From: Elusimicrobiota bacterium | GTDB lineage: Bacteria > Elusimicrobiota > UBA8919 | DNA: 64,000 nt | Direction of reading: 5' to 3' | Assembly: GCA_028718185.1 (NCBI GenBank) | Contig: JAQUMH010000002.1 | Coordinates: forward strand, 192,088 to 256,087 | Part shown: positions 1 to 64,000 of the stretch, in pieces | Numbering within the stretch: the first letter of the stretch is position 1 | Layout: each line of letters opens with the position of its first letter | Notes under the pieces: model-generated | Databases searched by the model: none | What the model was told of the DNA's origin: nothing | What the model saw: the letters and a program-made list of their open reading frames with translations, nothing else | Made by a program: the position numbers and the translations under genes

Positions 1-130
1 TTCTTTAGTCATCTGTAAAGGGATAAGGTCTTGATTCTTGAATTGCTTAGAATTGCCTATCCTTTTTAATCATCAACCGTATTTTTGCATGCAATTATCT
101 TACATGTACTAAAATCGCTATCTTTTATTC

Positions 131-514
131 TTATTTTTGTAATTTTTTCTTTTTAGACCAACCGATTAAAAATAAAGCTCCGATTAAAAATGAAGGACCG
201 GCAATAGTTAAACTCCAGATAAAAAAATACCATTTAAAAGGTGGGTGCATAAACATATTTATTGCCAGTGATGCCATATATAATACTCCTGCAACAATAA
301 AAATGATTCCTCCGACGATTTCATGTTTCCAGGAGATTAATAAAACAACTGCTAAGACAATTGTCGGAATATTATGCATAAACAATCCTGCAATAGTTCC
401 CCAGAATCCGTAATTTCCTTCAAAAATATCCAAAGAAAACATAGCCAGAAATAAAATAAATATTATAGCCAATATTCTTGGTATCCAAAATATATACTTT
501 GTGATTTTTTCCAT
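131..514 (-). CDS. Small four-helix integral membrane protein, unknown function
   Basis: This 127-residue protein has about four hydrophobic segments (roughly residues 8-28, 38-60, 64-88 and 95-118) and a short basic tail ending KKKKLQK. That is a compact helical inner-membrane protein with no extracellular domain. I see no catalytic motif and do not recognise a characterised family. It lies 23 nt downstream of mscL on the same strand and could share its transcript. The function is unknown. The open frame, clean start and membrane pattern make it a likely real gene. Confidence 0.7.
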   Translation of the reverse strand: MEKITKYIFWIPRILAIIFILFLAMFSLDIFEGNYGFWGTIAGLFMHNIPTIVLAVVLLISWKHEIVGGIIFIVAGVLYMASLAINMFMHPPFKWYFFIWSLTIAGPSFLIGALFLIGWSKKKKLQK

Positions 515-537
515 TTCTTATAGAAATATATTTCCTG

Positions 538-993
538 CTATTTTAAAGCAGAACCGCAATACCCGCATTTTACTGCTTTAAGAGGAATGTTTAAAGCGCA
601 AAACGGACACTCTTTTACTGTCGGAGCGGCGGCAGCGACTGTTTTATCAAATTTCTTTTTCAACAAATTAATCTGTTTAATCAGTATAAAGATAACAGCA
701 GCAACCAATATGAAATCTATGACTATATTTAAAAACGCTCCATAGTTGATTGTTGGCGCGCCCGCTTTTTTTGCTTCAGCTAAATTTGCATAATCTGTTT
801 TTGAAAGATTGATATAAAGATTGGAAAAATCCACATTGCCCAAAAGCAAACCTATCGGCGGCATGAGAATATCATTGACCAATGAAGTTATTATTTTTCC
901 GAACGCGGAACCTATTATTATACCTACTGCCATATCTATCACGTTACCGCGTGTCAAAAATTCTTTAAATTCTTTAAATAAATTTTTAATCAT
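538..993 (-). CDS. mscL: Large-conductance mechanosensitive channel MscL with C-terminal zinc ribbon
   Basis: MscL forms a homopentameric inner-membrane pore that opens under membrane tension and releases solutes during osmotic downshock. The N-terminus ([20 protein letters not shown]) is the family signature with the first pore-lining helix. A second membrane helix lies at about residues 85-105, with a periplasmic loop between. After the cytoplasmic part, a CxxC...CxxC zinc ribbon (CPFC, then CGYC) ends the protein. This tail is absent from E. coli MscL but occurs in many other bacterial homologues. Its 151 residues fit the family plus the ribbon. A GGGGGA Shine-Dalgarno sequence precedes the ATG. 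Confidence 0.96.
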
Positions 994-1020
994 TTGTCCC
1001 CCTAATAATTCAAGAGAAGC

Positions 1021-1089
1021 ATGAATGGCGTTATTTTGTCAGTCCTTTCAAATGTCGCCGCGGGAATATTCGCATATTTTATCAGATAA
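1021..1089 (+). CDS. Possible 22-residue hydrophobic peptide (tentative)
   Basis: An ATG at 1021 opens a 22-codon frame ending TAA at 1087-1089. The peptide begins [17 protein letters not shown] and ends AYFIR, so it would form a single membrane helix. It resembles the many tiny hydrophobic peptides encoded in bacterial intergenic regions. It is divergent from mscL, with 27 nt between the two starts. Only a weak GAGAAG-like ribosome site precedes it. The rest of the gap to 1309 shows no gene. An ORF this short could arise by chance. Confidence 0.25.
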
Positions 1090-1309
1090 GACGTTTTTAG
1101 CGAAAAATTCCTGGAAGGAACATTTCAAGAATTATTTTTGCCAAGTCATAACTAAAAGTATTTTTTTCGAATGCTCTCATTAAGTAAATACCAATACGCT
1201 AACAATCAATTTCTTACTCATAACTTTTTTCACTCACAAATAATTTACATAAATTCAAATTTTGTGCTTAACTTGCCTCTATAGAATACCCCACTGTTTA
1301 ACAACTACT

Positions 1310-1822
1310 TTAATAGAGGCGACCAGCTTCATCTGCTGAACATGTTTTGACTAATTTTCCTTTAGCGTCAAACATGGAAATGCTACCGTCTTCGTTTGTT
1401 ATTGCTTTGAATAACAATTTTCCTGTAGTATCTTTAGCTATAACGCAGTCGGAATGTTTCTCAAGAACAAAAGATGATTGGGGCTTGAATGAATCAAAAA
1501 TATCTATCCTGACTTTATCTGATTCTTTCGAAGAAATAACCACCCGTTTATTCATGTTGTCCAGAGCAATCGTATCCTTACCGGGTACTTGCGCTATCGG
1601 ATTTTTACCGGTCCAGAACTCTATCGTATTTAATATAACAACGTCACAAAAAGACGCGATGCTGTAAATCGGAACTATGTTAAGTCCCAGAAAAACCAAC
1701 TCATTAACCCACTTACCACCTACGTTTTTGTTGAAATCGTAGACCTTTCTGGTAAGTTTAAAACCACCAAAACAACCTGAAAGGAAAACCACAACTAGAA
1801 CCAATGCTAAATACTTCTTCAT
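1310..1822 (-). CDS. DUF3332-family lipoprotein
   Basis: The N-terminus is a lipoprotein signal peptide with lipobox LSGC (Cys17), so the product is probably anchored to a membrane facing the periplasm. It continues with the DUF3332 pattern: FKLTRKVYDFN, then GGKWVNELVFLGLNIVPIY, a hydrophobic stretch, and NTIEFWTGKNP. The C-terminal half is a beta-rich region whose GKLLF and KGKLV segments suggest repeated strands. Members of this family are of unknown function. An AAGGAGGT ribosome site sits just upstream of the ATG. Downstream on the same strand lies mscL. Confidence 0.85.
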   Translation of the reverse strand: MKKYLALVLVVVFLSGCFGGFKLTRKVYDFNKNVGGKWVNELVFLGLNIVPIYSIASFCDVVILNTIEFWTGKNPIAQVPGKDTIALDNMNKRVVISSKESDKVRIDIFDSFKPQSSFVLEKHSDCVIAKDTTGKLLFKAITNEDGSISMFDAKGKLVKTCSADEAGRLY

Positions 1823-1951
1823 ACTTTATTACCTCCTTTTTTTCAAACTATCTCAAGAATTTACCTGATTAAAGAAATTAACAGTGAGGTATCTCTATCG
1901 AGGTTCATTTAGTATTAAGATGTTTGCTATATTTGCTAAGTACAATTACTT

Positions 1952-2818
1952 TTACATGCTTCTATCCAATGAGCGATATTGAATTGCTTCGGCTATTTGC
2001 TGGGTTTCTATTGTTTCGGAACCGGTTAAATCAGCAATAGTTCTTGCAACTTTCAGTATTCTATCGTGTGCACGGGCTGAAAAACCAAGTTTATCCATTG
2101 CGTGCTTCAGGAGTTTTTTGCTGTCTGTGCTAATTTCACAATATGTTTTGATATGTTTTGATTCCATATGGGCATTACTATAAATGTTCTTCTCTTCTTT
2201 AAATCTTTTCTTCTGAATATCCCTTGCCTTTATAATCCTTTTTCTTATATCTACCGACGAATCTACAACCGTCGTATCAGAAAGTTCCTCAAACCTTACA
2301 GCAGGTACTTCTATATGCAAGTCAATCCTATCTAATAAAGGTCCGGATATTTTAGAAACATATTTTTGTATAACAAACGGGGTACAGGTACACTCTTTGG
2401 TCGGATGACCGTAATACCCGCAAGGACAAGGATTCATAGCGGCAACGAGCATAAATCTCGCGGGGTACGATAGCGATGCCTGTGCTCGTGAAACAGTAAC
2501 AACACCGTCTTCAAGCGGTTGTCTTAAAACTTCTAGAACGTTTCTATGAAACTCCGGTAGTTCATCTAAAAATAAAATACCGTTATGTGAAAGAGAGACT
2601 TCGCCCGGGCGAGGGAATGAACCTCCGCCAATCAATGCTACATCTGAAATTGTATGATGTGGTGAACGAAAAGGACGAATTGCTATCAATGAAGTGTTTT
2701 TAGAGACAAGTCCTGTTATTGAATGGATTTTGGTGGTTTCAATCGCTTCTTCAAAAGACATCGGAGGTAAAATAGTCGGAATTCTTTTTGCAAGCATTGT
2801 CTTACCGCTCCCGGGTGA
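1952..2818 (-). pseudogene. 5'-truncated second copy of comM
   Basis: This stretch repeats the 3' part of the intact comM at 8590-10119 with a constant offset of 6,638 bp and no indels. Homology begins inside the codons for the Walker A loop (PGSGKT is still readable) with an in-frame TAG just upstream, and it ends at the stop codon. The N-terminal LonC/S5-like half is missing. The open frame from 2797 would give 281 residues with the AAA+ core minus its P-loop, so it cannot be a working ATPase. No start codon with a ribosome site is visible. Only a few residues differ from the full copy (T for A in CEISADS; SM for NI at the end). Confidence 0.9.
1955..2818 (-). repeat. Direct repeat copy 1 (comM 3' segment, about 864 bp)
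   Basis: It is the partner of 8593-9456 in the same orientation. Positions 2172-2704 are identical to 8810-9342 by eye (533 nt). The flanking parts carry about 14 differences in 215 nt on the 3' side and about 6 in 110 nt on the 5' side. Sequence outside the repeat is unrelated. Confidence 0.92.
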
Positions 2819-2854
2819 ATACTATGTCAAAGAACTACGTTGAATAATAAATAT

Positions 2855-3799
2855 TTACCACTTTACACCAAACGATAGCCGGTGGGTGTTGCCGAGGTCA
2901 CTATAAGGTATGAAGGCATAGTCAGTGGAAGTATTCAAGATTCTTAACCCTATTCCACCACCAAAACCTTTAAAGTCAGTAAGTAGGGAGTGGGAAGTAG
3001 GAAGTAGGTAACCAAGACGGAATGCTAAAAGATTTATCGGAGCATATTCGGTGCCGAATGATACTTCCGTCTTGTTGTCTATTATCTTCCGCTTTACATC
3101 AAACGCTAATGTTACCGCTCTTTTGATTGTGTAGCCCAATCCTATTGTTGCAGTAAGCGGTAAATCGTACCCTTCTGATATAAAGGTCATTTTAGGTCCG
3201 ATGTTCTGTACGGATAAGCCAGCAGACAGCGGATAAGCGGATAAGCGGGTAAGAAGTCCAATATCAATTGCTACTCCTGTTGCTTTTTCATCTGCTATGC
3301 TCTGCTGAATAATTTTTAAGTTAGTTCCTATAGAGATTGCTTCGGCTACGCCCCGCAATGACATAATTTGTTTACTGTAACTTATTGTGGTCGCTACATC
3401 GTACGCTGAAAAACTATTGGTCTTATTTCTATTCTCATCTCTTCCTTCTATTTTGCCTTGTGTAAGTGCTACTATACTTAATCCTATTGTTCCTATACTT
3501 GTTGGTCTTGCATAAGCTAAAAAATCATGATTGGTATCCGCAATCCACTTTGTATGCTGCCCTACTATCTCACTTTTATTTAATTGTGACAGTCCTGCAG
3601 GATTGTAACTGATTGCACTTACATCATTTGCCACTCCCACATATGCTCCACCCATTGATACTGCTCTCGCTGATGTACCGATGTTCAGGAAAGAGGCACC
3701 GGAATTAGACGCAGAAAGTAATGAGTAGTAAGTAGCGAGTAAAATAAAACTAAAAACTGTGATTAAGATTTTCTTATTCATAAATTCGTTATCTGTCAT
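2855..3799 (-). CDS. PorV/PorQ-like outer-membrane beta-barrel protein
   Basis: After a signal peptide (hydrophobic KILITVFSFILLATYYSLLSAS) comes the PorV/UPF0164 hallmark: FLNIGTSARAVSMGGAYVG, then VANDVSAISYNPAGL. The remainder is alternating beta strands ending LSFGVKW with an aromatic last residue, as in outer-membrane barrels. PorV-type proteins carry type IX secretion substrates to the attachment complex, though in candidate phyla the family is broader. The start chosen overlaps the stop of the upstream gene (ATGA), which implies translational coupling; MNKK at 3781 is an alternative. Three short imperfect tandem repeats lie inside the gene (2977-3010, 3229-3252, 3718-3742), one of them within the signal peptide. 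Confidence 0.85.
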   Translation of the reverse strand: MTDNEFMNKKILITVFSFILLATYYSLLSASNSGASFLNIGTSARAVSMGGAYVGVANDVSAISYNPAGLSQLNKSEIVGQHTKWIADTNHDFLAYARPTSIGTIGLSIVALTQGKIEGRDENRNKTNSFSAYDVATTISYSKQIMSLRGVAEAISIGTNLKIIQQSIADEKATGVAIDIGLLTRLSAYPLSAGLSVQNIGPKMTFISEGYDLPLTATIGLGYTIKRAVTLAFDVKRKIIDNKTEVSFGTEYAPINLLAFRLGYLLPTSHSLLTDFKGFGGGIGLRILNTSTDYAFIPYSDLGNTHRLSFGVKW

Positions 3800-6213
3800 T
3801 TTATAACTGCGATCTTTTTTAACACTTTTATCGTTTTTTCACCACTCTTGTATGCACTTACTGTACAAATATATACTCCACTAGCTACATCGGATACATT
3901 CCAAAAGTATTCATATGCATACTTTTCATTAATAATTAATGGTTGTTCTCGTATTTCAGTAGAATCTATCAGTTTACCTGCTGTATCATATATACGTATT
4001 TCCACCCAATCAGCGATACCACATTCTATATGTATCATTGGCCATTTACCACGCTTTGCTGGGTTAGGATAGGAATACACTTCTCCAAGTTTAAATATTG
4101 GATCCACAGTCAATTTTATTACACCAATATGTTTTTTTAAGGTTTCTTCGTTAGATGATACTAAAGTAGAATCTGCAAAAGCATAAAGAACATTATTTGG
4201 ATATGAACTAGCATAAATTGTTCCATCTTTATTTATTGGTAAATCTGTACCGTTAAATTTACCATCTAATTTCCATTTTAATGTTCCATTTAAATTCAAA
4301 GCATAAAGCCGCATTGAATCTGTAAAATAAATAACCCCATCTGCCCCAACACTAAAGTTATAACTTTTATCCACTACATTAGAATATGTCCACGCTATAG
4401 AACCATCCGGATTAAAAGCATAGGTATAAGGATACACAGACTGACTTAATAAAATTTTTCCATCACGAGATATACATGGGGGTAAATAAAAATTTGCTCC
4501 TTGTCCTACAGGATATTCCCATTTAACCGCTCCACTTTGAGTCAAAGCACATAAATTTGTTAAATAATTGCCATAAAAGTAGCAGAGATAAATTGTATTA
4601 TCGTCTCCTATCGCTATAGAATAAGAATAAATTGATATATATTTTGACCATTTTAGTTGCCCATCGGGATAATAAGCATACAAATCACTTTTAGTACGTG
4701 TTGTATCTCGATACCCACTAACATAAATTGTCCCATCATTGCCAACAGCAAAATAAGAAATTCCTAAACCTGTAGCAACTTTCCATTTTAAATTACCATC
4801 AGAATTAATTGCATACAAAGATTCTTCTGCTTTTAAATAAATTGTTCCATCTTTTTCTATACATAAGTTTCCCCTAACACCCGTTGGAAATTCATATGTC
4901 CATTTTAGTTCCCCTGTTTGGGTATTTAAAGCATAAAGCTTATAAGGGTGATCTGTTATACAATATAATGTATCTTTCCATAGAGATAATGTTTGAGGGT
5001 GGAGATTCCCGTGAATGTTTAAAGTATAACTCCACTCCATTTCCCCTGTTGAGTTAACAGCAAATATTGTTCTAAAAAAAGCTTCGTAAATTGTACCATT
5101 ATTATCTAAAACTGGTGATGTGGGAGAGCCTGAATTACCTGATACAAAAGCCCATTTCGCCTGCGGGGATTGCTGAGGACCTTTAAACTTACTTCTTCCT
5201 GTATGCTGAGCATCATTTCTAAACATTTGCCAAGGAGGTTTTTCTTCAACAACATCTATATCTACTGACTTCTTGCATTCATTCCCATTGCTATCTCTTG
5301 CTATTACATATATTCTATATTTTCCCGGTTCTAATTCACCAGTATCAAAATAACTATTTCCCGCAGTTGAATTAGTTACAATGTATTTATTAGTATGAGG
5401 AGATGATTGAATATCAGTACCTTCCGCATAAACAATTTTTGTTTTATTATTAGGTGGAAGACGATTGAAACGAATATTCGTCATTTCAGAAATTAAAGGA
5501 TTTTGTAAATCTGTTGCTTTAAATATTTCATACCCTATCTCATAAATTCCAGCATTAGATGTCCCTAATGTAATTCCATCAACACAATCAGCAATAATAT
5601 CTATTTTACCTTTAACAATATATGTACTATCCTCTTTATCAAATTCGTCAGGTATTTTATCATTGAGTGGGTCATAATCAGAAACTACTTGTATCGTTTT
5701 TATTGTTGGAGAAGCAGTGTCAACAAAAGGTGATAGACCACCTTGTCGTAGCGGATTTATAAATACTCCATTATAACTCTCAATTAAGTGAACATGATTT
5801 TGATTATTCGTAGTACCAATAAACGTCCCACTATTTATAAATCTTTCTTCTGCATTTGATCTTTTTGAAATTTCAACAATTTCATCACTAATATTTATAT
5901 GAACATACTCAAATCTTCCTATCCAAATTCTCTCATTTATACTCCCACGTTCCTTAATTATTCCAACTGTACTATCTATTACTGTGTATACTCTTGAACC
6001 TTCTTGACCGGCGATATCCACACCAGTATGAAAATGGTCCCTCAAAATATTCCCTTTTTTTCTTACTTCTCCAAAAGTTCCCCAGATACTTTGTTGAGTA
6101 TTTATTGGTGATGTAGCATTGGGATTTATACTACTAACAGGATACGAGTAAGAAAGCAAATTATTAATATTTAATGTAAATATGCTAGTTAAAATTAAAA
6201 AAGTTTTTTTCAT
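3796..6213 (-). CDS. Secreted M23-like / PQQ beta-propeller protein with type IX-like sorting domain
   Basis: The order of domains is: signal peptide (about 1-22); an M23/LytM-like domain (about 40-170) with HxxxD (HFHTGVD) and HxH (HVHL) zinc-ligand motifs; an Ig-like region (about 175-325); a PQQ-type beta-propeller (about 335-690) opening with WQMFRNDAQHTG and repeating DGTIY, ALN and LKW units; and a C-terminal domain of about 85 residues. That last domain has YPNPAKRG, IRIYDTAGKLI, WNVSDVASGVYI and a basic end, the pattern of type IX (SprP/Por) sorting domains. The product is probably exported and surface-exposed. The neighbouring PorV-like barrel supports this. The actual ligand or substrate cannot be read from the sequence. 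Confidence 0.8.
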   Translation of the reverse strand: MKKTFLILTSIFTLNINNLLSYSYPVSSINPNATSPINTQQSIWGTFGEVRKKGNILRDHFHTGVDIAGQEGSRVYTVIDSTVGIIKERGSINERIWIGRFEYVHINISDEIVEISKRSNAEERFINSGTFIGTTNNQNHVHLIESYNGVFINPLRQGGLSPFVDTASPTIKTIQVVSDYDPLNDKIPDEFDKEDSTYIVKGKIDIIADCVDGITLGTSNAGIYEIGYEIFKATDLQNPLISEMTNIRFNRLPPNNKTKIVYAEGTDIQSSPHTNKYIVTNSTAGNSYFDTGELEPGKYRIYVIARDSNGNECKKSVDIDVVEEKPPWQMFRNDAQHTGRSKFKGPQQSPQAKWAFVSGNSGSPTSPVLDNNGTIYEAFFRTIFAVNSTGEMEWSYTLNIHGNLHPQTLSLWKDTLYCITDHPYKLYALNTQTGELKWTYEFPTGVRGNLCIEKDGTIYLKAEESLYAINSDGNLKWKVATGLGISYFAVGNDGTIYVSGYRDTTRTKSDLYAYYPDGQLKWSKYISIYSYSIAIGDDNTIYLCYFYGNYLTNLCALTQSGAVKWEYPVGQGANFYLPPCISRDGKILLSQSVYPYTYAFNPDGSIAWTYSNVVDKSYNFSVGADGVIYFTDSMRLYALNLNGTLKWKLDGKFNGTDLPINKDGTIYASSYPNNVLYAFADSTLVSSNEETLKKHIGVIKLTVDPIFKLGEVYSYPNPAKRGKWPMIHIECGIADWVEIRIYDTAGKLIDSTEIREQPLIINEKYAYEYFWNVSDVASGVYICTVSAYKSGEKTIKVLKKIAVIK

Positions 6214-6217
6214 TATT

Positions 6218-7447
6218 TTATTTCTTTTGTCCTAATAGAGAAATTTTATAATATCTTATCTCATTGCTAAATGATATAGCAATAATGTCATCACCAACAA
6301 ATTCCAGTGACAAGGTTTTTAAATCATTTTTATTTCCACCCAGATTCCTTGTAAGTAATACTTCATTATTTTTAGTCGATATATTTAAAATTATATTTTC
6401 TTTATTTTTTTCTCGCCCAACATTGATTATATATTTCATTGAGATAGCCATTTCACAAACACTAAAGGGCATTTCATACTCTGATATAACTCCTGACGAA
6501 GTAATTACATAGGTTTTATTTAACCCTGGATTAACTACAAATTCACTGGTTTCGGAATTAAATTCTAATTGTGCTAATACTAAACGGATTCGTGAAAATA
6601 TTTTTATAATCTCTCCACTACCACTTAATAAGAATACTCTATCTTCAGTATTGTTTTCTCCTATATTACTATCTTCTCCCAATAATATGCAGTCTCCAAT
6701 TTCAGAAATTTGGATTGCTTCTGAACTTTGTTTTATATTTTCTAGTTTTTTTCTCCAAAGTTCATTACCTAAATTATCATAAAGAATAATATAAACTTCA
6801 GTATTTAATAAATTTTCGGATTCTTGTGGATAATAAGTAGCATATATAACAAATCTTTCGCCGTTCCCTGAATATTCCCCCTTAAAGGAATTTGAAATAT
6901 CTATCCCAGAATTATTAAACACTCTAACACTTTTCACAACATTCCCTTTATTATCAAACATCCTAAAAGAACAATCTACATAATTAATTTCTACGCTTGT
7001 ACCAGTATTTGAAATAACATGATTTTCACTGCTTGTAGAATCATATTTATAAAGAAGCGTTCCTGCTTTATCATAAACTTTAACTTCTGCCGATGTCTCG
7101 TCTTCTTTTTCTTCTCCACTTGGTAGCTCTTCGGTATCTACTACTACAAACTCTCCATTCTTAGAAAATATAACTCTATCTTGCTCCGTTAACTCTATTT
7201 CTTTTGCTATTTTTCCTTGTTCATTAAAAAATATCAGTTTATTTTCTACTTTCAATATTGGTTTTATCATCTCTGCAATTATTTCTGGCGGTTTACTTAA
7301 TATTGATTCCTCATTTGCAGGAACAGTATCAAACCTCTGTTTCCAAATAAGTTTTAAATCAACTTTTTCTTTGGCATAAACAAGAAAATTTCCAACAGAT
7401 AATACAAAAAACAATAAAGCAACTGCTAATCTTACTTTTTTAAACAT
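6218..7447 (-). CDS. Secreted protein of unknown function, probable beta-propeller
   Basis: This 409-residue protein starts with a signal peptide (FKKVRLAVALLFFVLSVGNFLVYA). The rest is dominated by short beta strands with repeated NKG, DN(L/K)GN and SSGE turns (for example RMFDNKGNVVKS and ILYDNLGNELW), as expected for WD40/PQQ-like blades. No catalytic motif is visible. It lies 4 nt upstream of the M23/propeller gene and downstream of the LolA-like gene, so it is part of the same envelope operon. A clear AGGAG ribosome site precedes the ATG. I do not recognise a named family. Confidence 0.7.
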   Translation of the reverse strand: MFKKVRLAVALLFFVLSVGNFLVYAKEKVDLKLIWKQRFDTVPANEESILSKPPEIIAEMIKPILKVENKLIFFNEQGKIAKEIELTEQDRVIFSKNGEFVVVDTEELPSGEEKEDETSAEVKVYDKAGTLLYKYDSTSSENHVISNTGTSVEINYVDCSFRMFDNKGNVVKSVRVFNNSGIDISNSFKGEYSGNGERFVIYATYYPQESENLLNTEVYIILYDNLGNELWRKKLENIKQSSEAIQISEIGDCILLGEDSNIGENNTEDRVFLLSGSGEIIKIFSRIRLVLAQLEFNSETSEFVVNPGLNKTYVITSSGVISEYEMPFSVCEMAISMKYIINVGREKNKENIILNISTKNNEVLLTRNLGGNKNDLKTLSLEFVGDDIIAISFSNEIRYYKISLLGQKK

Positions 7448-7487
7448 ATCGGTTAGCTCCTATTATTTAAATTTTTTACTTTTCAAC

Positions 7488-8204
7488 CTACTCACTAAAC
7501 ACCGATTCTGGAATACCTGTATTAATTTGAACGTTATCATATAGAATTGTTGTGATTGTAGTATTTCGTTTTGCAATTAACTTATCAATAACCTTTTTTG
7601 GGAACCATATTTTTTCATTAACCAACTGATATTCTGGTATCTGTAGCAATCGCATCAGTTTGCCTGACTGAGTATAAATCTTAATTTCTGTAACAATCCC
7701 TTTAGAGTATTCTATTGTCCATTCCATCTTTGGAAAAGCATTATTTGTTTTATATGGTGTACCTATAAGAACATATTTTTCGGAATCCATATTTGTCGAA
7801 CTTATAATAACATCAAATTCGCTTAAATAATCTTTAACATAAAAAATTATTCCAGGTTCCGGCCAAATCGAAATATGTTGTGATTGAGGTGTAGTTTGTC
7901 TTTCTTGAACAAATGGGACAGGGTTGTTTTCAGCCATCATTAAAAAACTTTTCTTTAACATTAAATCTACAATTTTTACTTTATCAGGTTTTTTCATGAT
8001 GTATTCAATATTTTCTTTAAATGCATCTTGCCCCTTACTATTATCAATTGTTGTGGTAACACTAATTTTCATATCTTGAATCTGATCTATATTTGACTGA
8101 ATTTTATTAATAATGTCTGGCACTTCAAGAGCAAATATATTGGATACCAAAAGAAAAAGAAGAATTTTACAATCAATCATTCGTATTAAAATATTTTTTA
8201 ACAT
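7488..8204 (-). CDS. LolA-fold outer-membrane lipoprotein-sorting-like protein
   Basis: This 238-residue protein has a hydrophobic N-terminal signal (about 8-26), then VPDIINKIQSNIDQIQDMKISV and YIMKKPDKVKI, the pattern at the start of LolA/RseB-like folds. The later strands (MEWTIEYSKGIVTEIKIY; EKIWFPKKVI) also fit. Such proteins bind lipid or lipoprotein in the periplasm. It is the first gene of the module, with a strong ribosome site (AGAAGGAG) and a consensus promoter about 190 nt upstream. Sequence similarity to true LolA is weak, so only the fold is proposed. Confidence 0.65.
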   Translation of the reverse strand: MLKNILIRMIDCKILLFLLVSNIFALEVPDIINKIQSNIDQIQDMKISVTTTIDNSKGQDAFKENIEYIMKKPDKVKIVDLMLKKSFLMMAENNPVPFVQERQTTPQSQHISIWPEPGIIFYVKDYLSEFDVIISSTNMDSEKYVLIGTPYKTNNAFPKMEWTIEYSKGIVTEIKIYTQSGKLMRLLQIPEYQLVNEKIWFPKKVIDKLIAKRNTTITTILYDNVQINTGIPESVFSE

Positions 8205-8398
8205 ACTTTCGTACTCCTTCTGCCATCAAACCAATATTACTGAACTTCTTACTTAAATTTTTAATGAATTACTATTATTTGTTTAAAAAAACAATTCTTA
8301 TCCCATAAAAAATAAAAAAACCAAATTACTTTTCGGGTCTCCATCAATTTCACTTTAATTAAAAATAACCAACATATTGCACAACTAACTATGCATTA

Positions 8399-8427
8399 AT
8401 TATAAAGTATTTTCACTGTTTTGTCAA
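8399..8427 (-). promoter_or_regulatory. Consensus sigma-70 promoter for the envelope module
   Basis: On the minus strand TTGACA (8422-8427), a 17-bp spacer and TATAAT (8399-8404). It points to the LolA-like gene and gives a leader of roughly 190 nt. The leader (8205-8392) shows no convincing riboswitch or ORF. The rest of the gap up to comM (8468-8589) is AT-rich without a recognised feature. Confidence 0.85.
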
Positions 8428-8437
8428 GTCATATTTA

Positions 8438-8467
8438 CCTCAAATCTTCCTCAAATTTACTTCAAAT
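8438..8467 (-). promoter_or_regulatory. Three 11-bp-phased direct repeats upstream of the promoter
   Basis: Units cctcaaat (8438), cctcaaat (8449) and cttcaaat (8460) are spaced exactly 11 bp apart and end 10 bp above the -35 element. One-helical-turn direct repeats in this place are typical of OmpR/PhoB-type activator sites. The regulator is not identified. Confidence 0.55.
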
Positions 8468-8589
8468 GTTTGTCGTAGTATTTTACCGTTATTTTAACAA
8501 CGTATATTCTACATCTTTTATTGTTATTATCTTTATTAGCACAATTTTTTCCTATTATTTTCTTTAGTTGATTAGAAATTCAGTAATTT

Positions 8590-10119
8590 TCATATATTCC
8601 TATCTAATGAGCGATATTGGATTGCTTCAGCTATTTGCTGGGTTTCTATTGTTTCGGAACCGGTTAAATCAGCGATAGTTCTTGCAACTTTCAGGATTCT
8701 ATCATGTGCACGGGCAGAGAAACCAAGTTTATCCATTGCATGCTTCAGGAGTTTTTTGCTGTCTGCGCTAATTTCGCAATATGTCTTGATGTGTTTTGAT
8801 TCCATATGTGCATTACTATAAATGTTCTTCTCTTCTTTAAATCTTTTCTTCTGAATATCCCTTGCCTTTATAATCCTTTTTCTTATATCTACCGACGAAT
8901 CTACAACCGTCGTATCAGAAAGTTCCTCAAACCTTACAGCAGGTACTTCTATATGCAAGTCAATCCTATCTAATAAAGGTCCGGATATTTTAGAAACATA
9001 TTTTTGTATAACAAACGGGGTACAGGTACACTCTTTGGTCGGATGACCGTAATACCCGCAAGGACAAGGATTCATAGCGGCAACGAGCATAAATCTCGCG
9101 GGGTACGATAGCGATGCCTGTGCTCGTGAAACAGTAACAACACCGTCTTCAAGCGGTTGTCTTAAAACTTCTAGAACGTTTCTATGAAACTCCGGTAGTT
9201 CATCTAAAAATAAAATACCGTTATGTGAAAGAGAGACTTCGCCCGGGCGAGGGAATGAACCTCCGCCAATCAATGCTACATCTGAAATTGTATGATGTGG
9301 TGAACGAAAAGGACGAATTGCTATCAATGAAGTGTTTTTAGAAACAAGTCCTGTTATTGAATGAATTTTGGTGGTTTCAATTGCTTCTTCAAAAGACATC
9401 GGAGGTAAAATTGTCGGAATTCTTTTTGCAAGCATTGTCTTACCGCTTCCGGGAGAACCAATCAAAAGTATATTATGAGCGCCTGCACAGGCAATTTCAA
9501 TCGCTCTTTTGACAAAAGCCTGAGCTTTTACGTCTTTAAAATCAACGTCACAATGTGAAGATGCAGAAAAAAGTTTAATTAAATCAATTTTATAAGAAAC
9601 AGGCGGTGTTGAAGACGAAATTATTTCTAATGCTTCCTTTAAATTTTCGGCAGGATAAACGTTGAAATCGTTAACAATCGCTGCTTCATTTTTATTTGCT
9701 TCAGGCAGAATCAAACCGTCATATTTTTCTTCTTTAAGTTTTATCGCTATCGGAAGAACACCATTGACTCTCCTGATTGAACCGTTCAATGAAAGTTCCC
9801 CGATAAGCGAATATTTTTTATCATTAACAATGGTTATCTGTTTTGTTGCAACAAGTATCCCGACTGCTATAGGTAAATCAAAAATTGCACCCTCTTTTTT
9901 TATTCCGGCAGGCGCAAGATTAACTGTAACTTTTTTTGTTGGAAAATCAAAACCGGAATTCTTTATTGCAGAAATCACCCGGTCTCTTGACTCTTTTACG
10001 GTAGTATCAGGTAACCCGACAATAGAAAAGGTAGGAAAACCGCTCGATATATCTACTTCAACCGTAACAATATAGCCATTTATACCATAAACAGATGCCG
10101 AATTAACCTGAGAAAGCAT
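8590..10119 (-). CDS. comM: ComM/YifB-family Mg-chelatase-like AAA+ ATPase
   Basis: ComM is a hexameric helicase that drives branch migration during uptake recombination in natural transformation. The N-terminal half (1-185) is the LonC/S5-like domain ([32 protein letters not shown]). The AAA+ core follows with Walker A GSPGSGKT (about 221-228), Walker [11 protein letters not shown], a cysteine cluster [15 protein letters not shown] and [15 protein letters not shown]. It ends with the Mg-chelatase C-terminal helices. The ATG at 10119 (MLSQV) is preferred because AAGGAG lies 8 nt upstream; a GTG at 10128 overlaps that site. It lies in the common rnhB-yraN-comM neighbourhood. Its 3' half is duplicated at 1952-2818. 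Confidence 0.95.
8593..9456 (-). repeat. Direct repeat copy 2 (inside intact comM)
   Basis: It is the partner of 1955-2818. RecA-type recombination between the two copies would delete 6,638 bp carrying the envelope module and leave one comM. Confidence 0.92.
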
Positions 10120-10136
10120 GATTTTCACTCCTTTTT

Positions 10137-10162
10137 GAGATTGTTAAAAATTTAACAATCTC
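10137..10162. promoter_or_regulatory. Perfect 12-bp-arm palindrome next to the comM ribosome site
   Basis: Arms GAGATTGTTAAA and TTTAACAATCTC are separated by AA. The palindrome abuts the AAGGAG of comM on the minus strand. It could be a repressor operator or an RNA hairpin that affects translation start. Confidence 0.6.
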
Positions 10163-10301
10163 TGATTACACCGATTAAAGACAAAATTACACAGATTAGA
10201 TTCAGATACTAGTCTATGTAATTGTTTTTCACAATTACTGCCCCGATGTTGCTTCGGGGTGAATGTAATCAAGGCCGTTGATGACTTTTTCAACGAGCTT
10301 A
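10163..10301. other. Intergenic spacer with a GC-rich hairpin
   Basis: It holds a short hairpin (CCCCGA at 10241-10246 pairing with TCGGGG at 10254-10259) and repeat-like AT sequence. There is no U tract after the hairpin on the minus strand, so it is not a typical intrinsic terminator. No gene is seen. Confidence 0.4.
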
Positions 10302-11696
10302 CTACAGATTTTCTTCTATAATTTCTTTTAATTCAGCAAGTGTTGGTAACTTGTAAATATCTCTTATGAAAATTCCACGGCGGGTATGTTTTCTCCATGA
10401 TAAATATGCTACTTTATCAGATGAAGATAATTTAGGGAATGAAGAAGAAAAATAATTAGAACTAACAAGTATGTCCATTTTTTTATTTTTAATGTTTATA
10501 CTATAAATCCCTTTATTTTCAAAAATATCTCTGATTTCAGCATCTTTATTGCGAGACTTTCCTTTTAAAGAACCTAGAAAAACAATTGATTCACCATTAC
10601 TTGTAAATGAAGGATATTTGTTATAGAATTTATCAGATACAATTTCCTGTAGTTTTTTATCGCCGATAGTTATAATATAAATACCGCAAAAATCTAAAGA
10701 ATCTATTCTACCATCTTTATTAGTATCACGACGCCGTGAAAGATAAACAATATTTTTGTTATCAAATGAAAAATCAGGGAAAGAATTATTATACTTATCT
10801 CCGGTAAGCCGGGTTGTTGTCCTTTTCTTAATATCAGTTATATATATTGCAGACGAATCTTTAAAATCAATTTTGCCGTCTTTATTAGTATCCTCCCGCC
10901 ATGAAGAATATACAACATATTGTCCGTTACTGGATATGCAAGGCGAAGTGTTCTCATACATATCAGAAATTAATCCGCTGATTACTTTTGTTTTAATATC
11001 AACGGAATAAATACCGGAATTACCTCCGATACCGCGCCAACTGCAAAAATAAACTGATTTATTATCAGGCAAAAAAGCAGGTTTTTTATTAAAAGTTTCA
11101 TCGGTTATTAAAAATTGCTCCTCACCCGTTTCCAAACTATAAATATATATACCGGCAGAATCCTTATTGTCAATTTTGCCATCACCATTTGTATCGCGCC
11201 TTCGGGACAGGTAGGTTATATATTTGCCATCAGGAGAAAAAGAGCAGTCAGAATTAGCATATTTATCTTCAACTATCAGTTTCTCGTTTTTACCATCAGA
11301 ATCTATTATGTAAATACCACCATTGTCAAGATTGTTTATAAGACCATCGTTATTAGTATCACGTCTTATGGATACAAAAACTATCTTTTTACCATCTGAC
11401 GAGAAATTTAAAAATGTATTATAGTACCGGTCAGACGATACTTTTTTAAAATTTGTAATTTCAGCAATATTCTTTACAACCTCTTCGTTCGGATTAAATT
11501 TAATACACTTAAGTAAATTTTCCTTTGTTTTAATCAAATCGTTCTTCTGAAAATATGCTTTTGCCAGATAAAACCGGAATTGTGCATTTTCCGGTTTATC
11601 GGAAACCATTGTTGAAAACAACCTGATTGCCTCATCAGCCTTACCGGTTTTTAAAAGAATTTTTCCTTTTTCCAATATTGACTTAAAAAATATCAT
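10302..11696 (-). CDS. TPR + TolB-like beta-propeller with calcium-type loops
   Basis: Residues 1-80 form TPR-like helices (GKADEAIRLFSTMVSDKPENA). From about 90 to 440 there are roughly six blades, each with F(S)xDGKxIxFxS and a GIYxxD strand as in TolB/WD40-like propellers. Four blades carry an inserted DxNxDGxIxxxD loop (about residues 113-124, 168-179, 269-280 and 324-335), the spacing of EF-hand/dockerin calcium ligands. Two blades lack it. There is no signal peptide, so it is probably cytoplasmic. It lies between yraN and comM on one transcript. The function is unknown; the fold assignment is fairly safe. Confidence 0.75.
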   Translation of the reverse strand: MIFFKSILEKGKILLKTGKADEAIRLFSTMVSDKPENAQFRFYLAKAYFQKNDLIKTKENLLKCIKFNPNEEVVKNIAEITNFKKVSSDRYYNTFLNFSSDGKKIVFVSIRRDTNNDGLINNLDNGGIYIIDSDGKNEKLIVEDKYANSDCSFSPDGKYITYLSRRRDTNGDGKIDNKDSAGIYIYSLETGEEQFLITDETFNKKPAFLPDNKSVYFCSWRGIGGNSGIYSVDIKTKVISGLISDMYENTSPCISSNGQYVVYSSWREDTNKDGKIDFKDSSAIYITDIKKRTTTRLTGDKYNNSFPDFSFDNKNIVYLSRRRDTNKDGRIDSLDFCGIYIITIGDKKLQEIVSDKFYNKYPSFTSNGESIVFLGSLKGKSRNKDAEIRDIFENKGIYSINIKNKKMDILVSSNYFSSSFPKLSSSDKVAYLSWRKHTRRGIFIRDIYKLPTLAELKEIIEENL

Positions 11697-11706
11697 AATT
11701 TACTTC

Positions 11707-12066
11707 TCACACAGTATAATTAGAAGGTGCAAAAACATTTTTTATATGTTCGACTTTACCGTTAAAAATTGAAATGATATCAAAACGGTAGTTTGTGTTC
11801 AGTGCATTTTTCTTTATGAAAATAAGAGCAGCACGGGTTAAGTGTTTTTGTTTATAAAAATTTACGGAAAGTTGCGGCACACCATATGTATCGCTATTTC
11901 TTGTTTTTACTTCTACAAAAACTATTGTATTTTTATCTTCAGCAATGAGGTCTATTTCCCCATATTTAGTTCTAAAATTCTCTTTGATAATTTTATAGCC
12001 GGATTCTTTAAGAAAATTTTTAGCAAGTCCTTCCCCTAGTTTCCCAAGTTCAGCGGACTGAGTCAT
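11707..12066 (-). CDS. yraN: YraN family (UPF0102) endonuclease-like protein
   Basis: This 119-residue protein carries the family core GEIDLIAEDKNTIVFVEVKTR, a PD-(D/E)xK-like nuclease fold with E, D and ExK positions, preceded by LGKLGEGLAKNFLKE. The biochemical role is not established; the gene usually sits next to rnhB and comM/dprA, as here. It overlaps the end of rnhB by 17 nt, so translation is probably coupled. The length matches the family. Confidence 0.92.
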   Translation of the reverse strand: MTQSAELGKLGEGLAKNFLKESGYKIIKENFRTKYGEIDLIAEDKNTIVFVEVKTRNSDTYGVPQLSVNFYKQKHLTRAALIFIKKNALNTNYRFDIISIFNGKVEHIKNVFAPSNYTV

Positions 12067-12658
12067 AAATTCTCACCGGTTCAAAAGTTCTCCTGTGAAT
12101 CTCACAAGGTCCATATTTTTTAATAGCGTCCATATGCAGCTTTGTCCCGTATCCTTTGTGTTTCGCGAAACCGTAATTTCGGAATTTTTTATCGAATTCT
12201 TCCATTATTAAATCACGGGTTATCTTTGCTATAATTGATGCCGCGGCAATTGATGCGCTTTTTGAATCACCTTTAACAATTGTTTTCTGATTGATTTTTA
12301 TATTTATAGGCTGGTTACCGTCTATCAGAACCAAATCAGGAGGAACACTTAATTTTTCAACTGCAAGCTTCATTGAAAGTTTAGTCGCTTCCAGTATATT
12401 TATTCGATCAATCGTAAAATTATCAACTATACCGACTTGATACTCAATGAGATTATTAATTATTTCCTTATAAACGGCAAGACGTACCCGGGGAGAAAGT
12501 TTTTTCGAATCGTTCAGGTTTTTTATAAGTATATCTTTTTTCAGTATCACCGCTGCTGAAACAACAGGACCTGCGAGAGGACCCCGCCCTGCTTCATCAA
12601 TACCTGCTATTAAACCATTTTTATAAAATTCTCTGTCAAAGCAAAACAAATTTTCCAT
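12050..12658 (-). CDS. rnhB: Ribonuclease HII
   Basis: The enzyme cuts RNA in RNA-DNA hybrids and single ribonucleotides in DNA. The signature GIDEAGRGPLAGPVV (about residues 18-32) supplies the catalytic Asp-Glu pair. LVLIDGNQP gives the next Asp, and SIAAASIIAKITRDLIM is the conserved helix. RHKGYGT-like KHKGYGTKLHMDAI and a C-terminal HRRTFEPV complete the family pattern. Its 202 residues are the usual length. It follows rplS by 11 nt in the ribosomal operon. Confidence 0.96.
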   Translation of the reverse strand: MENLFCFDREFYKNGLIAGIDEAGRGPLAGPVVSAAVILKKDILIKNLNDSKKLSPRVRLAVYKEIINNLIEYQVGIVDNFTIDRINILEATKLSMKLAVEKLSVPPDLVLIDGNQPINIKINQKTIVKGDSKSASIAAASIIAKITRDLIMEEFDKKFRNYGFAKHKGYGTKLHMDAIKKYGPCEIHRRTFEPVRIYDSVR

Positions 12659-12669
12659 TTAGGATAATA

Positions 12670-13068
12670 CTAATTTGTTGCCGGTTGCTGAGCCGCTGCC
12701 TTTCCTTGCGATGAATGTTCTCCATCAGAACGTTCTTCAATTCTTGCAGATTTACCTGATAGTGACCTTAAGTAATATAAACGGCTCCTTCTTACTTTTC
12801 CCTGTTTAACCAATTCTATTTTTTCAAGACGAGGCGAACTAAGCAGGAAAACCCTCTCAACGCCGATACTGAAAGAAATCTTTCTTATTGTAACCGTTTT
12901 ATTAAGACCGGAACCTTTTATCCTTAAAACAATACCTTCATAAATCTGGGTTCTTTCAGAATCACCTTCTATAATTTTGTAATACACTTTAACTGAATCA
13001 CCCGGCCTAAATCCAGTGGTTTCCTTTTTCATAAACTTACTTTCAACAATACCCATCAAATTTTTCAT
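12670..13068 (-). CDS. rplS: 50S ribosomal protein L19 with extended C-terminus
   Basis: L19 sits at the 30S-50S interface. The core (FRPGDSVKVYYKIIEGDSERTQ; YEGIVLRIKGSG; TIRKISFSIGVERVF; KVRRSRLYYLR) is complete by about residue 112. A tail of about 20 residues (ARIEERSDGEHSSQ onward, Ala/Gln rich) is longer than in typical L19. A good AAAGGAGAAC ribosome site precedes the ATG. It is in the rpsP-khpA-trmD-rplS operon, 34 nt after trmD. Confidence 0.97.
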   Translation of the reverse strand: MKNLMGIVESKFMKKETTGFRPGDSVKVYYKIIEGDSERTQIYEGIVLRIKGSGLNKTVTIRKISFSIGVERVFLLSSPRLEKIELVKQGKVRRSRLYYLRSLSGKSARIEERSDGEHSSQGKAAAQQPATN

Positions 13069-13101
13069 TTTGTTCTCCTTTAAAAAATATTAAAATCTAA
13101 A

Positions 13102-13806
13102 CTAATTTTGTTCCAGCAAATCCGGTCTTTTTTTGAATGTATTTTTAATTATACTCTCTTTTCGCCATTTTTCAATATTTTTATGATTGCCGGATAAAAG
13201 AACTTTCGGAACTTTTAATTCACGAAAATTATAAGGCCTTGTATATACTGCATTGGCTAATTTGTTATTCCAAAGTGAATCATTTTTTATGGAATCGCTT
13301 TTCCCTACAACATCAGGTATTAAACGAACAACAGAATCAACAACAACCATTGCAGGAATTTCTCCGCCGGTTAACACATAATCACCGACAGACAATTCCT
13401 CGTCAACAAACCTTAATAACCGCTCATCTACACCGCCATAATGCCCGCAAACAAATACTAAATGCTTATATTTTGAAAGTTCTAACGCTTTTTTCTGTGT
13501 GAAAATTTTCCCTTGCGGAGAAAGAAGAATTACTTTAAGTTTATCTTTTGCCTTATCCCTTTTCCGCATGCCGGATAAACCGGTAATTTTTTCTATCGCC
13601 TTAACGATAGGGGGAACCATCATAATCATTCCCACGCCACCGCCATACTGCTTATCATCTACCATCCTGTGATTACCTTCAGCATAATCACGGATATTGG
13701 TAATTTTTATTTTTACTATTTTTTTTTCTATTGCCTTCCTGATTATACTTTCTGAAAAAACAGATTCAAAAACAGAAGGAAAAAGTGTAAGAATATCTAT
13801 CAACAT
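13102..13806 (-). CDS. trmD: tRNA (guanine-N1)-methyltransferase TrmD
   Basis: TrmD methylates G37 of tRNAs with S-adenosylmethionine and prevents frameshifting. The trefoil-knot motif is visible: VFVCGHYGGVDERLL, then SVGDYVLTGGEIPAMVVVDSVVRLIP. The start is MLIDILTLFPSVF, typical of the family, and 234 residues is normal. The frame opens 2 nt after khpA. The C-terminal domain includes YTRPYNFRELKVPKVLLSGNH. Confidence 0.97.
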   Translation of the reverse strand: MLIDILTLFPSVFESVFSESIIRKAIEKKIVKIKITNIRDYAEGNHRMVDDKQYGGGVGMIMMVPPIVKAIEKITGLSGMRKRDKAKDKLKVILLSPQGKIFTQKKALELSKYKHLVFVCGHYGGVDERLLRFVDEELSVGDYVLTGGEIPAMVVVDSVVRLIPDVVGKSDSIKNDSLWNNKLANAVYTRPYNFRELKVPKVLLSGNHKNIEKWRKESIIKNTFKKRPDLLEQN

Positions 13807-13808
13807 TA

Positions 13809-14039
13809 TTATTCTTCAATCTCAACCCTGCATTTTTCACCTTTTTTTGTAGCAGAAGCAGAAACTATTTGTCTAATTGCTTTTATTATCCTGCCTTCCT
13901 TACCGATAATCCTTCCCTTATCCGAATCGTCAACTTTTACCTTAATAATTTTCCCGCCATCAGAAGTGTTAATTGACACACTAACACCTGATGCTTTATC
14001 TACAAGCGATTTAACAATATATTCAACAAGCTCTTTCAT
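13809..14039 (-). CDS. khpA: KH-domain RNA-binding protein KhpA
   Basis: This 76-residue single-KH protein has the GxxG loop within DDSDKGRIIGKEGRIIKAIRQIV. KhpA-type proteins (formerly YlqC) bind RNA and often act with a KhpB/Jag partner. The position between rpsP and trmD is the standard one. In most genomes rimM follows khpA; here trmD follows after 2 nt. Confidence 0.93.
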   Translation of the reverse strand: MKELVEYIVKSLVDKASGVSVSINTSDGGKIIKVKVDDSDKGRIIGKEGRIIKAIRQIVSASATKKGEKCRVEIEE

Positions 14040-14107
14040 AATTTATTCCCATTATCCCCAGATTTTTAAATTAACTATCCCATAACAAATTCCGGAAAGT
14101 TATTTAA

Positions 14108-14374
14108 TCATGCACTTTTTTCAACCAAAACCTGACTTGCTTCCGGCAACTTTTTTATCAGCCCTTTTACCGTACTGGAAACAATAGCTCCCATTTTTAT
14201 CCAGTGGTTTATCCTCTCAATATTTAAGAACATATTTTTTTTATCCCGGGGATTAAAACAACCCACTTCCTCAATAGCAGTACCACCACTTCTTTTCTTA
14301 GAAGCAATCACTATAACCCTGTAAATAGGATTTAGCGATTTGCCAATTCTCTTTAATTTAATTGCCACAGCCAT
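14108..14374 (-). CDS. rpsP: 30S ribosomal protein S16
   Basis: S16 is an early 30S assembly protein. The start MAVAIKLKRIGKSLNPIYRV is typical. GCFNPRDKKN and INHWIKMGAIVSSTVKGLI follow, as in the family. I place the start at 14374 because GAGGAGGG lies 5 nt upstream; a possible ATG at 14389 overlaps that ribosome site and would add five residues. At 88 residues the length is normal. It heads the ribosomal part of the operon below rpe. Confidence 0.96.
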   Translation of the reverse strand: MAVAIKLKRIGKSLNPIYRVIVIASKKRSGGTAIEEVGCFNPRDKKNMFLNIERINHWIKMGAIVSSTVKGLIKKLPEASQVLVEKSA

Positions 14375-14394
14375 CTTTACCCTCCTCATTAAAG

Positions 14395-15060
14395 TTAAAA
14401 AACATTTGCAACTTTGTTCATTTTTTTTATACTGTTTTTTATCCCGTATTCAGATTTAAAAACTGAATTGCCTGCTACAACAATATCAACACCTGCTTTT
14501 ACAACATCTCCTATTGTACTAAAATTTATCCCACCGTCAACCTCTATTTTGTATTTTCTCCTGCCCGCAGACCGTTGTTTTTTTAATTCACTGATTTTTG
14601 GCAGTGCTTCCGGCATAAACTTTTGTCCGCCAAAACCGGGATTGACACTCATAACAAGAACTAAATCAACCTCATTAAGATACTTCTTTATTTTTGAAAC
14701 CGGCGTAGACGGGTTAATGGAAATCCCTGCTTTTAATTTATGTTTTTTTATTTTTCTAATAATTTCCAGCGGTTTTTTTGCAGCCTCAATATGAAATGTA
14801 ATCCAATCACTTCCTGCATTTGCAAACAGTTCAATATAATTTTCCGGATTTGATATCATTAAATGCGTATCTAAAATCATATCTGTGCTTTTTCTTAACG
14901 ATTCTACAACAACCGGACCTATTGTTATATTCGGGACAAAATGACCGTCCATAACATCTACATGCAGAATTTTTATACCTGCATTCTCACATTTCTTTAT
15001 ATCCGCTTTTAAATCCGAGAAATCTGCCGATAATAGAGATGGTGCAATAGCTACTCTCAT
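14395..15060 (-). CDS. rpe: Ribulose-phosphate 3-epimerase
   Basis: The enzyme interconverts ribulose 5-phosphate and xylulose 5-phosphate in the pentose phosphate pathway. The TIM-barrel motifs are complete: APSLLSADFSDL, HVDVMDGHFVPNITIGP, LDTHLMISNPE, VLVMSVNPGFGGQKF and EVDGGINFSTI, including the metal-binding His and Asp residues. The start at 15060 (MRVAIAPS) is chosen for the TTGGAG site just upstream; a TTG at 15087 lies inside the end of the PASTA gene. The gene follows the PASTA protein, as in many def-fmt-rpe clusters. Confidence 0.96.
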   Translation of the reverse strand: MRVAIAPSLLSADFSDLKADIKKCENAGIKILHVDVMDGHFVPNITIGPVVVESLRKSTDMILDTHLMISNPENYIELFANAGSDWITFHIEAAKKPLEIIRKIKKHKLKAGISINPSTPVSKIKKYLNEVDLVLVMSVNPGFGGQKFMPEALPKISELKKQRSAGRRKYKIEVDGGINFSTIGDVVKAGVDIVVAGNSVFKSEYGIKNSIKKMNKVANVF

Positions 15061-15062
15061 GT

Positions 15063-15788
15063 CTACTCCAATTTTATAGCAATCCAAAATTCAACTGATT
15101 GATTTTTATTAATTGCAATCCCTTCTTCAGGTGTCTGCTTGATTATTGTATTTTCTGCAACTGATGAATCACTGATTTTATTTATACTTTTTATCGTGAT
15201 ATTATTTTGTTTAGCCCAATTTTCTGCTTCAGTAATATTTTTACCGACAAAATCCGGAATTACCAAAACTCCTTCCGGAGGTATACCTAACGAAACCACT
15301 ATATTAACAAGCCCGTTTTTTTGGATAGGAGAACGGGGTAAAGGACTTTGTGAAATTATCCTGTCTTTTTCAATGACCTCAGAATATTTTTCGTCCTGCT
15401 CTCCAAAATCCAGTCCATTCTTCCTTAAAAGCACCTGTGCAGTACGCACTGTCTGGTTTGTTAAATTCGGGACAAATATAACTTCACCGCCGGAAGAAAC
15501 TATTATATTAATTGCCCTGTTTTCTTTTATTACACTTCCGGCAGACGGTGTCTGCGAAATTATCATACCGGCAGGCATATTAACATTAAAATCTTCCCCG
15601 GTTTTTTTTAAAAATAAATTCAACGATGACAACTCATCCAACGCATCAGCTATGTTCTTGCCGATAAGGTTTGGAACTATCCTGTCTTGTTTACTATGAA
15701 TAAGAGCATTAATAAGACGATTTAACCCTACAAACCCGACGATACCTAATATAAGCAACAGTAAAATCCATTCAAGTATTTTTTTCAT
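15063..15788 (-). CDS. PASTA-domain membrane protein
   Basis: One N-terminal membrane helix (about 4-24) is followed by three PASTA domains (about 36-103, 104-171 and 172-240), each with VPNLIGK/VPNLTNQ/IPDFVGK starts and SQTPSAGS/SQSPLPRS/KQTPEEG ends. PASTA domains bind peptidoglycan or beta-lactams in PrkC-type kinases and PBPs. Here there is no kinase or transpeptidase domain. It probably sits in the cytoplasmic membrane with its PASTA domains outside. It starts directly after htpX and precedes rpe. Confidence 0.9.
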   Translation of the reverse strand: MKKILEWILLLLILGIVGFVGLNRLINALIHSKQDRIVPNLIGKNIADALDELSSLNLFLKKTGEDFNVNMPAGMIISQTPSAGSVIKENRAINIIVSSGGEVIFVPNLTNQTVRTAQVLLRKNGLDFGEQDEKYSEVIEKDRIISQSPLPRSPIQKNGLVNIVVSLGIPPEGVLVIPDFVGKNITEAENWAKQNNITIKSINKISDSSVAENTIIKQTPEEGIAINKNQSVEFWIAIKLE

Positions 15789-16658
15789 CTAATAAATGAC
15801 TTTCGGCATTTTAATTTCAGAAAGTTTTTCCAACCGTTTTACTCTTTCTTGTATCGGAGGATGGGTTGAAAATAATTTTAAAAATGAACCACCGTGCAAA
15901 GGATTAACGATAAACATGTGAGCAGTTGATGGTTCAATTTTTGACGGTATCTGTTTGGAATAACTTTCCAGTTTTTTAAGCGCTGATGCAAGAAAAAGCG
16001 GTTTCCCTGTTAATTTTGCCGCACCTTCATCTGCACCATATTCACGAGACCTGGAAATTGCAAGTTGAATCAAAAGTGCTGCGATTGGCGCTATTATAGC
16101 CATCGCTAACAAACCAATCCCGCCGCCGTTCCTGTCCCTGTCGTTTCTTGAACCGCCGCCAAAAATTGCAGCCCACTGCACCATACGGGCAAGCATTGAA
16201 ATTGCACCGGCCATTGTCGCCGCAATTGTCGCCACTAAAATATCCCTGTGCGTTATATGCGAAAGCTCGTGAGCAATAACCCCGGAGAGCTCTTCTTCAT
16301 CGAGTATCTCTAAAATCCCTTTCGTTACAGCAACTGCCGAATGTTCCGGATTTCTTCCGGTTGCAAAAGCATTCGGAGTTTCCATAGGTAAGATATATAC
16401 TTTCGGCATTGCAATATTCGCTTTCGTTATAAGTTTTCTGATTATGCTATATATTTCAGGTGCTTCTTTCTCCGATACAGGTTTAGCACGATACATTGCA
16501 AGAACAATCTTATCTGAAAACCAATACATAACAAAATTCATAACAGCAGCAAACATAAAAGCAGTCAGCATCCCGCGCTGCCCGCCAATAACGTTTCCAA
16601 TAAAAAGAAAAAGAACCATCATCGTTAACATCAATAAAAATGTTTTAAAACCATTCAT
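15789..16658 (-). CDS. htpX: Membrane zinc protease HtpX
   Basis: HtpX is an M48 endopeptidase that degrades misfolded membrane proteins. Two N-terminal membrane helices are followed by the HExxH motif in [13 protein letters not shown], and the third ligand region is [17 protein letters not shown]. Two further hydrophobic helices lie between. [19 protein letters not shown] is the family substrate-strand motif. The start at 16658 (MNGFKTF) has GAGGTGA five nt upstream. It opens an operon with its own promoter (16682-16710). Confidence 0.95.
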
Positions 16659-16681
16659 AAAAATCACCTCTATATTTTTTA

Positions 16682-16710
16682 ATTATACGAAAAAAACCTG
16701 ATATTGTCAA
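16682..16710 (-). promoter_or_regulatory. Consensus promoter overlapping the fmt stop codon
   Basis: TTGACA (16705-16710), a 17-bp spacer and TATAAT (16682-16687). The -35 hexamer contains the fmt stop codon. It drives htpX, PASTA, rpe, rpsP and the genes below. Confidence 0.85.
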
Positions 16711-17657
16711 GATAATTTATCGCCGATTTTCAGGTTTTGTCCTTGCAGGAATGACCAGGCAGACATAATATTTTTTGAGGCAGGTTGAATTGATTTCACA
16801 AGTAAATAACCGGTGCCGCATTTAACAACAAAACCAATGTTTTTTTGAATTGAAATAACTGAACCTGGCACATAATCATCTTGTTGGTTACAAGATAATA
16901 GAAAAACTTCAGTTTCAATAATTTTTAATCTTTTAATCTTTAAATCTTTATCAATAATTTCCAAGTATGCACCGGGCCAGGGTTTTGTCCCCCGGACTAA
17001 ATTACAAATATCTTCAGCAGATTTTTTCCAGTCAATTTTACCATTCTCTTTTTTCAAAGGAGGCGCAAAACTCGGTATACCAGCCTGAATTGTACCTTTT
17101 TCCCCGTTTTTTATCAGGGCAAGTGTTTCTTTTAAGACATCTATAGCAACCGGTATCAGCTTTTCTCGTAGTTTTATTGTATCGTCATCTTTACAAACCT
17201 GGATTTTTTTCTGAAATATTATTTTTCCCGTATCCAGTCCCTCGTCCATAAAAAAACTTGTAACACCCGTCTCATTTTCATTATTAATTATTGCCCACTG
17301 GATAGGTGCAGCACCCCTGTATTTGGGAAGAATCGAATAATGAATATTTACACAGCCCATCGGGAAAACATCAAGTAATATTTTCGGTAAAATCTTCCCA
17401 TATGCAACTACTATTGCAAGGTCCGGTTTAAGACTTAACAACTCAAAAACAAAATTTTCGTCTTTAAGTTTAGCAGGAGTAAATACCAGCAAATTATTTC
17501 TACAAGAAAGCTCTTTTACGGGACATATCTGAATATTTAGATGTCTATTGGCAGGAGTGTCCTGTTTAGTAACTGCAGCTACTACAGTTTCATTTTTAAG
17601 TAAATATTCACAAATCGGTTTTGCATATTCCGGCGTTCCAAAAAAAACTATTTTCAT
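16707..17657 (-). CDS. fmt: Methionyl-tRNA formyltransferase
   Basis: The enzyme formylates initiator Met-tRNA using 10-formyl-THF. Motifs: IVFFGTPEYAKPICEYLL at the start; VAYGKILPKILLDVFP; NIHYSILPKYRGAAPIQWAI with the catalytic Asn-His; and TGVTSFFMDEGLDTGKI with the Asp. The C-terminal OB-like domain is present (GTKPWPGAYLEI; PGSVISIQK). Its 316 residues are typical. Its ATG overlaps the def stop by 4 nt, the usual def-fmt coupling. Confidence 0.96.
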   Translation of the reverse strand: MKIVFFGTPEYAKPICEYLLKNETVVAAVTKQDTPANRHLNIQICPVKELSCRNNLLVFTPAKLKDENFVFELLSLKPDLAIVVAYGKILPKILLDVFPMGCVNIHYSILPKYRGAAPIQWAIINNENETGVTSFFMDEGLDTGKIIFQKKIQVCKDDDTIKLREKLIPVAIDVLKETLALIKNGEKGTIQAGIPSFAPPLKKENGKIDWKKSAEDICNLVRGTKPWPGAYLEIIDKDLKIKRLKIIETEVFLLSCNQQDDYVPGSVISIQKNIGFVVKCGTGYLLVKSIQPASKNIMSAWSFLQGQNLKIGDKLS

Positions 17658-18148
17658 CTCTTTTTAAAATATTCCTTTTTCAATTTCCATCTTTTGATAA
17701 GGCTAACCTTATCAAACAAAGCAATCCCGTTGAGATGGTCTATTTCATGCTGAAATACCCTTGCCATTAAGCCATCAACTTCCCATTTTACTTCTTTTCC
17801 ATCATAAGTTATACCGGAAACTATTATCTTCTGTGCCCGCTTTATTTTTGCCGAGATACCCGGAAAGGAAAGGCAACCTTCTTCAATCGAGCACTTGCCA
17901 GTAGACGATAAAACACAAGGGTTAAAAAGTACTACCGGTTTTCGTTTTCCCTCCGGTTTTATATCTGCCACAAAAACACTTTTTAATTCACCTACCTGAT
18001 TAGCAGCAAGTCCAATTCCATTGAAAAAATACATCGTTTCAATCATATCTTTTGAAAGTTTTAATAACTTCTCATCAAGCCGGGTAATTTCTGCTGTTTT
18101 TACCTTTAGTATTTTATCCGGATATTTTTTTATCTGTAAAATAGCCAT
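17654..18148 (-). CDS. def: Peptide deformylase
   Basis: It removes the formyl group from nascent proteins. All three metal-site motifs are present: GIGLAANQVG, EGCLSFPG and QHEIDHLNG. Length 164 is normal. No clear Shine-Dalgarno sequence is seen upstream. A REP-like hairpin lies within 8 nt of the start, so the repeat is part of the leader between priA and def. Confidence 0.96.
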   Translation of the reverse strand: MAILQIKKYPDKILKVKTAEITRLDEKLLKLSKDMIETMYFFNGIGLAANQVGELKSVFVADIKPEGKRKPVVLFNPCVLSSTGKCSIEEGCLSFPGISAKIKRAQKIIVSGITYDGKEVKWEVDGLMARVFQHEIDHLNGIALFDKVSLIKRWKLKKEYFKKR

Positions 18149-18155
18149 ATTATTG

Positions 18156-18182
18156 GTAGACCCTGAACATAGTTCAGGGTGA
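18156..18182 (+). repeat. REP-like singlet: GTAG plus hairpin
   Basis: GTAG (18156-18159) is followed directly by an ACCCTGAA/TTCAGGGT hairpin (18160-18180). It lies between priA and def. The GTAG-stem layout matches the other elements of this window. Confidence 0.6.
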
Positions 18183-18223
18183 CACTGTTAAATTTTTTTG
18201 TCAGTGTCATCTTATCAAAAAAC

Positions 18224-20158
18224 TTACACAGTTTCAAGTGGGTCAATATCAAAAACTACATTTACTTTTTTCTTGTGATGAGACTCGTCTAATTCCAATA
18301 AACGACTACTAATGTCCGGAAAATCGCTTTCCTGAAACTTAAGGAGAATCTGCCACCTGTATTTCCCGGCAAGGAACGAAGTTATTTTTGGAACAGGTCC
18401 TAAAACTACCAAATTTTTTATTTTTTCTAATTTATCCGCTATTGCTTCTGATTCACAAATTACATCGTTTTCATTCTTACCTGATATTGTTATATTTATC
18501 ATTTTAGAAAATGGCGGCCAGGAAAACTCTTTTCTAAATTCTACTTCATTCTTATAAAAACTCTCGTAATCAAACTCAGCAGCGTATTTTATGGCATAAT
18601 GTTCAGGATTTTCTGTTTGAATCACAACCTGCCCTGACGAAGAACCCCGCCCGCACCTGCCTATAGAATGTGTTATCAGCGAAAAAGTCCTTTCAGCAGA
18701 ACGAAAATCCGCAGAATATAAACCCGAATATGCATTGATAATACCAACTAAAGTCATATCGGGAAAATCAAACCCTTTTGCAACAATCTGGGTACCAATT
18801 AAAACACAGGGTTTGCCAGATTTCATAATATGAAACATTTCGGAATAGGTGATTTCCGAATCGGCGTCCATTCTTAACACTTTTGTAGTCGGGAAAAGTC
18901 CTTTTACAATTTCTTCAACTTTTTCCGTACCATACCCATAATAAATAACACTACTGTTACAGACAGGACAAGATTTATAAAAATCCTGTTTGTATCCGCA
19001 GTAATGACATAAAAGTTTTGCCGGATTTTTATGCGCAACTAACGGTATTGAACACTTTGGACACCTTACAATATTACCGCAACTGCTACATTTTATAATT
19101 GTCGCCCAGCCTCGTCTATTTATCAATAAAAAAACCTGTTTATTCTGCAATATAGCATTTGTTATAGCATACTTAAGTGGTTTTGTGATTGCAAATTTTT
19201 GTGTATATTTTAAATCAATGATACTGATTTTCGGCATAGGCCTGTTATCAATTCTTGCAGACAATTTTAAAACTTCTATCTCACCGGTTTTTGTTTCGTA
19301 ATATGTTTTAATTGACGGGGTCGCCGACCCGAGAATTACAATGCCACTTTCTATTTTTGCTCTTTGTATTGCAACATCTTTAGCGTGATATTTAGGCGTC
19401 TGGATATTCTTATAAAAATCATCATCTTCTTCGTCAAGTATGAAAAGTTTGGGGTTTTTTAACGGTAAAAATATCGCTGAACGGGTACCTAAAACAATTT
19501 TAATCTTATCTGACTTAAGACGATTAAAAAAATCGTTCTTTTCCTTTTGAGTTAAACCACTGTGCCAAATACCTAATTTATCACCAAAACGTATACGCAA
19601 TAATTCCCTGAATTGACTAAGCAGCGAAACATCAGGTACAAGGTATATTGCTGATTTATTATTATTAAGACACCATTCAATAGTTTGAACATAGATTTCT
19701 GTTTTACCGGAATCGTTCATCCCGTATAAAAGAAATGTTTTTTGACGTGATATTTGTAATGACAAAATTATTTTTTCAATCGCTGATTGCTGCTCTAAAT
19801 TGTGTGTAATTAAAGAATCTGAAGAGAGCCGCCTGTTTAATATTTCTATTTCTTTTGACGGTAGTTTACTGGTCTGGGGTAGAATGAGGTTTAAGGCACT
19901 ACCTAATGAACATAAATAATATTTAGAAATCCAATCTGCAAGCTGCATTAATTCATTATTTATAAACGGTTCATTATCAACAACTTTTATTATTTTTTTG
20001 AGCGATAATTCCGATTTTTCTTTAACCGCAACGACAAAACCGGTTAATTTTTTCTTATTAAACGGGACAACAACCCTGCATCCGATTTTAACATCAGTAT
20101 CAGCAATATAATCAAAATTTTTATAAATATTTATAGGAAGCGCTACTTCTAAAATCAT
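18224..20158 (-). CDS. priA: Primosomal helicase PriA
   Basis: PriA reloads the replisome at stalled forks. The 3'-DNA-binding domain starts MILEVALPINIYKNFDY. The helicase core has Walker A GMNDSGKTEIY and a Walker B box reading LDEEDDDFYK, where most PriA proteins have DEEH. A complete eight-cysteine zinc region follows (CSSCGNIVRCPKCS; CHYCGY; CPVC). GTQIVAKGFDFPDMTLVGI and SIGRCGRG-type helicase motifs follow. The start is set at 20158; an in-frame extension to 20242 is encoded by short tandem repeats and should be ignored. Length 644 is slightly short but complete. Confidence 0.94.
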   Translation of the reverse strand: MILEVALPINIYKNFDYIADTDVKIGCRVVVPFNKKKLTGFVVAVKEKSELSLKKIIKVVDNEPFINNELMQLADWISKYYLCSLGSALNLILPQTSKLPSKEIEILNRRLSSDSLITHNLEQQSAIEKIILSLQISRQKTFLLYGMNDSGKTEIYVQTIEWCLNNNKSAIYLVPDVSLLSQFRELLRIRFGDKLGIWHSGLTQKEKNDFFNRLKSDKIKIVLGTRSAIFLPLKNPKLFILDEEDDDFYKNIQTPKYHAKDVAIQRAKIESGIVILGSATPSIKTYYETKTGEIEVLKLSARIDNRPMPKISIIDLKYTQKFAITKPLKYAITNAILQNKQVFLLINRRGWATIIKCSSCGNIVRCPKCSIPLVAHKNPAKLLCHYCGYKQDFYKSCPVCNSSVIYYGYGTEKVEEIVKGLFPTTKVLRMDADSEITYSEMFHIMKSGKPCVLIGTQIVAKGFDFPDMTLVGIINAYSGLYSADFRSAERTFSLITHSIGRCGRGSSSGQVVIQTENPEHYAIKYAAEFDYESFYKNEVEFRKEFSWPPFSKMINITISGKNENDVICESEAIADKLEKIKNLVVLGPVPKITSFLAGKYRWQILLKFQESDFPDISSRLLELDESHHKKKVNVVFDIDPLETV

Positions 20159-20290
20159 AAGAAAATAGGGTCGTTGGGTCTTAGGGTCGTAGGGTCGTGG
20201 GATAGCGGGATAGTGGGATAGAGAGATTGTTGGGTTACTCAATGACGTTATAACTCTATAACTCTATGAACTCTAAAACCCTATAACTCT
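20159..20290. repeat. Imperfect short tandem repeats between UDG and priA
   Basis: Two arrays are present. At 20168-20226, units like gggtcgta and gggata(g/t) repeat; at 20249-20290, units like ataactct repeat. The second array runs into the last codons and stop of the UDG gene (KEL then TAG). No promoter is seen here. Confidence 0.7.
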
Positions 20291-21024
20291 TTTTGTTTTT
20301 TCAGTTCTGCTTTTATCTTTTTAATATCTTCCCAGGTTTCAACTTTCCAGTTTGGGTTCCTTAATAAGGCGGCCGGGTGGTAGGTCGGGATTAATTTAAT
20401 TCCTTTATAATCGTAAAACTTACCCCGTAATTTACCAATAGGAATATCCATACCAATAAGCGTTTTAGCAGCAACACTGCCAAGCGCACAGATAATTTTT
20501 GGCTTAATCAGCTCAATCTGTTTTTCAAGATAGGGAATGCAAGTACTTATTTCTTCAGGATTGGGAGGACGGTCATTACCCCTGTTATCGGGATGAGACG
20601 GGTCAATCATAGGGTGACATTTAACAATATTAGCGATGAAAACATCTTCTCTTTTTAACCCTAGTGACTTCGGCTGAGTAATTATTTCATCCAAAAGCTT
20701 TCCTGCACGTCCTATAAACGGCCTTCCCTTCTGGTCTTCGTCAAAACCGGGACCTTCACCGACAAACATAAGCTCCGCTTTAGGATTACCCTCACCAAAT
20801 ACGGCGTTTTTCCTTGATGCTGAAAGATGACATTTTTTGCAGGTTCTTACTATAGCTGAAAGTTTCTTTAATCCTTCATCAACATTTGAACTTTTGTTAG
20901 ATTCTTTTTTTGTTCTTTTCACATTTTCTCCCTTTTCTGAAGCAATTACGGTAGCAATTCCGTCTGCTTTCAATTGCTCAACATACTTTTTTGTCATATC
21001 AATCGTTTTGTTAAAATAAGTCAT
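20281..21024 (-). CDS. Family 4-type uracil-DNA glycosylase
   Basis: The enzyme removes uracil from DNA. The iron-sulfur-type family 4 pattern is visible: [10 protein letters not shown] (two Cys ligands), [26 protein letters not shown] (active-site loop), [15 protein letters not shown] and [11 protein letters not shown]. The remaining two cysteines complete a 4Fe-4S set. The first 60 residues are a lysine-rich extension without a recognised domain. GGAG lies 9 nt upstream of the ATG. It sits between coaB and priA. Confidence 0.9.
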
Positions 21025-21090
21025 ACTTCATATCACTCCGGTAAATATTAAATTACTACATTAGTGTCACTGCCACTCCTTCCATTTGCC

Positions 21091-21167
21091 TGTCATTGCG
21101 AGGGCGAAACCCGCGGCAATCTCGTCAGCAAAACATGAGATTGCTTCGCTATCGCTCGCGATGACAC
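21091..21167. repeat. CATTGCGAG-type palindromic repeat, full copy
   Basis: Arms beginning tgtcattgcgag and ending ctcgcgatgaca enclose inner arms around gcaatctc and gagattgc. The whole can fold as one long hairpin of about 77 nt. It lies between coaB and the UDG gene. Confidence 0.7.
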
Positions 21168-21195
21168 CAAAAAGAACTTATGGACCCTACCTTAA

Positions 21196-21843
21196 TTAAG
21201 AAAGAGTCTTAAAATTTTCTAATTTATCAAATATTTTTTCCGCTAAAATATTTTTTGGTATATTTTTAAATTTATCAATACCGTTTTGCGTGATAATTGC
21301 ACCTGTTGTCTTAGCGCTGTTAATTGTATTAACACCATTCGCTATTATCATATCCAATTTCTTCTTTTTAAGCTTTGCACGGGCGTTCTCTTCCAGGTTT
21401 TCAGTCTCAAGAGAAAAACCAATAACAAATGATTCTTGTGTTCGAATGTTCTTATGTTCTTGCACTACTGATAATAGAATGTCAGGATTAGGGATTAAAT
21501 TCAATTTAATTGGTTTACCTGTCTTTTTTATCTTGTTTTTAGAAATTTTTTCAGCCCTGTAATCGCCGACTGCAGCACAGGAAATAAAAATATCGCATTG
21601 CTTAAAATATTTTTTTACCTGTTGAAACATTTGTAACGCCGAGACTACTTTTACAACTTTTATGCCTTTCGGCGGCTTTACATTTACAGGACCGCTTATT
21701 AATATTGTCTTTGCACCTCTTTTTTTTGCTTCTTCAGCTAAAAAATAACCCATTTTCCCGGATGAGTCATTGGAAATAAACCGGACAGGGTCAATATATT
21801 CCTTTGTAGGTCCTGCTGTAATTAAAACTTTCTTATTTTTCAT
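21196..21843 (-). CDS. coaB: Phosphopantothenoylcysteine synthetase domain, stand-alone CoaB
   Basis: CoaB joins 4'-phosphopantothenate and cysteine in CoA synthesis using CTP. The protein matches only the C-terminal half of a normal bifunctional CoaBC: ITAGPTKEYIDPVRFISNDSSGKMGY, SCAAVGDYRAEKISKNKIKK, GFSLETENL, KKKKLDMIIANG. The CoaC half is a separate gene at 23018-23572, with an unrelated hydrolase between. At 215 residues it is complete as a domain. Confidence 0.92.
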   Translation of the reverse strand: MKNKKVLITAGPTKEYIDPVRFISNDSSGKMGYFLAEEAKKRGAKTILISGPVNVKPPKGIKVVKVVSALQMFQQVKKYFKQCDIFISCAAVGDYRAEKISKNKIKKTGKPIKLNLIPNPDILLSVVQEHKNIRTQESFVIGFSLETENLEENARAKLKKKKLDMIIANGVNTINSAKTTGAIITQNGIDKFKNIPKNILAEKIFDKLENFKTLS

Positions 21844-21865
21844 ATATAATTTCAGCCCTACAATT

Positions 21866-21913
21866 TCCCCCTCATCTTTTTTCTTTTCCCCAATGGGGAG
21901 AAGAAAGAGAGAA
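21866..21913. repeat. CCCCTCATC hairpin repeat, copy 1
   Basis: CCCCTCATC followed by a pyrimidine run pairs with a purine run through TTCCCC/GGGGAG. This is the most decayed copy of the family seen at 31407, 41306 and 53075. Confidence 0.6.
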
Positions 21914-21923
21914 AAATATTTAC

Positions 21924-22979
21924 TTATTTACTAATCTTAAGATACTCGTCCAAAAAATTCCAGGACATTTCGCGGGTACACTTGAACGTTATATGTCCGT
22001 CACCATGCACATATATCGCCAGTTTATCGTTTGCACCAAGCAGTTTATAAACAGGAAAAGCGGCATAGACGCATGAGAAAGCATTCATTACATCAGGTGA
22101 TGCGCACGGATCAAAATATGTCTCTATCTCTAATAATGCTTTCGGGGCAATAAGTGAGATAAGTTCGTTATATTCCCATTGCGGTATCCCGCAATTTTTT
22201 TTCATATAATCAATTATTCTCGGGTTACATTCGGGATGAGGGGCCACAATTTTGTAAAGATAGAGACTGTTTGGCGTGATACCGGCAGAACTGACAGTTG
22301 CAATTACCCTTTCATCAAAAGCCGGCAGTATTAAAGCCGCTCTGCCACCTAAAGAATGCCCGAAACAGCCGATATTCTTACCTTTACTAAAACCAAGTTT
22401 TTCCAGCATATCCAGCGATAATTGCTGTTCAATCAAACGTCTTGAATCTAACGTCCACTCAGGGTATTTTTTGTAAAATTCATTCTGTACTTCATATAAA
22501 TCTCTCTCTTTAAATTCAGGGGAATATGAATATTGGTCAGGTAAAATTACCACATATCCTCTTTCAGCAAGTTCAAGAGCATATACAGATTCCGGATAAT
22601 TTTTAGGGTCCATCAGGCAGTATTTACCACCCATATTATTACCATGAATGGCAATTACAGCATGTGCAGGAAGCACTTTTTCCCCGCCTTTCGGTAGCAA
22701 GACAACAGCTTCATTCCACTCGTCTTCTATAACACGGTATTTATATACTATATGTGTAAGTCCGTATTCTTCGTATCTTTTTATTTCTTTATATTCCGGT
22801 TTCCTACAAATGCCCGCGGGAACTTTTCCCATTGATTCTGAAATACGTTCTTCTATTGTTTTTCTTATTTTAGGCCACTCGCTTGCTTTTGTACTTGGAA
22901 GAATCGGAGGTGACGGCATTATACTTTTTATCGTATGCTTGCTTACCCTACTCCAACCCGATGGATAAATCTTGCTCAT
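21924..22979 (-). CDS. Alpha/beta hydrolase, probable acetyl-esterase or dienelactone-hydrolase type
   Basis: This 351-residue protein has VLPAHAVIAIHGNNMGGK (oxyanion region), then the nucleophile elbow GHSLGG in CFGHSLGGRAALILP. FDPCASPDVMNAF and YVHGDGHITF supply candidate Asp and His. No signal peptide is present, so it is cytoplasmic. It most resembles the large BAAT/dienelactone-like or abhydrolase_7 group of esterases, and the substrate is unknown. It separates coaC from coaB, which is unusual. A GGGAGAAG ribosome site is present. Confidence 0.8.
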   Translation of the reverse strand: MSKIYPSGWSRVSKHTIKSIMPSPPILPSTKASEWPKIRKTIEERISESMGKVPAGICRKPEYKEIKRYEEYGLTHIVYKYRVIEDEWNEAVVLLPKGGEKVLPAHAVIAIHGNNMGGKYCLMDPKNYPESVYALELAERGYVVILPDQYSYSPEFKERDLYEVQNEFYKKYPEWTLDSRRLIEQQLSLDMLEKLGFSKGKNIGCFGHSLGGRAALILPAFDERVIATVSSAGITPNSLYLYKIVAPHPECNPRIIDYMKKNCGIPQWEYNELISLIAPKALLEIETYFDPCASPDVMNAFSCVYAAFPVYKLLGANDKLAIYVHGDGHITFKCTREMSWNFLDEYLKISK

Positions 22980-23017
22980 TTTCTTCTCCCATTATAATAT
23001 AGTTATTCAGTAAATAA

Positions 23018-23572
23018 TCAGCGGTTTTTTAAGATTTTTTCTATCTCAGAAATGATTTGTCGGGGTTCTGACATTCTACCTATATCTTCATCACCACAGG
23101 CAAGTTCACCTTTTTCCGGACCAATAAAATAAAACCCGATTTTTTTAAGCTTTGAAATATTTTCCTGCGTAATCTGATTTTTATACATTTCAGAATTCAT
23201 TGCCGGACAAATCACGACAGGACATTTTACAGAAAGAATTAAAGTTGTCAGTGCATCATCTGCTATACCTGCAGTAATTTTAGCAATTACATTGGCTGTC
23301 GCAGGTGCAATTAAAAACAAATCCGCTTTTTTTGCAATAGAAACATGCTCAATATCCCAATCAAATAAAGTTGAAAACATATCATCATAAACCCTGTTTT
23401 TAGAAAGTGTCCGGATTGTAAGAGATGTAACAAACTCAGCAGCATTTTTAGTCATAACAGGTAACACTGCAGCCTCTGATTTTACCAAAAACCGTATAAT
23501 TTCACATGATTTATACGCAGCAATTGAACCGCTTATACCTACTATTATATTTTTATTCTTCAGTGATGACAT
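23018..23572 (-). CDS. coaC: Phosphopantothenoylcysteine decarboxylase, stand-alone CoaC
   Basis: This flavoprotein decarboxylates phosphopantothenoylcysteine in CoA synthesis. It matches the N-terminal half of CoaBC: VGISGSIAAYKSCEIIR, the active-site His in DIEHVSIAKKAD, VICPAMNSEMY (PAMN), and the flap GELACGDEDIGRM with Cys. It starts 13 nt inside the end of gmk, so translation is coupled. The partner domain is at 21196. Confidence 0.92.
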   Translation of the reverse strand: MSSLKNKNIIVGISGSIAAYKSCEIIRFLVKSEAAVLPVMTKNAAEFVTSLTIRTLSKNRVYDDMFSTLFDWDIEHVSIAKKADLFLIAPATANVIAKITAGIADDALTTLILSVKCPVVICPAMNSEMYKNQITQENISKLKKIGFYFIGPEKGELACGDEDIGRMSEPRQIISEIEKILKNR

Positions 23573-24132
23573 AACTTTCGCTCCTTTTTTATTATGCTTT
23601 CTAACTTACTAAATGCTTTTTTAAGCGAATCATTAACAACTGTATAGTCGTAAAACTTCCTGTATTTCATTTCTTTCCTGGCGTTATGAAGCCGTTTTTT
23701 TATTTCTTTCTCACTGTCACGGTGCCGTTCCCTGAGCCGTTCAGACAATACTTTTGTTGACGGTGGTACAATAAATATCAAAAGTGCTTGCGGGTATATC
23801 TTTCTTATGTTCATCGCACCCTGGACATCAATATCAAGTATAACATCTTTACCTTTTTTAAGCTTCTCGTCAAGTTGTTTTTTGAGAGTTCCGTAGTGAT
23901 GACCATGCACGAGAGCTGTCTCTATAAACTTACCCGCTTTTTTTTTCTTTAAAAACTCTTTTTCTGATATAAAAAAATAATCTCTGCCTTCTTTCTCTTT
24001 TGGCGATGGTGGACGGGTAGTGGATGAAACGGAAAAAGCAAGTCCTTTAATATCCTTAAGAATAAGATTAACCAAAGTTGTTTTGCCCGCACCTGAAGGA
24101 GCTGATATTACGATAGGAATCCCGTCTCTCAT
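23560..24132 (-). CDS. gmk: Guanylate kinase
   Basis: It phosphorylates GMP to GDP. The P-loop SAPSGAGKTTL (about 9-19), the GMP-binding STTRPPSPKEKEGRDYFFIS and LDIDVQGAMNIR are all present. Length 190 is normal. There is no Shine-Dalgarno sequence, and a perfect promoter ends 8 nt before the ATG, so the mRNA may be leaderless. It is the first gene of the gmk-coaC-coaB-priA-def-fmt line. Confidence 0.96.
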   Translation of the reverse strand: MRDGIPIVISAPSGAGKTTLVNLILKDIKGLAFSVSSTTRPPSPKEKEGRDYFFISEKEFLKKKKAGKFIETALVHGHHYGTLKKQLDEKLKKGKDVILDIDVQGAMNIRKIYPQALLIFIVPPSTKVLSERLRERHRDSEKEIKKRLHNARKEMKYRKFYDYTVVNDSLKKAFSKLESIIKKERKLCHH

Positions 24133-24140
24133 GTTAAATT

Positions 24141-24169
24141 ATTATAATTTATATATCCCGATTTGTCAA
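24141..24169 (-). promoter_or_regulatory. Consensus promoter of gmk
   Basis: TTGACA (24164-24169), a 17-bp spacer and TATAAT (24141-24146). The expected start site lies within about 1-3 nt of the gmk ATG at 24132. Confidence 0.85.
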
Positions 24170-24186
24170 TAATACTGAATTATTGC

Positions 24187-25965
24187 CTACTTCATAGAAT
24201 TAAGAATTTTGAGGTTTTTCAGGAGTTGTTCTTGTAATTTATTATCAGGTAAGCCTAAATCTGCTGCAATATTCCAGTATTTCAACGCATTTCTCCTATC
24301 TTTTTTTAAATAATAACAGTTCCCGATGTTATTGTATACTTCGCCGTAATTTCTTAAAGCAATCGAAATATTATACGATTCTATCGCTTTGTCAATCAGG
24401 TTAAGTTTTCTGTATGCCTCACCTAAATCATATGCCGTTCTTTCAGAATGATAGTAATCCATCTTTATCGCTTTTTCATAATCAGTAATCGCACCCTGAA
24501 AATCATTAGCAAAAAGGGCATTGTCCCCTTTTTTTCTGTAAACGTCACTTGCAAATTGAGGTATTACTATCTTGTATAATAAAATAACAAAAATTATCAG
24601 GAGAATTACATGGATAATCGGATTTAAGTGACTCTTAGAAATATGTTGTAAATATTTTTCTTTGCTTTCACCTACTAACGACACGCGGGGTACATATGAT
24701 TCCATAATCCCGAAAAATACAAACATTGCTGAAACAACTGGCACTATTGAAAAAGGGAAATTTGTCAATGCATAAATAAAAACAGAAAACACTCCCGTAA
24801 AAAGTCCTAAAAGCATATTAAATCTGGATTCATCCGATTTTATTTTTTGATATAACAATTCTACACTATAATAGAAAAAACTAAAAAAGATAAATAAAAA
24901 GGCGGCTAATCCAAAAATACCCGTTTCGGCGAACCGCTGCAAAAACTCATTATGAAGATTTGATTCACTTGTACTTTGTATTTGTATATCTCTTTTAACT
25001 TTTGCCTGATAATTTGCAAAGTTAACTTTTAAGTTACCCGCACCAATACCTAAAACAGGGTGGTCTTTTATCATTTCCCAGCCGGTTTTCCACTTAAAAA
25101 TCCTCTCGTTTACCGAAGAGTCTTTAGTCTCAGTATTTATAATTTCACCAACAAAGCTTTTTATTGAGTCATATTTGCTAATTGATATAATAACCATTGC
25201 CGAAAACAACAGAGAGAACCAGAAAGTACCCCTGAACATTCTTCTTGATGCTGCAAATTTTATTCTTGTATAAATCATCTGCCAAATAATAAGACATGCA
25301 ATTGATATTAAAAATGCAATCCATGCTCCGCGGGTCCTGGCAAGCCATATATTAAATACAATCAGAAAACAAAAAATCATCCAAAAAATATGCACTAATG
25401 GTTTCCTTGTTGAAATCATTTTTGTAAAAATTAAAGGAAATACCAGTAAAAGATAACCGGAAAAAAAGTTAGGGTTACCGAAAGTTGAGAAGGGTCTGCC
25501 GCTGAAGTTAGAAAGCCAGTTAATAATATCAAATCCGAGATATTGCAGTAAGCCATATATGTTGGCAATAAATGTCACTATGATTAAAACGTTTAATACT
25601 GCCATTGAATACTTCTCAGGAAATCTTCTTACAGTAAAATATATTGATGTTAAAATAACCCAGAAAAGCAAAAACTCGTAAACCAATTGTGAATGAACTG
25701 CGTTTATTATAGAAAGTATTATTGCAAGCAAATATAAAACCAGAGGAAAACCAAGCCATGTATTTTTTGTATTCTTAAAGATATTTGATTTTAGTTGTTG
25801 TCTTTTCTCGAACATTTTTAATATCAGCAACAAAGCAAGAATCAAACCATAAAAACTAAAAACCAAATCCTTAATTAAAAAATTATCCTTTGTCCCTGTA
25901 TAAAATGCCAAAGGAGTCAGCAAAACAATTATTTGAATACATAAAAAAGATATTTTATTAGTCAT
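24187..25965 (-). CDS. O-antigen ligase-family membrane protein with C-terminal TPR, paralogue 1
   Basis: About a dozen hydrophobic helices cover residues 1-460. The Wzy_C-type motifs are present: RPFSTFGNPNFFSGYLLLVFP, ARTRGAWIAFLISI, and HPVLGIGAGNLKVNF plus SNLHNEFLQRFAETGIFG. Residues about 485-580 are TPR repeats (AITDYEKAIKMDYYHSERTAYDLGEAYRKLN). Such proteins ligate or polymerise glycans at the periplasmic face of the inner membrane; the glycan here is unknown. Two paralogues lie at 31462 and 33492. Confidence 0.85.
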   Translation of the reverse strand: MTNKISFLCIQIIVLLTPLAFYTGTKDNFLIKDLVFSFYGLILALLLILKMFEKRQQLKSNIFKNTKNTWLGFPLVLYLLAIILSIINAVHSQLVYEFLLFWVILTSIYFTVRRFPEKYSMAVLNVLIIVTFIANIYGLLQYLGFDIINWLSNFSGRPFSTFGNPNFFSGYLLLVFPLIFTKMISTRKPLVHIFWMIFCFLIVFNIWLARTRGAWIAFLISIACLIIWQMIYTRIKFAASRRMFRGTFWFSLLFSAMVIISISKYDSIKSFVGEIINTETKDSSVNERIFKWKTGWEMIKDHPVLGIGAGNLKVNFANYQAKVKRDIQIQSTSESNLHNEFLQRFAETGIFGLAAFLFIFFSFFYYSVELLYQKIKSDESRFNMLLGLFTGVFSVFIYALTNFPFSIVPVVSAMFVFFGIMESYVPRVSLVGESKEKYLQHISKSHLNPIIHVILLIIFVILLYKIVIPQFASDVYRKKGDNALFANDFQGAITDYEKAIKMDYYHSERTAYDLGEAYRKLNLIDKAIESYNISIALRNYGEVYNNIGNCYYLKKDRRNALKYWNIAADLGLPDNKLQEQLLKNLKILNSMK

Positions 25966-25996
25966 AGTTTTTGTGCTTTTTTAAACAAAAACTAAA

Positions 25997-27502
25997 TTAA
26001 TCGCTTAGAAAACTCTTAGAAGATGAAGTCAAACTATCCAGTTTTTTCTTACTATCCGCTTCCACGTAAATACGGATAACCGGTTCTGTTCCCGATAACC
26101 GCAAACCTACCCAGGAACCGTCTTCAAGTATAAACTTATAACCGTCTAATTTATTTATATTTACAACCTTTAGCGAGGATATTTCAGCAGGCGGGTTTTT
26201 TTCAAGTTTTGTTTTTATACTGTTCATTTTCTCTTGCGGGAGATGAAAATTAAGACGAGTCGATAAAATTGTCCCGACTTCTTTATAAATCTGGTTTAAG
26301 ATTTTCCTAAGCGACTTTTTGTTTATTGCGACCATCTCTGCCGCTAAAAGACAAGCTAAAATCCCGTCTTTTTCGGGAATATGTCCAAATATTGTAAGCC
26401 CTCCGGACTCCTCGCCGCCTATAATCATATCCTCTTTTGTCATTACTTCACCTATATACTTGAAACCTACAGGGGTTTCCCTTACCGTAATGTTATATTT
26501 CTTAGCGACTGCATCGATTAAATGCGTTGTCATAACAGAACGGGCAACTACACCTTTCCACTTTCTTGTTTTAACAAGGTGGTCAAGTGAAAGTGCTATC
26601 ATTTCATTTGGTGAAATAAAACTGCCGTCGCTGTCAATAATACCAAAACGGTCGGCATCACCATCAGTTCCAAGTCCTAAATTATATTTTTCTTTCTTCA
26701 ATATACTTAATAGTTCCGTCAAATTCTCTTTTGATGGTTCAGGTGCATGACCTCCAAAAAGCACATCCCTGTAATTATGCAGTATTTTTACTTTGCAGTC
26801 AGCATCCTCAAGAATTTTATCAAGATACCCGCGGGCTGTACCATAAAGAACATCCAGGACTATTTTGATTTTTGATTTTTTTATCGCTTTTAAGTCAATT
26901 AACTCTTCAATTCGCTTTATATAGTTCTTTTCCGGTTCAATTTCCTGTATAAGATTTCTTTTTTTACCTTCCTCATAATTTATCTGCTTGATTTCACGTC
27001 CTGTCCCTTGCTCCCCAAGTTCCTTACACCTGTTTTCTATCGCTTTTGTCGTTTCGGGTAGTGCAGGACCTCCCCATGAAGGTGAAAACTTTAAACCGTT
27101 ATATTCCGGCGGGTTATGGCTCGCAGTGAAATTTATACCTCCGCTGGTTTTTCTTTTTAAAATCTCATATGATATCGCAGGTGTCGGACAATCTCTCTTG
27201 GTGGAAAAAACAGTAATTTCATTAGCCGCTAAAACTTCAGCAGACGTCCTTGCAAAATTTTCAGAACAAAAACGGGTATCATAACCTATAATGACAGCGG
27301 GTGGGCGGGTGAGCGGGTGAGCGGGTGAGTGAGTTGATGAGGTTTTTGTCTTTTGACTTTCACTTATCTGCTTATCTCCTAATCCGCTTACCTGCTTTAT
27401 ATAATCCGCTATTGCCTGGCTGACAAGTTTTACATTATCAAAAGTAAAATCATCCGCTATTATCCCGCGCCAACCTGAGGTTCCAAATTTAATCATTTTC
27501 AT
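25997..27502 (-). CDS. Phosphohexomutase (phosphoglucomutase/phosphomannomutase)
   Basis: The enzyme interconverts hexose 1- and 6-phosphates. Motifs: KFGTSGWRG at the N-terminus; the phosphoserine loop TASHNPPEYNG; the metal loop DGDADRFG; the sugar loop GEESGGL; and the phosphate loop RLSGTEPVIRIY. Between IADYIK and VIIGYDTRF there is an extra stretch of about 25 residues rich in S, T, H and P, encoded by tandem repeats (27297-27340, 27362-27396). Four domains are otherwise complete at 501 residues. The start has little ribosome-site signal. Confidence 0.93.
   Translation of the reverse strand: MKMIKFGTSGWRGIIADDFTFDNVKLVSQAIADYIKQVSGLGDKQISESQKTKTSSTHSPAHPLTRPPAVIIGYDTRFCSENFARTSAEVLAANEITVFSTKRDCPTPAISYEILKRKTSGGINFTASHNPPEYNGLKFSPSWGGPALPETTKAIENRCKELGEQGTGREIKQINYEEGKKRNLIQEIEPEKNYIKRIEELIDLKAIKKSKIKIVLDVLYGTARGYLDKILEDADCKVKILHNYRDVLFGGHAPEPSKENLTELLSILKKEKYNLGLGTDGDADRFGIIDSDGSFISPNEMIALSLDHLVKTRKWKGVVARSVMTTHLIDAVAKKYNITVRETPVGFKYIGEVMTKEDMIIGGEESGGLTIFGHIPEKDGILACLLAAEMVAINKKSLRKILNQIYKEVGTILSTRLNFHLPQEKMNSIKTKLEKNPPAEISSLKVVNINKLDGYKFILEDGSWVGLRLSGTEPVIRIYVEADSKKKLDSLTSSSKSFLSD
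27297..27396. repeat. In-frame tandem-repeat insertion within the phosphohexomutase gene
   Basis: Units of gcgggtgagcgggtga (27297-27340) and a second array of gcttatct/ccgctta units (27362-27396) code for a loop absent from typical family members. The motif gcggataagc in the second array recurs in the PorV-like gene at 3229-3252. Confidence 0.65.
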
Positions 27503-27520
27503 ACTCCTTAAACTGAATAC

Positions 27521-28573
27521 CTAATCTTTTTCTTTTAAGTTAGTAAATTTTACTATGACTTCAGAAACACCGTTTAGCACCACCGAAATTATGTAAACCA
27601 AAATTGCTAATGCAACTGATACAAAAACAGCAAAAAGAGGATTTTTAAATAATAAGAAAACGAAAATTATCAAAACCAAAACTACCCCGGCAACAGATGA
27701 TAACCACGACAAGAATTTGAATGCATTGGATATTCTTTCAAGCGACCTATAAGGTGTAATTTTCAATTTCTCAACCGGTGCAGCGACCTGCAACGCCTTA
27801 CCACAAGTTTTACAATACCATGCTCTTAAAGAATTCTGAGTATTACAAATATCACAATTTTTTAAAGTAACTTCTACTAACGGTTTTCTGTGAAAAATAT
27901 AAAGTTTTTCAACAAGCCCAAGTATAAACCATAGATTTATACCGACAACAGCACCTGCTAACGCTTCAATAAATTTTTCGGAAATCCAGGTTGTTCTGTC
28001 TATATCTATCAATAAAGATGCATATAGCTCAGAGCCTAAACCACCGCCAATCGCACCGCCTATAAGACCCGCAATCATACCAACCAGTATTTTATTTTTA
28101 TTTTTTTCTATTATACCGCTAGTCATTCCAATAAAAATGCCGGCAATTGCCCACGAAAATGAATGTGAAATTGAATAAGCAAACGCATAACTCGAAAATG
28201 CATCGTAAACCACCCTGTTAATTAAGCCGCCAATAACACCGCCAATGCATCCAAGAATACCTCCGAGAAACGCCTTGTAAGATGAATGCTCAATAATACC
28301 GCCGACATTACCTAAGAAAGCACCGCCAATCGCACCACCAACAACCAAATGAACCACAATAGAAGATGACGAACCTATTGCACGGCTTAAAGCGATAGAA
28401 AGAACCCAACCAATAATTCCTGCAAACATTCCGCCTAAAGCGCGTCGCATAATCCAGCTAAAAGTTCCTACAACGCTTAATAATTGTTGACTTCTAAGAG
28501 TTACTGCAAGACCGCAACGATAGCAATACTTATCACTTGTCTCCGTAACATTACCGCAACTTGGACAAATCAT
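27521..28573 (-). CDS. Zinc-ribbon, glycine-rich multi-pass membrane protein
   Basis: An N-terminal zinc ribbon (CPSCGNVTETSDKYCYRCG) precedes a long region (about 35-230) of glycine- and alanine-rich membrane helices with GGAIGG-type repeats. A second CxxC pair follows (CDICNTQ; CKTCGKAL), then two helices at about 290-335. The pattern resembles zinc-ribbon membrane proteins of unknown role. It overlaps the upstream IMPase gene by 4 nt (ATGA). No catalytic motif is seen. Confidence 0.75.
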   Translation of the reverse strand: MICPSCGNVTETSDKYCYRCGLAVTLRSQQLLSVVGTFSWIMRRALGGMFAGIIGWVLSIALSRAIGSSSSIVVHLVVGGAIGGAFLGNVGGIIEHSSYKAFLGGILGCIGGVIGGLINRVVYDAFSSYAFAYSISHSFSWAIAGIFIGMTSGIIEKNKNKILVGMIAGLIGGAIGGGLGSELYASLLIDIDRTTWISEKFIEALAGAVVGINLWFILGLVEKLYIFHRKPLVEVTLKNCDICNTQNSLRAWYCKTCGKALQVAAPVEKLKITPYRSLERISNAFKFLSWLSSVAGVVLVLIIFVFLLFKNPLFAVFVSVALAILVYIISVVLNGVSEVIVKFTNLKEKD

Positions 28574-29364
28574 CTTTTTCCTCCTATAATTTCTAACGCT
28601 TTCTTATGAATTTTCGAATTTGAAGCAAAAAGAGACCCGCCGAATAAATACCCGCCATTACCAGAAAAATCCGAGACGTTACCTCCTGCTTCTTTCACTA
28701 TAAGTGCTCCCGCAGCGACATCCCATGGTTTCAATCCTTCTTCCCAGAAACCTTCAAAACGGCCACATGCAACATAACATAAATCAAGAGCAGCAGAACC
28801 AAGCCGCCTTACCCCTTCCGCCTGCTCATTGAATTTTCCAAATATTTTAATCAGTTTTCCCTGATTTTTCATATAATTACTATACGGGAAACCAGTAACA
28901 ATCAGCGAGTGCTTTAAATCTTTTGTTTTTGAAACATTTATTTTTTTACCGTTAAGATACGCACCTTTACCCTTAATTGCATGAAAAAACTCTTTACTAA
29001 CAGGATTATAGACAATACCGAACAGTGCATCGTTCCCGTTGTAAAGCGCAATGGATATTGAAAAAATCGGGAGCCCGTGCATAAAATTTACTGTTCCGTC
29101 AATCGGGTCAAGAATCCACAGAAGCCCGTTATGATTTTTTTTCTTTTTATTGCAGCTTTCCTCGCATAGAAATTCTACTTCCGGAAATTCCTTTTTCAAT
29201 AGAGATATTATTAATTTTTCCGACTTTTTATCTGCAGTCGTAACAGGGTTCCTTTCACTTTTATAATTAACCTTAAATCCTCCCAAAAAGTATTTTTTCA
29301 GGATTTCGCTTGACCTGAAAACCGCCTTCCGGGTTGCTTCAAAGTATTTTGAAATATTATTCAT
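28570..29364 (-). CDS. Inositol monophosphatase family protein
   Basis: These Mg-dependent phosphatases act on inositol-1-phosphate, fructose-1,6-bisphosphate or related substrates. The signature LWILDPIDGTVNFMHGLPIFSIS gives the metal ligands. CEES-type residues (EFLCEESC), and WDVAAGALIVKEAGG near the C-terminus, complete the pattern. A longer start at 29391 would add MVSLSNHKT, which is the translation of a dispersed intergenic repeat, so I use MNNISKYF at 29364. That choice leaves no clear Shine-Dalgarno sequence, but a consensus promoter lies upstream at 29418-29446. Confidence 0.9.
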   Translation of the reverse strand: MNNISKYFEATRKAVFRSSEILKKYFLGGFKVNYKSERNPVTTADKKSEKLIISLLKKEFPEVEFLCEESCNKKKKNHNGLLWILDPIDGTVNFMHGLPIFSISIALYNGNDALFGIVYNPVSKEFFHAIKGKGAYLNGKKINVSKTKDLKHSLIVTGFPYSNYMKNQGKLIKIFGKFNEQAEGVRRLGSAALDLCYVACGRFEGFWEEGLKPWDVAAGALIVKEAGGNVSDFSGNGGYLFGGSLFASNSKIHKKALEIIGGKR

Positions 29365-29365
29365 T

Positions 29366-29400
29366 GTTTTGTGGTTCGACAAGCTCACCACGAGCTTGCT
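29366..29400. repeat. Dispersed repeat in the IMPase leader
   Basis: This is a short palindrome-like unit with aagctc and gagctt arms around a ggtg loop. Read as codons on the minus strand it gives MVSLSNH, a familiar false N-terminus in bacterial annotations. Confidence 0.55.
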
Positions 29401-29417
29401 ATGTATTGATAGTTTCG

Positions 29418-29446
29418 ATTATATAAGATTATATTTTCACTGTCAA
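29418..29446 (-). promoter_or_regulatory. Consensus promoter for the IMPase/zinc-ribbon operon
   Basis: TTGACA (29441-29446), a 17-bp spacer and TATAAT (29418-29423). The leader would be about 47 nt and contain the MVSLSNH repeat. Confidence 0.85.
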
Positions 29447-29504
29447 TATAATAACTCAATTTTACGTAAAATTTTAGACAGGATTGCAGAATTTATCTAT
29501 TTGT

Positions 29505-29533
29505 AAAATAAAAAAGCCAATTTATCAATTGGC
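29505..29533 (-). terminator. Intrinsic terminator of the toxin-antitoxin locus
   Basis: GCCAATT (29516-29522) pairs with AATTGGC (29527-29533) around TATC. On the minus strand the stem is followed by a T-rich tract. It lies about 40 nt after the toxin stop. Confidence 0.8.
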
Positions 29534-29571
29534 TTTAGGAATTACAGACTATATCATGATTATTAAGACAA

Positions 29572-29826
29572 TTATCCACGATATACTTCTTTTCGATGAG
29601 CGATTCTTAAAATTAAAACTACATTCTGTCCCAAAGTGTATATTATCCGGTAGTCGCCTATTCTTAAACTATATAACCCGGCAAAATCACCGGTTAAACG
29701 TTTGCCACACATAGGATTTTTTGTTAACTCTTCTTCAATTTGTTTTGCTATTTTTATTCGCTGAAAATGGTCAATATTTTTGTAGTCTTTAGCAACTGAT
29801 TTTTTGTATGTTATTTTATTTTGCAA
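29572..29826 (-). CDS. RelE/ParE-family toxin
   Basis: This 84-residue protein has the RelE/ParE fold pattern: KITYKKSVAKDYKNID, then helix RIKIAKQIEEELTKNP, then GLYSLRIGDYRIIYTL and VLILRIAHRKEVY. The basic residues R in SLRIGDYR and the HRKEVY end match the catalytic or nucleic-acid-binding face of the family. It overlaps the antitoxin by 11 nt. The target (ribosome-bound mRNA or gyrase) cannot be told from sequence alone. Confidence 0.9.
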   Translation of the reverse strand: MQNKITYKKSVAKDYKNIDHFQRIKIAKQIEEELTKNPMCGKRLTGDFAGLYSLRIGDYRIIYTLGQNVVLILRIAHRKEVYRG

Positions 29827-30031
29827 TTAAACCTCTCATTTCTTTACTTGAAATAGTTTCATCCTGCGGATCATTTAACCTGTCAATTGCAATCTGACAA
29901 TCAGCATATTCTTTGACATATGTTTCCAGCGCTTTCCTTATAATAAAAGTCTTAGTTCGCTGAAGTTTTTTAGATATAGAGTTGACTTCATGTAGTAAAG
30001 ATGCCGGTAAACGAAAAGCGGTTAATATCAT
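29816..30031 (-). CDS. Ribbon-helix-helix antitoxin
   Basis: This 71-residue protein starts MILTAFRLPASLLHEVNSIS, with KTFIIRKALETYVKEYAD, the beta strand and two helices of RHH/RelB-type antitoxins. The C-terminal half (RLNDPQDETISSKEMRG) probably binds the toxin. The start at 30031 has AAGGAGG upstream; the longer frame to 30064 lacks one. Together with the toxin it forms a complete pair with its own promoter and terminator. Confidence 0.88.
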   Translation of the reverse strand: MILTAFRLPASLLHEVNSISKKLQRTKTFIIRKALETYVKEYADCQIAIDRLNDPQDETISSKEMRGLIAK

Positions 30032-30054
30032 AATAATCCTCCTTTTGCTATATA

Positions 30055-30083
30055 AGTATAACATAGTATAACAAATTTGTCAA
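30055..30083 (-). promoter_or_regulatory. Toxin-antitoxin promoter with tandem 10-bp operator-like repeats
   Basis: TTGACA (30078-30083), a 17-bp spacer and TATACT (30055-30060). The spacer and -10 contain two tandem copies of TGTTATACT(A/T), the spacing expected for RHH antitoxin binding and autoregulation. Confidence 0.8.
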
Positions 30084-30204
30084 GCACTTTTTTGATTTCA
30101 CAGATAAAACATATTTCTTTTTGAATATCCCTCTACCTATTAGACAAACAACTTTTATAAATTTTGTGTTGATAGTGAACTATATTTTTATTTTCTTCAC
30201 AACA

Positions 30205-30229
30205 TTGCTTGCCGAGGGCAAGCAACTAC
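30205..30229 (-). repeat. REP-like singlet: GTAG plus hairpin
   Basis: On the minus strand GTAG (30226-30229) is followed by a TTGCTTGCC/GGCAAGCAA hairpin (30205-30225). Confidence 0.6.
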
Positions 30230-30311
30230 ATTTTCAAAACAAATAGATTTTCTAACAGAAAGTGAAAAATCACTATACAACTCAAAGTAATTTCATTTTC
30301 TACAACATTTT

Positions 30312-30340
30312 TAGATTGCTTCGCTTCGTTCGCAATGACA
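30312..30340. repeat. Half copy of the CATTGCGAG-type repeat
   Basis: agattgcttcgcttcg followed by ttcgcaatgaca matches one arm of the palindrome at 21091-21167. The rest of 30084-30374 shows no gene. Confidence 0.55.
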
Positions 30341-30374
30341 AGAAAGTATTGGGATTTGTTGGGAAGGTCGCAAA

Positions 30375-31364
30375 TTAAATCTTTATTCTTATTATATCGC
30401 CGTCTTGAACTACATAGTCTTTGCCTTCAAGGCGAATGATGCCTTTTTCCTGCAATGCTTTTTCCGAGCCGTATTTTTCAAGTTCTGAGAAGTTGAAGAC
30501 TTCTGCTTTTATGAACTTTTTTTCAAAATCGGTGTGTATCTTGCCGGCGGCTTTTTGAGCTGTTGTCCCTCTCTTTATGTTCCATGCCCTTATTTCTGTT
30601 CCAACTGTTGTATAAAAGGTTATTAAATCAAGCAATTTGTAACTTGCTAAAATCAAATTTCCAAGTTCAGATTTTACTTCCAATTCTTTCTTTTCTTCTT
30701 CGGTAAGTTCCTGAATTTCATCTTCAAGTTTTGCATTTATTGGAATCAACTGATAGGGAATAGAAGATAGGGAATAGGTAGTAGAATCTTTTACGTTTGC
30801 AATATAGATAACAGGTATAGTAGATAATAATTGAAGATTAAAGATTAAAGAATTAAGATTAACCGATATGCCTTTATCGATTGAATCTTTTATTTTGTAA
30901 AGAACTTCGAGCTCGTCTTTTGCTTCTTTAATTCCGCATTTGGCTCTTGGTGAAACGGAAGATATTTTTTTAACGACTACGTCTAAATCTGCAATGGAAA
31001 GTTCTGTTTTTATAATTTCAATTTCATCTGACGGATTACAATTTTCCCTGAAACACCCTACAACATGGACCACAGCGTCCATTTCCCTTATATGTGATAA
31101 AAACTTATTCCCAAGCCCTTCTCCTTTTGATGCGCCTTTTACAAGACCTGCAATATCAACAAATCTTATGGTTGTGGGTGTGAGTTTTTCCGGTTTGTAT
31201 ATTTCACCTAATTTTTTGAGGTGCTCATCGGGGACTGCAACGATTCCTATGTTCGGTTCTATGGTTGTGAAAGGATAATCAGCAACAACGGCGTGTGCAT
31301 TTGTCAGTGCATTAAAGATGGTAGATTTACCAACATTGGGAAGTCCAATAATTCCTATTTGCAT
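30375..31364 (-). CDS. ychF: YchF/Obg-family ATPase-GTPase
   Basis: YchF is a ribosome-associated NTPase that prefers ATP. G-domain motifs: GLPNVGKSTIFNALTNA, DYPFTTIEPNIG and VDIAGLVKGASKGEGLGNKFL; a C-terminal TGS region includes FNFSELEKYG. At 329 residues it is shorter than the usual 360 or so. The segment from GISVNLNSLIFN through VKDSTTYSLSSIPYQLI is unusual and encoded by two tandem-repeat stretches (30752-30785, 30831-30862). The coiled-coil arm is apparently reduced. Confidence 0.92.
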   Translation of the reverse strand: MQIGIIGLPNVGKSTIFNALTNAHAVVADYPFTTIEPNIGIVAVPDEHLKKLGEIYKPEKLTPTTIRFVDIAGLVKGASKGEGLGNKFLSHIREMDAVVHVVGCFRENCNPSDEIEIIKTELSIADLDVVVKKISSVSPRAKCGIKEAKDELEVLYKIKDSIDKGISVNLNSLIFNLQLLSTIPVIYIANVKDSTTYSLSSIPYQLIPINAKLEDEIQELTEEEKKELEVKSELGNLILASYKLLDLITFYTTVGTEIRAWNIKRGTTAQKAAGKIHTDFEKKFIKAEVFNFSELEKYGSEKALQEKGIIRLEGKDYVVQDGDIIRIKI

Positions 31365-31406
31365 AGATTAAAAACAAGGTAGAGAACAAAATGTTTTTTA
31401 ATTTTC

Positions 31407-31459
31407 TCCCCCTCATCTTTCATCTTCTCCCCTTTGGGGAGAAGAAAGAGTTGAGGGGT
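31407..31459. repeat. CCCCTCATC hairpin repeat, copy 2 (best conserved)
   Basis: CCCCTCATC/TTGAGGGG outer arms and CTTCTCCCC/GGGGAGAAG inner arms form a hairpin of about 50 nt. It lies between ychF and the upstream ligase gene. Confidence 0.75.
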
Positions 31460-31461
31460 AA

Positions 31462-33492
31462 TTATTTTTTAGGTTTTGCTATAGATAAATTTGAAAGATT
31501 TCTTTTCGCTAGTTCAAAATTCGGGTCGATAGATAATGCCTTATTATAACACTCTCTTGCTTCATCGATACGGTTTAACCGCATATTTACATAACCAAGA
31601 TTATTCCAGATATCTTTGTTTGAAGAGCTGATAAAAACTGCACGGTGATAAATATTTCTTGCTTGCTCATATTTTTCAGAGAAAAGATAAATATTGCCTA
31701 ATCCCATAACTGCATCCAGCGAAAATGGATTTATAAAAATCGCTCTTTTGTAATTTTCAACAGCGATATCAAACTCTTTCCGCTGGGCATGAATAGTTGC
31801 CATATTAAAATATATTTCATCATAACCCGGGTTTGCAGCTATTGCTTCGTTATACATAAATATTGCTTTTTTCTGATACTCGTCCAGTTGAGAAATTGCA
31901 TTTGCCTGTCGAAATTGCGCAGCCATTCGTGCATAAGCATTTGCAAGTTCATAACTATTATTGACTTCTAACCGGTGTAACTTATACGCTTTCTCTAAAT
32001 ATGGAACCGCCTGTTCTATAGGAGTATTGGACCTTTTGGAAAGTTTGAAACCGGTGAAATAATTTTCCTCTGCAATGAATATACTAACATACATTTTTAC
32101 TAATATCAGGAAAAACCCGATTAAAATCCATGATAATATTTTTGTAGTAGAATTGTGATTTAATACTTTCTTTTCTGCTGTGCCGAAACCTGCTAAAATA
32201 CCAAGATTCATCCAAAAGAAAAAACCCGGTATCACAAAATATAATGTTACATTTACTATATTATCAACAAGCATTCCTATTATTCCGGCAAAAATACCGA
32301 CAGCAATCGTTTTCTGAAAATCAAGTTTTATATTTTTAATTTGATGTATTCCAAATTTAATAATACAAAAAATAACCCACAAAAATATACCAAGTCCGAT
32401 AATCCCTATTTGTGAAAGATTTTCAAGAAAAACATTATGGGCGTTATTAGCATGGGTCCTCTGTGTCAACATTGGATGTATTAAATAACGCTGCTGATAA
32501 AAAGGAAACAATGTCTCAAATAATCCCCACCCGCATCCGAGAACAGGATTTTGTTTTGCTATATCCCATGCAGAAAGCCATATTAAAAACCTTTGATATG
32601 CTGCAGGACCTGATTTCTCTATGCTAAATATACTGGCGACTCTGTCCATTGTATAAAAACCAAATGTCTTTGTTTCATTTTGCCATCTTACAGGAATAAA
32701 CATAACTAAAACAACAACCAGAATTAGACCATAAAACCATTTTTTGGCAGCTAATATTTTTTCTTTGAACGAAAATACAATAATAATAAATGCTGCCCCT
32801 AAACCAAGCCATGATGACCTTGCCATGGTACAGAAAAGAGCTAAAATCATATCTATTAATAAAATAATATATAAAAATTTTTCATATGCTGATTTAGTAA
32901 AAATAAATGACGTAAAAGCCAGCGGAATCATTAAAACAAGAAAGCTGGATATAAAAACAGGATTGCCAAACGTAGATACACATCTTTTTATTCCATATGG
33001 ATTTACTATTTGCTGCCAGATAGGTTCTATGTCAAAATATTGTAAAATCGCATATGTACTTGCAATAAATGCAACAAGATATGATAAGGTGAGTATTTTT
33101 TTTATCGTTTTTTCGTCTCTTATGATATTTACTGCCACATAATATGCTAAAACACAATTAATCAGGATGTATAGATTATTTCTCAAACCTTCCGACCATA
33201 CCACGCTGGTATATCCCGGAATTATGCCAAAACCGGCTACTTCATATTTTACGAAAAACGCTCTTATAAATGTAAATATAATAAAACCTAAAAACACTAA
33301 AATCGGCAAATCTAATCGTGTGCGATAAAAAACAATTTTATTATTTTTAAAAGAATTAATAAGAAACAGGATAAAGATAAAAAGGAGTGAAATATACAAG
33401 ATTGTTCCTTGTATTACATAAGGATTTCTGGTAACATTTGTAAAAAAAATAAGCGGGCAAACAACAATAGCAAAATATAATATGCTTTTCAT
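31462..33492 (-). CDS. O-antigen ligase-family membrane protein with C-terminal TPR, paralogue 2
   Basis: About twelve membrane helices span residues 1-450, with CVSTFGNPVFISSFLVLMIPL, ARSSWLGLGAAFI, NPVLGCGWGLFETLFP and NNAHNVFLENLSQIGIIG. Residues about 530-670 are TPR repeats (EIYFNMATIHAQRKEFDIAV; DIWNNLGYVNMRLNR). It begins at the last base of paralogue 3 and is co-transcribed with it. The predicted role is glycan ligation or polymerisation at the inner membrane. Confidence 0.86.
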   Translation of the reverse strand: MKSILYFAIVVCPLIFFTNVTRNPYVIQGTILYISLLFIFILFLINSFKNNKIVFYRTRLDLPILVFLGFIIFTFIRAFFVKYEVAGFGIIPGYTSVVWSEGLRNNLYILINCVLAYYVAVNIIRDEKTIKKILTLSYLVAFIASTYAILQYFDIEPIWQQIVNPYGIKRCVSTFGNPVFISSFLVLMIPLAFTSFIFTKSAYEKFLYIILLIDMILALFCTMARSSWLGLGAAFIIIVFSFKEKILAAKKWFYGLILVVVLVMFIPVRWQNETKTFGFYTMDRVASIFSIEKSGPAAYQRFLIWLSAWDIAKQNPVLGCGWGLFETLFPFYQQRYLIHPMLTQRTHANNAHNVFLENLSQIGIIGLGIFLWVIFCIIKFGIHQIKNIKLDFQKTIAVGIFAGIIGMLVDNIVNVTLYFVIPGFFFWMNLGILAGFGTAEKKVLNHNSTTKILSWILIGFFLILVKMYVSIFIAEENYFTGFKLSKRSNTPIEQAVPYLEKAYKLHRLEVNNSYELANAYARMAAQFRQANAISQLDEYQKKAIFMYNEAIAANPGYDEIYFNMATIHAQRKEFDIAVENYKRAIFINPFSLDAVMGLGNIYLFSEKYEQARNIYHRAVFISSSNKDIWNNLGYVNMRLNRIDEARECYNKALSIDPNFELAKRNLSNLSIAKPKK

Positions 33493-35690
33493 TATTTTTT
33501 GGAAGGTATTCCCTGAAGAATGGCAGGATTACTTTTTGAATATTTATTCCACAGATTTTGTGCCTGTGTATTTCTGCCTGTTTTTTCGTATATTATGCCA
33601 AGATTTCTTATTGCATCGGCATTATTCGGATCAATATCCTTCAGTATTTTATTATACATAGCTTCGGCAGCAAATACTTTTTTCTGAGCAAAATAAATAT
33701 TCCCGAGATTTAACCATGCATCCGGTCTTAATATGTGATATTTTACTAAATTATTATAAGTGTTAATATCCATAGTAATTAGAGTAAGATAATAATAAAA
33801 CCAGTCATTTCTGGCAATAAATCTTTTAAATGTATCCTCTGCATTTTTCCAGTCTTTTACCTGGGCATATGCCATACCCAGTGATTGATATGACCTTTCA
33901 AAAACAGGGTCTAATTTCTGATATTTTCTATAATCAGCAATGGCATCCTGCCACTTACCCATTTTAGAATGAACCATTCCCATTTGCATGAAAATTTGTA
34001 CATAATTTGGCGCAAGTTTTAGTACATCATTATATTTATTTATTGCTCTTTCAAGATCACCAGGTTCGCCTCTATCGTTATATACATTACCCATAAAATA
34101 ATGGGTCATTACATAATCCGGATTGTATTTTAAAACTATCTCATAATTTCGAAGCGCCTCTGACCAATCGCCTCTTTTTGAATTAAAAATAGCAATATTG
34201 TGATATACATCAGCCATGAAAAATCCACAGAAATATTTTACAAAATAAATGCAAAGAAGCAAAATACCTATTTGAACCACATTCATAAATTTTGGTTTTT
34301 GTTTTTGCGGAACAATTATATTCTTTGAGCTGGGTACCTGAGGAAGTGAAAGTATACCTATCATTCCAAGTGCAAGCCAGAAAACTACACCCTCAGAAAC
34401 AAATCTCATGCTTACACACATAAAATTATGGGTAAGCTGTGAAATAACACCGGAAGAAAAACCAATCAAACCATGAATTACAAACTTTGATTGCGGTTGA
34501 GCTGTTTTAAGCCGGTTTACAGCTGCCGTCATAAACGTTATTATAATCAATACAAAAATTCCAAATCCGATAATACCTTCATCGTAAAGCAATTCAATGA
34601 ATTCATTTTCCGGATGGTCGCTTTCAGTATTTGAACGACCTTCCAATTGAATTACTTCCGGTCTTCTATAAGCAGGATACACTGCCTTGAATGTCCCAAT
34701 ACCCGACCCTATTAAAGGATGAATTATCCTCTCTACCGGGTTGTTTGATTTAAGCGGTGAGCGGTCATACAGATAAGAACCCGGCTGTGGAGTCCTGTTA
34801 AACATTTCCCAGGTTCCAAGCCAAGTCGCTGTCCTGAACCTTACTGAATCGACACGTCCAATAGTAAGAATTAGCACCCCTATCACCATAGCAGTAAAAA
34901 CTGCTAACGACATTCCAATTAAAACTTTTCTAATAGTCTCTTTTTTCCCGTGTGCTAAAAATGCAACTGCAAAAAATGAAAATGCAATTACTCCGGCAGA
35001 ATAAGCTATCCATGCAGCTTTGGAATAAGTAAAAATAATACAAAAAACAGTTGAGATATAGAACAAAATCATAAATTTAGAAAATCTTACAAATACAAAA
35101 GATAATATTATAGGGGCAACAACAAGTAAAAAATCACCATAGAAATTAGGATTACCAAAAGTTGAAAATATCCTTGTCGAGAACGCCTGTCTCCATATAA
35201 AAGGATCTAAACCTGTAGCGGGATTCGGCGGGTAAAATCTATCAAAAAACTGAATAATTCCATAAAATACTGCAATAAAAGCACCAGCCAAAAACCAGTT
35301 AACAAGACGCCTCTGATGCTTCTCGCTTCTGAATTCTGATACTATTATATAAAAAAGAAAAATATAAAAAACTCTTCTGCTAAACTCGTCATATGTAACG
35401 AACCAGTTCTTTAGCGGTGAAATTGATGCTGATAATGTTCCTGATAACAGAAAAAGGGTAACCGGCAGGATTAAGTGAAAAGAACCTTTTGGAAATGGAT
35501 TTTTCCAGCTCTCAATTAACTTTATAAAAAATACTGTCATCAAAATTGTGCCGCCTACCTGACAAATAGTTATTTTTATCTGGCAAGAATCATATGTCCT
35601 CAAATAAAAAGCATCCGCCATGAGAAGATAAAAAATCGGCGTAAAATAAAGCATAATTTTCCGGCACACATCAATAATTGTTTTGTTCAT
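33492..35690 (-). CDS. O-antigen ligase-family membrane protein with C-terminal TPR, paralogue 3
   Basis: This 732-residue protein has the same architecture as the genes at 24187 and 31462. Motifs: RIFSTFGNPNFYGDFLLVVAP, HPLIGSGIGTFKAVYPAYR and SDHPENEFIELLYDEGIIG. About five TPR units run from residue 515 to the end (EALRNYEIVLKYNPDYVMTH; WQDAIADYRKYQKLDP). It overlaps paralogue 2 by one base. No ribosome site of note is visible. Confidence 0.86.
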   Translation of the reverse strand: MNKTIIDVCRKIMLYFTPIFYLLMADAFYLRTYDSCQIKITICQVGGTILMTVFFIKLIESWKNPFPKGSFHLILPVTLFLLSGTLSASISPLKNWFVTYDEFSRRVFYIFLFYIIVSEFRSEKHQRRLVNWFLAGAFIAVFYGIIQFFDRFYPPNPATGLDPFIWRQAFSTRIFSTFGNPNFYGDFLLVVAPIILSFVFVRFSKFMILFYISTVFCIIFTYSKAAWIAYSAGVIAFSFFAVAFLAHGKKETIRKVLIGMSLAVFTAMVIGVLILTIGRVDSVRFRTATWLGTWEMFNRTPQPGSYLYDRSPLKSNNPVERIIHPLIGSGIGTFKAVYPAYRRPEVIQLEGRSNTESDHPENEFIELLYDEGIIGFGIFVLIIITFMTAAVNRLKTAQPQSKFVIHGLIGFSSGVISQLTHNFMCVSMRFVSEGVVFWLALGMIGILSLPQVPSSKNIIVPQKQKPKFMNVVQIGILLLCIYFVKYFCGFFMADVYHNIAIFNSKRGDWSEALRNYEIVLKYNPDYVMTHYFMGNVYNDRGEPGDLERAINKYNDVLKLAPNYVQIFMQMGMVHSKMGKWQDAIADYRKYQKLDPVFERSYQSLGMAYAQVKDWKNAEDTFKRFIARNDWFYYYLTLITMDINTYNNLVKYHILRPDAWLNLGNIYFAQKKVFAAEAMYNKILKDIDPNNADAIRNLGIIYEKTGRNTQAQNLWNKYSKSNPAILQGIPSKK

Positions 35691-35730
35691 AAGTATTAAT
35701 CATTCCTCAAAATTTAAAAAGTATCATATA

Positions 35731-35802
35731 AGCCGGCGAGTGGAATTGAACCACCGACCTATGGTTTACGAAACCATTGCTCTGCCCCTGAGCTACGCCG
35801 GC
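35731..35802 (-). tRNA. tRNA-Thr(CGT)
   Basis: It folds as a full cloverleaf: acceptor GCCGGCG/CGCCGGC, D stem GCTC/GAGC, anticodon arm ATGGT-TTCGTAA-ACCAT with anticodon CGT, and T arm GGTGG-TTCAATT-CCACT. CCA is not encoded. Confidence 0.96.
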
Positions 35803-35817
35803 AACCTGCTCGGCAGC

Positions 35818-35901
35818 AAATTTTTCTGAAACGTTCCCTTGTGGTCACTCTGAGATTTGCTCCATGAAGGAAAAGTCGCAAATCTAGGTTCTGAAAAATT
35901 T
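35818..35901 (+). repeat. Structured inter-tRNA repeat, copy 1
   Basis: AT-rich outer arms (aaatttttctgaa and ttctgaaaaattt) enclose an inner stem agatttgc (35852-35859) / gcaaatct (35878-35885). The core tcactctg ... gctcc ... gaa-aaaagtcgc recurs in reverse orientation at 36048-36150. Confidence 0.55.
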
Positions 35902-36047
35902 CTACCTTCGCTTACTATTACTTCTTACTATTACTTATAGTACTCTGCAGAATTTCCTTGTTTCGTTTCTATTATAAATTATGGAAAATTACTTTAATAA
36001 TCGCAAAGTGATGGAGAAATTTTTTTTACCCTAATCGAAAGCGAAGT

Positions 36048-36150
36048 AATAAATTTATCCAGACCCTCGAGGAGCGACTTTTTCGTTCCAGGAGCGACGA
36101 CAGAGTGAAGCCGATAGGGCGATCGGCTGAGCGTGTCTGGAAAATTTATT
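36048..36150 (-). repeat. Structured inter-tRNA repeat, copy 2 (inverted)
   Basis: Imperfect terminal inverted repeats (36048-36064 and 36135-36150, sharing aataaatt and ccagac) enclose a small hairpin agccgat/atcggct. The reverse complement of the core matches copy 1. No gene lies in 35803-36164. Confidence 0.55.
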
Positions 36151-36164
36151 TCTGAGCGTAAATT

Positions 36165-36237
36165 TGCCACGGGACGGAATCGAACCGCCGACGCAAGGAT
36201 TTTCAGTCCTTCGCTCTACCAGCTGAGCTACCGTGGC
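36165..36237 (-). tRNA. tRNA-Phe(GAA)
   Basis: Acceptor GCCACGG/CCGTGGC with A73, D stem GCTC/GAGC, anticodon arm AAGGA-CTGAAAA-TCCTT with anticodon GAA, T arm GGCGG-TTCGATT-CCGTC. CCA is not encoded. Confidence 0.97.
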
Positions 36238-36274
36238 ATTTATTTTAATTATCTTTCAAACAATTACTTCTGCG

Positions 36275-36302
36275 ATTATAATAAAAATAATATGTTTGTC
36301 AA
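36275..36302 (-). promoter_or_regulatory. Consensus promoter for tRNA-Phe
   Basis: TTGACA (36297-36302), a 16-bp spacer and TATAAT (36275-36280). The start site lies about 30 nt before the mature tRNA. Confidence 0.82.
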
Positions 36303-36359
36303 GTTTTTTACTAACTATTTTTCCCTCTTTATTGTTGGTAAATATGCAAGGTCGGCATT

Positions 36360-37790
36360 TTAATGAGATTTTGTGATTTTTTTGCTTTTAGGATCCAAAT
36401 ATTCTCCAGTCCAACAATAAAGACACAATTTTTCCCGCGGCAGACCGACAGATTTCACTAAATTATCTATAGTTTGATATCTTAAGGTAGTAGCATCCAA
36501 ATCCTTAGTAATCCAGTCTATCATTTTTTTATATTTTTTGGATTTATGATTTGTATATTCTTTTATATCCCCGGATTTATTACCTTCAATAGCGTGAATA
36601 GCTTTTCGTGCTGCAAGTTCATCTATACTCCGCGTGGAAAGATTAAACTTACAAGGAAACATCAATGGCGGGCAGGCAGGTCTTACATGAATCTCTTTTG
36701 CCCCAGCTTCCCAAAGTTTTTTTATGGTGGAATTCTTTAATTGTGTTCCCCTTACAATTGAATCTTCGCATACAACAATCCTGTTATCTTTAATTACTTC
36801 CTTTATGGGTATAAGTTTCATTGTCGCTATATGGTCACGTTTTTCCTGCGAAGGCGGAGTATAACTTCTGCCATACCCGGACGTGTATTTTACTAAAGGC
36901 CGTCTTAAAGGTTTTTTAGACTCCATAGCGTAACCTATTGCATGTCCCATACCGGAATCAGGCACACCGGAAACTAAATCTACATCTATATCGCGGTCAC
37001 CTTTTGCTAAACATCTGCCGCATCTTTCCCGTACTATCTCTGTGTTAATACCTTCATAATTTGAAGCAGGAAAACCGGTATAAATCCACAAGAATGTACA
37101 TATTTGATTCAGATTGATACCCTCTTTTTTTTGAACTATGCCTTTTTCAGTTAATAATACTATCTCCCCAGGTTCAATATATTTTTCAATTTTGAATCCG
37201 GTATTTGGAAAAGCTGCTGTTTCAGAAGTTACTGCTATTTCATCTTTTCGCTTACCGATTATAAGAGGCGTATATCCAAACCTGTCTCTGGCGGCATATA
37301 CACCATCTTTATTTAATAATAAAAGGGAACAGGAACCGTCAATTGCATTAAACATTTTTTCTATCCCATCCACAATGTTCTTTCCTTCAGTTATCATCTT
37401 GGCTACTAATTCAGTAAGATTAATAGTACCACGGTTTACTTCACTGAAAGTTATTCCTTTAGCCAAAAGTTTTTTTGATAATTCTTCAGCGTTTTCTAAA
37501 AACCCGTTAGTAACTATACAAAATGAGCCAAATTTTGAATTTAAATAAATAGGTTGTTCATCAAAAGCAGAGATTACTCCTATACCTTTGTTACCCTTCA
37601 GATTTTTATAATCTTCATGAAACTTGGATTTAAACTGACTCTGGCTTATGTTATGTATTTGTCTGGTAAAATTTTCGCCCAAGACAGCCATTCCTCCATA
37701 TTCCGTTCCCAGGTGAGAATGATAATCTGTTCCGTAAAACAAAGTCTCTTTACATTCACCTTTGGAAACTACCCCAAAAATCCCGCTCAT
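36360..37790 (-). CDS. Amidophosphoribosyltransferase-like protein with degenerate glutaminase site
   Basis: The frame matches PurF: an Ntn glutaminase-like domain (1-230), then a phosphoribosyltransferase domain with VSGVPDSGMGHAIGYA and the PRPP loop VVCEDSIVRGTQL. All four cysteine positions of the iron-sulfur type are kept (NQICTFLWIY; FPCKFNLS; LCLYCWTGEY). The glutaminase is odd: it begins MSGIFG, with Ser in place of the catalytic Cys. The usual GHxRY loop reads GVISAF, so the Arg that binds glutamine is missing. TNGFLEN keeps the oxyanion Asn-Gly. It may use free ammonia or another amine, or have another role. No other pur gene is nearby. Length 476 is normal. Confidence 0.85.
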   Translation of the reverse strand: MSGIFGVVSKGECKETLFYGTDYHSHLGTEYGGMAVLGENFTRQIHNISQSQFKSKFHEDYKNLKGNKGIGVISAFDEQPIYLNSKFGSFCIVTNGFLENAEELSKKLLAKGITFSEVNRGTINLTELVAKMITEGKNIVDGIEKMFNAIDGSCSLLLLNKDGVYAARDRFGYTPLIIGKRKDEIAVTSETAAFPNTGFKIEKYIEPGEIVLLTEKGIVQKKEGINLNQICTFLWIYTGFPASNYEGINTEIVRERCGRCLAKGDRDIDVDLVSGVPDSGMGHAIGYAMESKKPLRRPLVKYTSGYGRSYTPPSQEKRDHIATMKLIPIKEVIKDNRIVVCEDSIVRGTQLKNSTIKKLWEAGAKEIHVRPACPPLMFPCKFNLSTRSIDELAARKAIHAIEGNKSGDIKEYTNHKSKKYKKMIDWITKDLDATTLRYQTIDNLVKSVGLPREKLCLYCWTGEYLDPKSKKITKSH

Positions 37791-37872
37791 TATTTACCCC
37801 CAAGGTAAGCACGCCAAGGATCTACGACAACTACAAATATTGATCAATGCATAAATTGACCAAATATATTAC

Positions 37873-38841
37873 TTAATCTTCAATTTCTACTTCGGTGAGC
37901 TTTTCATAAAATTTAAGAAAATCTTTTTTTTCAGGTGATTTATCATCCATCGCCATTAAAGTCATTGCTATGTCCGGATGACGATTTAAAACACCGGTAA
38001 TCATATATGGTATGGAATATCCCCATTGAATCTCTTTGTTAAGCGGTAATATCTCTTTACTTACAATATCAAGAAGCGGGCGAATATCAAATTTTGGATT
38101 TTTCAGAAAACTTATTAAAAGTTCAAGCGGGCAGTTCCCGGCAGCACGCCCAAGACCATAAAGAGTACCGTCCAGATAATTGGCACCGCGAATAATACCG
38201 GCAATTGTATTAGCAAACCCTAATTGCTGGTGATTATGACAGTGGACACCGACCTCTTTATTTTTAAGATACTTCTTAAACTTATCTACATAAAAATCAA
38301 TATCTTCACTGTAAAGAGCCCCGAAACTATCTACTACATAACATGCCGATATTTTTGTTTCCTCTTCTATCTGCTGTAATGCTTCATCGAGCTCCCGTTC
38401 AAGAGCAACTGAGATAGACATAATATTTATTGTTGCCTCATATCCTTTATCAGTCGCATTGTTTGCAAGCTTAATCGCTTTATCAACGTCTTTAACATAA
38501 GTTGCGACGCGGATTACATCAACAACGCTTTCTGATTTAGGAAGAACATCATCAGGAACCGCCTTATGGGCATCCTGCATAATCGCTATTTTTGTTTTAT
38601 CTGATTTTATTCCATCAACTACTTTTAAAAGATTTTCCTCATCACAAAAACGCCACGGTCCATATTCTTTTACAGAAAACATTTTTTTACTATTCCTGTA
38701 GCCCAACTCAATAATATCTATACCAGCATCACAAACAGCTTTATAGACCTTCCTGACAATTTCAAATGAAAAATTTGATTTGTTCATTAAGCCGCCATCA
38801 CGAATGGTACAATCTACTACTTTAATTTCCGGTCTGAACAT
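37873..38841 (-). CDS. HMGL-like (DRE-TIM) aldolase
   Basis: This 322-residue protein begins VVDCTIRDGGLMNKSNFSFE, the DxTxRDG metal/substrate motif of DRE-TIM enzymes, and has GVHCHNHQQLGFANTIAGI with the His ligands and LDGTLYGLGRAAGNCPLELL. It most resembles 4-hydroxy-2-oxovalerate aldolase-type members. No acetaldehyde dehydrogenase partner is present, so the substrate is uncertain. An AAAGGAG site precedes the ATG. It lies next to hypF, which may be coincidence. Confidence 0.85.
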   Translation of the reverse strand: MFRPEIKVVDCTIRDGGLMNKSNFSFEIVRKVYKAVCDAGIDIIELGYRNSKKMFSVKEYGPWRFCDEENLLKVVDGIKSDKTKIAIMQDAHKAVPDDVLPKSESVVDVIRVATYVKDVDKAIKLANNATDKGYEATINIMSISVALERELDEALQQIEEETKISACYVVDSFGALYSEDIDFYVDKFKKYLKNKEVGVHCHNHQQLGFANTIAGIIRGANYLDGTLYGLGRAAGNCPLELLISFLKNPKFDIRPLLDIVSKEILPLNKEIQWGYSIPYMITGVLNRHPDIAMTLMAMDDKSPEKKDFLKFYEKLTEVEIED

Positions 38842-38901
38842 TTTATATCTCCTTTAAAAATATTTAAGCTGCGTTAAGATGTGCTATTTTAGTAAATAAA
38901 A

Positions 38902-41256
38902 CTAACTATGTAAACCCCCACATGCTAATTTTGAGACATAAACCTGACCCAAAGAAATTCCACCGTCGTTGGTTGGCACTTCTTTATTTGTAAAAACACT
39001 GAACCCGGCATTTTTAAGTAATTCAATAGCTTTCCCCAATAATGTCATATTTTGAAAAACACCGCCGCTTAATGCTACTTTATTTATTTTAGTTTCTTTC
39101 CTTAGTTTTTGACATACGTCCAAAATGATTTCTGCAAGTGTATTATGAAATTTAAACGAAATCTCTCCTTTGGATTTCTTTTTTTTAAGGTCGTTAATAA
39201 TTTCTATTATCATTTTTTTAACATCAATCTCATCTCCGATAATTTCATAGTTATAACTTTTAACCGGTCCCTTGCAACCATCAACCGCTAAATTCTCCAG
39301 TTCAATTGCCGCCTGAGCTTCGTAAGTTGTTTCTTGTCTTAAATTTATTATTGATGCCACTGCATCAAAAAGCCGTCCCATTGAAGATGTTAAAGGAGAG
39401 TTTATATTTTTATCAATCATATTCTTTATAACTGTTATTTTCTTATTCTTGTAAAACCTGACTGCCTTTTCTCCCAAAATCGAATACAGATAACTGAACC
39501 CTGTCCGCCATATTTCATTTGCAGCAGCATCACCGCCAGGCAATTTAATATATTTTAAATGATATTTTCGTTCGAAAGTTCCACCATCAACAACTAAAAA
39601 TTCACCGCCCCAAATAGCGTTGTCAGTCCCATAACCTGTCCCATCATACGCTACACCAATAATTTTTTCATTAATATTATTTTCTGCACAAACAGAAGCG
39701 ATGTGAGCGTGGTGGTGTTGAATAAAAATAGTCCGAGGTCCGAGGTCCGGGGTCCGAGGTCTAGAGTTCATAGTCTGAAGGTCTTTGGCGTATTGGGTGG
39801 AAAGATAGTCCAGGTGTAAATCGCAGGCAATAACTTTTGGATTTACCTTTAAAAGATTTTTCATATTTTCAATTGCTTCTTTGTAAAACTCGTATGTTTT
39901 TAAGTCTTTTAAGTCACCTATGTATTGTGAAATATACGCTTCGCTCCCGCGTGTCAGGCAAAAAGTGTTTTTTAGTTCAGCACCGGTCGCGAGAACGTCG
40001 GGAAGCCCGCCACTAAAGCTCGGCGAGGCAAGTGGGATGGGATTTGGGACGTAGCCGCGGCTGCGGCGGATGATTCTTTGTTCTCCCTTACAATCTATTT
40101 GGACAATGGAATCGTCACACCTGTTAAAGATATCCCTGTTATGCAATAAAAAATAATCGCAGATTCCGGAAAGTTCTTTTAGTACCTCTTTATTGTCTTT
40201 ACAGATTGGTTCATCCTGTTTATTGCCGGAGGTCATGACAAGGGCTGAGAAATTGGAAATTGGAAATTGGAAATTAAATAATAGATAATGCAGCGGGGCG
40301 TAAGGAAGCATAACGCCAAGTGAGTTATTGTTTGGAGAGACAAAATCGGAAATTACCTCTCCTTGTCGTTTTTTCAATAATACAATTGGACGTTCGGAAG
40401 ACAATAAAACTTTTTCTTCTGCTTTGTTTACGTGACAGAATTTTTTTACAGCTTTTATATCAGGCATCATTACTGCAAACGGTTTATCTGGGCGGCTTTT
40501 CCTGATACGAAGTTTTTTGACAGCATCATTATTAGTAGCATCACAAGCAATATGAAAACCCCCAATCCCTTTTATCGCAACAATCTTTCCTTTCTTTAAA
40601 AGTTCAATAGTCTTTTGAATTGCCTTTAACCCTTGACCTTGGACCTCGCCCACCACCAAACCGTCGGCGGGCAGGGACCTCGGACCTCGGACTAATTCCA
40701 CATTTGGCCCACAATCCCAACAGGCATTTGGCTGGGCATGGAACCTTCTATCAGATGGATTTTCATAATCATTTCCACATACTTTGCACATATTAAAACT
40801 TTGCATTGTCGTATTTTTTCTGTCATAAGGGATATCTTTTATAATAGAAAATCTCGGACCGCAGTTAGTGCAATTTATAAATGGATATAGATACCTATGA
40901 TTATTTTTATCATACAATTCGTGAAGACAATCATCACATATTGCAATATCCGGAGAAATATTCAGTAGAGCCTTATTATCAACAGTGCTTTTCTTTATAA
41001 CAAACTTCTTGTCATATTGTAATATAATCTTCTTAAGCGTTATTTTAGTGATTCTTGCTTGTATTGGCGGGGTATTTTTTAATTTCCCTAAAAATATTTT
41101 TATACTCAGCTTATTACCTTCCACTTCTATTATTACACCCTCGCTTGTATTAATAACAAACCCTGCAAGGTTTTCTTGCACAGCATAACGATAAACCGTG
41201 GGTCTGAATCCCACGCCTTGAACTCTACCGGAAACAATTATTTTATATCTTTCCAT
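38902..41256 (-). CDS. hypF: Carbamoyltransferase HypF, hydrogenase maturation
   Basis: HypF makes the thiocarbamate used to build the CN ligands of NiFe hydrogenases. Domains in order: acylphosphatase (VSGRVQGVGFRPTVYRYA), two zinc fingers (CDDCLHELY; CTNCGPRFS; CKVCGNDY; CWDCGP), a YrdC domain (AIKGIGGFHIACDA; MLPYAPLHYLL; MTSGN) and a Kae1-like domain (QHHHAHIASV; GVAYDGTGYG; ALSGGVFQN). Three loops carry extra residues encoded by tandem repeats (39731-39784, 40249-40276, 40628-40693). The frame stays open across all three. Length 784 is normal. Confidence 0.95.
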   Translation of the reverse strand: MERYKIIVSGRVQGVGFRPTVYRYAVQENLAGFVINTSEGVIIEVEGNKLSIKIFLGKLKNTPPIQARITKITLKKIILQYDKKFVIKKSTVDNKALLNISPDIAICDDCLHELYDKNNHRYLYPFINCTNCGPRFSIIKDIPYDRKNTTMQSFNMCKVCGNDYENPSDRRFHAQPNACWDCGPNVELVRGPRSLPADGLVVGEVQGQGLKAIQKTIELLKKGKIVAIKGIGGFHIACDATNNDAVKKLRIRKSRPDKPFAVMMPDIKAVKKFCHVNKAEEKVLLSSERPIVLLKKRQGEVISDFVSPNNNSLGVMLPYAPLHYLLFNFQFPISNFSALVMTSGNKQDEPICKDNKEVLKELSGICDYFLLHNRDIFNRCDDSIVQIDCKGEQRIIRRSRGYVPNPIPLASPSFSGGLPDVLATGAELKNTFCLTRGSEAYISQYIGDLKDLKTYEFYKEAIENMKNLLKVNPKVIACDLHLDYLSTQYAKDLQTMNSRPRTPDLGPRTIFIQHHHAHIASVCAENNINEKIIGVAYDGTGYGTDNAIWGGEFLVVDGGTFERKYHLKYIKLPGGDAAANEIWRTGFSYLYSILGEKAVRFYKNKKITVIKNMIDKNINSPLTSSMGRLFDAVASIINLRQETTYEAQAAIELENLAVDGCKGPVKSYNYEIIGDEIDVKKMIIEIINDLKKKKSKGEISFKFHNTLAEIILDVCQKLRKETKINKVALSGGVFQNMTLLGKAIELLKNAGFSVFTNKEVPTNDGGISLGQVYVSKLACGGLHS
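39731..39784. repeat. In-frame tandem repeat in hypF, loop 3
   Basis: About four units of gtccgagg; it encodes a SRPRTPDLGPRT-like loop before QHHHAHIASV. Confidence 0.65.
40249..40276. repeat. In-frame tandem repeat in hypF, loop 2
   Basis: Units of aaattgg repeat about four times; they encode FNFQFPISNF before ALVMTSGN. Confidence 0.65.
40628..40693. repeat. In-frame tandem repeat in hypF, loop 1
   Basis: ggacctcg-type units sit on both sides of a ccgtcggcggg core; they encode the stretch between CWDCGP and the YrdC domain. Confidence 0.6.
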
Positions 41257-41305
41257 ATTGTGTGTTTAAAATATCAAAGCTGTCCACTAAAAATCTCATA
41301 ATTTT

Positions 41306-41355
41306 CCCCTCAACTCTTTCTTCTCCCCCGAGGAGAGAAGATGAAAGATGAGGGG
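41306..41355. repeat. CCCCTCATC hairpin repeat, copy 3 (inverted)
   Basis: Same hairpin as at 31407 but in the opposite orientation (cccctcaact ... gatgagggg). It lies between hypA and hypF. Confidence 0.7.
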
Positions 41356-41417
41356 TCAGACAATTGTGTTATTATATCAGTTTTAAGATGAAATCTAAAG
41401 CAGGGCTTGAAATTATA

Positions 41418-41759
41418 TCAACCTTCTATAAAATCAACATAAACTTCTTTACCGAAAATAATTTCAATATTATCGCTTTGGCAGGACGGGCACAAGAAGT
41501 ATTTTTTTTCAGGTAAAAATTCTTTGGAACACTTTTTACATTTTGCTTTTACTTTTTCAGCAGCAATTTCCAGGATACAACCCGAAGCAATTGTATTTGG
41601 AAATAAATGGTCGACAAAAGAATGTCTTAAAAAATCCATTTCTATTCCTGCGGCCTCACCAAGTTTTACAGATATTTTTGTAATTTTCTTAAGTTTATTC
41701 TCTTTTGCTTTCTGTAAAACAATATCAAAAAGGTTTTTAGCAATCCCTAATTCATGCAT
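41418..41759 (-). CDS. hypA: Hydrogenase nickel-incorporation protein HypA
   Basis: HypA delivers nickel to NiFe hydrogenase (and sometimes urease). The start MHELGIAKNLFDIVL has the nickel-binding Met-His-Glu. KISVKLGEAAGIEMDFLRHSF follows. The zinc site is CKKCSKEF and CPSCQS. Length 113 is normal. An AAGGAG site lies upstream. HypF is downstream; no hydrogenase or hypB-E lies in the window. Confidence 0.95.
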   Translation of the reverse strand: MHELGIAKNLFDIVLQKAKENKLKKITKISVKLGEAAGIEMDFLRHSFVDHLFPNTIASGCILEIAAEKVKAKCKKCSKEFLPEKKYFLCPSCQSDNIEIIFGKEVYVDFIEG

Positions 41760-41802
41760 AAATAATTTTTCTCCTTAAGTTTTAAGAAAAGATTCGTTAT
41801 TT

Positions 41803-42639
41803 TTACTTTCCGAGCAATAAATCTTCTATCTCATCCCAATTTGATACAAATGTCACATTGGGAATAGTTTTGTTTTCTTTACCTATCTTAATAACTTTCA
41901 TATCGTTTGCAAGGTATGATTCTATATCAGTATCTCTGTCGCCAATACCGATTGAGATATTTTTCCATATTTGTTTTAATTTTTTAATTCTTTCTGTTTT
42001 ATATTTCACAGAACTTAAAGGATAATCACCTAAATCCCAAAAGAACACAGGGGCATCAGGAAATTTATACATTTTTAGCCATTCTTCTGTCTTCCATAGA
42101 AACACCTCTTCTCTTTTGGTTACAAAGACAATATCATATTTTCTGGAAAGCTTTTGTAAAACTTCCGGGGCATTTTTAAGGGGCATAACTTTTTCATTTG
42201 GTTTAGTTACATATCCGAACCAACTTACATCAGCAATAGTGTGGTCTATATCAACAACCATAGCAGGTTTCTTTTTATCAGAACAAAATATTTTTGCTGA
42301 TACCGGTCCTGAAATATAATTAGAAGCCGTTGATAATTTTACATTTAACTCAAATATACCCGGTTTATTGATTATATACGGCAGGAAAGCAAAACCTTCA
42401 CTATTAGTTATAGATTCCCCTATGTTTTTGTTATCAATATAAAAAGCGAGTTTTTCATCTTTTATGTCCGGTCGGAAAAACAAAACTTTCTTTTCTAACT
42501 TTGCACTGAGAATAACTTCTTGACCGGGAATGGATATTGAATCATATGCGACTAATCTTGCCGGTTTCAGCATTTCCGCAGAAAGATTATTAAAACCGTA
42601 CAAAATTAAAATACTAAGCAATATACTTTTTTTATTCAT
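41803..42639 (-). CDS. HAD-family phosphatase with Ig-like N-terminal domain (LNS2-like)
   Basis: A signal peptide (1-20) and an Ig-like region (about 28-120) precede a HAD domain starting PAMVVDIDHTIAD, the DxDxT motif. IVFVTKREEVF supplies the threonine and IGIGDRDTDIES the final Asp pair. The pattern resembles LNS2/phosphatidate phosphatase-like HADs and acid phosphatases, so a lipid or phosphate-ester substrate is possible outside the cytoplasm. It overlaps the glycosyltransferase gene by 4 nt (ATGA). Confidence 0.78.
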   Translation of the reverse strand: MNKKSILLSILILYGFNNLSAEMLKPARLVAYDSISIPGQEVILSAKLEKKVLFFRPDIKDEKLAFYIDNKNIGESITNSEGFAFLPYIINKPGIFELNVKLSTASNYISGPVSAKIFCSDKKKPAMVVDIDHTIADVSWFGYVTKPNEKVMPLKNAPEVLQKLSRKYDIVFVTKREEVFLWKTEEWLKMYKFPDAPVFFWDLGDYPLSSVKYKTERIKKLKQIWKNISIGIGDRDTDIESYLANDMKVIKIGKENKTIPNVTFVSNWDEIEDLLLGK

Positions 42640-43754
42640 AACAACCTTTTTATAATTTCTTTAGCTGAATTTATTGCAGATAATGGTTTACCAACCCGTA
42701 ACGCATTTGACCTCATTATATTCAATCTACCCCTTTCACGAAGTATCGATTCAATCCTAAATCCAATGTCATCTATTTTATTTACCCTTATACCTGCTCC
42801 GTGTTCCAAAAGATAGTCACTATTTCTTTCTTCCTGCCCCGGAGTAGGATTAACAACAATCATTGGCACGCCTTTTGCCAGTGCTTCAGAAGTAGTCAGT
42901 CCGCCGGGCTTTGAAACAAGCAAATCGGTTACGGAAAGAAGCTCGTCAACATTATTAACAAAACCTAAAACTTTAGTAGGTTTTGCATACTTTCCCGATT
43001 TAAGTTTATCCTCAAGCTGTTTGTTTCTACCTGTAACAATTATAATTTGTATAGGGAAATTTATTTTTTGTAACTGTTTTAATATACTTTCTACAGGTCC
43101 GGTACCAAAACCACCGCTCATTACTAATATCGTTTTTAATTTTTTTTGGAGTCCGATTTTTTTCATTAAAATATTTTTTGAGTTTTTTTGTGAAAATATT
43201 GGGTCTATAGGAATACCTACCGGTAAAATCTTTTTTGCAGAAATACCGTTTCTCTCAAGTTGAAATTTAGTATGTTCAGTCGCTGCTATGTACAAATCAG
43301 CATTTGGATATATCCAGAACATATGTGCTTCGTAGTCAGTCACAACACATACCCACGGAAAATCTATTTTATGTTTGGTCTTTCGACTGGACAAAATCTC
43401 AGCCGGTAAGAAATGTGTACATATAGCAATATCAGGCGGGTATTTCTTAATATATTTTACAAAGCGGATAGTGTTAATTTTATTAAAAAGGTGCTGTGCC
43501 TTTGCAGTTTTTTCAACCGCTTTTTTATCGTCCATTCTCCCATAAAGCAAACCCCAGAATTCAGGGACCTGATTAACTACATCAAGGTAAGAATTTGCAT
43601 AGAATTTTTTAAACCATGGATTAGTATAATCCAGGACATTGATAAGTTTAATATCCCATTCCGGATGCAGAGATATAAACGCTTTTCTCAGTGCATCCGC
43701 TGCCCGCAAATGCCCTGCACCGGCAGTCACTGTTAAAATATATACTTTTTTCAT
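42636..43754 (-). CDS. MGDG synthase-like glycosyltransferase (GT28)
   Basis: This 372-residue protein starts KVYILTVTAGAGHLRAADALRKAF, the N-terminal GT-B glycine loop of monogalactosyldiacylglycerol/diglucosyldiacylglycerol synthases. The acceptor region is LDYTNPWFKKFYANSYLDVVNQVPEFWGLLYG. VMSGGFGTGPVESIL and DLLVSKPGGLTTSEALAKGVPMIV are the UDP-sugar-binding motifs. It likely makes a glycolipid at the inner membrane. Translational coupling with the HAD gene suggests a joint step in lipid metabolism. Confidence 0.87.
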   Translation of the reverse strand: MKKVYILTVTAGAGHLRAADALRKAFISLHPEWDIKLINVLDYTNPWFKKFYANSYLDVVNQVPEFWGLLYGRMDDKKAVEKTAKAQHLFNKINTIRFVKYIKKYPPDIAICTHFLPAEILSSRKTKHKIDFPWVCVVTDYEAHMFWIYPNADLYIAATEHTKFQLERNGISAKKILPVGIPIDPIFSQKNSKNILMKKIGLQKKLKTILVMSGGFGTGPVESILKQLQKINFPIQIIIVTGRNKQLEDKLKSGKYAKPTKVLGFVNNVDELLSVTDLLVSKPGGLTTSEALAKGVPMIVVNPTPGQEERNSDYLLEHGAGIRVNKIDDIGFRIESILRERGRLNIMRSNALRVGKPLSAINSAKEIIKRLL

Positions 43755-43768
43755 AAAAGATTTTTTGG

Positions 43769-45745
43769 CTAAGAATTTTTTGGCAAAAGTTTAATTATAA
43801 CAACAAGCAAACCAATTACTACGATAATCATAACTATCCAGAAAACTATCCGCATTGCGCCTGATAATACCGGCAATTCCCACCAAGTACTTGGATTAAG
43901 TGCTTCTTCCTTATTCAATGTCGCGATTTTCTTGTCAGCGGAAAGAACTTCGTTTGCGACCAGGTCAATGTCATATTGAGGACTTGAAACGTCTTTGTTT
44001 CCATAATATAAATAAGTGTTGTTATTCGCTGTCGCTTTAAATAATAGTCTGGTAATTAGATAGTAGAACTGAATATTACTAATCGTCAATGGAGGATTAT
44101 CTCCATTTTGAATCACCAAAATAATTTTATTTGTAATTGGTTTGGTATTCAAGTTAATCGAAAAGGAAGTATTACTCTGATTTGGTATTCTTGTCCATAT
44201 TGCATTCCCTAAATACCGATTACTTTTTGCACCTCGCTCATCAAGTATTTCTTCATACAAAGAAATGTTCCTCTGGAATATAGATTCATTTACATTACAC
44301 GATAAATATGTTACAGGAATTGAATTTTTTGGAAGAGTTAACAACCAGCTACTTATTGGTAATTTTTTATCATTAGGTATGTTTGTTACATTAGGCTGAA
44401 GACTACGCAGTATGCTTGTTCGCTCTATAATAAACGGGATTTGTTTACCATCTCTTACTAATCTCAAGTCTTTCATTGAAGTGTCAGCATGAACTATAAC
44501 ATCAAAATCAAGTTCTAATTTCTGAATTCCTGATTCGGGAATATTCATTATCTTTCTAAATTGCCAATCGCTTACATCAATAGAAGTTCCTAATTCACTC
44601 AGTTCCGGTAATGTTTCAGGAGGTTTATATTTTGGATTTAAGACAATCTGACCTATTTTCACAGATGTGTATTTTGCTTTTTGTAGATATTCATTTAATT
44701 CAGAAATATCATATTTTGGAGCAGATATTAACTGATTACCGGTTAAAACATAGAATGTTCCGGTAGTTTTAGTTAAAAATCTAATAAATACCGGTTTCAC
44801 AAACACTGTCACTTTTTTTATACTTAATGGAGGACTATTGCCATTATTGATGACAAGTATAATTTCATTATTTTTTATCTGTGCTGAAACAAGAATACTT
44901 ATTTTTTCAAAAGAATTTTGACCGTCAACAGATACTCTGTAAATTGTTCCCTGCTCTATATATGATTCTTTGATTTCACCTTGCAAATATTCACGAGTTA
45001 AAACTGAGACTTGTCGCGTAAATAAACTATTGTCAGTATTTATCATTATTTTTGAAAGTCGCAAATTCTTTGCCGGTAATTTTATAACTATACGCGATTG
45101 ACTTGGGGTCTCACTTCTCTCAATAGCATCAATCTTAATTTCATCATCAGGATAAACCGATTCCTGGGAAACAGTACGAACCGATAAGCCGGTTATCGGA
45201 ATAGCATCTTTACGTTTATCATTCAAAATAACTTTTAAATATTTATAAGAACCCTTTGTAAACTCTATATGAATATTCTCCACGTTATAAGATTGCCTGA
45301 ATATTGGCTTATCTTTTGCTATACAATTCCATTCATTTTGGTCTGAAGAACTGAATACAGATACAGACTTTAAAAATCCGCTGGCTGGTGTTATAATAGC
45401 AATTGAATCGATTTGTTCAGATATACCGGTTTTTGAAATAAGTTCTGTACTATTCTCATTTACCGTAACTTTATAATCGCGTAATGGCTGTTCAGTCTCC
45501 TCTATTCTGGCTGGTATGCTAATAGAATAAGGGACCTCGCCTCCGACAGCATCATAAATTCTTATATCTTCAAGATTTTCTCTTGAAACATTTATAGTTT
45601 CAAATGGTATTTTTACCGATACTAATCCTATATTTTCAATGTTGATATTTTTGAAATATTGCCAATCAACCGGAACTTCAATCGCACCTCCATAAACAGT
45701 GAATCCGAAAAATATAAAAACAATACAAAATACTTTTTTAAACAT
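43769..45745 (-). CDS. DUF3999 family membrane-anchored protein
   Basis: This 658-residue protein has a signal peptide, a long extracytoplasmic beta-rich region (two similar halves, each starting with a DWQ(Y/F)(K/R)(N/K)I strand near residues 27 and 394) and one C-terminal membrane helix (about 630-650). DUF3999 proteins are of unknown function and are often found beside DUF2339, as here. It starts 8 nt before the end of the DUF2339 gene, with its AAGGAGG inside that gene. Confidence 0.85.
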   Translation of the reverse strand: MFKKVFCIVFIFFGFTVYGGAIEVPVDWQYFKNINIENIGLVSVKIPFETINVSRENLEDIRIYDAVGGEVPYSISIPARIEETEQPLRDYKVTVNENSTELISKTGISEQIDSIAIITPASGFLKSVSVFSSSDQNEWNCIAKDKPIFRQSYNVENIHIEFTKGSYKYLKVILNDKRKDAIPITGLSVRTVSQESVYPDDEIKIDAIERSETPSQSRIVIKLPAKNLRLSKIMINTDNSLFTRQVSVLTREYLQGEIKESYIEQGTIYRVSVDGQNSFEKISILVSAQIKNNEIILVINNGNSPPLSIKKVTVFVKPVFIRFLTKTTGTFYVLTGNQLISAPKYDISELNEYLQKAKYTSVKIGQIVLNPKYKPPETLPELSELGTSIDVSDWQFRKIMNIPESGIQKLELDFDVIVHADTSMKDLRLVRDGKQIPFIIERTSILRSLQPNVTNIPNDKKLPISSWLLTLPKNSIPVTYLSCNVNESIFQRNISLYEEILDERGAKSNRYLGNAIWTRIPNQSNTSFSINLNTKPITNKIILVIQNGDNPPLTISNIQFYYLITRLLFKATANNNTYLYYGNKDVSSPQYDIDLVANEVLSADKKIATLNKEEALNPSTWWELPVLSGAMRIVFWIVMIIVVIGLLVVIIKLLPKNS

Positions 45746-48700
45746 TTTTAGAATCCTCCTTTACTTTTGGTGAAAGATATCGCTGGTAAAGAAATGATAC
45801 AAGGGTAAGCGTGATTGCAAGACCAATAATCGAGCCTACTCTATACAACTGACCCAAACGCCAAAGGTCATGTAAAAATACTTTAATAATCGTAACCGAA
45901 AAAAGACCCAAACTGCCGATTCGTGCAGCCTGGTTTTTCTTATTGATACCAATAATAAGCATTACTAACGCAAAGATAGTCCAACCTAATGAATAAGTCA
46001 TATCTCTTGCCAAATCACCGGAGAACTGGAAAGTTATGGTACTACCCGTACTAAAATAATCTGCAATTTCAATATTTAATAACAAAAATGCAAGTATGGT
46101 TCCTAATGAATTTAAAACAGGTGTCATTTTATATTCCATTATCTGGTCACCTAATTTATAAATAAATCTCGCGCCAACAAATAGACATAAAGTAACAATA
46201 CCATAAGCATATAAATACCAATTGAAAATTTGCAATATTTCCCGTGGATGATATAAAAAAACAGATTTATTTAATGCTAATCTAACAAAAGCAATTATCA
46301 ATAATCCTACACCCCAGATTTTAAGACCCTGGTGCGGAATGCGTCGCAAAAGCCATAAAAGTGCTATCCCTTCCAAAGCCCAACCAATTGTTATCCATTG
46401 TTTTTCAAATTGTAAAGGGAAAATCAGTGTAATAAAAAATAGCGATACTCCTGCAAATAGAGCTAATTGTGACATACGGATAGGATTTTCTAAAGGAGTA
46501 TATTTTATTATATAAAATAAACATAAAAGTGACAGAACGGCGAATATGGCAGGTAATATTCCTATATATTCAGTTCCCATAGAAAGCGTGATAACTTTAT
46601 GTATTAGATAAAATTGGAGCGGACCAACAAATGCAGATACAGCCCACGGGATTATTCTATCGCTCATTTGTCTCATAAAGATGAAAGGAAAAGCTGTAAA
46701 AATACAGTAAAATGTAAAATACCATATCAAAGCAACTGTTGGATTCTGCGGATTAAAATACAAAGTATGCCATATATATTGAACCATTACAGTGCACAAC
46801 ATAGCAATTACACCTACAGATTCAGTATCACGATATCTTACTAACCCTAAAAGTAAAATAATAAGCAGAACAACTAAACCAAATATAGGAGAAGGATTAT
46901 ATATTTTAAGATGGGTTATCGCTATAGATACCAAAACAAACGGGAGAATTGCTGATAGCGAAGAGAGTTGAGCAATTTGCTCAGGTTTTATTTCCCATAA
47001 TGACTTATTTTCTTTTTCTTCCTGTTTAATTGGTTTCTTTCGGGCTATGTATAAACCCCATGCAAAAAAAGCAAGTATAAAAAATGTTACCAATACCAGC
47101 CACTCCGAAATATTGGATATATCCTGCAATTTAGAAGTCCAGATTCCGAGTGCAACCATTGTTAATATCAATACTATACCACTAACCCATGCTATTGCCA
47201 TAATCATAGCAGACATAACTGCAACTGCACTTATTAAAAAAACAAATGGCCATATGATTATTGAAGTCACCGGTTCTTTAATCAATGGGAACATTACAAG
47301 AATCAACATCAGTGACGGAAACAAATAACACCATTTAGGCATTGAAGTCGTTGGTCGTATTTTTTGTAAAACAATCGGTAAAAGAGAATGTAGTACTGCA
47401 AAAATTAAATAGAATGCTAAACCCCACGGTAAAAGCGTTAATGTAAGATATCTATTAGTCCAAACTAAAAGAATTATAAAAGAAAAAATACTGGCATAAA
47501 GATGTGTAGGACGAAAGTCATCACGGCAAACTGCAAGATAACTAATGCCTAACTGAAGCAAAAACAGAAAAGAAAGAACCAAACCGGGACGAGTTCCCAA
47601 TTCCTGAAAAGACAATAGATACATAGCAAATACCATGGATAATAACGGGACGAATGATGCCGGTAAATTTATCCATTTATCTTCTCTTCTAATTTTTTCG
47701 GATATTTTAAAAGCAATGATGAAAAGTGCTGAAAATAAAAGAAAAACTGTAATACCTGTGTTGACTTTGTAAGAATTGAAAAACTTTACAACCCATCCCG
47801 TTTCTATAATGAGAGTCCCTACAGCTGCCATGCTTACTAAAAATCCCCACCTTTTTTGCAAAGCAACTGCAATTAAACCGACATCAAGAATGGTAATATA
47901 AGTAAACAAACCTAAGGGTCTATCTATACCTGTAGATAGAAGCGGCGGAGTAAGAAAACCACCTATCATCCCTAATATTGCAACATATTGTGAATCTAAT
48001 CTAACCGCCAAAAGAAACGAAGTGATAGTAACTAAAATCATCAGTAAGAAAGACACACCTGAAGAAATAAAATGATAATAAGTGCAAGCCGCAAAAATAT
48101 CAGCATATAGAACTGCAACACCGCTGGCACATAAAGCCTGTACAGTTACAGAATATCCTTTCTTCCTAAGTAGTAACCCACTGACAATACAACATATTCC
48201 AAAAATGAAGCTTATCATAACCCGTACAAGCGGACTAATTAAATTATGTTCTATTGAATATTTTACAAAAAATGATATACCAAGAAAAAAAGCAAAACCT
48301 CCAAGCCATGCAAACAATTTTATACCCATGAATTTTTCCCAATCTATCTTTGGGATAGATAATGATTGAACAGCAGTTTCAGGATGAATTATTGGGATAT
48401 CTTCTTTTTCTTCAAGAGGAGTGTTTGTCGGAGTACCACAGTTCATACAATGAAGTGCATCTACACTATTCATGCTTCCGCATTTTAGACATGGGATACT
48501 TTCTGTTTCAGTATTTAATCCTATGGATCCTTCCGGAATAGCGATATAATCAGGTATGGCTACTTTTTCTTCCCCATCCATGAACGGTTTATTTACATCC
48601 TGAGGGTTGAGTTTATTCCATAATAAAATAACCGTACTACGTAATTCTTTAATATTTTTTTCTAATAATTCAATTTTAGTTAAAGCCTCGCGGGCATTTG

Positions 48701-48770
48701 TTGAAGAAGTACTTATAGTAATAATAAGCCAAATTATAACACCTATAACTATTATAATTATTAATGGCAT
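45738..48770 (-). CDS. DUF2339 family large multi-pass membrane protein with zinc ribbon
   Basis: This 1010-residue protein has an N-terminal helix, a short coiled segment, a zinc ribbon (CLKCGSMNSVDALHCMNCG, about 93-111) and then more than twenty hydrophobic helices beginning WEKFMGIKLFAWLGGFAFFLGISFFVKYSIEHNLI, the DUF2339 signature. The function is unknown. It is the first gene of the pair with DUF3999, with a good GGAAGGAGG site. The conserved pairing suggests they form an envelope complex. Confidence 0.88.
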   Translation of the reverse strand: MPLIIIIVIGVIIWLIITISTSSTNAREALTKIELLEKNIKELRSTVILLWNKLNPQDVNKPFMDGEEKVAIPDYIAIPEGSIGLNTETESIPCLKCGSMNSVDALHCMNCGTPTNTPLEEKEDIPIIHPETAVQSLSIPKIDWEKFMGIKLFAWLGGFAFFLGISFFVKYSIEHNLISPLVRVMISFIFGICCIVSGLLLRKKGYSVTVQALCASGVAVLYADIFAACTYYHFISSGVSFLLMILVTITSFLLAVRLDSQYVAILGMIGGFLTPPLLSTGIDRPLGLFTYITILDVGLIAVALQKRWGFLVSMAAVGTLIIETGWVVKFFNSYKVNTGITVFLLFSALFIIAFKISEKIRREDKWINLPASFVPLLSMVFAMYLLSFQELGTRPGLVLSFLFLLQLGISYLAVCRDDFRPTHLYASIFSFIILLVWTNRYLTLTLLPWGLAFYLIFAVLHSLLPIVLQKIRPTTSMPKWCYLFPSLMLILVMFPLIKEPVTSIIIWPFVFLISAVAVMSAMIMAIAWVSGIVLILTMVALGIWTSKLQDISNISEWLVLVTFFILAFFAWGLYIARKKPIKQEEKENKSLWEIKPEQIAQLSSLSAILPFVLVSIAITHLKIYNPSPIFGLVVLLIILLLGLVRYRDTESVGVIAMLCTVMVQYIWHTLYFNPQNPTVALIWYFTFYCIFTAFPFIFMRQMSDRIIPWAVSAFVGPLQFYLIHKVITLSMGTEYIGILPAIFAVLSLLCLFYIIKYTPLENPIRMSQLALFAGVSLFFITLIFPLQFEKQWITIGWALEGIALLWLLRRIPHQGLKIWGVGLLIIAFVRLALNKSVFLYHPREILQIFNWYLYAYGIVTLCLFVGARFIYKLGDQIMEYKMTPVLNSLGTILAFLLLNIEIADYFSTGSTITFQFSGDLARDMTYSLGWTIFALVMLIIGINKKNQAARIGSLGLFSVTIIKVFLHDLWRLGQLYRVGSIIGLAITLTLVSFLYQRYLSPKVKEDSKNV

Positions 48771-48859
48771 ATATCCTCCTTCCTAAAAAATCATTCTATA
48801 CTTAATTGAAATGTGAAAATAAACTTACACTGTCACAACCAGAACCGTCCCCGTTTATG

Positions 48860-49435
48860 TCAAACAGGTCTTCTTGTTGCTTTTTCGTAATCTATTTGTT
48901 CTATTCTTCCTAAATTATGTTTTGCCTGGTCATATTTAGTACGCAAATAACCGGTCATGTCAAATTCAATTAACTCTGCCATAATATCATTGATAATTTT
49001 TTTCATTTTGGGTACTTCGTCCAAATTACCGGCAGCAGCTTCGTTAACAGCCCTGCGTACCAGTTCGCCGGTTAAATCACAAAGTCCTCCCAGATAAGAA
49101 CCATAGTTTAAATTAATTTCCTTAATCCTGTCTATTTTCTTATTCACCATAACAAAATAAAACATTTTCGCTTCCACGTACTCTTCAACAGCAGCCCTGT
49201 AACTGCCTTCTTCTGAAATCCGTTCAAAACCGAATTTCTTTTCCAGTTGCCGCAGAACCTGTTCTATCTCAAGAAGTTTCTTTTTTGCTTCGCCGGTTTC
49301 CCCGCGATGCAGGGTAAAAATTATTCTCTTGGCATTATGTAGCGTATCATTAGATATGCCGATAATTTGCATTCTTTCATTTGACGCCTTCCGGTGGTCT
49401 TCTTTTAATTTCTGAAAAAATTTTTCATTAATCAT
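48860..49435 (-). CDS. Translin/TRAX-like protein
   Basis: This 191-residue all-helical protein matches the translin family: YRAAVEEYVEAKMFYFVM, YGSYLGGLCDLTGELVRRAVN and LIEFDMTGYLRTKYDQAKHNLGR. The residues that correspond to the TRAX RNase triad (Glu, Glu, Asp) appear to be Glu85, Glu88 and Asp159. Translin/TRAX octamers bind and cut small RNAs in eukaryotes, and homologues occur in archaea and some candidate phyla. The cellular role here is unknown. GGAGG lies about 10 nt upstream. The gene stands alone. Confidence 0.85.
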   Translation of the reverse strand: MINEKFFQKLKEDHRKASNERMQIIGISNDTLHNAKRIIFTLHRGETGEAKKKLLEIEQVLRQLEKKFGFERISEEGSYRAAVEEYVEAKMFYFVMVNKKIDRIKEINLNYGSYLGGLCDLTGELVRRAVNEAAAGNLDEVPKMKKIINDIMAELIEFDMTGYLRTKYDQAKHNLGRIEQIDYEKATRRPV

Positions 49436-49541
49436 ATTTAGTTTCCCTCCAAAACATTACTGTAACAATCACCCTTGGCAACTATGTATCATAAGTGAAC
49501 CATTTAAACTCCATTGTCCCCTTCTCCCTCTTTATTATCAT

Positions 49542-50084
49542 TTATTGATATTTTTTTGTAAAAATAAAATATCTAATTTCTAGTCCAAGTATTAATGAAA
49601 ACAAAAATGTCTGAAGTACACGCCCATATCTCGCAATTTCATATTCATAACCATATTCAGATATTTGTATAGGCAATTTTACTGTATAAATTAGAACTTG
49701 TAGTAACAATAAAACTAAACAACAAAAAGTAATTAACTTATATCCTGAACCACTAAGATACCATAACCTTTTGTATATTCCTAATCCTGATAGTTCACTA
49801 AAATGCTTATCGTGTTTTTGTCTTATTTTTGTTATTTTAATTACAGTCCCTTTTAAGTCGTTTCTAGTAAGGAACAAAGATATTGTTACTCCAACTAAAA
49901 TATCAATTAAAACCAAAAATATAAAATGATACGAATTAACTATTAAACAATTAACAGAAAAACTTATTACGATTTCAAATATTAATATTACTAAAATACT
50001 TATTATAAAAAATAGAGAATATTTTGGTTTTGTTAAAACAGTAGGCAAATCTTGTTTATCTATATCATATCCATAGATATTCAT
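49542..50084 (-). CDS. Four-helix membrane protein of unknown function
   Basis: This 180-residue protein has hydrophobic helices at about 27-47, 52-72, 113-132 and 150-172. It has a soluble loop (about 75-110) rich in charged residues (KITKIRQKHDKHFSEL). There are no recognised motifs. Base composition is more AT-rich than most neighbours and there is no strong ribosome site, so it could be recently acquired. The next gap (50085-50297) has no gene. Confidence 0.55.
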   Translation of the reverse strand: MNIYGYDIDKQDLPTVLTKPKYSLFFIISILVILIFEIVISFSVNCLIVNSYHFIFLVLIDILVGVTISLFLTRNDLKGTVIKITKIRQKHDKHFSELSGLGIYKRLWYLSGSGYKLITFCCLVLLLLQVLIYTVKLPIQISEYGYEYEIARYGRVLQTFLFSLILGLEIRYFIFTKKYQ

Positions 50085-50297
50085 AATATTCTATAGCCTT
50101 TAGAAACCAGTTGAACCGTCTAATAGTTTTAATACTCAAGACTTGAGAAGATAAGCTGGCAAAAATAAAAAGTAAAGGGGTCAGGCCTTGAATTGTGAAT
50201 TACCCACTCTTTTTTATTTACTATTTCGCTTATTGTCATAATTGTATTAAATAACACAATCAAACTTATTGCATAAAAACCAGAACCGTCCCTGATT

Positions 50298-51842
50298 TTA
50301 CAAAACTGTGTCTCTTGGATTTGAAAGTTTTTTTGGATAATCTATGTTGTAATGTAGACCACGTGATTCTTTGCGGGCAATTGCTGACTTTATTATGAGT
50401 TCTGAAACTATTGCTATGTTTCTTAGTTCAATTAAATCCTGAGTGATGATAAAATCCCAATAGTATTGGTTTATTTCCTTTTTTAGGTTCTCTATTCTGG
50501 CAAGTGCACGTTCTAACCGCTTGTTTGAACGAACGATGCCGACATAGTTCCACATAAGCCGTCTTATTTCATCCCAGTTATGAGAAATAACTATCGCTTC
50601 ATCCGAATGTGTGGCATGCCCTATTTTCCACGGTTCTACTTTCGGAAAATTATGATTGTTTTTTCCCACACAGCTTTCTTCAATAATTTTTTTTGCTGCT
50701 TGATAAGAAAAAACTATTCCTTCTAAAAGCGAGTTTGAGGCAAGACGGTTTGCACCGTGCAATCCCGTGCAGGCGACTTCACCTATAGCATATAGTCCGG
50801 GGATATTCGTTCTTCCATGAATATCTGTTACAATTCCGCCACACATGTAATGAGCTGCCGGGACAACAGGTATAGGTCTTTTTGTAATATCAATGCCGAA
50901 AGAAAGACACTTTTTATAAATACTAGGAAATCTTTTTCTGATAAAATTAGCAGGTTTGAAAGAAATATCCAAATAGGCGCAGTCAGCACCGGATTTTTTT
51001 AATTCGGAGTCAATTGACCTTGCAACTATATCACGTAGAGCAAGCTCTTTTTTGGCATGATACTTCTCCATAAAGCGGTTGCCTTTTGAATCAATCAAAA
51101 TGGCACCTTCACCACGGAGTGCCTCGGATATCAGGAAAGATTTTGCTTCAGGATGATAAAGACAGGTAGGGTGGAACTGCATGAATTCAAGGTTTGACAC
51201 TTTACATCCGATACGATAAGCCATAGCAATACCGTCACCGGTAGCGACATCAGGATTAGAGGTATAAAGATAAACTTTGCCTGTACCGCCTGTCGCTAAA
51301 ATTGTCGTTCTCGCTAAAAACGTTTCAACTTTACCTTTGTTCTTATTTAAAATATATGCACCCCAGCATTTGTTGTTTTTTTTGATTAAATTAACTGCTG
51401 CATAATTCTCAAATATTTTTATGTTTTTTCCTTTTTTAACTTTATTAACAATTGCTGTTTCAATTACTTTTCCCGTGTTATCACCGGAATGTAAAACCCT
51501 CCTTCTTGAATGCCCACCTTCCAGCCCGGTATCTTTATCAAATTTTACACCCCACTTTCTTAATTCTTCAACGCGGTCCGGTGCTTGTTTTACAACTAAT
51601 TCAACAACTTTTTCATTACAAAGCCCGTCACCAGAAGAAAGTGTATCATCTATATGTTTTTGAAAAGAATCATTTTTTTGGCAGACAGAAGCAATTCCGC
51701 CCTGTGCTTCAATTGTATTTGACTCAAATATAAGTCTTTTTGTAACAATAAATACTGAGCCGTATTTTGAAAGCCGGAGCGCAAGTGAAAGTCCGGCGAT
51801 TCCCGAACCAATAATTAGAAAATCTGATTTATGTTCCGTCAT
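50298..51842 (-). CDS. nadB: L-aspartate oxidase
   Basis: NadB oxidises aspartate to iminoaspartate with FAD, the first step of de novo NAD synthesis; NadA (60590) takes the next. The Rossmann FAD loop FLIIGSGIAGLSLALRL is at the N-terminus. EAQGGIASV, GGHSRRRVLH and HPTCLY are typical of fumarate-reductase-like flavoproteins. GEVACTGLHGANRLASNSLLEG is the C-terminal FAD motif. Length 514 is normal. There is no Shine-Dalgarno sequence; a TATAAT (51850-51855) lies 7 nt upstream. Confidence 0.96.
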   Translation of the reverse strand: MTEHKSDFLIIGSGIAGLSLALRLSKYGSVFIVTKRLIFESNTIEAQGGIASVCQKNDSFQKHIDDTLSSGDGLCNEKVVELVVKQAPDRVEELRKWGVKFDKDTGLEGGHSRRRVLHSGDNTGKVIETAIVNKVKKGKNIKIFENYAAVNLIKKNNKCWGAYILNKNKGKVETFLARTTILATGGTGKVYLYTSNPDVATGDGIAMAYRIGCKVSNLEFMQFHPTCLYHPEAKSFLISEALRGEGAILIDSKGNRFMEKYHAKKELALRDIVARSIDSELKKSGADCAYLDISFKPANFIRKRFPSIYKKCLSFGIDITKRPIPVVPAAHYMCGGIVTDIHGRTNIPGLYAIGEVACTGLHGANRLASNSLLEGIVFSYQAAKKIIEESCVGKNNHNFPKVEPWKIGHATHSDEAIVISHNWDEIRRLMWNYVGIVRSNKRLERALARIENLKKEINQYYWDFIITQDLIELRNIAIVSELIIKSAIARKESRGLHYNIDYPKKLSNPRDTVL

Positions 51843-51896
51843 AGTTTTGATTATATAAAATTAGTGAAGGAAAAACAAGGTAAGAAGATAGAAAAC

Positions 51897-51930
51897 AAGT
51901 TAGGCACGCCAAGGGCGTGCTACTACAATT
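51897..51930 (-). repeat. REP-like singlet: GTAG plus hairpin
   Basis: On the minus strand GTAG (51923-51926) precedes a GCACGCC/GGCGTGC hairpin (51904-51920) and ends in gcctaact, the same tail as the REPIN copies. Confidence 0.65.
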
Positions 51931-51953
51931 GTGACACAGCCTAAGGCGGACGT

Positions 51954-51987
51954 AAAAAAACATAATGTTATGACATTATGTTTTTTT
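51954..51987. terminator. Bidirectional intrinsic terminator
   Basis: CATAATG (51961-51967) pairs with CATTATG (51974-51980), flanked by seven A on one side and seven T on the other. It closes the carbohydrate operon, 23 nt after the alcohol dehydrogenase stop. Confidence 0.9.
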
Positions 51988-52009
51988 GCCTGCGGATTTC
52001 CTGCTATAT

Positions 52010-53041
52010 CTACATATTTATTATGGCTTTCATTACTCCATCTGCGTATTTTTCAACCAGTTCAAACGATTTATTAATGTCGTCCAGTTTGAAATTATGG
52101 GTTATCATATCTTTAACAACAATTTTTCCGGATTTTACTGCTTGGATTGCTTTTTTATATTGATTTTTAAACCTGCGGACTAATTTAATAACCACTTCTT
52201 TCCGTCTTGCAATATGCCCTTCAATAGATATATAATCCTCTTTAGGAATACCTATCCATATTACTTTGCCACCTATCCTGACAATTTCTATAGACTGCCG
52301 AAATGTATCTGCAGCACCAGTCGCTTCAAAAACTATATCTACCCCGCGATTCTTGGTCAATTCTTTTATTACTTCAACAGGGTTTTTTTGTGATGCGTTT
52401 ATTGCAACAACATTTTTATATTTTCTTGCAAAATTGAGCCGTTCTTCAATTAAATCAGTAATAAATATATTTTGGACACCCGCTGCCACTACTGATTTTA
52501 AAGTAGTTAATCCTACGGGACCACAACCAAGTACAGCTACGCTATCAGTTTTTTTCAATTCTGACAATTCTACAGCATACATTCCTACTGATAATGTTTC
52601 TATCAATGCACCTTCGGCAAAACTCATTGAACCCGGTATAGGAAAGAGAAGCTCGGCAGGATACGCAAGATATTCACGATATGCACCACTAACCGGCGGA
52701 GTGCCTAAAAACAATATATCAGGACAGATGTTATAACGTCCTGATTTACAATATTCACATTTACCGCATGGAATGCCCGGCTCTACTGCTACCCGCATAC
52801 CGGGAGTAATATTTTTTACATTCTTACCGACTTTAACAACCTCACCTGATACTTCATGACCGAGTATATGCGGACCTTTAACAATCTGGTTGCCTATTTT
52901 ACCGTGAAGATAATAATGTACATCTGACCCGCAAACACCGACTGATTTAATCTTTACTAACGCTTCTTCCGGTTTGATACTTGGAACTTGGACATCTTCA
53001 ATATTAATATTTTTTATACCCCGTAATATCGCGGCTTTTAT
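52010..53041 (-). CDS. Zinc-dependent alcohol/polyol dehydrogenase with apparent AUA start
   Basis: This MDR enzyme oxidises an alcohol or polyol with NAD(P). The full domain is present: KAAILRGIKNINIEDV at the N-terminus, SVGVCGSDVHYY (zinc Cys), GPHILGHEVSGEVV (His-Glu), CGKCEYCKSGRYNIC (structural zinc) and AVLGCGPVGLTTLK (Rossmann loop). The frame is open from 53068, but there is no ATG, GTG or TTG before residue Met at 52798. The natural start by family alignment is ATA at 53041 just after an AGGGGGT site. It is the last gene of the operon. A sorbitol/threonine-type substrate is likely but unproven. Confidence 0.85.
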   Translation of the reverse strand: MKAAILRGIKNINIEDVQVPSIKPEEALVKIKSVGVCGSDVHYYLHGKIGNQIVKGPHILGHEVSGEVVKVGKNVKNITPGMRVAVEPGIPCGKCEYCKSGRYNICPDILFLGTPPVSGAYREYLAYPAELLFPIPGSMSFAEGALIETLSVGMYAVELSELKKTDSVAVLGCGPVGLTTLKSVVAAGVQNIFITDLIEERLNFARKYKNVVAINASQKNPVEVIKELTKNRGVDIVFEATGAADTFRQSIEIVRIGGKVIWIGIPKEDYISIEGHIARRKEVVIKLVRRFKNQYKKAIQAVKSGKIVVKDMITHNFKLDDINKSFELVEKYADGVMKAIINM

Positions 53042-53074
53042 ATAACCCCCTGTAACAATACAGAACTGTCAAAT

Positions 53075-53127
53075 CCCCCTCATCTTTCATCTTCTCCCCC
53101 GAGGGGAGAAGAAAGAATTTAAGGGAG
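53075..53127. repeat. CCCCTCATC hairpin repeat, copy 4
   Basis: Same hairpin family as 31407, here between the isomerase-like gene and the dehydrogenase, ending about 35 nt before the dehydrogenase start. Confidence 0.72.
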
Positions 53128-53143
53128 CATATCACTTATATAA

Positions 53144-54262
53144 TTATCCGATTATATATTTTTTGACAACTTCTATGGTTTCTATGGCATCACCTGTTGA
53201 TTGTGCTTTTTCGAGTTTATCTTTTATCGCGTAAATCATTAGCGACTTTTTCATTATATTACCAAAAAATTCTCTGGATAGCAACATTGATTTTACCGCG
53301 TCAGTACGATACGTGAACTGGTCTTCTCCAATCCAGCCGTTATAACCGGTATCAATTGCAGCATAACAAAAATCAGCTAATCGCCATATATCTCCTGTCC
53401 CTGCTATCCTATCTTCATCATTTGAATGGAGTTTAGCGTTATTCACATGTAAATTAACTACAGGCACACCAAATCTTTTGGCAGCATAAAGCATAGATGC
53501 AGGTTCGACCGCATACATCTGTTCATGACCGTAGTCAATAGCAACTCCCATATTGGTTTCGCCACATTCTTCGTTGACTTCTTTTGCAATTAATATTGCC
53601 AAATGTGTCGTAGGAACTACCATATTGCCTTCCCTTGGTTCGTGCAATTTAGCTTCTATACCAAACTTGAGACCTAATTCCTTAGTTTTCTTATTTATAG
53701 CAATACACCCTTCAATAAATCTATCTAATATAACACCATAATTCACTTCAAAATTGTAGTCCCAACCGTCTGAACCGGGCCATAAAGCAACGCTCTTACA
53801 GCCAACCTCTTTTGCTATTTCCACACCTTGTAACGCAACTGCTAATGCATCTTCGCGGATTGATTTGTTAACATTGGTGATACCACCCAGTTTCCATTTT
53901 GGGTCACCAAAAAGATTGGTATTCATATTTGTAGGTTCAACTTTATTTTTTGCCAAGGATTCTTTTATTTTGTCAATCTTGCTTTTATCTTTCTTGTAGT
54001 TCTTATCAATAAAAAGCGCTTCGTGAAATTCTATTCCTTTGATTCCTGCTTTTGCAACCCGTTCAATCTGGGCAATGATACTCTCATCAAGACCGGGATT
54101 GTATCCGCCAGGTGCAAACCTATCGGCAAACCCACCGGCAGACCAGTGACCGGCAGCAAAATCTATTCCAAACTCATTGAAAAAACTGTCTAATTTCTTA
54201 CCTTCCAGATACCCGGCATATTCTTTATCCAATTTTCCAAGACTGCTCTTTGTTAATTTCAT
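53144..54262 (-). CDS. Sugar phosphate isomerase/epimerase, xylose-isomerase-like TIM barrel
   Basis: This 372-residue protein has the AP-endonuclease-2/xylose-isomerase-like fold: GIDFAAGHWSAGGFADRF, GIKGIEFHEALF, CKSVALWPGSDGWDYN, KFGIEAKLHEPREG (metal Glu), VAIDYGHEQMYAVEP (Asp/His) and NLHVNNAKLHSNDEDR. It likely isomerises a sugar released by the GH4 enzyme. The exact sugar is unknown. It is in the operon between the aldolase and the dehydrogenase. Confidence 0.85.
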   Translation of the reverse strand: MKLTKSSLGKLDKEYAGYLEGKKLDSFFNEFGIDFAAGHWSAGGFADRFAPGGYNPGLDESIIAQIERVAKAGIKGIEFHEALFIDKNYKKDKSKIDKIKESLAKNKVEPTNMNTNLFGDPKWKLGGITNVNKSIREDALAVALQGVEIAKEVGCKSVALWPGSDGWDYNFEVNYGVILDRFIEGCIAINKKTKELGLKFGIEAKLHEPREGNMVVPTTHLAILIAKEVNEECGETNMGVAIDYGHEQMYAVEPASMLYAAKRFGVPVVNLHVNNAKLHSNDEDRIAGTGDIWRLADFCYAAIDTGYNGWIGEDQFTYRTDAVKSMLLSREFFGNIMKKSLMIYAIKDKLEKAQSTGDAIETIEVVKKYIIG

Positions 54263-54285
54263 TGTCTCCTCCCATTTTTTACTTC

Positions 54286-54375
54286 AAGTTAGGCCCTCCA
54301 CTGAATCGTTGGCGGGCAGCTACAAACCAATTGATATTGTAGCCGCAGAACGTTAGCTCTGCTATACATTGAAAT
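54286..54375. repeat. REPIN-like doublet, copy 1
   Basis: CTAC (54320-54323) and GTAG (54339-54342) point outward from a 15-nt centre. The right hairpin is GCAGAAC/GCTCTGC (54345-54362, one mismatch). The left hairpin is a longer GCCC-CCA/TGG-GGGC variant. It lies inside the carbohydrate operon. Confidence 0.7.
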
Positions 54376-54393
54376 CCGCATACTTTTAATTAT

Positions 54394-55065
54394 TCAAAAT
54401 AACTTGCTATTTTTTTGTCCGTATACTTCGTGATATCTTCTATACCATTTTTTTATTTCACTTCCAGGTAATACGTTCGGCTTGCCTAAAAGTAATGTTA
54501 AATGGCAGGTCTTTGCTATATCTTCAACCATTACAGCAGCTTTAAGTGCAGAAGTGGCTGTAGTACCAAATGCAAATACTCCATGGCTTTTAACTAATAC
54601 TGCCTGAACTCTTGAATTTCCTAATGTTTCGACTACGGCTTCTCCTACTTCTTCTAACGGAAACGGAGATGCATACCTTGTAATTGGAACCACCTCGCCA
54701 AATTCATCAGCGTGAGCAGTAAGGTAGACAGGTATTGGTTTTCCCAACAATGCGAAACTTGTTGCATATGAAGAATGAGTGTGAACTACACCGCATAAAT
54801 CCTTACGGTTACGGTAAATAACTAAATGTGATATTGTATCAACTGACGGGCTAAGTTTTCCTTCTATAACTTTTCCGGATAAATCTACTATAACCATTTT
54901 TGCAGGACTAAGTTCATCATAATTTATCCCGCTGGGTTTAATTACAATATAACCTGTTTTAATATCTCTGCCACTTACATTCCCACTGGTCATCGTAACC
55001 AGATGGTTTTTAGGAAGTTCTAAATTCATTCTATATACTTCTTCTCTAAGTTTTTTCAATAACAT
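54394..55065 (-). CDS. Class II aldolase/epimerase (AraD/FucA-like)
   Basis: Zn-dependent enzymes of this fold are L-ribulose-5-phosphate 4-epimerases or L-fuculose-phosphate aldolases. SGNVSGRD, IKPSGINYDEL, VVHTHSSYATSFA (zinc His pair), AHADEFGEVVP and VKSHGVFAFG (third His) are visible. HADEFG is closer to the AraD pattern than to FucA. At 223 residues it is complete. It is in the sugar operon, so a 4-epimerisation or aldol cleavage of a phosphosugar is likely. Confidence 0.85.
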   Translation of the reverse strand: MLLKKLREEVYRMNLELPKNHLVTMTSGNVSGRDIKTGYIVIKPSGINYDELSPAKMVIVDLSGKVIEGKLSPSVDTISHLVIYRNRKDLCGVVHTHSSYATSFALLGKPIPVYLTAHADEFGEVVPITRYASPFPLEEVGEAVVETLGNSRVQAVLVKSHGVFAFGTTATSALKAAVMVEDIAKTCHLTLLLGKPNVLPGSEIKKWYRRYHEVYGQKNSKLF

Positions 55066-55100
55066 ATTTTCCCCATTAAGTTCAACTACAAACCAATTAA

Positions 55101-55874
55101 TTATCTACCTAATAATTTATGCACTTTTTCCGATATCCGGTTGACAATTGCATCAACACCTTTTTTGCCATACTTTACACTTGCATATTTCCTTGGGTCT
55201 CTACCATGCACTCCGATAAGTTTTACATTCAAGTCCTTTGGTAACCTCGTCATATCAACCAAATCGGGTCTTAAGTACATCATTAAACTTGTTTCCCATG
55301 CAGCAGCATGGTCACCGGCTGACGGGATTACATCTCTTACTAATTCATACCCGGAACAAGGCCATGCCTTTCTGTAATCAAGATTAAAAAGTTCACAAGC
55401 AGCTCTTGCATGATATAGCAGCGGATAGTGTCCTGATAAAACAATAATAACTTCAAACCCAAGACTATGAATTTCAACCATAATATGATGTAACAATTTC
55501 ACATAGTCAAAATTAGCCTGAAAACCTTGCTCCTGCATATACCCGGGTGAAAAATTACTTTTAGGTAGTTCCATCTTATTAGCAATTTGTCCATCTTCAT
55601 CCTGGTCCGCTTCCATAAGATAATGTTCCCGTGGTTCACCATAGAAAAGAGATGGAAAAACTACTCCACCTATTCTTTTGGCGCATTCCATAGCAATTGC
55701 GTGAACCTTGACGGTATCTAATCCGAGACAGTTCTGTTCGCCATGCCACTCAATCCCACCGATTGGTAGATAGGCAACCGGGAATGCCTTACGGGATTTT
55801 ACTGCTTCCCAAGGTAACATCTCCTCATATCGTACTTTTTTAATCAGAATTGATTTTTTTATTTTTTTATCCAT
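55101..55874 (-). CDS. Creatininase-family amidohydrolase-like protein
   Basis: Members hydrolyse amide or lactam bonds with a two-metal site. The pattern LPIGGIEWHGEQNCLGLDTVK supplies the Glu, His and Asp ligands; VLSGHYPLLYHARAACEL and HAAAWETSLMMYLRPDLVDM give the remaining His and Glu. Length 257 is normal. Similar proteins recur in carbohydrate operons with Gfo/Idh and TIM-barrel isomerases. The substrate is unknown. Confidence 0.85.
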   Translation of the reverse strand: MDKKIKKSILIKKVRYEEMLPWEAVKSRKAFPVAYLPIGGIEWHGEQNCLGLDTVKVHAIAMECAKRIGGVVFPSLFYGEPREHYLMEADQDEDGQIANKMELPKSNFSPGYMQEQGFQANFDYVKLLHHIMVEIHSLGFEVIIVLSGHYPLLYHARAACELFNLDYRKAWPCSGYELVRDVIPSAGDHAAAWETSLMMYLRPDLVDMTRLPKDLNVKLIGVHGRDPRKYASVKYGKKGVDAIVNRISEKVHKLLGR

Positions 55875-55892
55875 TTTATTATACTTTCATAC

Positions 55893-55974
55893 AAGTTAAG
55901 CAAAGCTTCGCTTTGCAGCTACAAATCAATCGATATTGTAGCCGCAGAGCGTTAGCTCTGCTAAACATTGAAAT
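55893..55974. repeat. REPIN-like doublet, copy 2
   Basis: Left hairpin GCAAAGC/GCTTTGC (55900-55916) with CTAC (55919-55922); 15-nt centre; GTAG (55938-55941) with right hairpin GCAGAGC/GCTCTGC (55944-55961). Confidence 0.78.
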
Positions 55975-56041
55975 TTCTATACATCAAGTTAATACCGACT
56001 AAGGTCGCCGAAGTAGGTTTTATAAGAGACAATCACATCTA

Positions 56042-57091
56042 TCACTTCTTTGTTAGCAGTTTGATATATGATTCGGCAACTTCCAAATCCTTTAATCCGT
56101 CTTCAGCCGTAGAAATGCATTCCCGTTTTCCTTGTATTGTTTCCACAAAGATACGGGCTTGTTCTAACATACACCAGCGAGGTGAAAAAACAGGGTTTTT
56201 ATAATATTCCCCTGAGCTATTATTAATATATATTTCTACCTTGCCGCTATGTTGCCGTGCCAGCGGCGCCGGTAGCGATAACTTAATATAACCTTTTTCA
56301 AAAAATGCAGTATAAAATTCGTGCCACTCTTTTTTAAGGTTATAAGTATTCATTTCAAGAACAATAGGTTTTCCTGAATCAGTCTCCCCTACCAGCAGCC
56401 TGCCTGAAGACTCTGCGTATTTTACGCTGTAGTCCTCTTTTAACAAATACCTGATTAAATTTATCTGGTGAATATAATAATTTACAAAATCTACATATTT
56501 TTCACCGGTTTTTTTGTCCATCCAGGAAGGAACTGATTCCTGTTCCTGAGCCGGTGATTGGTCAGCATCATTTGCAGATATTGGGTCTTCAATCCCAAAC
56601 ATCCAATTGCCCGGGGGCATACTTGCTCTTAAATAACTAAATTCACCTAATTCACCGGACTTCTTCCATTCTTCAATTGTCTTTTTCATATAAATGCTGG
56701 CAGGGTCGCATCTTTTCATAAAACCAACATGATAAACTATATCTTTTTGTTTCGCTTTCTGAACTAAATTTTTCCCATTTTCTGCGTTTACACACAATGG
56801 TTTTTCTGTCAGTATATTCAGCCCGGCATCAATAACATCAGGGACCACAACATTATGAAACCCGAAGTTCATTATCGCCACAACTCCGTCTAATTTTTCA
56901 TTTTTAAGCATCTCTTTATGATTTGAATAAACCTTTTTAATACCATAACGGGAGGCAACGAGTTCAGCAGTTTTCTCCCTGCCTTCAGCAAGAGCAGTCA
57001 TCTCCACATCAGGCAATAATGCATAGTTTGAAATATGAGCCAGTTGCCCCATAAATCCGGAACCGATAAACCCAATTTTTACTTTAGACAT
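56042..57091 (-). CDS. Gfo/Idh/MocA-family oxidoreductase
   Basis: The NAD(P)-binding fold starts KIGFIGSGFMGQLAHISNYALL, and the family EKP motif is in LNILTEKPLCVNAE. The C-terminal substrate domain includes YVDFVNYYIHQINLIRYLL. It oxidises a sugar or inositol-like compound, possibly assisting non-hydrolytic glycoside chemistry. It lies directly after the GH4 gene (16 nt) in the same operon. Length 349 is normal. Confidence 0.9.
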   Translation of the reverse strand: MSKVKIGFIGSGFMGQLAHISNYALLPDVEMTALAEGREKTAELVASRYGIKKVYSNHKEMLKNEKLDGVVAIMNFGFHNVVVPDVIDAGLNILTEKPLCVNAENGKNLVQKAKQKDIVYHVGFMKRCDPASIYMKKTIEEWKKSGELGEFSYLRASMPPGNWMFGIEDPISANDADQSPAQEQESVPSWMDKKTGEKYVDFVNYYIHQINLIRYLLKEDYSVKYAESSGRLLVGETDSGKPIVLEMNTYNLKKEWHEFYTAFFEKGYIKLSLPAPLARQHSGKVEIYINNSSGEYYKNPVFSPRWCMLEQARIFVETIQGKRECISTAEDGLKDLEVAESYIKLLTKK

Positions 57092-57107
57092 ATTTCCTCC
57101 GTTTTAC

Positions 57108-58538
57108 TTATTTCTTTTGTTCAACTAATTTGCCGAACCTATGGACAACTGCAAGTGCCGGGTCCAAAGGTACATCAACTCCTTTCGTTCCTTTTGGAGT
57201 ATTAATAATTGGTTTTGACTGTAACTTCTTCCCTGCAAATTGCGGCAACCATTCTTTTTCTGCTTCAAACATATCACTCACCATTTCACGTGCTTCATAA
57301 AGAGTACAAACTGCGCTTGTAAGCGGGTCCATTGCCACTGACTGCATTGCATATTCCGGGTTGCCGGTCAATGCCGATTCAGCTGCTAATGCCTGCACAC
57401 CGATATTGCTTTGATTCAAAACTGCACACTGCAGAGGCAGTTCTCCAACGCGGACTGGATGAAGTCCTCTACTGTCAACAAATATCGGCACTTCAACACA
57501 ACAACCCTGCGGTAAATTTGTAATATACCCGTCATTCCTAATATTACCGTTGAGACGAAAAATATTGTCCGTTTCCATTGCCTCAATAATATAAGAACAA
57601 TACTCTATACTCCTTCCTTTAATTTGTGTTGATTCAAACGACAGTTGGTCTATTTTGGCATATTTTTCGGCAATCATACTGCACCATTTATAATATGCAC
57701 CTGTTTCCCCGCCAAAACTCGGCTGGTCACAATACAGGTCGAGCGCCTTCTTGTTCTTACGAAACCAGGGAATATATTCCGAAAGATGGCCGGTACTTTC
57801 TGTCATAAAATAACCAAAATGCCTCATAACTTCACACCGTACTTTTTCGTTAATATAATATTCCGGTTTCTCAATATTCCTACTAAGTATGGGATAAAGG
57901 TCTTTCCCGTCTTTTTTATCTTTGAGAGAAAGAAACCAAGCCATATGGTTAATTCCCGCACAGAAATAGTCAATCCTGTCCTTTGGAACATCTACATACC
58001 TGCTGATTAAATCAAGTGTGGTTTGTACACCATGACAAAGTCCTATAAAATTTATTTTGGTCGCTTTGCCAAGTGCGAAACAATTAGCTGCCATCGGATT
58101 GGCATAGTTCACCATCAATGCATCTGGGCATACTTCTTCCATATCTTTGGCTATATCAATCAATACCGGTATAGTCCGTAACGCTCTAAATATCCCGCCG
58201 GGTCCAAGTGAATCTCCTATGCACTGGTCTACTCCATATTTTAAAGGAATTTCATAATCCATTTTGAAAGCATCTACGCCGCCAACCTGTATCATTACAA
58301 TAACATAATCGGCTCCCGCTAACGCCTTTTTCCGGTCAAGTGTGGCGACTACCTTTGTAGGCAGTTTGTTGTCTTTTACCATCCTGTCAGCAAAACTTTT
58401 TATCTGGTCAAGTTTAGGTTTCGTCCTGTTCATCAACCATATTTCACTGTCCTGTAAAGCCGGAGTCGCTAAAATATCCTTCATTAATGTCTGACAAAAA
58501 ACAATGCTTCCTGCCCCTATAAACGCTATCTTCGCCAT
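57108..58538 (-). CDS. Family 4 glycoside hydrolase (alpha-galactosidase/alpha-glucuronidase type)
   Basis: GH4 enzymes use NAD and a metal to cleave glycosides by a redox mechanism. KIAFIGAGSIVFCQTLMKDI is the NAD loop, and GVDQCIGDSLGPGGIFRALRTIPVL is typical of MelA-like members. The metal-ligand CHG is in NFIGLCHGVQTT and the second His in GINHMAWF. The enzyme is cytosolic. A TTG at 58544 would add two residues; AGGAGG supports ATG at 58538. The substrate sugar is not determined, since GH4 covers several. Confidence 0.93.
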   Translation of the reverse strand: MAKIAFIGAGSIVFCQTLMKDILATPALQDSEIWLMNRTKPKLDQIKSFADRMVKDNKLPTKVVATLDRKKALAGADYVIVMIQVGGVDAFKMDYEIPLKYGVDQCIGDSLGPGGIFRALRTIPVLIDIAKDMEEVCPDALMVNYANPMAANCFALGKATKINFIGLCHGVQTTLDLISRYVDVPKDRIDYFCAGINHMAWFLSLKDKKDGKDLYPILSRNIEKPEYYINEKVRCEVMRHFGYFMTESTGHLSEYIPWFRKNKKALDLYCDQPSFGGETGAYYKWCSMIAEKYAKIDQLSFESTQIKGRSIEYCSYIIEAMETDNIFRLNGNIRNDGYITNLPQGCCVEVPIFVDSRGLHPVRVGELPLQCAVLNQSNIGVQALAAESALTGNPEYAMQSVAMDPLTSAVCTLYEAREMVSDMFEAEKEWLPQFAGKKLQSKPIINTPKGTKGVDVPLDPALAVVHRFGKLVEQKK

Positions 58539-58556
58539 AACCAACCTCCTATTTTT

Positions 58557-59648
58557 TTATTTTTCCAATCCCATATTTTCAAATAAATATAAACCATCTT
58601 TACCCGGGGCAACAACATCAAGCCAGCCGTTACCATTTAAATCGGCAATTGCAAAATGAATACCGCAACCGGTGGCATCCGGAACTTTACCGAAATCAAT
58701 AATATTTTTCTCAAACTTTCCGGAATTAATTTTGAAATAATAAATCCCAACAGGATCAGAATCACTTTCGCCGGGATCCTCGCCGCAATGGGCACGATAT
58801 CTTTTACCGGTAACTAATTCCAACTCCCCGTCATTGTCTATATCTGCCATCTGTAAATCGTGATACTGGGATGCGGTGAGGTCAATATCATGTTTTATCC
58901 ATTTTCTTTCACCGTTACTCATCTTTTGCTGCTCCCACCAGTGCAAACCAAAATTATGCGCCTGCCCTACAATTAAATCTGCAATACCGTCATTATTAAC
59001 ATCGTGTACAATTATCGGGATACTAGCGCTGCCCAAATCAAATTCCGGGTGAAATTTCCATTTACCTTTTGCAGGGTCTTCCGGTGCTTCCAACCAGCCA
59101 TTTCTTAAAATAATGTCAGGTCTGCCATTGCCATTTATATCGCCAAATCCTAAACCATGTCCGCTCGGTTGGTCAAAAACTACATACCTGTCAAATTCGC
59201 CGGTACCTTTTCCTTTGGAATCTAATTTTAATTTATAATACGCTAAGGGAGCTTCGGGCGTATTGGGGATAATCTCCTGGTGTCCGTCTTTATCAATATC
59301 AAACAGCCGTGTAGTTTCAATACTCCCGCATTTATATATATCGTGAGTTTTCCATTCTACAGGTTTACCCTTTGGATTTTCCCTCCACTGTAAAGTGGCA
59401 CCCCACCATGCACCCGTAACTATATCCAAAAAACCGTCACCGTTAACATCCATAGGCAAATCTGAAAAATCATTATAATATTCGCCTTCCCGTTTCACAT
59501 CACATATTTTATGTTTCTTCCAATCAGGACCCTCATACCAATTCGCTCCGCATACAATATCTAAAATTCCGTCATTATTAACGTCAAAAACCGAAGCAGC
59601 CTCATATTTAACATTATCTATCAACTTCTTTCTGAATTTTACCGGCAT
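58557..59648 (-). CDS. FG-GAP/VCBS-repeat beta-propeller protein without signal peptide
   Basis: About seven repeats carry the calcium-type D(x)NxDG pattern (FDVNNDGILDIVCG; MDVNGDGFLDIVTG; FDIDKDGHQEII; GDINGNGRPDII; HDVNNDGIADLIVG; ADIDNDGELELVTG; ADLNGNGWLDVVAPG). Proteins of this type are normally exported; here the N-terminus MPVKFRKKLIDNVKYE shows no signal. It is the first gene of the carbohydrate operon, with an AAGGAGG site. It may be a substrate-binding or scaffold protein, but the function is unknown. Confidence 0.85.
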   Translation of the reverse strand: MPVKFRKKLIDNVKYEAASVFDVNNDGILDIVCGANWYEGPDWKKHKICDVKREGEYYNDFSDLPMDVNGDGFLDIVTGAWWGATLQWRENPKGKPVEWKTHDIYKCGSIETTRLFDIDKDGHQEIIPNTPEAPLAYYKLKLDSKGKGTGEFDRYVVFDQPSGHGLGFGDINGNGRPDIILRNGWLEAPEDPAKGKWKFHPEFDLGSASIPIIVHDVNNDGIADLIVGQAHNFGLHWWEQQKMSNGERKWIKHDIDLTASQYHDLQMADIDNDGELELVTGKRYRAHCGEDPGESDSDPVGIYYFKINSGKFEKNIIDFGKVPDATGCGIHFAIADLNGNGWLDVVAPGKDGLYLFENMGLEK

Positions 59649-59680
59649 TTTAATCCTCCTTTATTATTCTTATATTGCTA

Positions 59681-59708
59681 TTGACATATTTTTATTATTT
59701 TATATAAT
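59681..59708 (+). promoter_or_regulatory. Consensus promoter for the AraC-type gene
   Basis: TTGACA (59681-59686), a 16-bp spacer and TATAAT (59703-59708). It faces the operon promoter on the other strand. Confidence 0.8.
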
Positions 59709-59729
59709 GTTTCTGTGCTATCTAACAGT

Positions 59730-59758
59730 AGTATAACGCATAGTGCTAAAAATGTCAA
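59730..59758 (-). promoter_or_regulatory. Consensus promoter for the carbohydrate operon
   Basis: TTGACA (59753-59758), a 17-bp spacer and TATACT (59730-59735). Two GTGCTA copies (59715-59720 and 59743-59748, 28 bp apart, same direction) are possible AraC sites. Confidence 0.8.
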
Positions 59759-59794
59759 TACCTACGATTGCCATTATTTTATCTATAATTGCTT

Positions 59795-60547
59795 ATGAAG
59801 AAAAATAACTCAGAATTACTTTATGTTGGCAGAACCGAACCTTATTCGAAATGGAAAATGCCCAGTCATTCCCATCCTTTTAATGAAATGATTGTTGTTA
59901 TCAACGGAGAGATGTCTGTATTAATCGCAAACCAAAACATAATTGCAAAAGCAGGAGATGTTTTGTTTTATCAAGCCGGTGCGGCACATAAAGAAAAATC
60001 TAATGAAAAAAATCCGGCTGAAACTATTTATTTTGGCTGGAAACAAGATAACAAAGAAAAAATGGAATTCCCTATATTATTACACGATACTAACGGCAGG
60101 ATGAGACTTTTATCAAAATGGCTTTTAGAAGAAAGACAAACTAATTCGAAATATAATATTCAATTTCAGGAATCAATAACCGAAACCATATTAGCAGAAT
60201 ATTCAAGATTAAATAGAACTAATAAAGAAAAATCTGAACTTATCCGGAAAATAAAAGGTTTTATGCGTGATAATTTAAAGGAAAATATTACTCTACAAAA
60301 ATTAGCTGATTTTGCTTACCTGAGTAAATATCATTTTTTACGGAAATATAAAAGTGAATCAGGACGTACACCAATAGAGGATTTAAGTATATTACGTATC
60401 GAAACGGCCAAAGAATTAATCCTGACAACAAACCTGCCGTTAAAATCCATTGCCAAAGAAGTGGGTTTTACTAATGAATATCATTTCAATAGAATATTCC
60501 GCAAATACAGCGGTTTAACTCCCGGACATTTCCGCAAAAACCAATAG
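59795..60547 (+). CDS. AraC-family transcriptional regulator
   Basis: An N-terminal cupin domain (SHSHPFNEMIVVINGEMSVLI, AGDVLFYQAGAAHKE) is followed by the two HTH motifs: TLQKLADFAYLSKYHFLRKYKSESGRTP and LPLKSIAKEVGFTNEYHFNRIFRKYSGLTPGHFR. It most likely senses a sugar and controls the divergent carbohydrate operon and itself. The ATG at 59795 is used; a TTG at 59789 is also in frame. It is the only firm protein gene on the plus strand in the window. Confidence 0.93.
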   Translation: MKKNNSELLYVGRTEPYSKWKMPSHSHPFNEMIVVINGEMSVLIANQNIIAKAGDVLFYQAGAAHKEKSNEKNPAETIYFGWKQDNKEKMEFPILLHDTNGRMRLLSKWLLEERQTNSKYNIQFQESITETILAEYSRLNRTNKEKSELIRKIKGFMRDNLKENITLQKLADFAYLSKYHFLRKYKSESGRTPIEDLSILRIETAKELILTTNLPLKSIAKEVGFTNEYHFNRIFRKYSGLTPGHFRKNQ

Positions 60548-60589
60548 ATGCAACCAAACTTCATTTAATCCGTTTTATAATGATACTTT

Positions 60590-61492
60590 CTAAGAAATAT
60601 CAAGCATTTTTTGGATTACCAAATATGCCTTTTTTCTTATTTTTTCCGGGACTTCTATTTCGTGTTGCTTATTAAGAAGTGATTCGTGCAGCGACTCGAG
60701 GTTGACATATTTCATATTCGGGCAGAACATCCTTCGGGAGGCAGGTATAAATGTTTTGTTTGGGTTTTCCTTTTGAAGACGGTGTAAAATGGCAGTTTCA
60801 GTGCCTATAATAAAGCTATTTGAAGAATCATTTTTAACATATCTGATTATCCCGCTTGTTGAAGTAACCTTATCGGCAAGATTCAGAACATCTTCTCTGC
60901 ATTCAGGATGCGCTACGAATTTTGCATTAGAATATTGTTTTTTTAATTCCAGGACATCCTCAACTTTTAGTGTTTCATGGGTAGGACAAAAACCATTCCA
61001 TATAATTACTTTCTTGTCTGTGTATTTGGAAACATAATTGCCGAGGTTTCTGTCAGGTAAAAATATTACAGTGTCGGATGGAACAGAATTAACAATTTCA
61101 ATAGCATTTGAAGACGTACAACAAATATCACATTCTGCCTTTACATCAGCAGATGTATTTATGTAACAAACAACTGATGCCTTAGGATTTTCATGGCGAA
61201 GTCTTCTAACATCATCTACAGTAATCATATTGGCAAGCGGGCAGCTACTTCTCATATCAGGTAAGAGTACTACTTTTAACGGCGATAATATCTTTGCAGT
61301 TTCAGCCATAAAATGAACACCGCAAAAAACAATAATTTTAGCATCGGTAATTAGAGCATTCCTTGAAAGTTCTAATGAATCACCCACGAAGTCAGCAATA
61401 TCCTGAATTTCAGGTAACTGATAATTATGTGAAAGCACAACCGCTTTTTTTTCAATTTTTAACTGATTTATGTCGTCAATTATATTATCCAT
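60590..61492 (-). CDS. nadA: Quinolinate synthase
   Basis: NadA condenses iminoaspartate with dihydroxyacetone phosphate to quinolinate, using a 4Fe-4S cluster. Motifs: VLSHNYQLPEIQDIADFVGDSLELS, VFCGVHFMAETAKIL (first Cys), DICCTSSNA, GFCPTHETL, VAHPECREDVL and RRMFCPNMKYVNL. The cluster cysteines are all present. Length 300 is normal. It lies about 9 kb from nadB; nadC is not in the window. No ribosome site is obvious. Confidence 0.96.
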   Translation of the reverse strand: MDNIIDDINQLKIEKKAVVLSHNYQLPEIQDIADFVGDSLELSRNALITDAKIIVFCGVHFMAETAKILSPLKVVLLPDMRSSCPLANMITVDDVRRLRHENPKASVVCYINTSADVKAECDICCTSSNAIEIVNSVPSDTVIFLPDRNLGNYVSKYTDKKVIIWNGFCPTHETLKVEDVLELKKQYSNAKFVAHPECREDVLNLADKVTSTSGIIRYVKNDSSNSFIIGTETAILHRLQKENPNKTFIPASRRMFCPNMKYVNLESLHESLLNKQHEIEVPEKIRKKAYLVIQKMLDIS

Positions 61493-61507
61493 TGTTTTGA
61501 AATCGTA

Positions 61508-61894
61508 TTACTGGGTAAAATCCTTTTTGTCAAGCAGTTCTACAACCTTCTTAACAAGTTCTTTGGGTTCAAACGGCTTTATCAAGTAGGCATCACAACC
61601 GAATTGTTCTGCTTGCTGAATATCCCGGGGTTGTGATTTTACGGAGAGCATTAATACCTTTGGATAAGGTTTGAAAACTTCATCTTTTTTTAACCGTCTT
61701 AAAACCTGGAAACCGGTAAAACAAGGCATCATTATATCAAGAACAACGAGATGCGGCTTTTCTCTGCGGCAAACAGAAAACACTTCAGAACCGTCCCTTG
61801 CTATAAAGATTTCATGTCCAAGTGGTGTAAATAAAGCTATAAGAAGTTGTACTATTTCCTCATTATCATCTGCTATGAGAATTTTCTTCTTCAT
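61508..61894 (-). CDS. CheY-like response regulator
   Basis: A single receiver domain: ILIADDNEEIVQLL (acidic pair), the phosphorylation Asp in LVVLDIMMPCFTG, VLMLSVKS and DAYLIKPFEPKEL (Lys). There is no output domain, so it probably acts through a partner. It overlaps the GAF/HD-GYP gene by 4 nt and is co-translated with it. This suggests a two-component or cyclic-di-GMP circuit. Confidence 0.93.
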   Translation of the reverse strand: MKKKILIADDNEEIVQLLIALFTPLGHEIFIARDGSEVFSVCRREKPHLVVLDIMMPCFTGFQVLRRLKKDEVFKPYPKVLMLSVKSQPRDIQQAEQFGCDAYLIKPFEPKELVKKVVELLDKKDFTQ

Positions 61895-62919
61895 AATAAA
61901 TCTAATTTGAGATAAGTATCAACTATTTGAGGGTCGTATTTTATTCCTTTTTGTGATTCAAGAATCTGTTTGATTTTGTCATTTGAAATACCCGAAAAAT
62001 TCATATCTTCTACCGATTCAACTAAAGATATTATCCTTGAACCGAGAGGTATTTGCTCTTTTTTTAAGCTTTCAGGGAAACCGGAACCATCATACATCAG
62101 GTGGTGATATTTTATAAGTTCCGCAGCATTTTTTAAAAGGTTTATATTTTTAACCATTTCAAAACCTCTTATAGGATGACTTTTATTTGTTGCATGGTCC
62201 ATTATAGAATATTCAGGAATATTAACAAAACCAACATCATGTAAAATTGCAGCGTAATAAATATCTTTGTAATTGGAACCGGAAATATCGAGTTCTTTGG
62301 CTATTGCAGTTGAAAGTTGCGCTACCTTAAACGAATGTCCTGAAAGCCGTTTGTCTTTTGACTCAAACGCAGTTGTAAGTATCTCGAAAATATTTGCAAA
62401 AAAGTTCTGCTGGTCAGAAATATTTCTTGCATTTAATATTGCAACAGCAGCAAAACCCGATAAACTAATTAAAATTGTTTTATCGTCTTCTGTAAACTGG
62501 GAACCATCTACTTTATTAAGTACTTCCGCAACTCCGATAAGTTCATTGTTTACAATCAGTGGAACACAAAGTATTGATTTTGTTTGAAAGCCGGATTCAG
62601 AATCAATTTTTCCAGTAAAACGCGCGTCAGTTTTTACATCCTGAATAATCAGCGGCTCTTTATTTTTGGCAACCCAGCCTGCAACACCCTCACCAACGGG
62701 AACTTTAAGCTTAGTTAATATCGTACCTTTATCACCACTGGCAACTTTAAAATAAAGACTTTTTTTATCATCGTCCAAAATCATAATTGAGGATGCCATT
62801 GTATTGGTTAGTCTCTCAGCAGCAGTACCTATTTTTTTTAAAACTGAATCAACATCAAATGTGGATGTTATGGTTCTCACAATATCAAAAAATTCAGCAA
62901 AATTTGAGTTTTTTTCCAT
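61891..62919 (-). CDS. GAF domain plus HD-GYP phosphodiesterase
   Basis: Residues about 20-160 are a GAF domain (SSIMILDDDKKSLYF; SILCVPLIVNNELIGVAEVLNK). From about 190 an HD-GYP domain follows: HSFKVAQLSTAIA, YYAAILHDVGFVNIPE (HD) and IKYHHLMYDGSGFPESL, where the GYP motif reads GFP. HD-GYP proteins hydrolyse cyclic-di-GMP. A good AGGAG site is present. It lies upstream of the receiver gene. Confidence 0.9.
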   Translation of the reverse strand: MEKNSNFAEFFDIVRTITSTFDVDSVLKKIGTAAERLTNTMASSIMILDDDKKSLYFKVASGDKGTILTKLKVPVGEGVAGWVAKNKEPLIIQDVKTDARFTGKIDSESGFQTKSILCVPLIVNNELIGVAEVLNKVDGSQFTEDDKTILISLSGFAAVAILNARNISDQQNFFANIFEILTTAFESKDKRLSGHSFKVAQLSTAIAKELDISGSNYKDIYYAAILHDVGFVNIPEYSIMDHATNKSHPIRGFEMVKNINLLKNAAELIKYHHLMYDGSGFPESLKKEQIPLGSRIISLVESVEDMNFSGISNDKIKQILESQKGIKYDPQIVDTYLKLDLL

Positions 62920-62980
62920 AAATAACTCCTGTAATATATCGTTTTCTTATTATTCTTTTAAAAACTAAACTTTACTTAAC

Positions 62981-63064
62981 AAGTTAGGCAAAGCTTCGCT
63001 TTGCAGCTACAAACCAATTGATATTGTAGCCGCAGAGCGTTAGCTCTGCTAAATATCGAAATTC
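62981..63064. repeat. REPIN-like doublet, copy 3
   Basis: Left hairpin GCAAAGC/GCTTTGC (62988-63004) with CTAC (63007-63010); 15-nt centre; GTAG (63026-63029) with right hairpin GCAGAGC/GCTCTGC (63032-63049). Nearly identical to copy 2. Confidence 0.78.
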
Positions 63065-63112
63065 CTATACACCAAGATAGCAGACGAAGGGTCTCAACCA
63101 CAAAACCACCTT

Positions 63113-64000
63113 TTATGTAGCAGCAGTCATAACCTCATCAAAAGTTGTAAGTCCCATTGTAACTTTTATAAGTCCATCTTCAACCAATGTACGCATACCA
63201 TGTTTCTTTGCCATATCCCTTATTGGACCGACAGAAACTTCTTTTATACAAAACCTGCGTAACTCCTCATCCATAACTAAAAGTTCGTGTATTGCAGTCC
63301 TGCCTTTCATTCCCCTGGTACCGCATTTCGGACAGCCACCCTGGTGAATTTTCATAAACGACGCTTTTGAATAATCAATTTTGTAAAATTCAAGTAACTT
63401 TATCAAATCTTCTGACGGATTAGGGTCCGGTTCCTTGCAATTTTTACATAATGTCCCTATCAACCGTTGGGCAAGAATACACTCTGTTGTATTTGCCACA
63501 AGAAAGGTATGTATACCCATTTCAGAAAGCCTGGAAATCGCTGATGGTGCATCATTGGTATGAACAGTAGATAAAACCAAATGACCCGTCATAGCAGCTT
63601 CCATCGCTATCTGACCTGTTTCTTTATCGCGAATTTCACCAACCATAATTATATCCGGATCTTGTCTGAGGAAAGAACGAAGTGCCATAGAAAAGTCAAA
63701 AACTTTGTCGCCCATTTTCAGGTCGGGATTTACCTGCACCTGCATTACCCCGTCAAGGTTATATTCAACCGGATTCTCAGCAGTTAGGATTTTTTCCGTC
63801 GGGTCTTTGATAGCTGCAAGTGCTGCAGAAAGTGTATATGATTTACCGCTTCCAGTAGGTCCGCATACTAGAATAAGACCATATGGTTTAGCAAGCGATA
63901 CCAGAAATTTCTCAATAGTATCAGGTAAAAAACCAAGTTGTTCCAATTTTGCCGAAGAACCGGACCTATCAAGAATTCTCATTACTGCACTTTCACCATA
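63113..64000 (-). CDS. Type II secretion / type IV pilus assembly ATPase (GspE/PilB), partial
   Basis: The gene runs off the window edge; its start lies beyond 64000 and codons YGESAV are readable before the first Met here. Walker A is GPTGSGKSYTL, the Asp box is in SFLRQDPDIIMVGEIRDKETG, and the His box is MTGHLVLSTVHTNDA. The zinc tetracysteine motif (CKNCKEPD ... CPKCGTRG) marks GspE/PilB rather than PilT. It powers pseudopilus or pilus assembly from the cytoplasmic side. The sequence ends MGLTTFDEVMTAAT, typical of the family. Confidence 0.93.
   Translation of the reverse strand, partial: YGESAVMRILDRSGSSAKLEQLGFLPDTIEKFLVSLAKPYGLILVCGPTGSGKSYTLSAALAAIKDPTEKILTAENPVEYNLDGVMQVQVNPDLKMGDKVFDFSMALRSFLRQDPDIIMVGEIRDKETGQIAMEAAMTGHLVLSTVHTNDAPSAISRLSEMGIHTFLVANTTECILAQRLIGTLCKNCKEPDPNPSEDLIKLLEFYKIDYSKASFMKIHQGGCPKCGTRGMKGRTAIHELLVMDEELRRFCIKEVSVGPIRDMAKKHGMRTLVEDGLIKVTMGLTTFDEVMTAAT

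Follow-up and report, generated by a model that had tools for sequence, protein, structure and literature searches.

GTAG hairpin doublets in an Elusimicrobiota genome: candidate RAYT-mobilised units with common ends, and hairpins kept inside RAYT genes

Introduction

Three inverted pairs of GTAG-flanked hairpins lie in the stretch of 64,000 nt analysed here (the window; contig JAQUMH010000002.1, positions 192,088-256,087 of the forward strand; Elusimicrobiota bacterium, GCA_028718185.1). An earlier note on this DNA had taken them for REPIN-like elements mobilised by a RAYT transposase. Are they elements of this kind, where does the mobile unit begin and end, and which enzyme would move it? 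RAYT cut sites and the exact mobile piece are still poorly known for REPs. Judged from their sequence, the window elements are probably non-autonomous elements of REP/REPIN type moved by a RAYT, with a unit composed of a leader, one or two hairpins and a trailer. What is new here is the shared ends of the units and the DNA-level conservation of hairpins inside RAYT genes.

GTAG hairpins in the window

All three doublets noted before at 54286, 55893 and 62981 were found, each with the order hairpin-CTAC-15 nt-GTAG-hairpin, and in all three cases the flanking genes lie on one and the same strand. REPIN unit 1 (54285-54384, minus strand) is a degenerate doublet with the trailer CAAGTTA at 54285-54291, CTAC at 54320-54323, a 15-nt centre, GTAG at 54339-54342 and a degenerate leader at 54367-54384; its left stem differs and its right stem is mismatched. 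An AP_endonuc_2 (TIM barrel) gene and an Aldolase_II gene flank this unit, which takes up the greater part of the space that separates them. Unit 2 (55892-55991, minus strand), an intact doublet flanked by Creatininase-family and GFO_IDH_MocA genes, consists of the trailer (55892-55898), a hairpin (55900-55916), CTAC (55919-55922), GTAG (55938-55941), the other hairpin (55944-55961) and the leader (55966-55983), beyond which TCAAGTTA represents the end of a preceding unit. Unit 3 (62980-63079, minus strand) is likewise intact, with the trailer at 62980-62986, a hairpin at 62988-63004, CTAC at 63007, GTAG at 63026, a hairpin ending at 63049, the leader at 63054-63071 and the end motif at 63072-63079. 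The placing of doublets in a sugar operon holds for units 1 and 2, which lie between sugar-metabolism genes, but not for unit 3, whose neighbours are a GAF/HD gene and a T2SSE (type II/IV secretion ATPase) gene. In the copies at 55893 and 62981 both stems (GCAAAGC/GCTTTGC and GCAGAGC/GCTCTGC) pair perfectly over 7 bp, and their folding as single-stranded DNA is far stronger than that of shuffled sequences (z -5.8 and -4.9, respectively).

The singlets described at 18156, 30205 and 51897 proved to be real GTAG hairpins with other stems. The singlet at 51897-51926 (minus strand, GCACGCC stem) carries the same trailer CAAGTTA as the doublets (51897-51903); no leader was recognisable in it. The one at 30205-30229 (minus strand) belongs to the GTAGTTGCTTGCCC family. 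The hairpin at 18156-18180 (plus strand) has an unrelated 9-bp stem (ACCCTGAAC), is the weakest candidate and may not be a family member.

Two further repeats were seen in the window. A second palindromic family, which lacks GTAG, is found at 31423-31445 and 53090-53112, with related sequences at 21866 and 41319; it reads TCTTCTCCCC-NNN-GGGGAGAAGA within a longer conserved context (TCCCCCTCATCTTTCATC...) and is dispersed in the genome (also in L159, L163, L169, L171, L173 and L177). A 300-nt direct repeat links 1938-2237 with 8576-8875 at 92% identity.

Abundance and GTAG specificity

GTAG ranked first among the 256 tetranucleotides for hairpin adjacency in the window (8 hits, where 30 shuffles averaged 0.27), and the core GCTACAA-N-TTGTAGC occurred three times in the window versus 0 in 100 shuffles. 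Genome-wide, too, the observed excess is large. In the 3.03 Mb genome (27 contigs), there are 81 occurrences of the doublet half-site GTAGCYGCAVAGC and none of its reversed control. A BLAST-type search of the genome gave 43 doublet matches, and many doublet copies are 96-99% identical. Strict GTAG hairpins numbered 157 in 864 kb of sampled sequence, compared with 0 to 14 for eight control tetranucleotides; this sample comprises the window and two sets of stretches (800 kb), some of them picked at known matches, so that its densities are biased upward, and the window alone gives 8 GTAG hairpins per 64 kb. Within the sample, 164 of 200 copies are intergenic and 12 inverted REP pairs are spaced by exactly 15 nt.

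Single REPs of several families are densely clustered in L171 (G000 C3:140001-160000), where 28 REPs, including overlapping calls of one element, are listed and GTAG is always on the plus strand. Five in-frame GTAG hairpins lie in the gene of a 2502-aa Kelch/TPR protein (L159:9202-16710, G000 C1).

Shared ends of the units

Read on the GTAG strand, a unit starts with an 18-nt leader (TGTATAGGAATTTCAATG), continues with TTTGTAG and one hairpin in singlets or with two inverted hairpins in doublets, and finishes with a trailer (TAACTTGA), its 3' end reading TAACTTG(A). This constant frame goes beyond what the earlier note described. The leader was found 66 times genome-wide at ≤2 mismatches and the reversed leader 0 times. 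One leader and one trailer are common to several stem families (GCAAAGC, GCACGCC, GCCCGCC, TCACGCC and others), and 33 of 79 leaders directly abut the end of another unit, a head-to-tail joining that produces arrays.

Alignment of 30 isolated units with no upstream hairpin revealed TAaYTTRA as the eight bases 5' of the leader. T-8, A-7, T-4 and T-3 were matched in 20 of these 30 units versus 1.1% of intergenic positions. The same motif is carried by the unit's own 3' end, past which the sequence is unconserved. The fourth position is mostly T in the left motif and mostly C in the right one. Three RAYTs are known to cut at CT (PMC8266576), a dinucleotide that most right-end motifs include and few left ones do. 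Since the left and right motifs differ systematically, a target site plus an element end, as in IS200/IS605 elements, is favoured and a target-site duplication disfavoured. The left motif might also be element-borne, or be inflated by decayed tandem copies among the isolated units. The shared leader and trailer appear to be the ends of the unit.

In 47 of 51 units the leader strand and the local GC skew point the same way. GC skew, if it marks the direction of replication, would make the leader strand the lagging-strand template. Gene direction nearly always coincides with the skew too, and with few genes against the skew this confounds the orientation bias. Throughout the sampled stretches L148-L187 and the window gene orientation tracks GC skew, and most 20-kb stretches have more than 90% of their coding bases on one strand.

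The leader was also considered as a general RAYT signal and rejected as such: among eight relatives it is clearly enriched only in G004 and G006, and at the loci inspected there (one per genome) no GTAG REP lay behind it. As far as seen, the leader is specific to the source lineage.

RAYT genes in the genome

The prediction that a RAYT gene would be found outside the window was borne out. The window holds none, and seven Y1_Tnp genes (PF01797), all above the Pfam cut-off, are located elsewhere in the genome. REP_Tyr_transpos (NF047646) is the best NCBIfam family of all seven, its curated cut-off (80 bits) being passed only by L003. The HxH motif and YYEHIIRNE with the catalytic tyrosine are conserved in the RAYTs. 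One gene, L004 (L156:10646-11074, G000 C1), lies between two genes, identified as glyQ and glyS from their translations, and overlaps each of them by 4 bases. A structure model of its relative L038 (68% identical; from Elusimicrobia genome G005) has a mean pLDDT of 87 and, compared with the PDB, best matches 4er8, the structure of a RAYT in complex with a REP hairpin, with the IS608 and ISDra2 transposases next; 4er8 likewise came first in a sequence-only search with L004.

Flanking of a RAYT gene by the elements had been expected as well. RAYT genes do exist, but the likely cognate L004 contains REPs in frame and is unflanked, GTAG hairpins being otherwise absent for about 1.4 kb around it. 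Flanking REPs are present at L003 and L006 and are of other families. Flanking of RAYT genes by REPs (REPtron) is common in the REP/REPIN family and not universal.

RAYT genes occupy operon junctions, and related RAYTs are located at different loci in different genera. L038:2007-2462 precedes and overlaps an RNA methyltransferase-like gene in the Elusimicrobia relative, and L007:1438-1935 overlaps what reads like the start of a response regulator. G005, of the same family as the source, is 100% identical over 3,348 bases to Elusimicrobia bacterium RIFOXYD2_FULL_34_15.

REPs inside RAYT genes and their conservation

Five of the seven RAYT genes contain in-frame GTAG hairpins (one in L003, two in L004, three in L005, one in L006 and two in L007), and L006 has an additional hairpin pair upstream. 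Eight hairpins in 2.0 kb of RAYT sequence (four genes in the sample), versus 18 in 728 kb of other genes, correspond to a roughly 160-fold density. The stems of the two L004 hairpins, GCAGAGC and GCAAAGC, are those of the window doublets, which makes L004 the likely partner; L004 most likely serves the window family. Dispersed near-copies of the in-gene REPs were detected in the sample for L003, L004, L005 and L006, and none there for L007.

In-frame REPs are typical of TnpA-REP genes of subclass 2.4 (PMC6006769), and their presence as such was therefore rejected as a new discovery. The pattern was reproduced on 80 homologues taken from named genomes across many phyla: 49 had an in-frame REP, versus 2 of 400 shuffled genes. 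These hairpins lie on both strands (frames: forward 30/8/0, reverse 9/15/15) and use all reading frames except the one in which GTAG would contribute an in-frame TAG. Their occurrence on either strand in all permitted frames implies that DNA recurs and not a peptide.

L004-type RAYT genes of four genomes from three genera have kept both hairpins with identical stems, whereas outside the hairpins the genes diverge by 21-27% (two pairs measured). Between L004 and L038, 45 of 47 in-gene REP positions are identical versus 73% for the rest of the gene. For L003 the excess in REP identity over the rest of the gene is weak, some outside windows reaching 21/23, and the in-gene REPs of L007 are no more identical than the rest of that gene. 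In L007-type genes the stems have changed between genera by paired substitutions. Hairpin 2 of the L004-type genes encodes AKLSLCRY in one genus and, in a different frame, GKANALPL in another. The L004-type genes of G002 and G007 are broken. These sequence comparisons support a persistence of in-gene hairpins at the DNA level, irrespective of frame.

Among nine genomes, the stem family is present in 4 of 4 with an L004-type RAYT and in 1 of 5 without. Four of these five have 0 copies; the exception, G006, has 4 copies and no L004-type RAYT, in an assembly that is only 86% complete. Both stem-family copies of G007 are those inside its RAYT gene. The relatives G002 and G005 share the same stems, but there GTAG lies on the outer ends of the doublet. 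At the G002 loci L193 and L195 the GTAG-outside doublet lies within a longer sequence that is itself nearly palindromic, GACTGTGTC...GACACAGTC.

What keeps REPs in RAYT genes can be read in two ways. They are probably passive scars, left by frequent insertion near the place of RAYT synthesis, with only in-frame loop insertions surviving. Both REP-encoded stretches fall into predicted loops of the L038 model, such tolerance has been proposed before (PMC6006769), frames vary freely and other genes contain in-frame REPs too, among them that of the Kelch/TPR protein with its five. The enrichment over other genes, the retention of an identical-stem hairpin pair in four genomes and the paired stem changes in L007-type genes speak against scars, although repeated reinsertion could still account for the kept hairpins and the paired changes. 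A more doubtful reading is that the RAYT gene keeps its substrate hairpin for a function, either self-regulation through its own gene or mRNA or a protected seed that renews the dispersed family. If so, the hairpin would be selected at the DNA or RNA level whatever the frame, and the substrate of a RAYT could be read from its gene. With hairpins intact over genera while the encoded peptide shifts frame, it can be tested whether the in-gene substrate serves any purpose, and whether sequence is enough to recognise cognate RAYT-REP pairs.

The dispersed units themselves could be kept mainly as RNA signals, such as terminators or mRNA-stabilising hairpins between operon genes, their mobility being long past. 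The largely intergenic location of the sampled copies, usually between genes of the same direction with the GTAG strand as the coding strand, and the same-strand neighbours of the window doublets are consistent with this; selection against gene disruption would also leave intergenic copies. We consider an RNA role improbable as the main explanation: it needs no 18-nt leader, no 8-nt motif at each end and no head-to-tail joining, it leaves the in-frame copies within RAYT genes unaccounted for, and the near-identity of many copies suggests recent spread. Far less credible still is an origin as MITEs of an unrelated DDE-type transposase with incidental GTAG hairpins. The 8-nt near-repeats at the unit flanks are readable as target duplications, but they differ systematically between left and right (mostly T versus C at the fourth position) and do not match pairwise. 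Moreover, the unit ends show no visible terminal inverted repeats, and in every hairpin GTAG lies on the side typical of REPs.

A possible route of mobilisation

For REP-type units moved by a RAYT, we infer the movement, the cut positions and the pairing of RAYT and family as follows. A RAYT (TnpA-REP, an HUH Y1 enzyme) would bind GTAG together with the hairpin while the DNA is single-stranded, probably in the lagging-strand template. Its cuts would fall at the two TAAYTTRA motifs, one at each boundary of the unit. The excised unit would be rejoined 3' of another TAAYTTRA motif; a circular form would show a TAACTTGA-TGTATAGG junction. Neither movement nor an empty site nor a circle was seen for these units. 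Since the right end of a unit resembles the target motif, insertion behind an existing unit would also occur and give rise to arrays. The several RAYT paralogues would differ in the hairpins that they prefer and have these ends in common, so that hairpin sequences could diverge between an unchanged leader and trailer. For the window family the most likely enzyme would be the product of the gene between glyQ and glyS, which contains two in-frame REPs of that family. The unit ends suggested here (leader, trailer and TAAYTTRA) are testable with short oligonucleotides.

Comparison with known systems

The units resemble IS200/IS605 elements (IS608, ISDra2) in the hairpin with a 5' guide tetranucleotide, the one-sided target-like left motif, the right-end motif and the orientation bias, a likeness in sequence features, circles and transfer of single-stranded DNA being those of IS200/IS605. 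In contrast to these, the units are geneless and often have a single hairpin.

With the REPINs and RAYTs of Pseudomonas fluorescens SBW25, for which asymmetric excision was reported (PMC3116915), they share inverted GTAG-type hairpin pairs, high copy number, a mainly intergenic location, a RAYT in the same genome and tandem arrays. They differ in having a leader and trailer common to singlets and doublets, GTAG on the inner side of the doublet, and a likely cognate RAYT that contains REPs and is not flanked by them.

Similarly, the GTAG REP superfamily (PMC3733652) has a short stem, GTAG at 0-2 nt from the stem and intergenic plus some intragenic copies. A few of its families have constant flanking tracts, as Anabaena variabilis GTAG-15 does with its TATAGGA/TCCTATA ends (PMC3733652), whereas here several hairpin families are enclosed by one common leader and trailer, and each end of the unit has a defined motif.

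TnpA-REP subclass 2.4 (RAYT group 4; PMC6006769) is alike in the short RAYT, the in-frame in-gene REPs and the variable loops, a likeness short of a formal assignment to 2.4. Unlike in that subclass, REPs are found here also after the first beta strand and at beta3-alphaC, and the GCAGAGC and GCAAAGC families are conserved across genera with differing frames.
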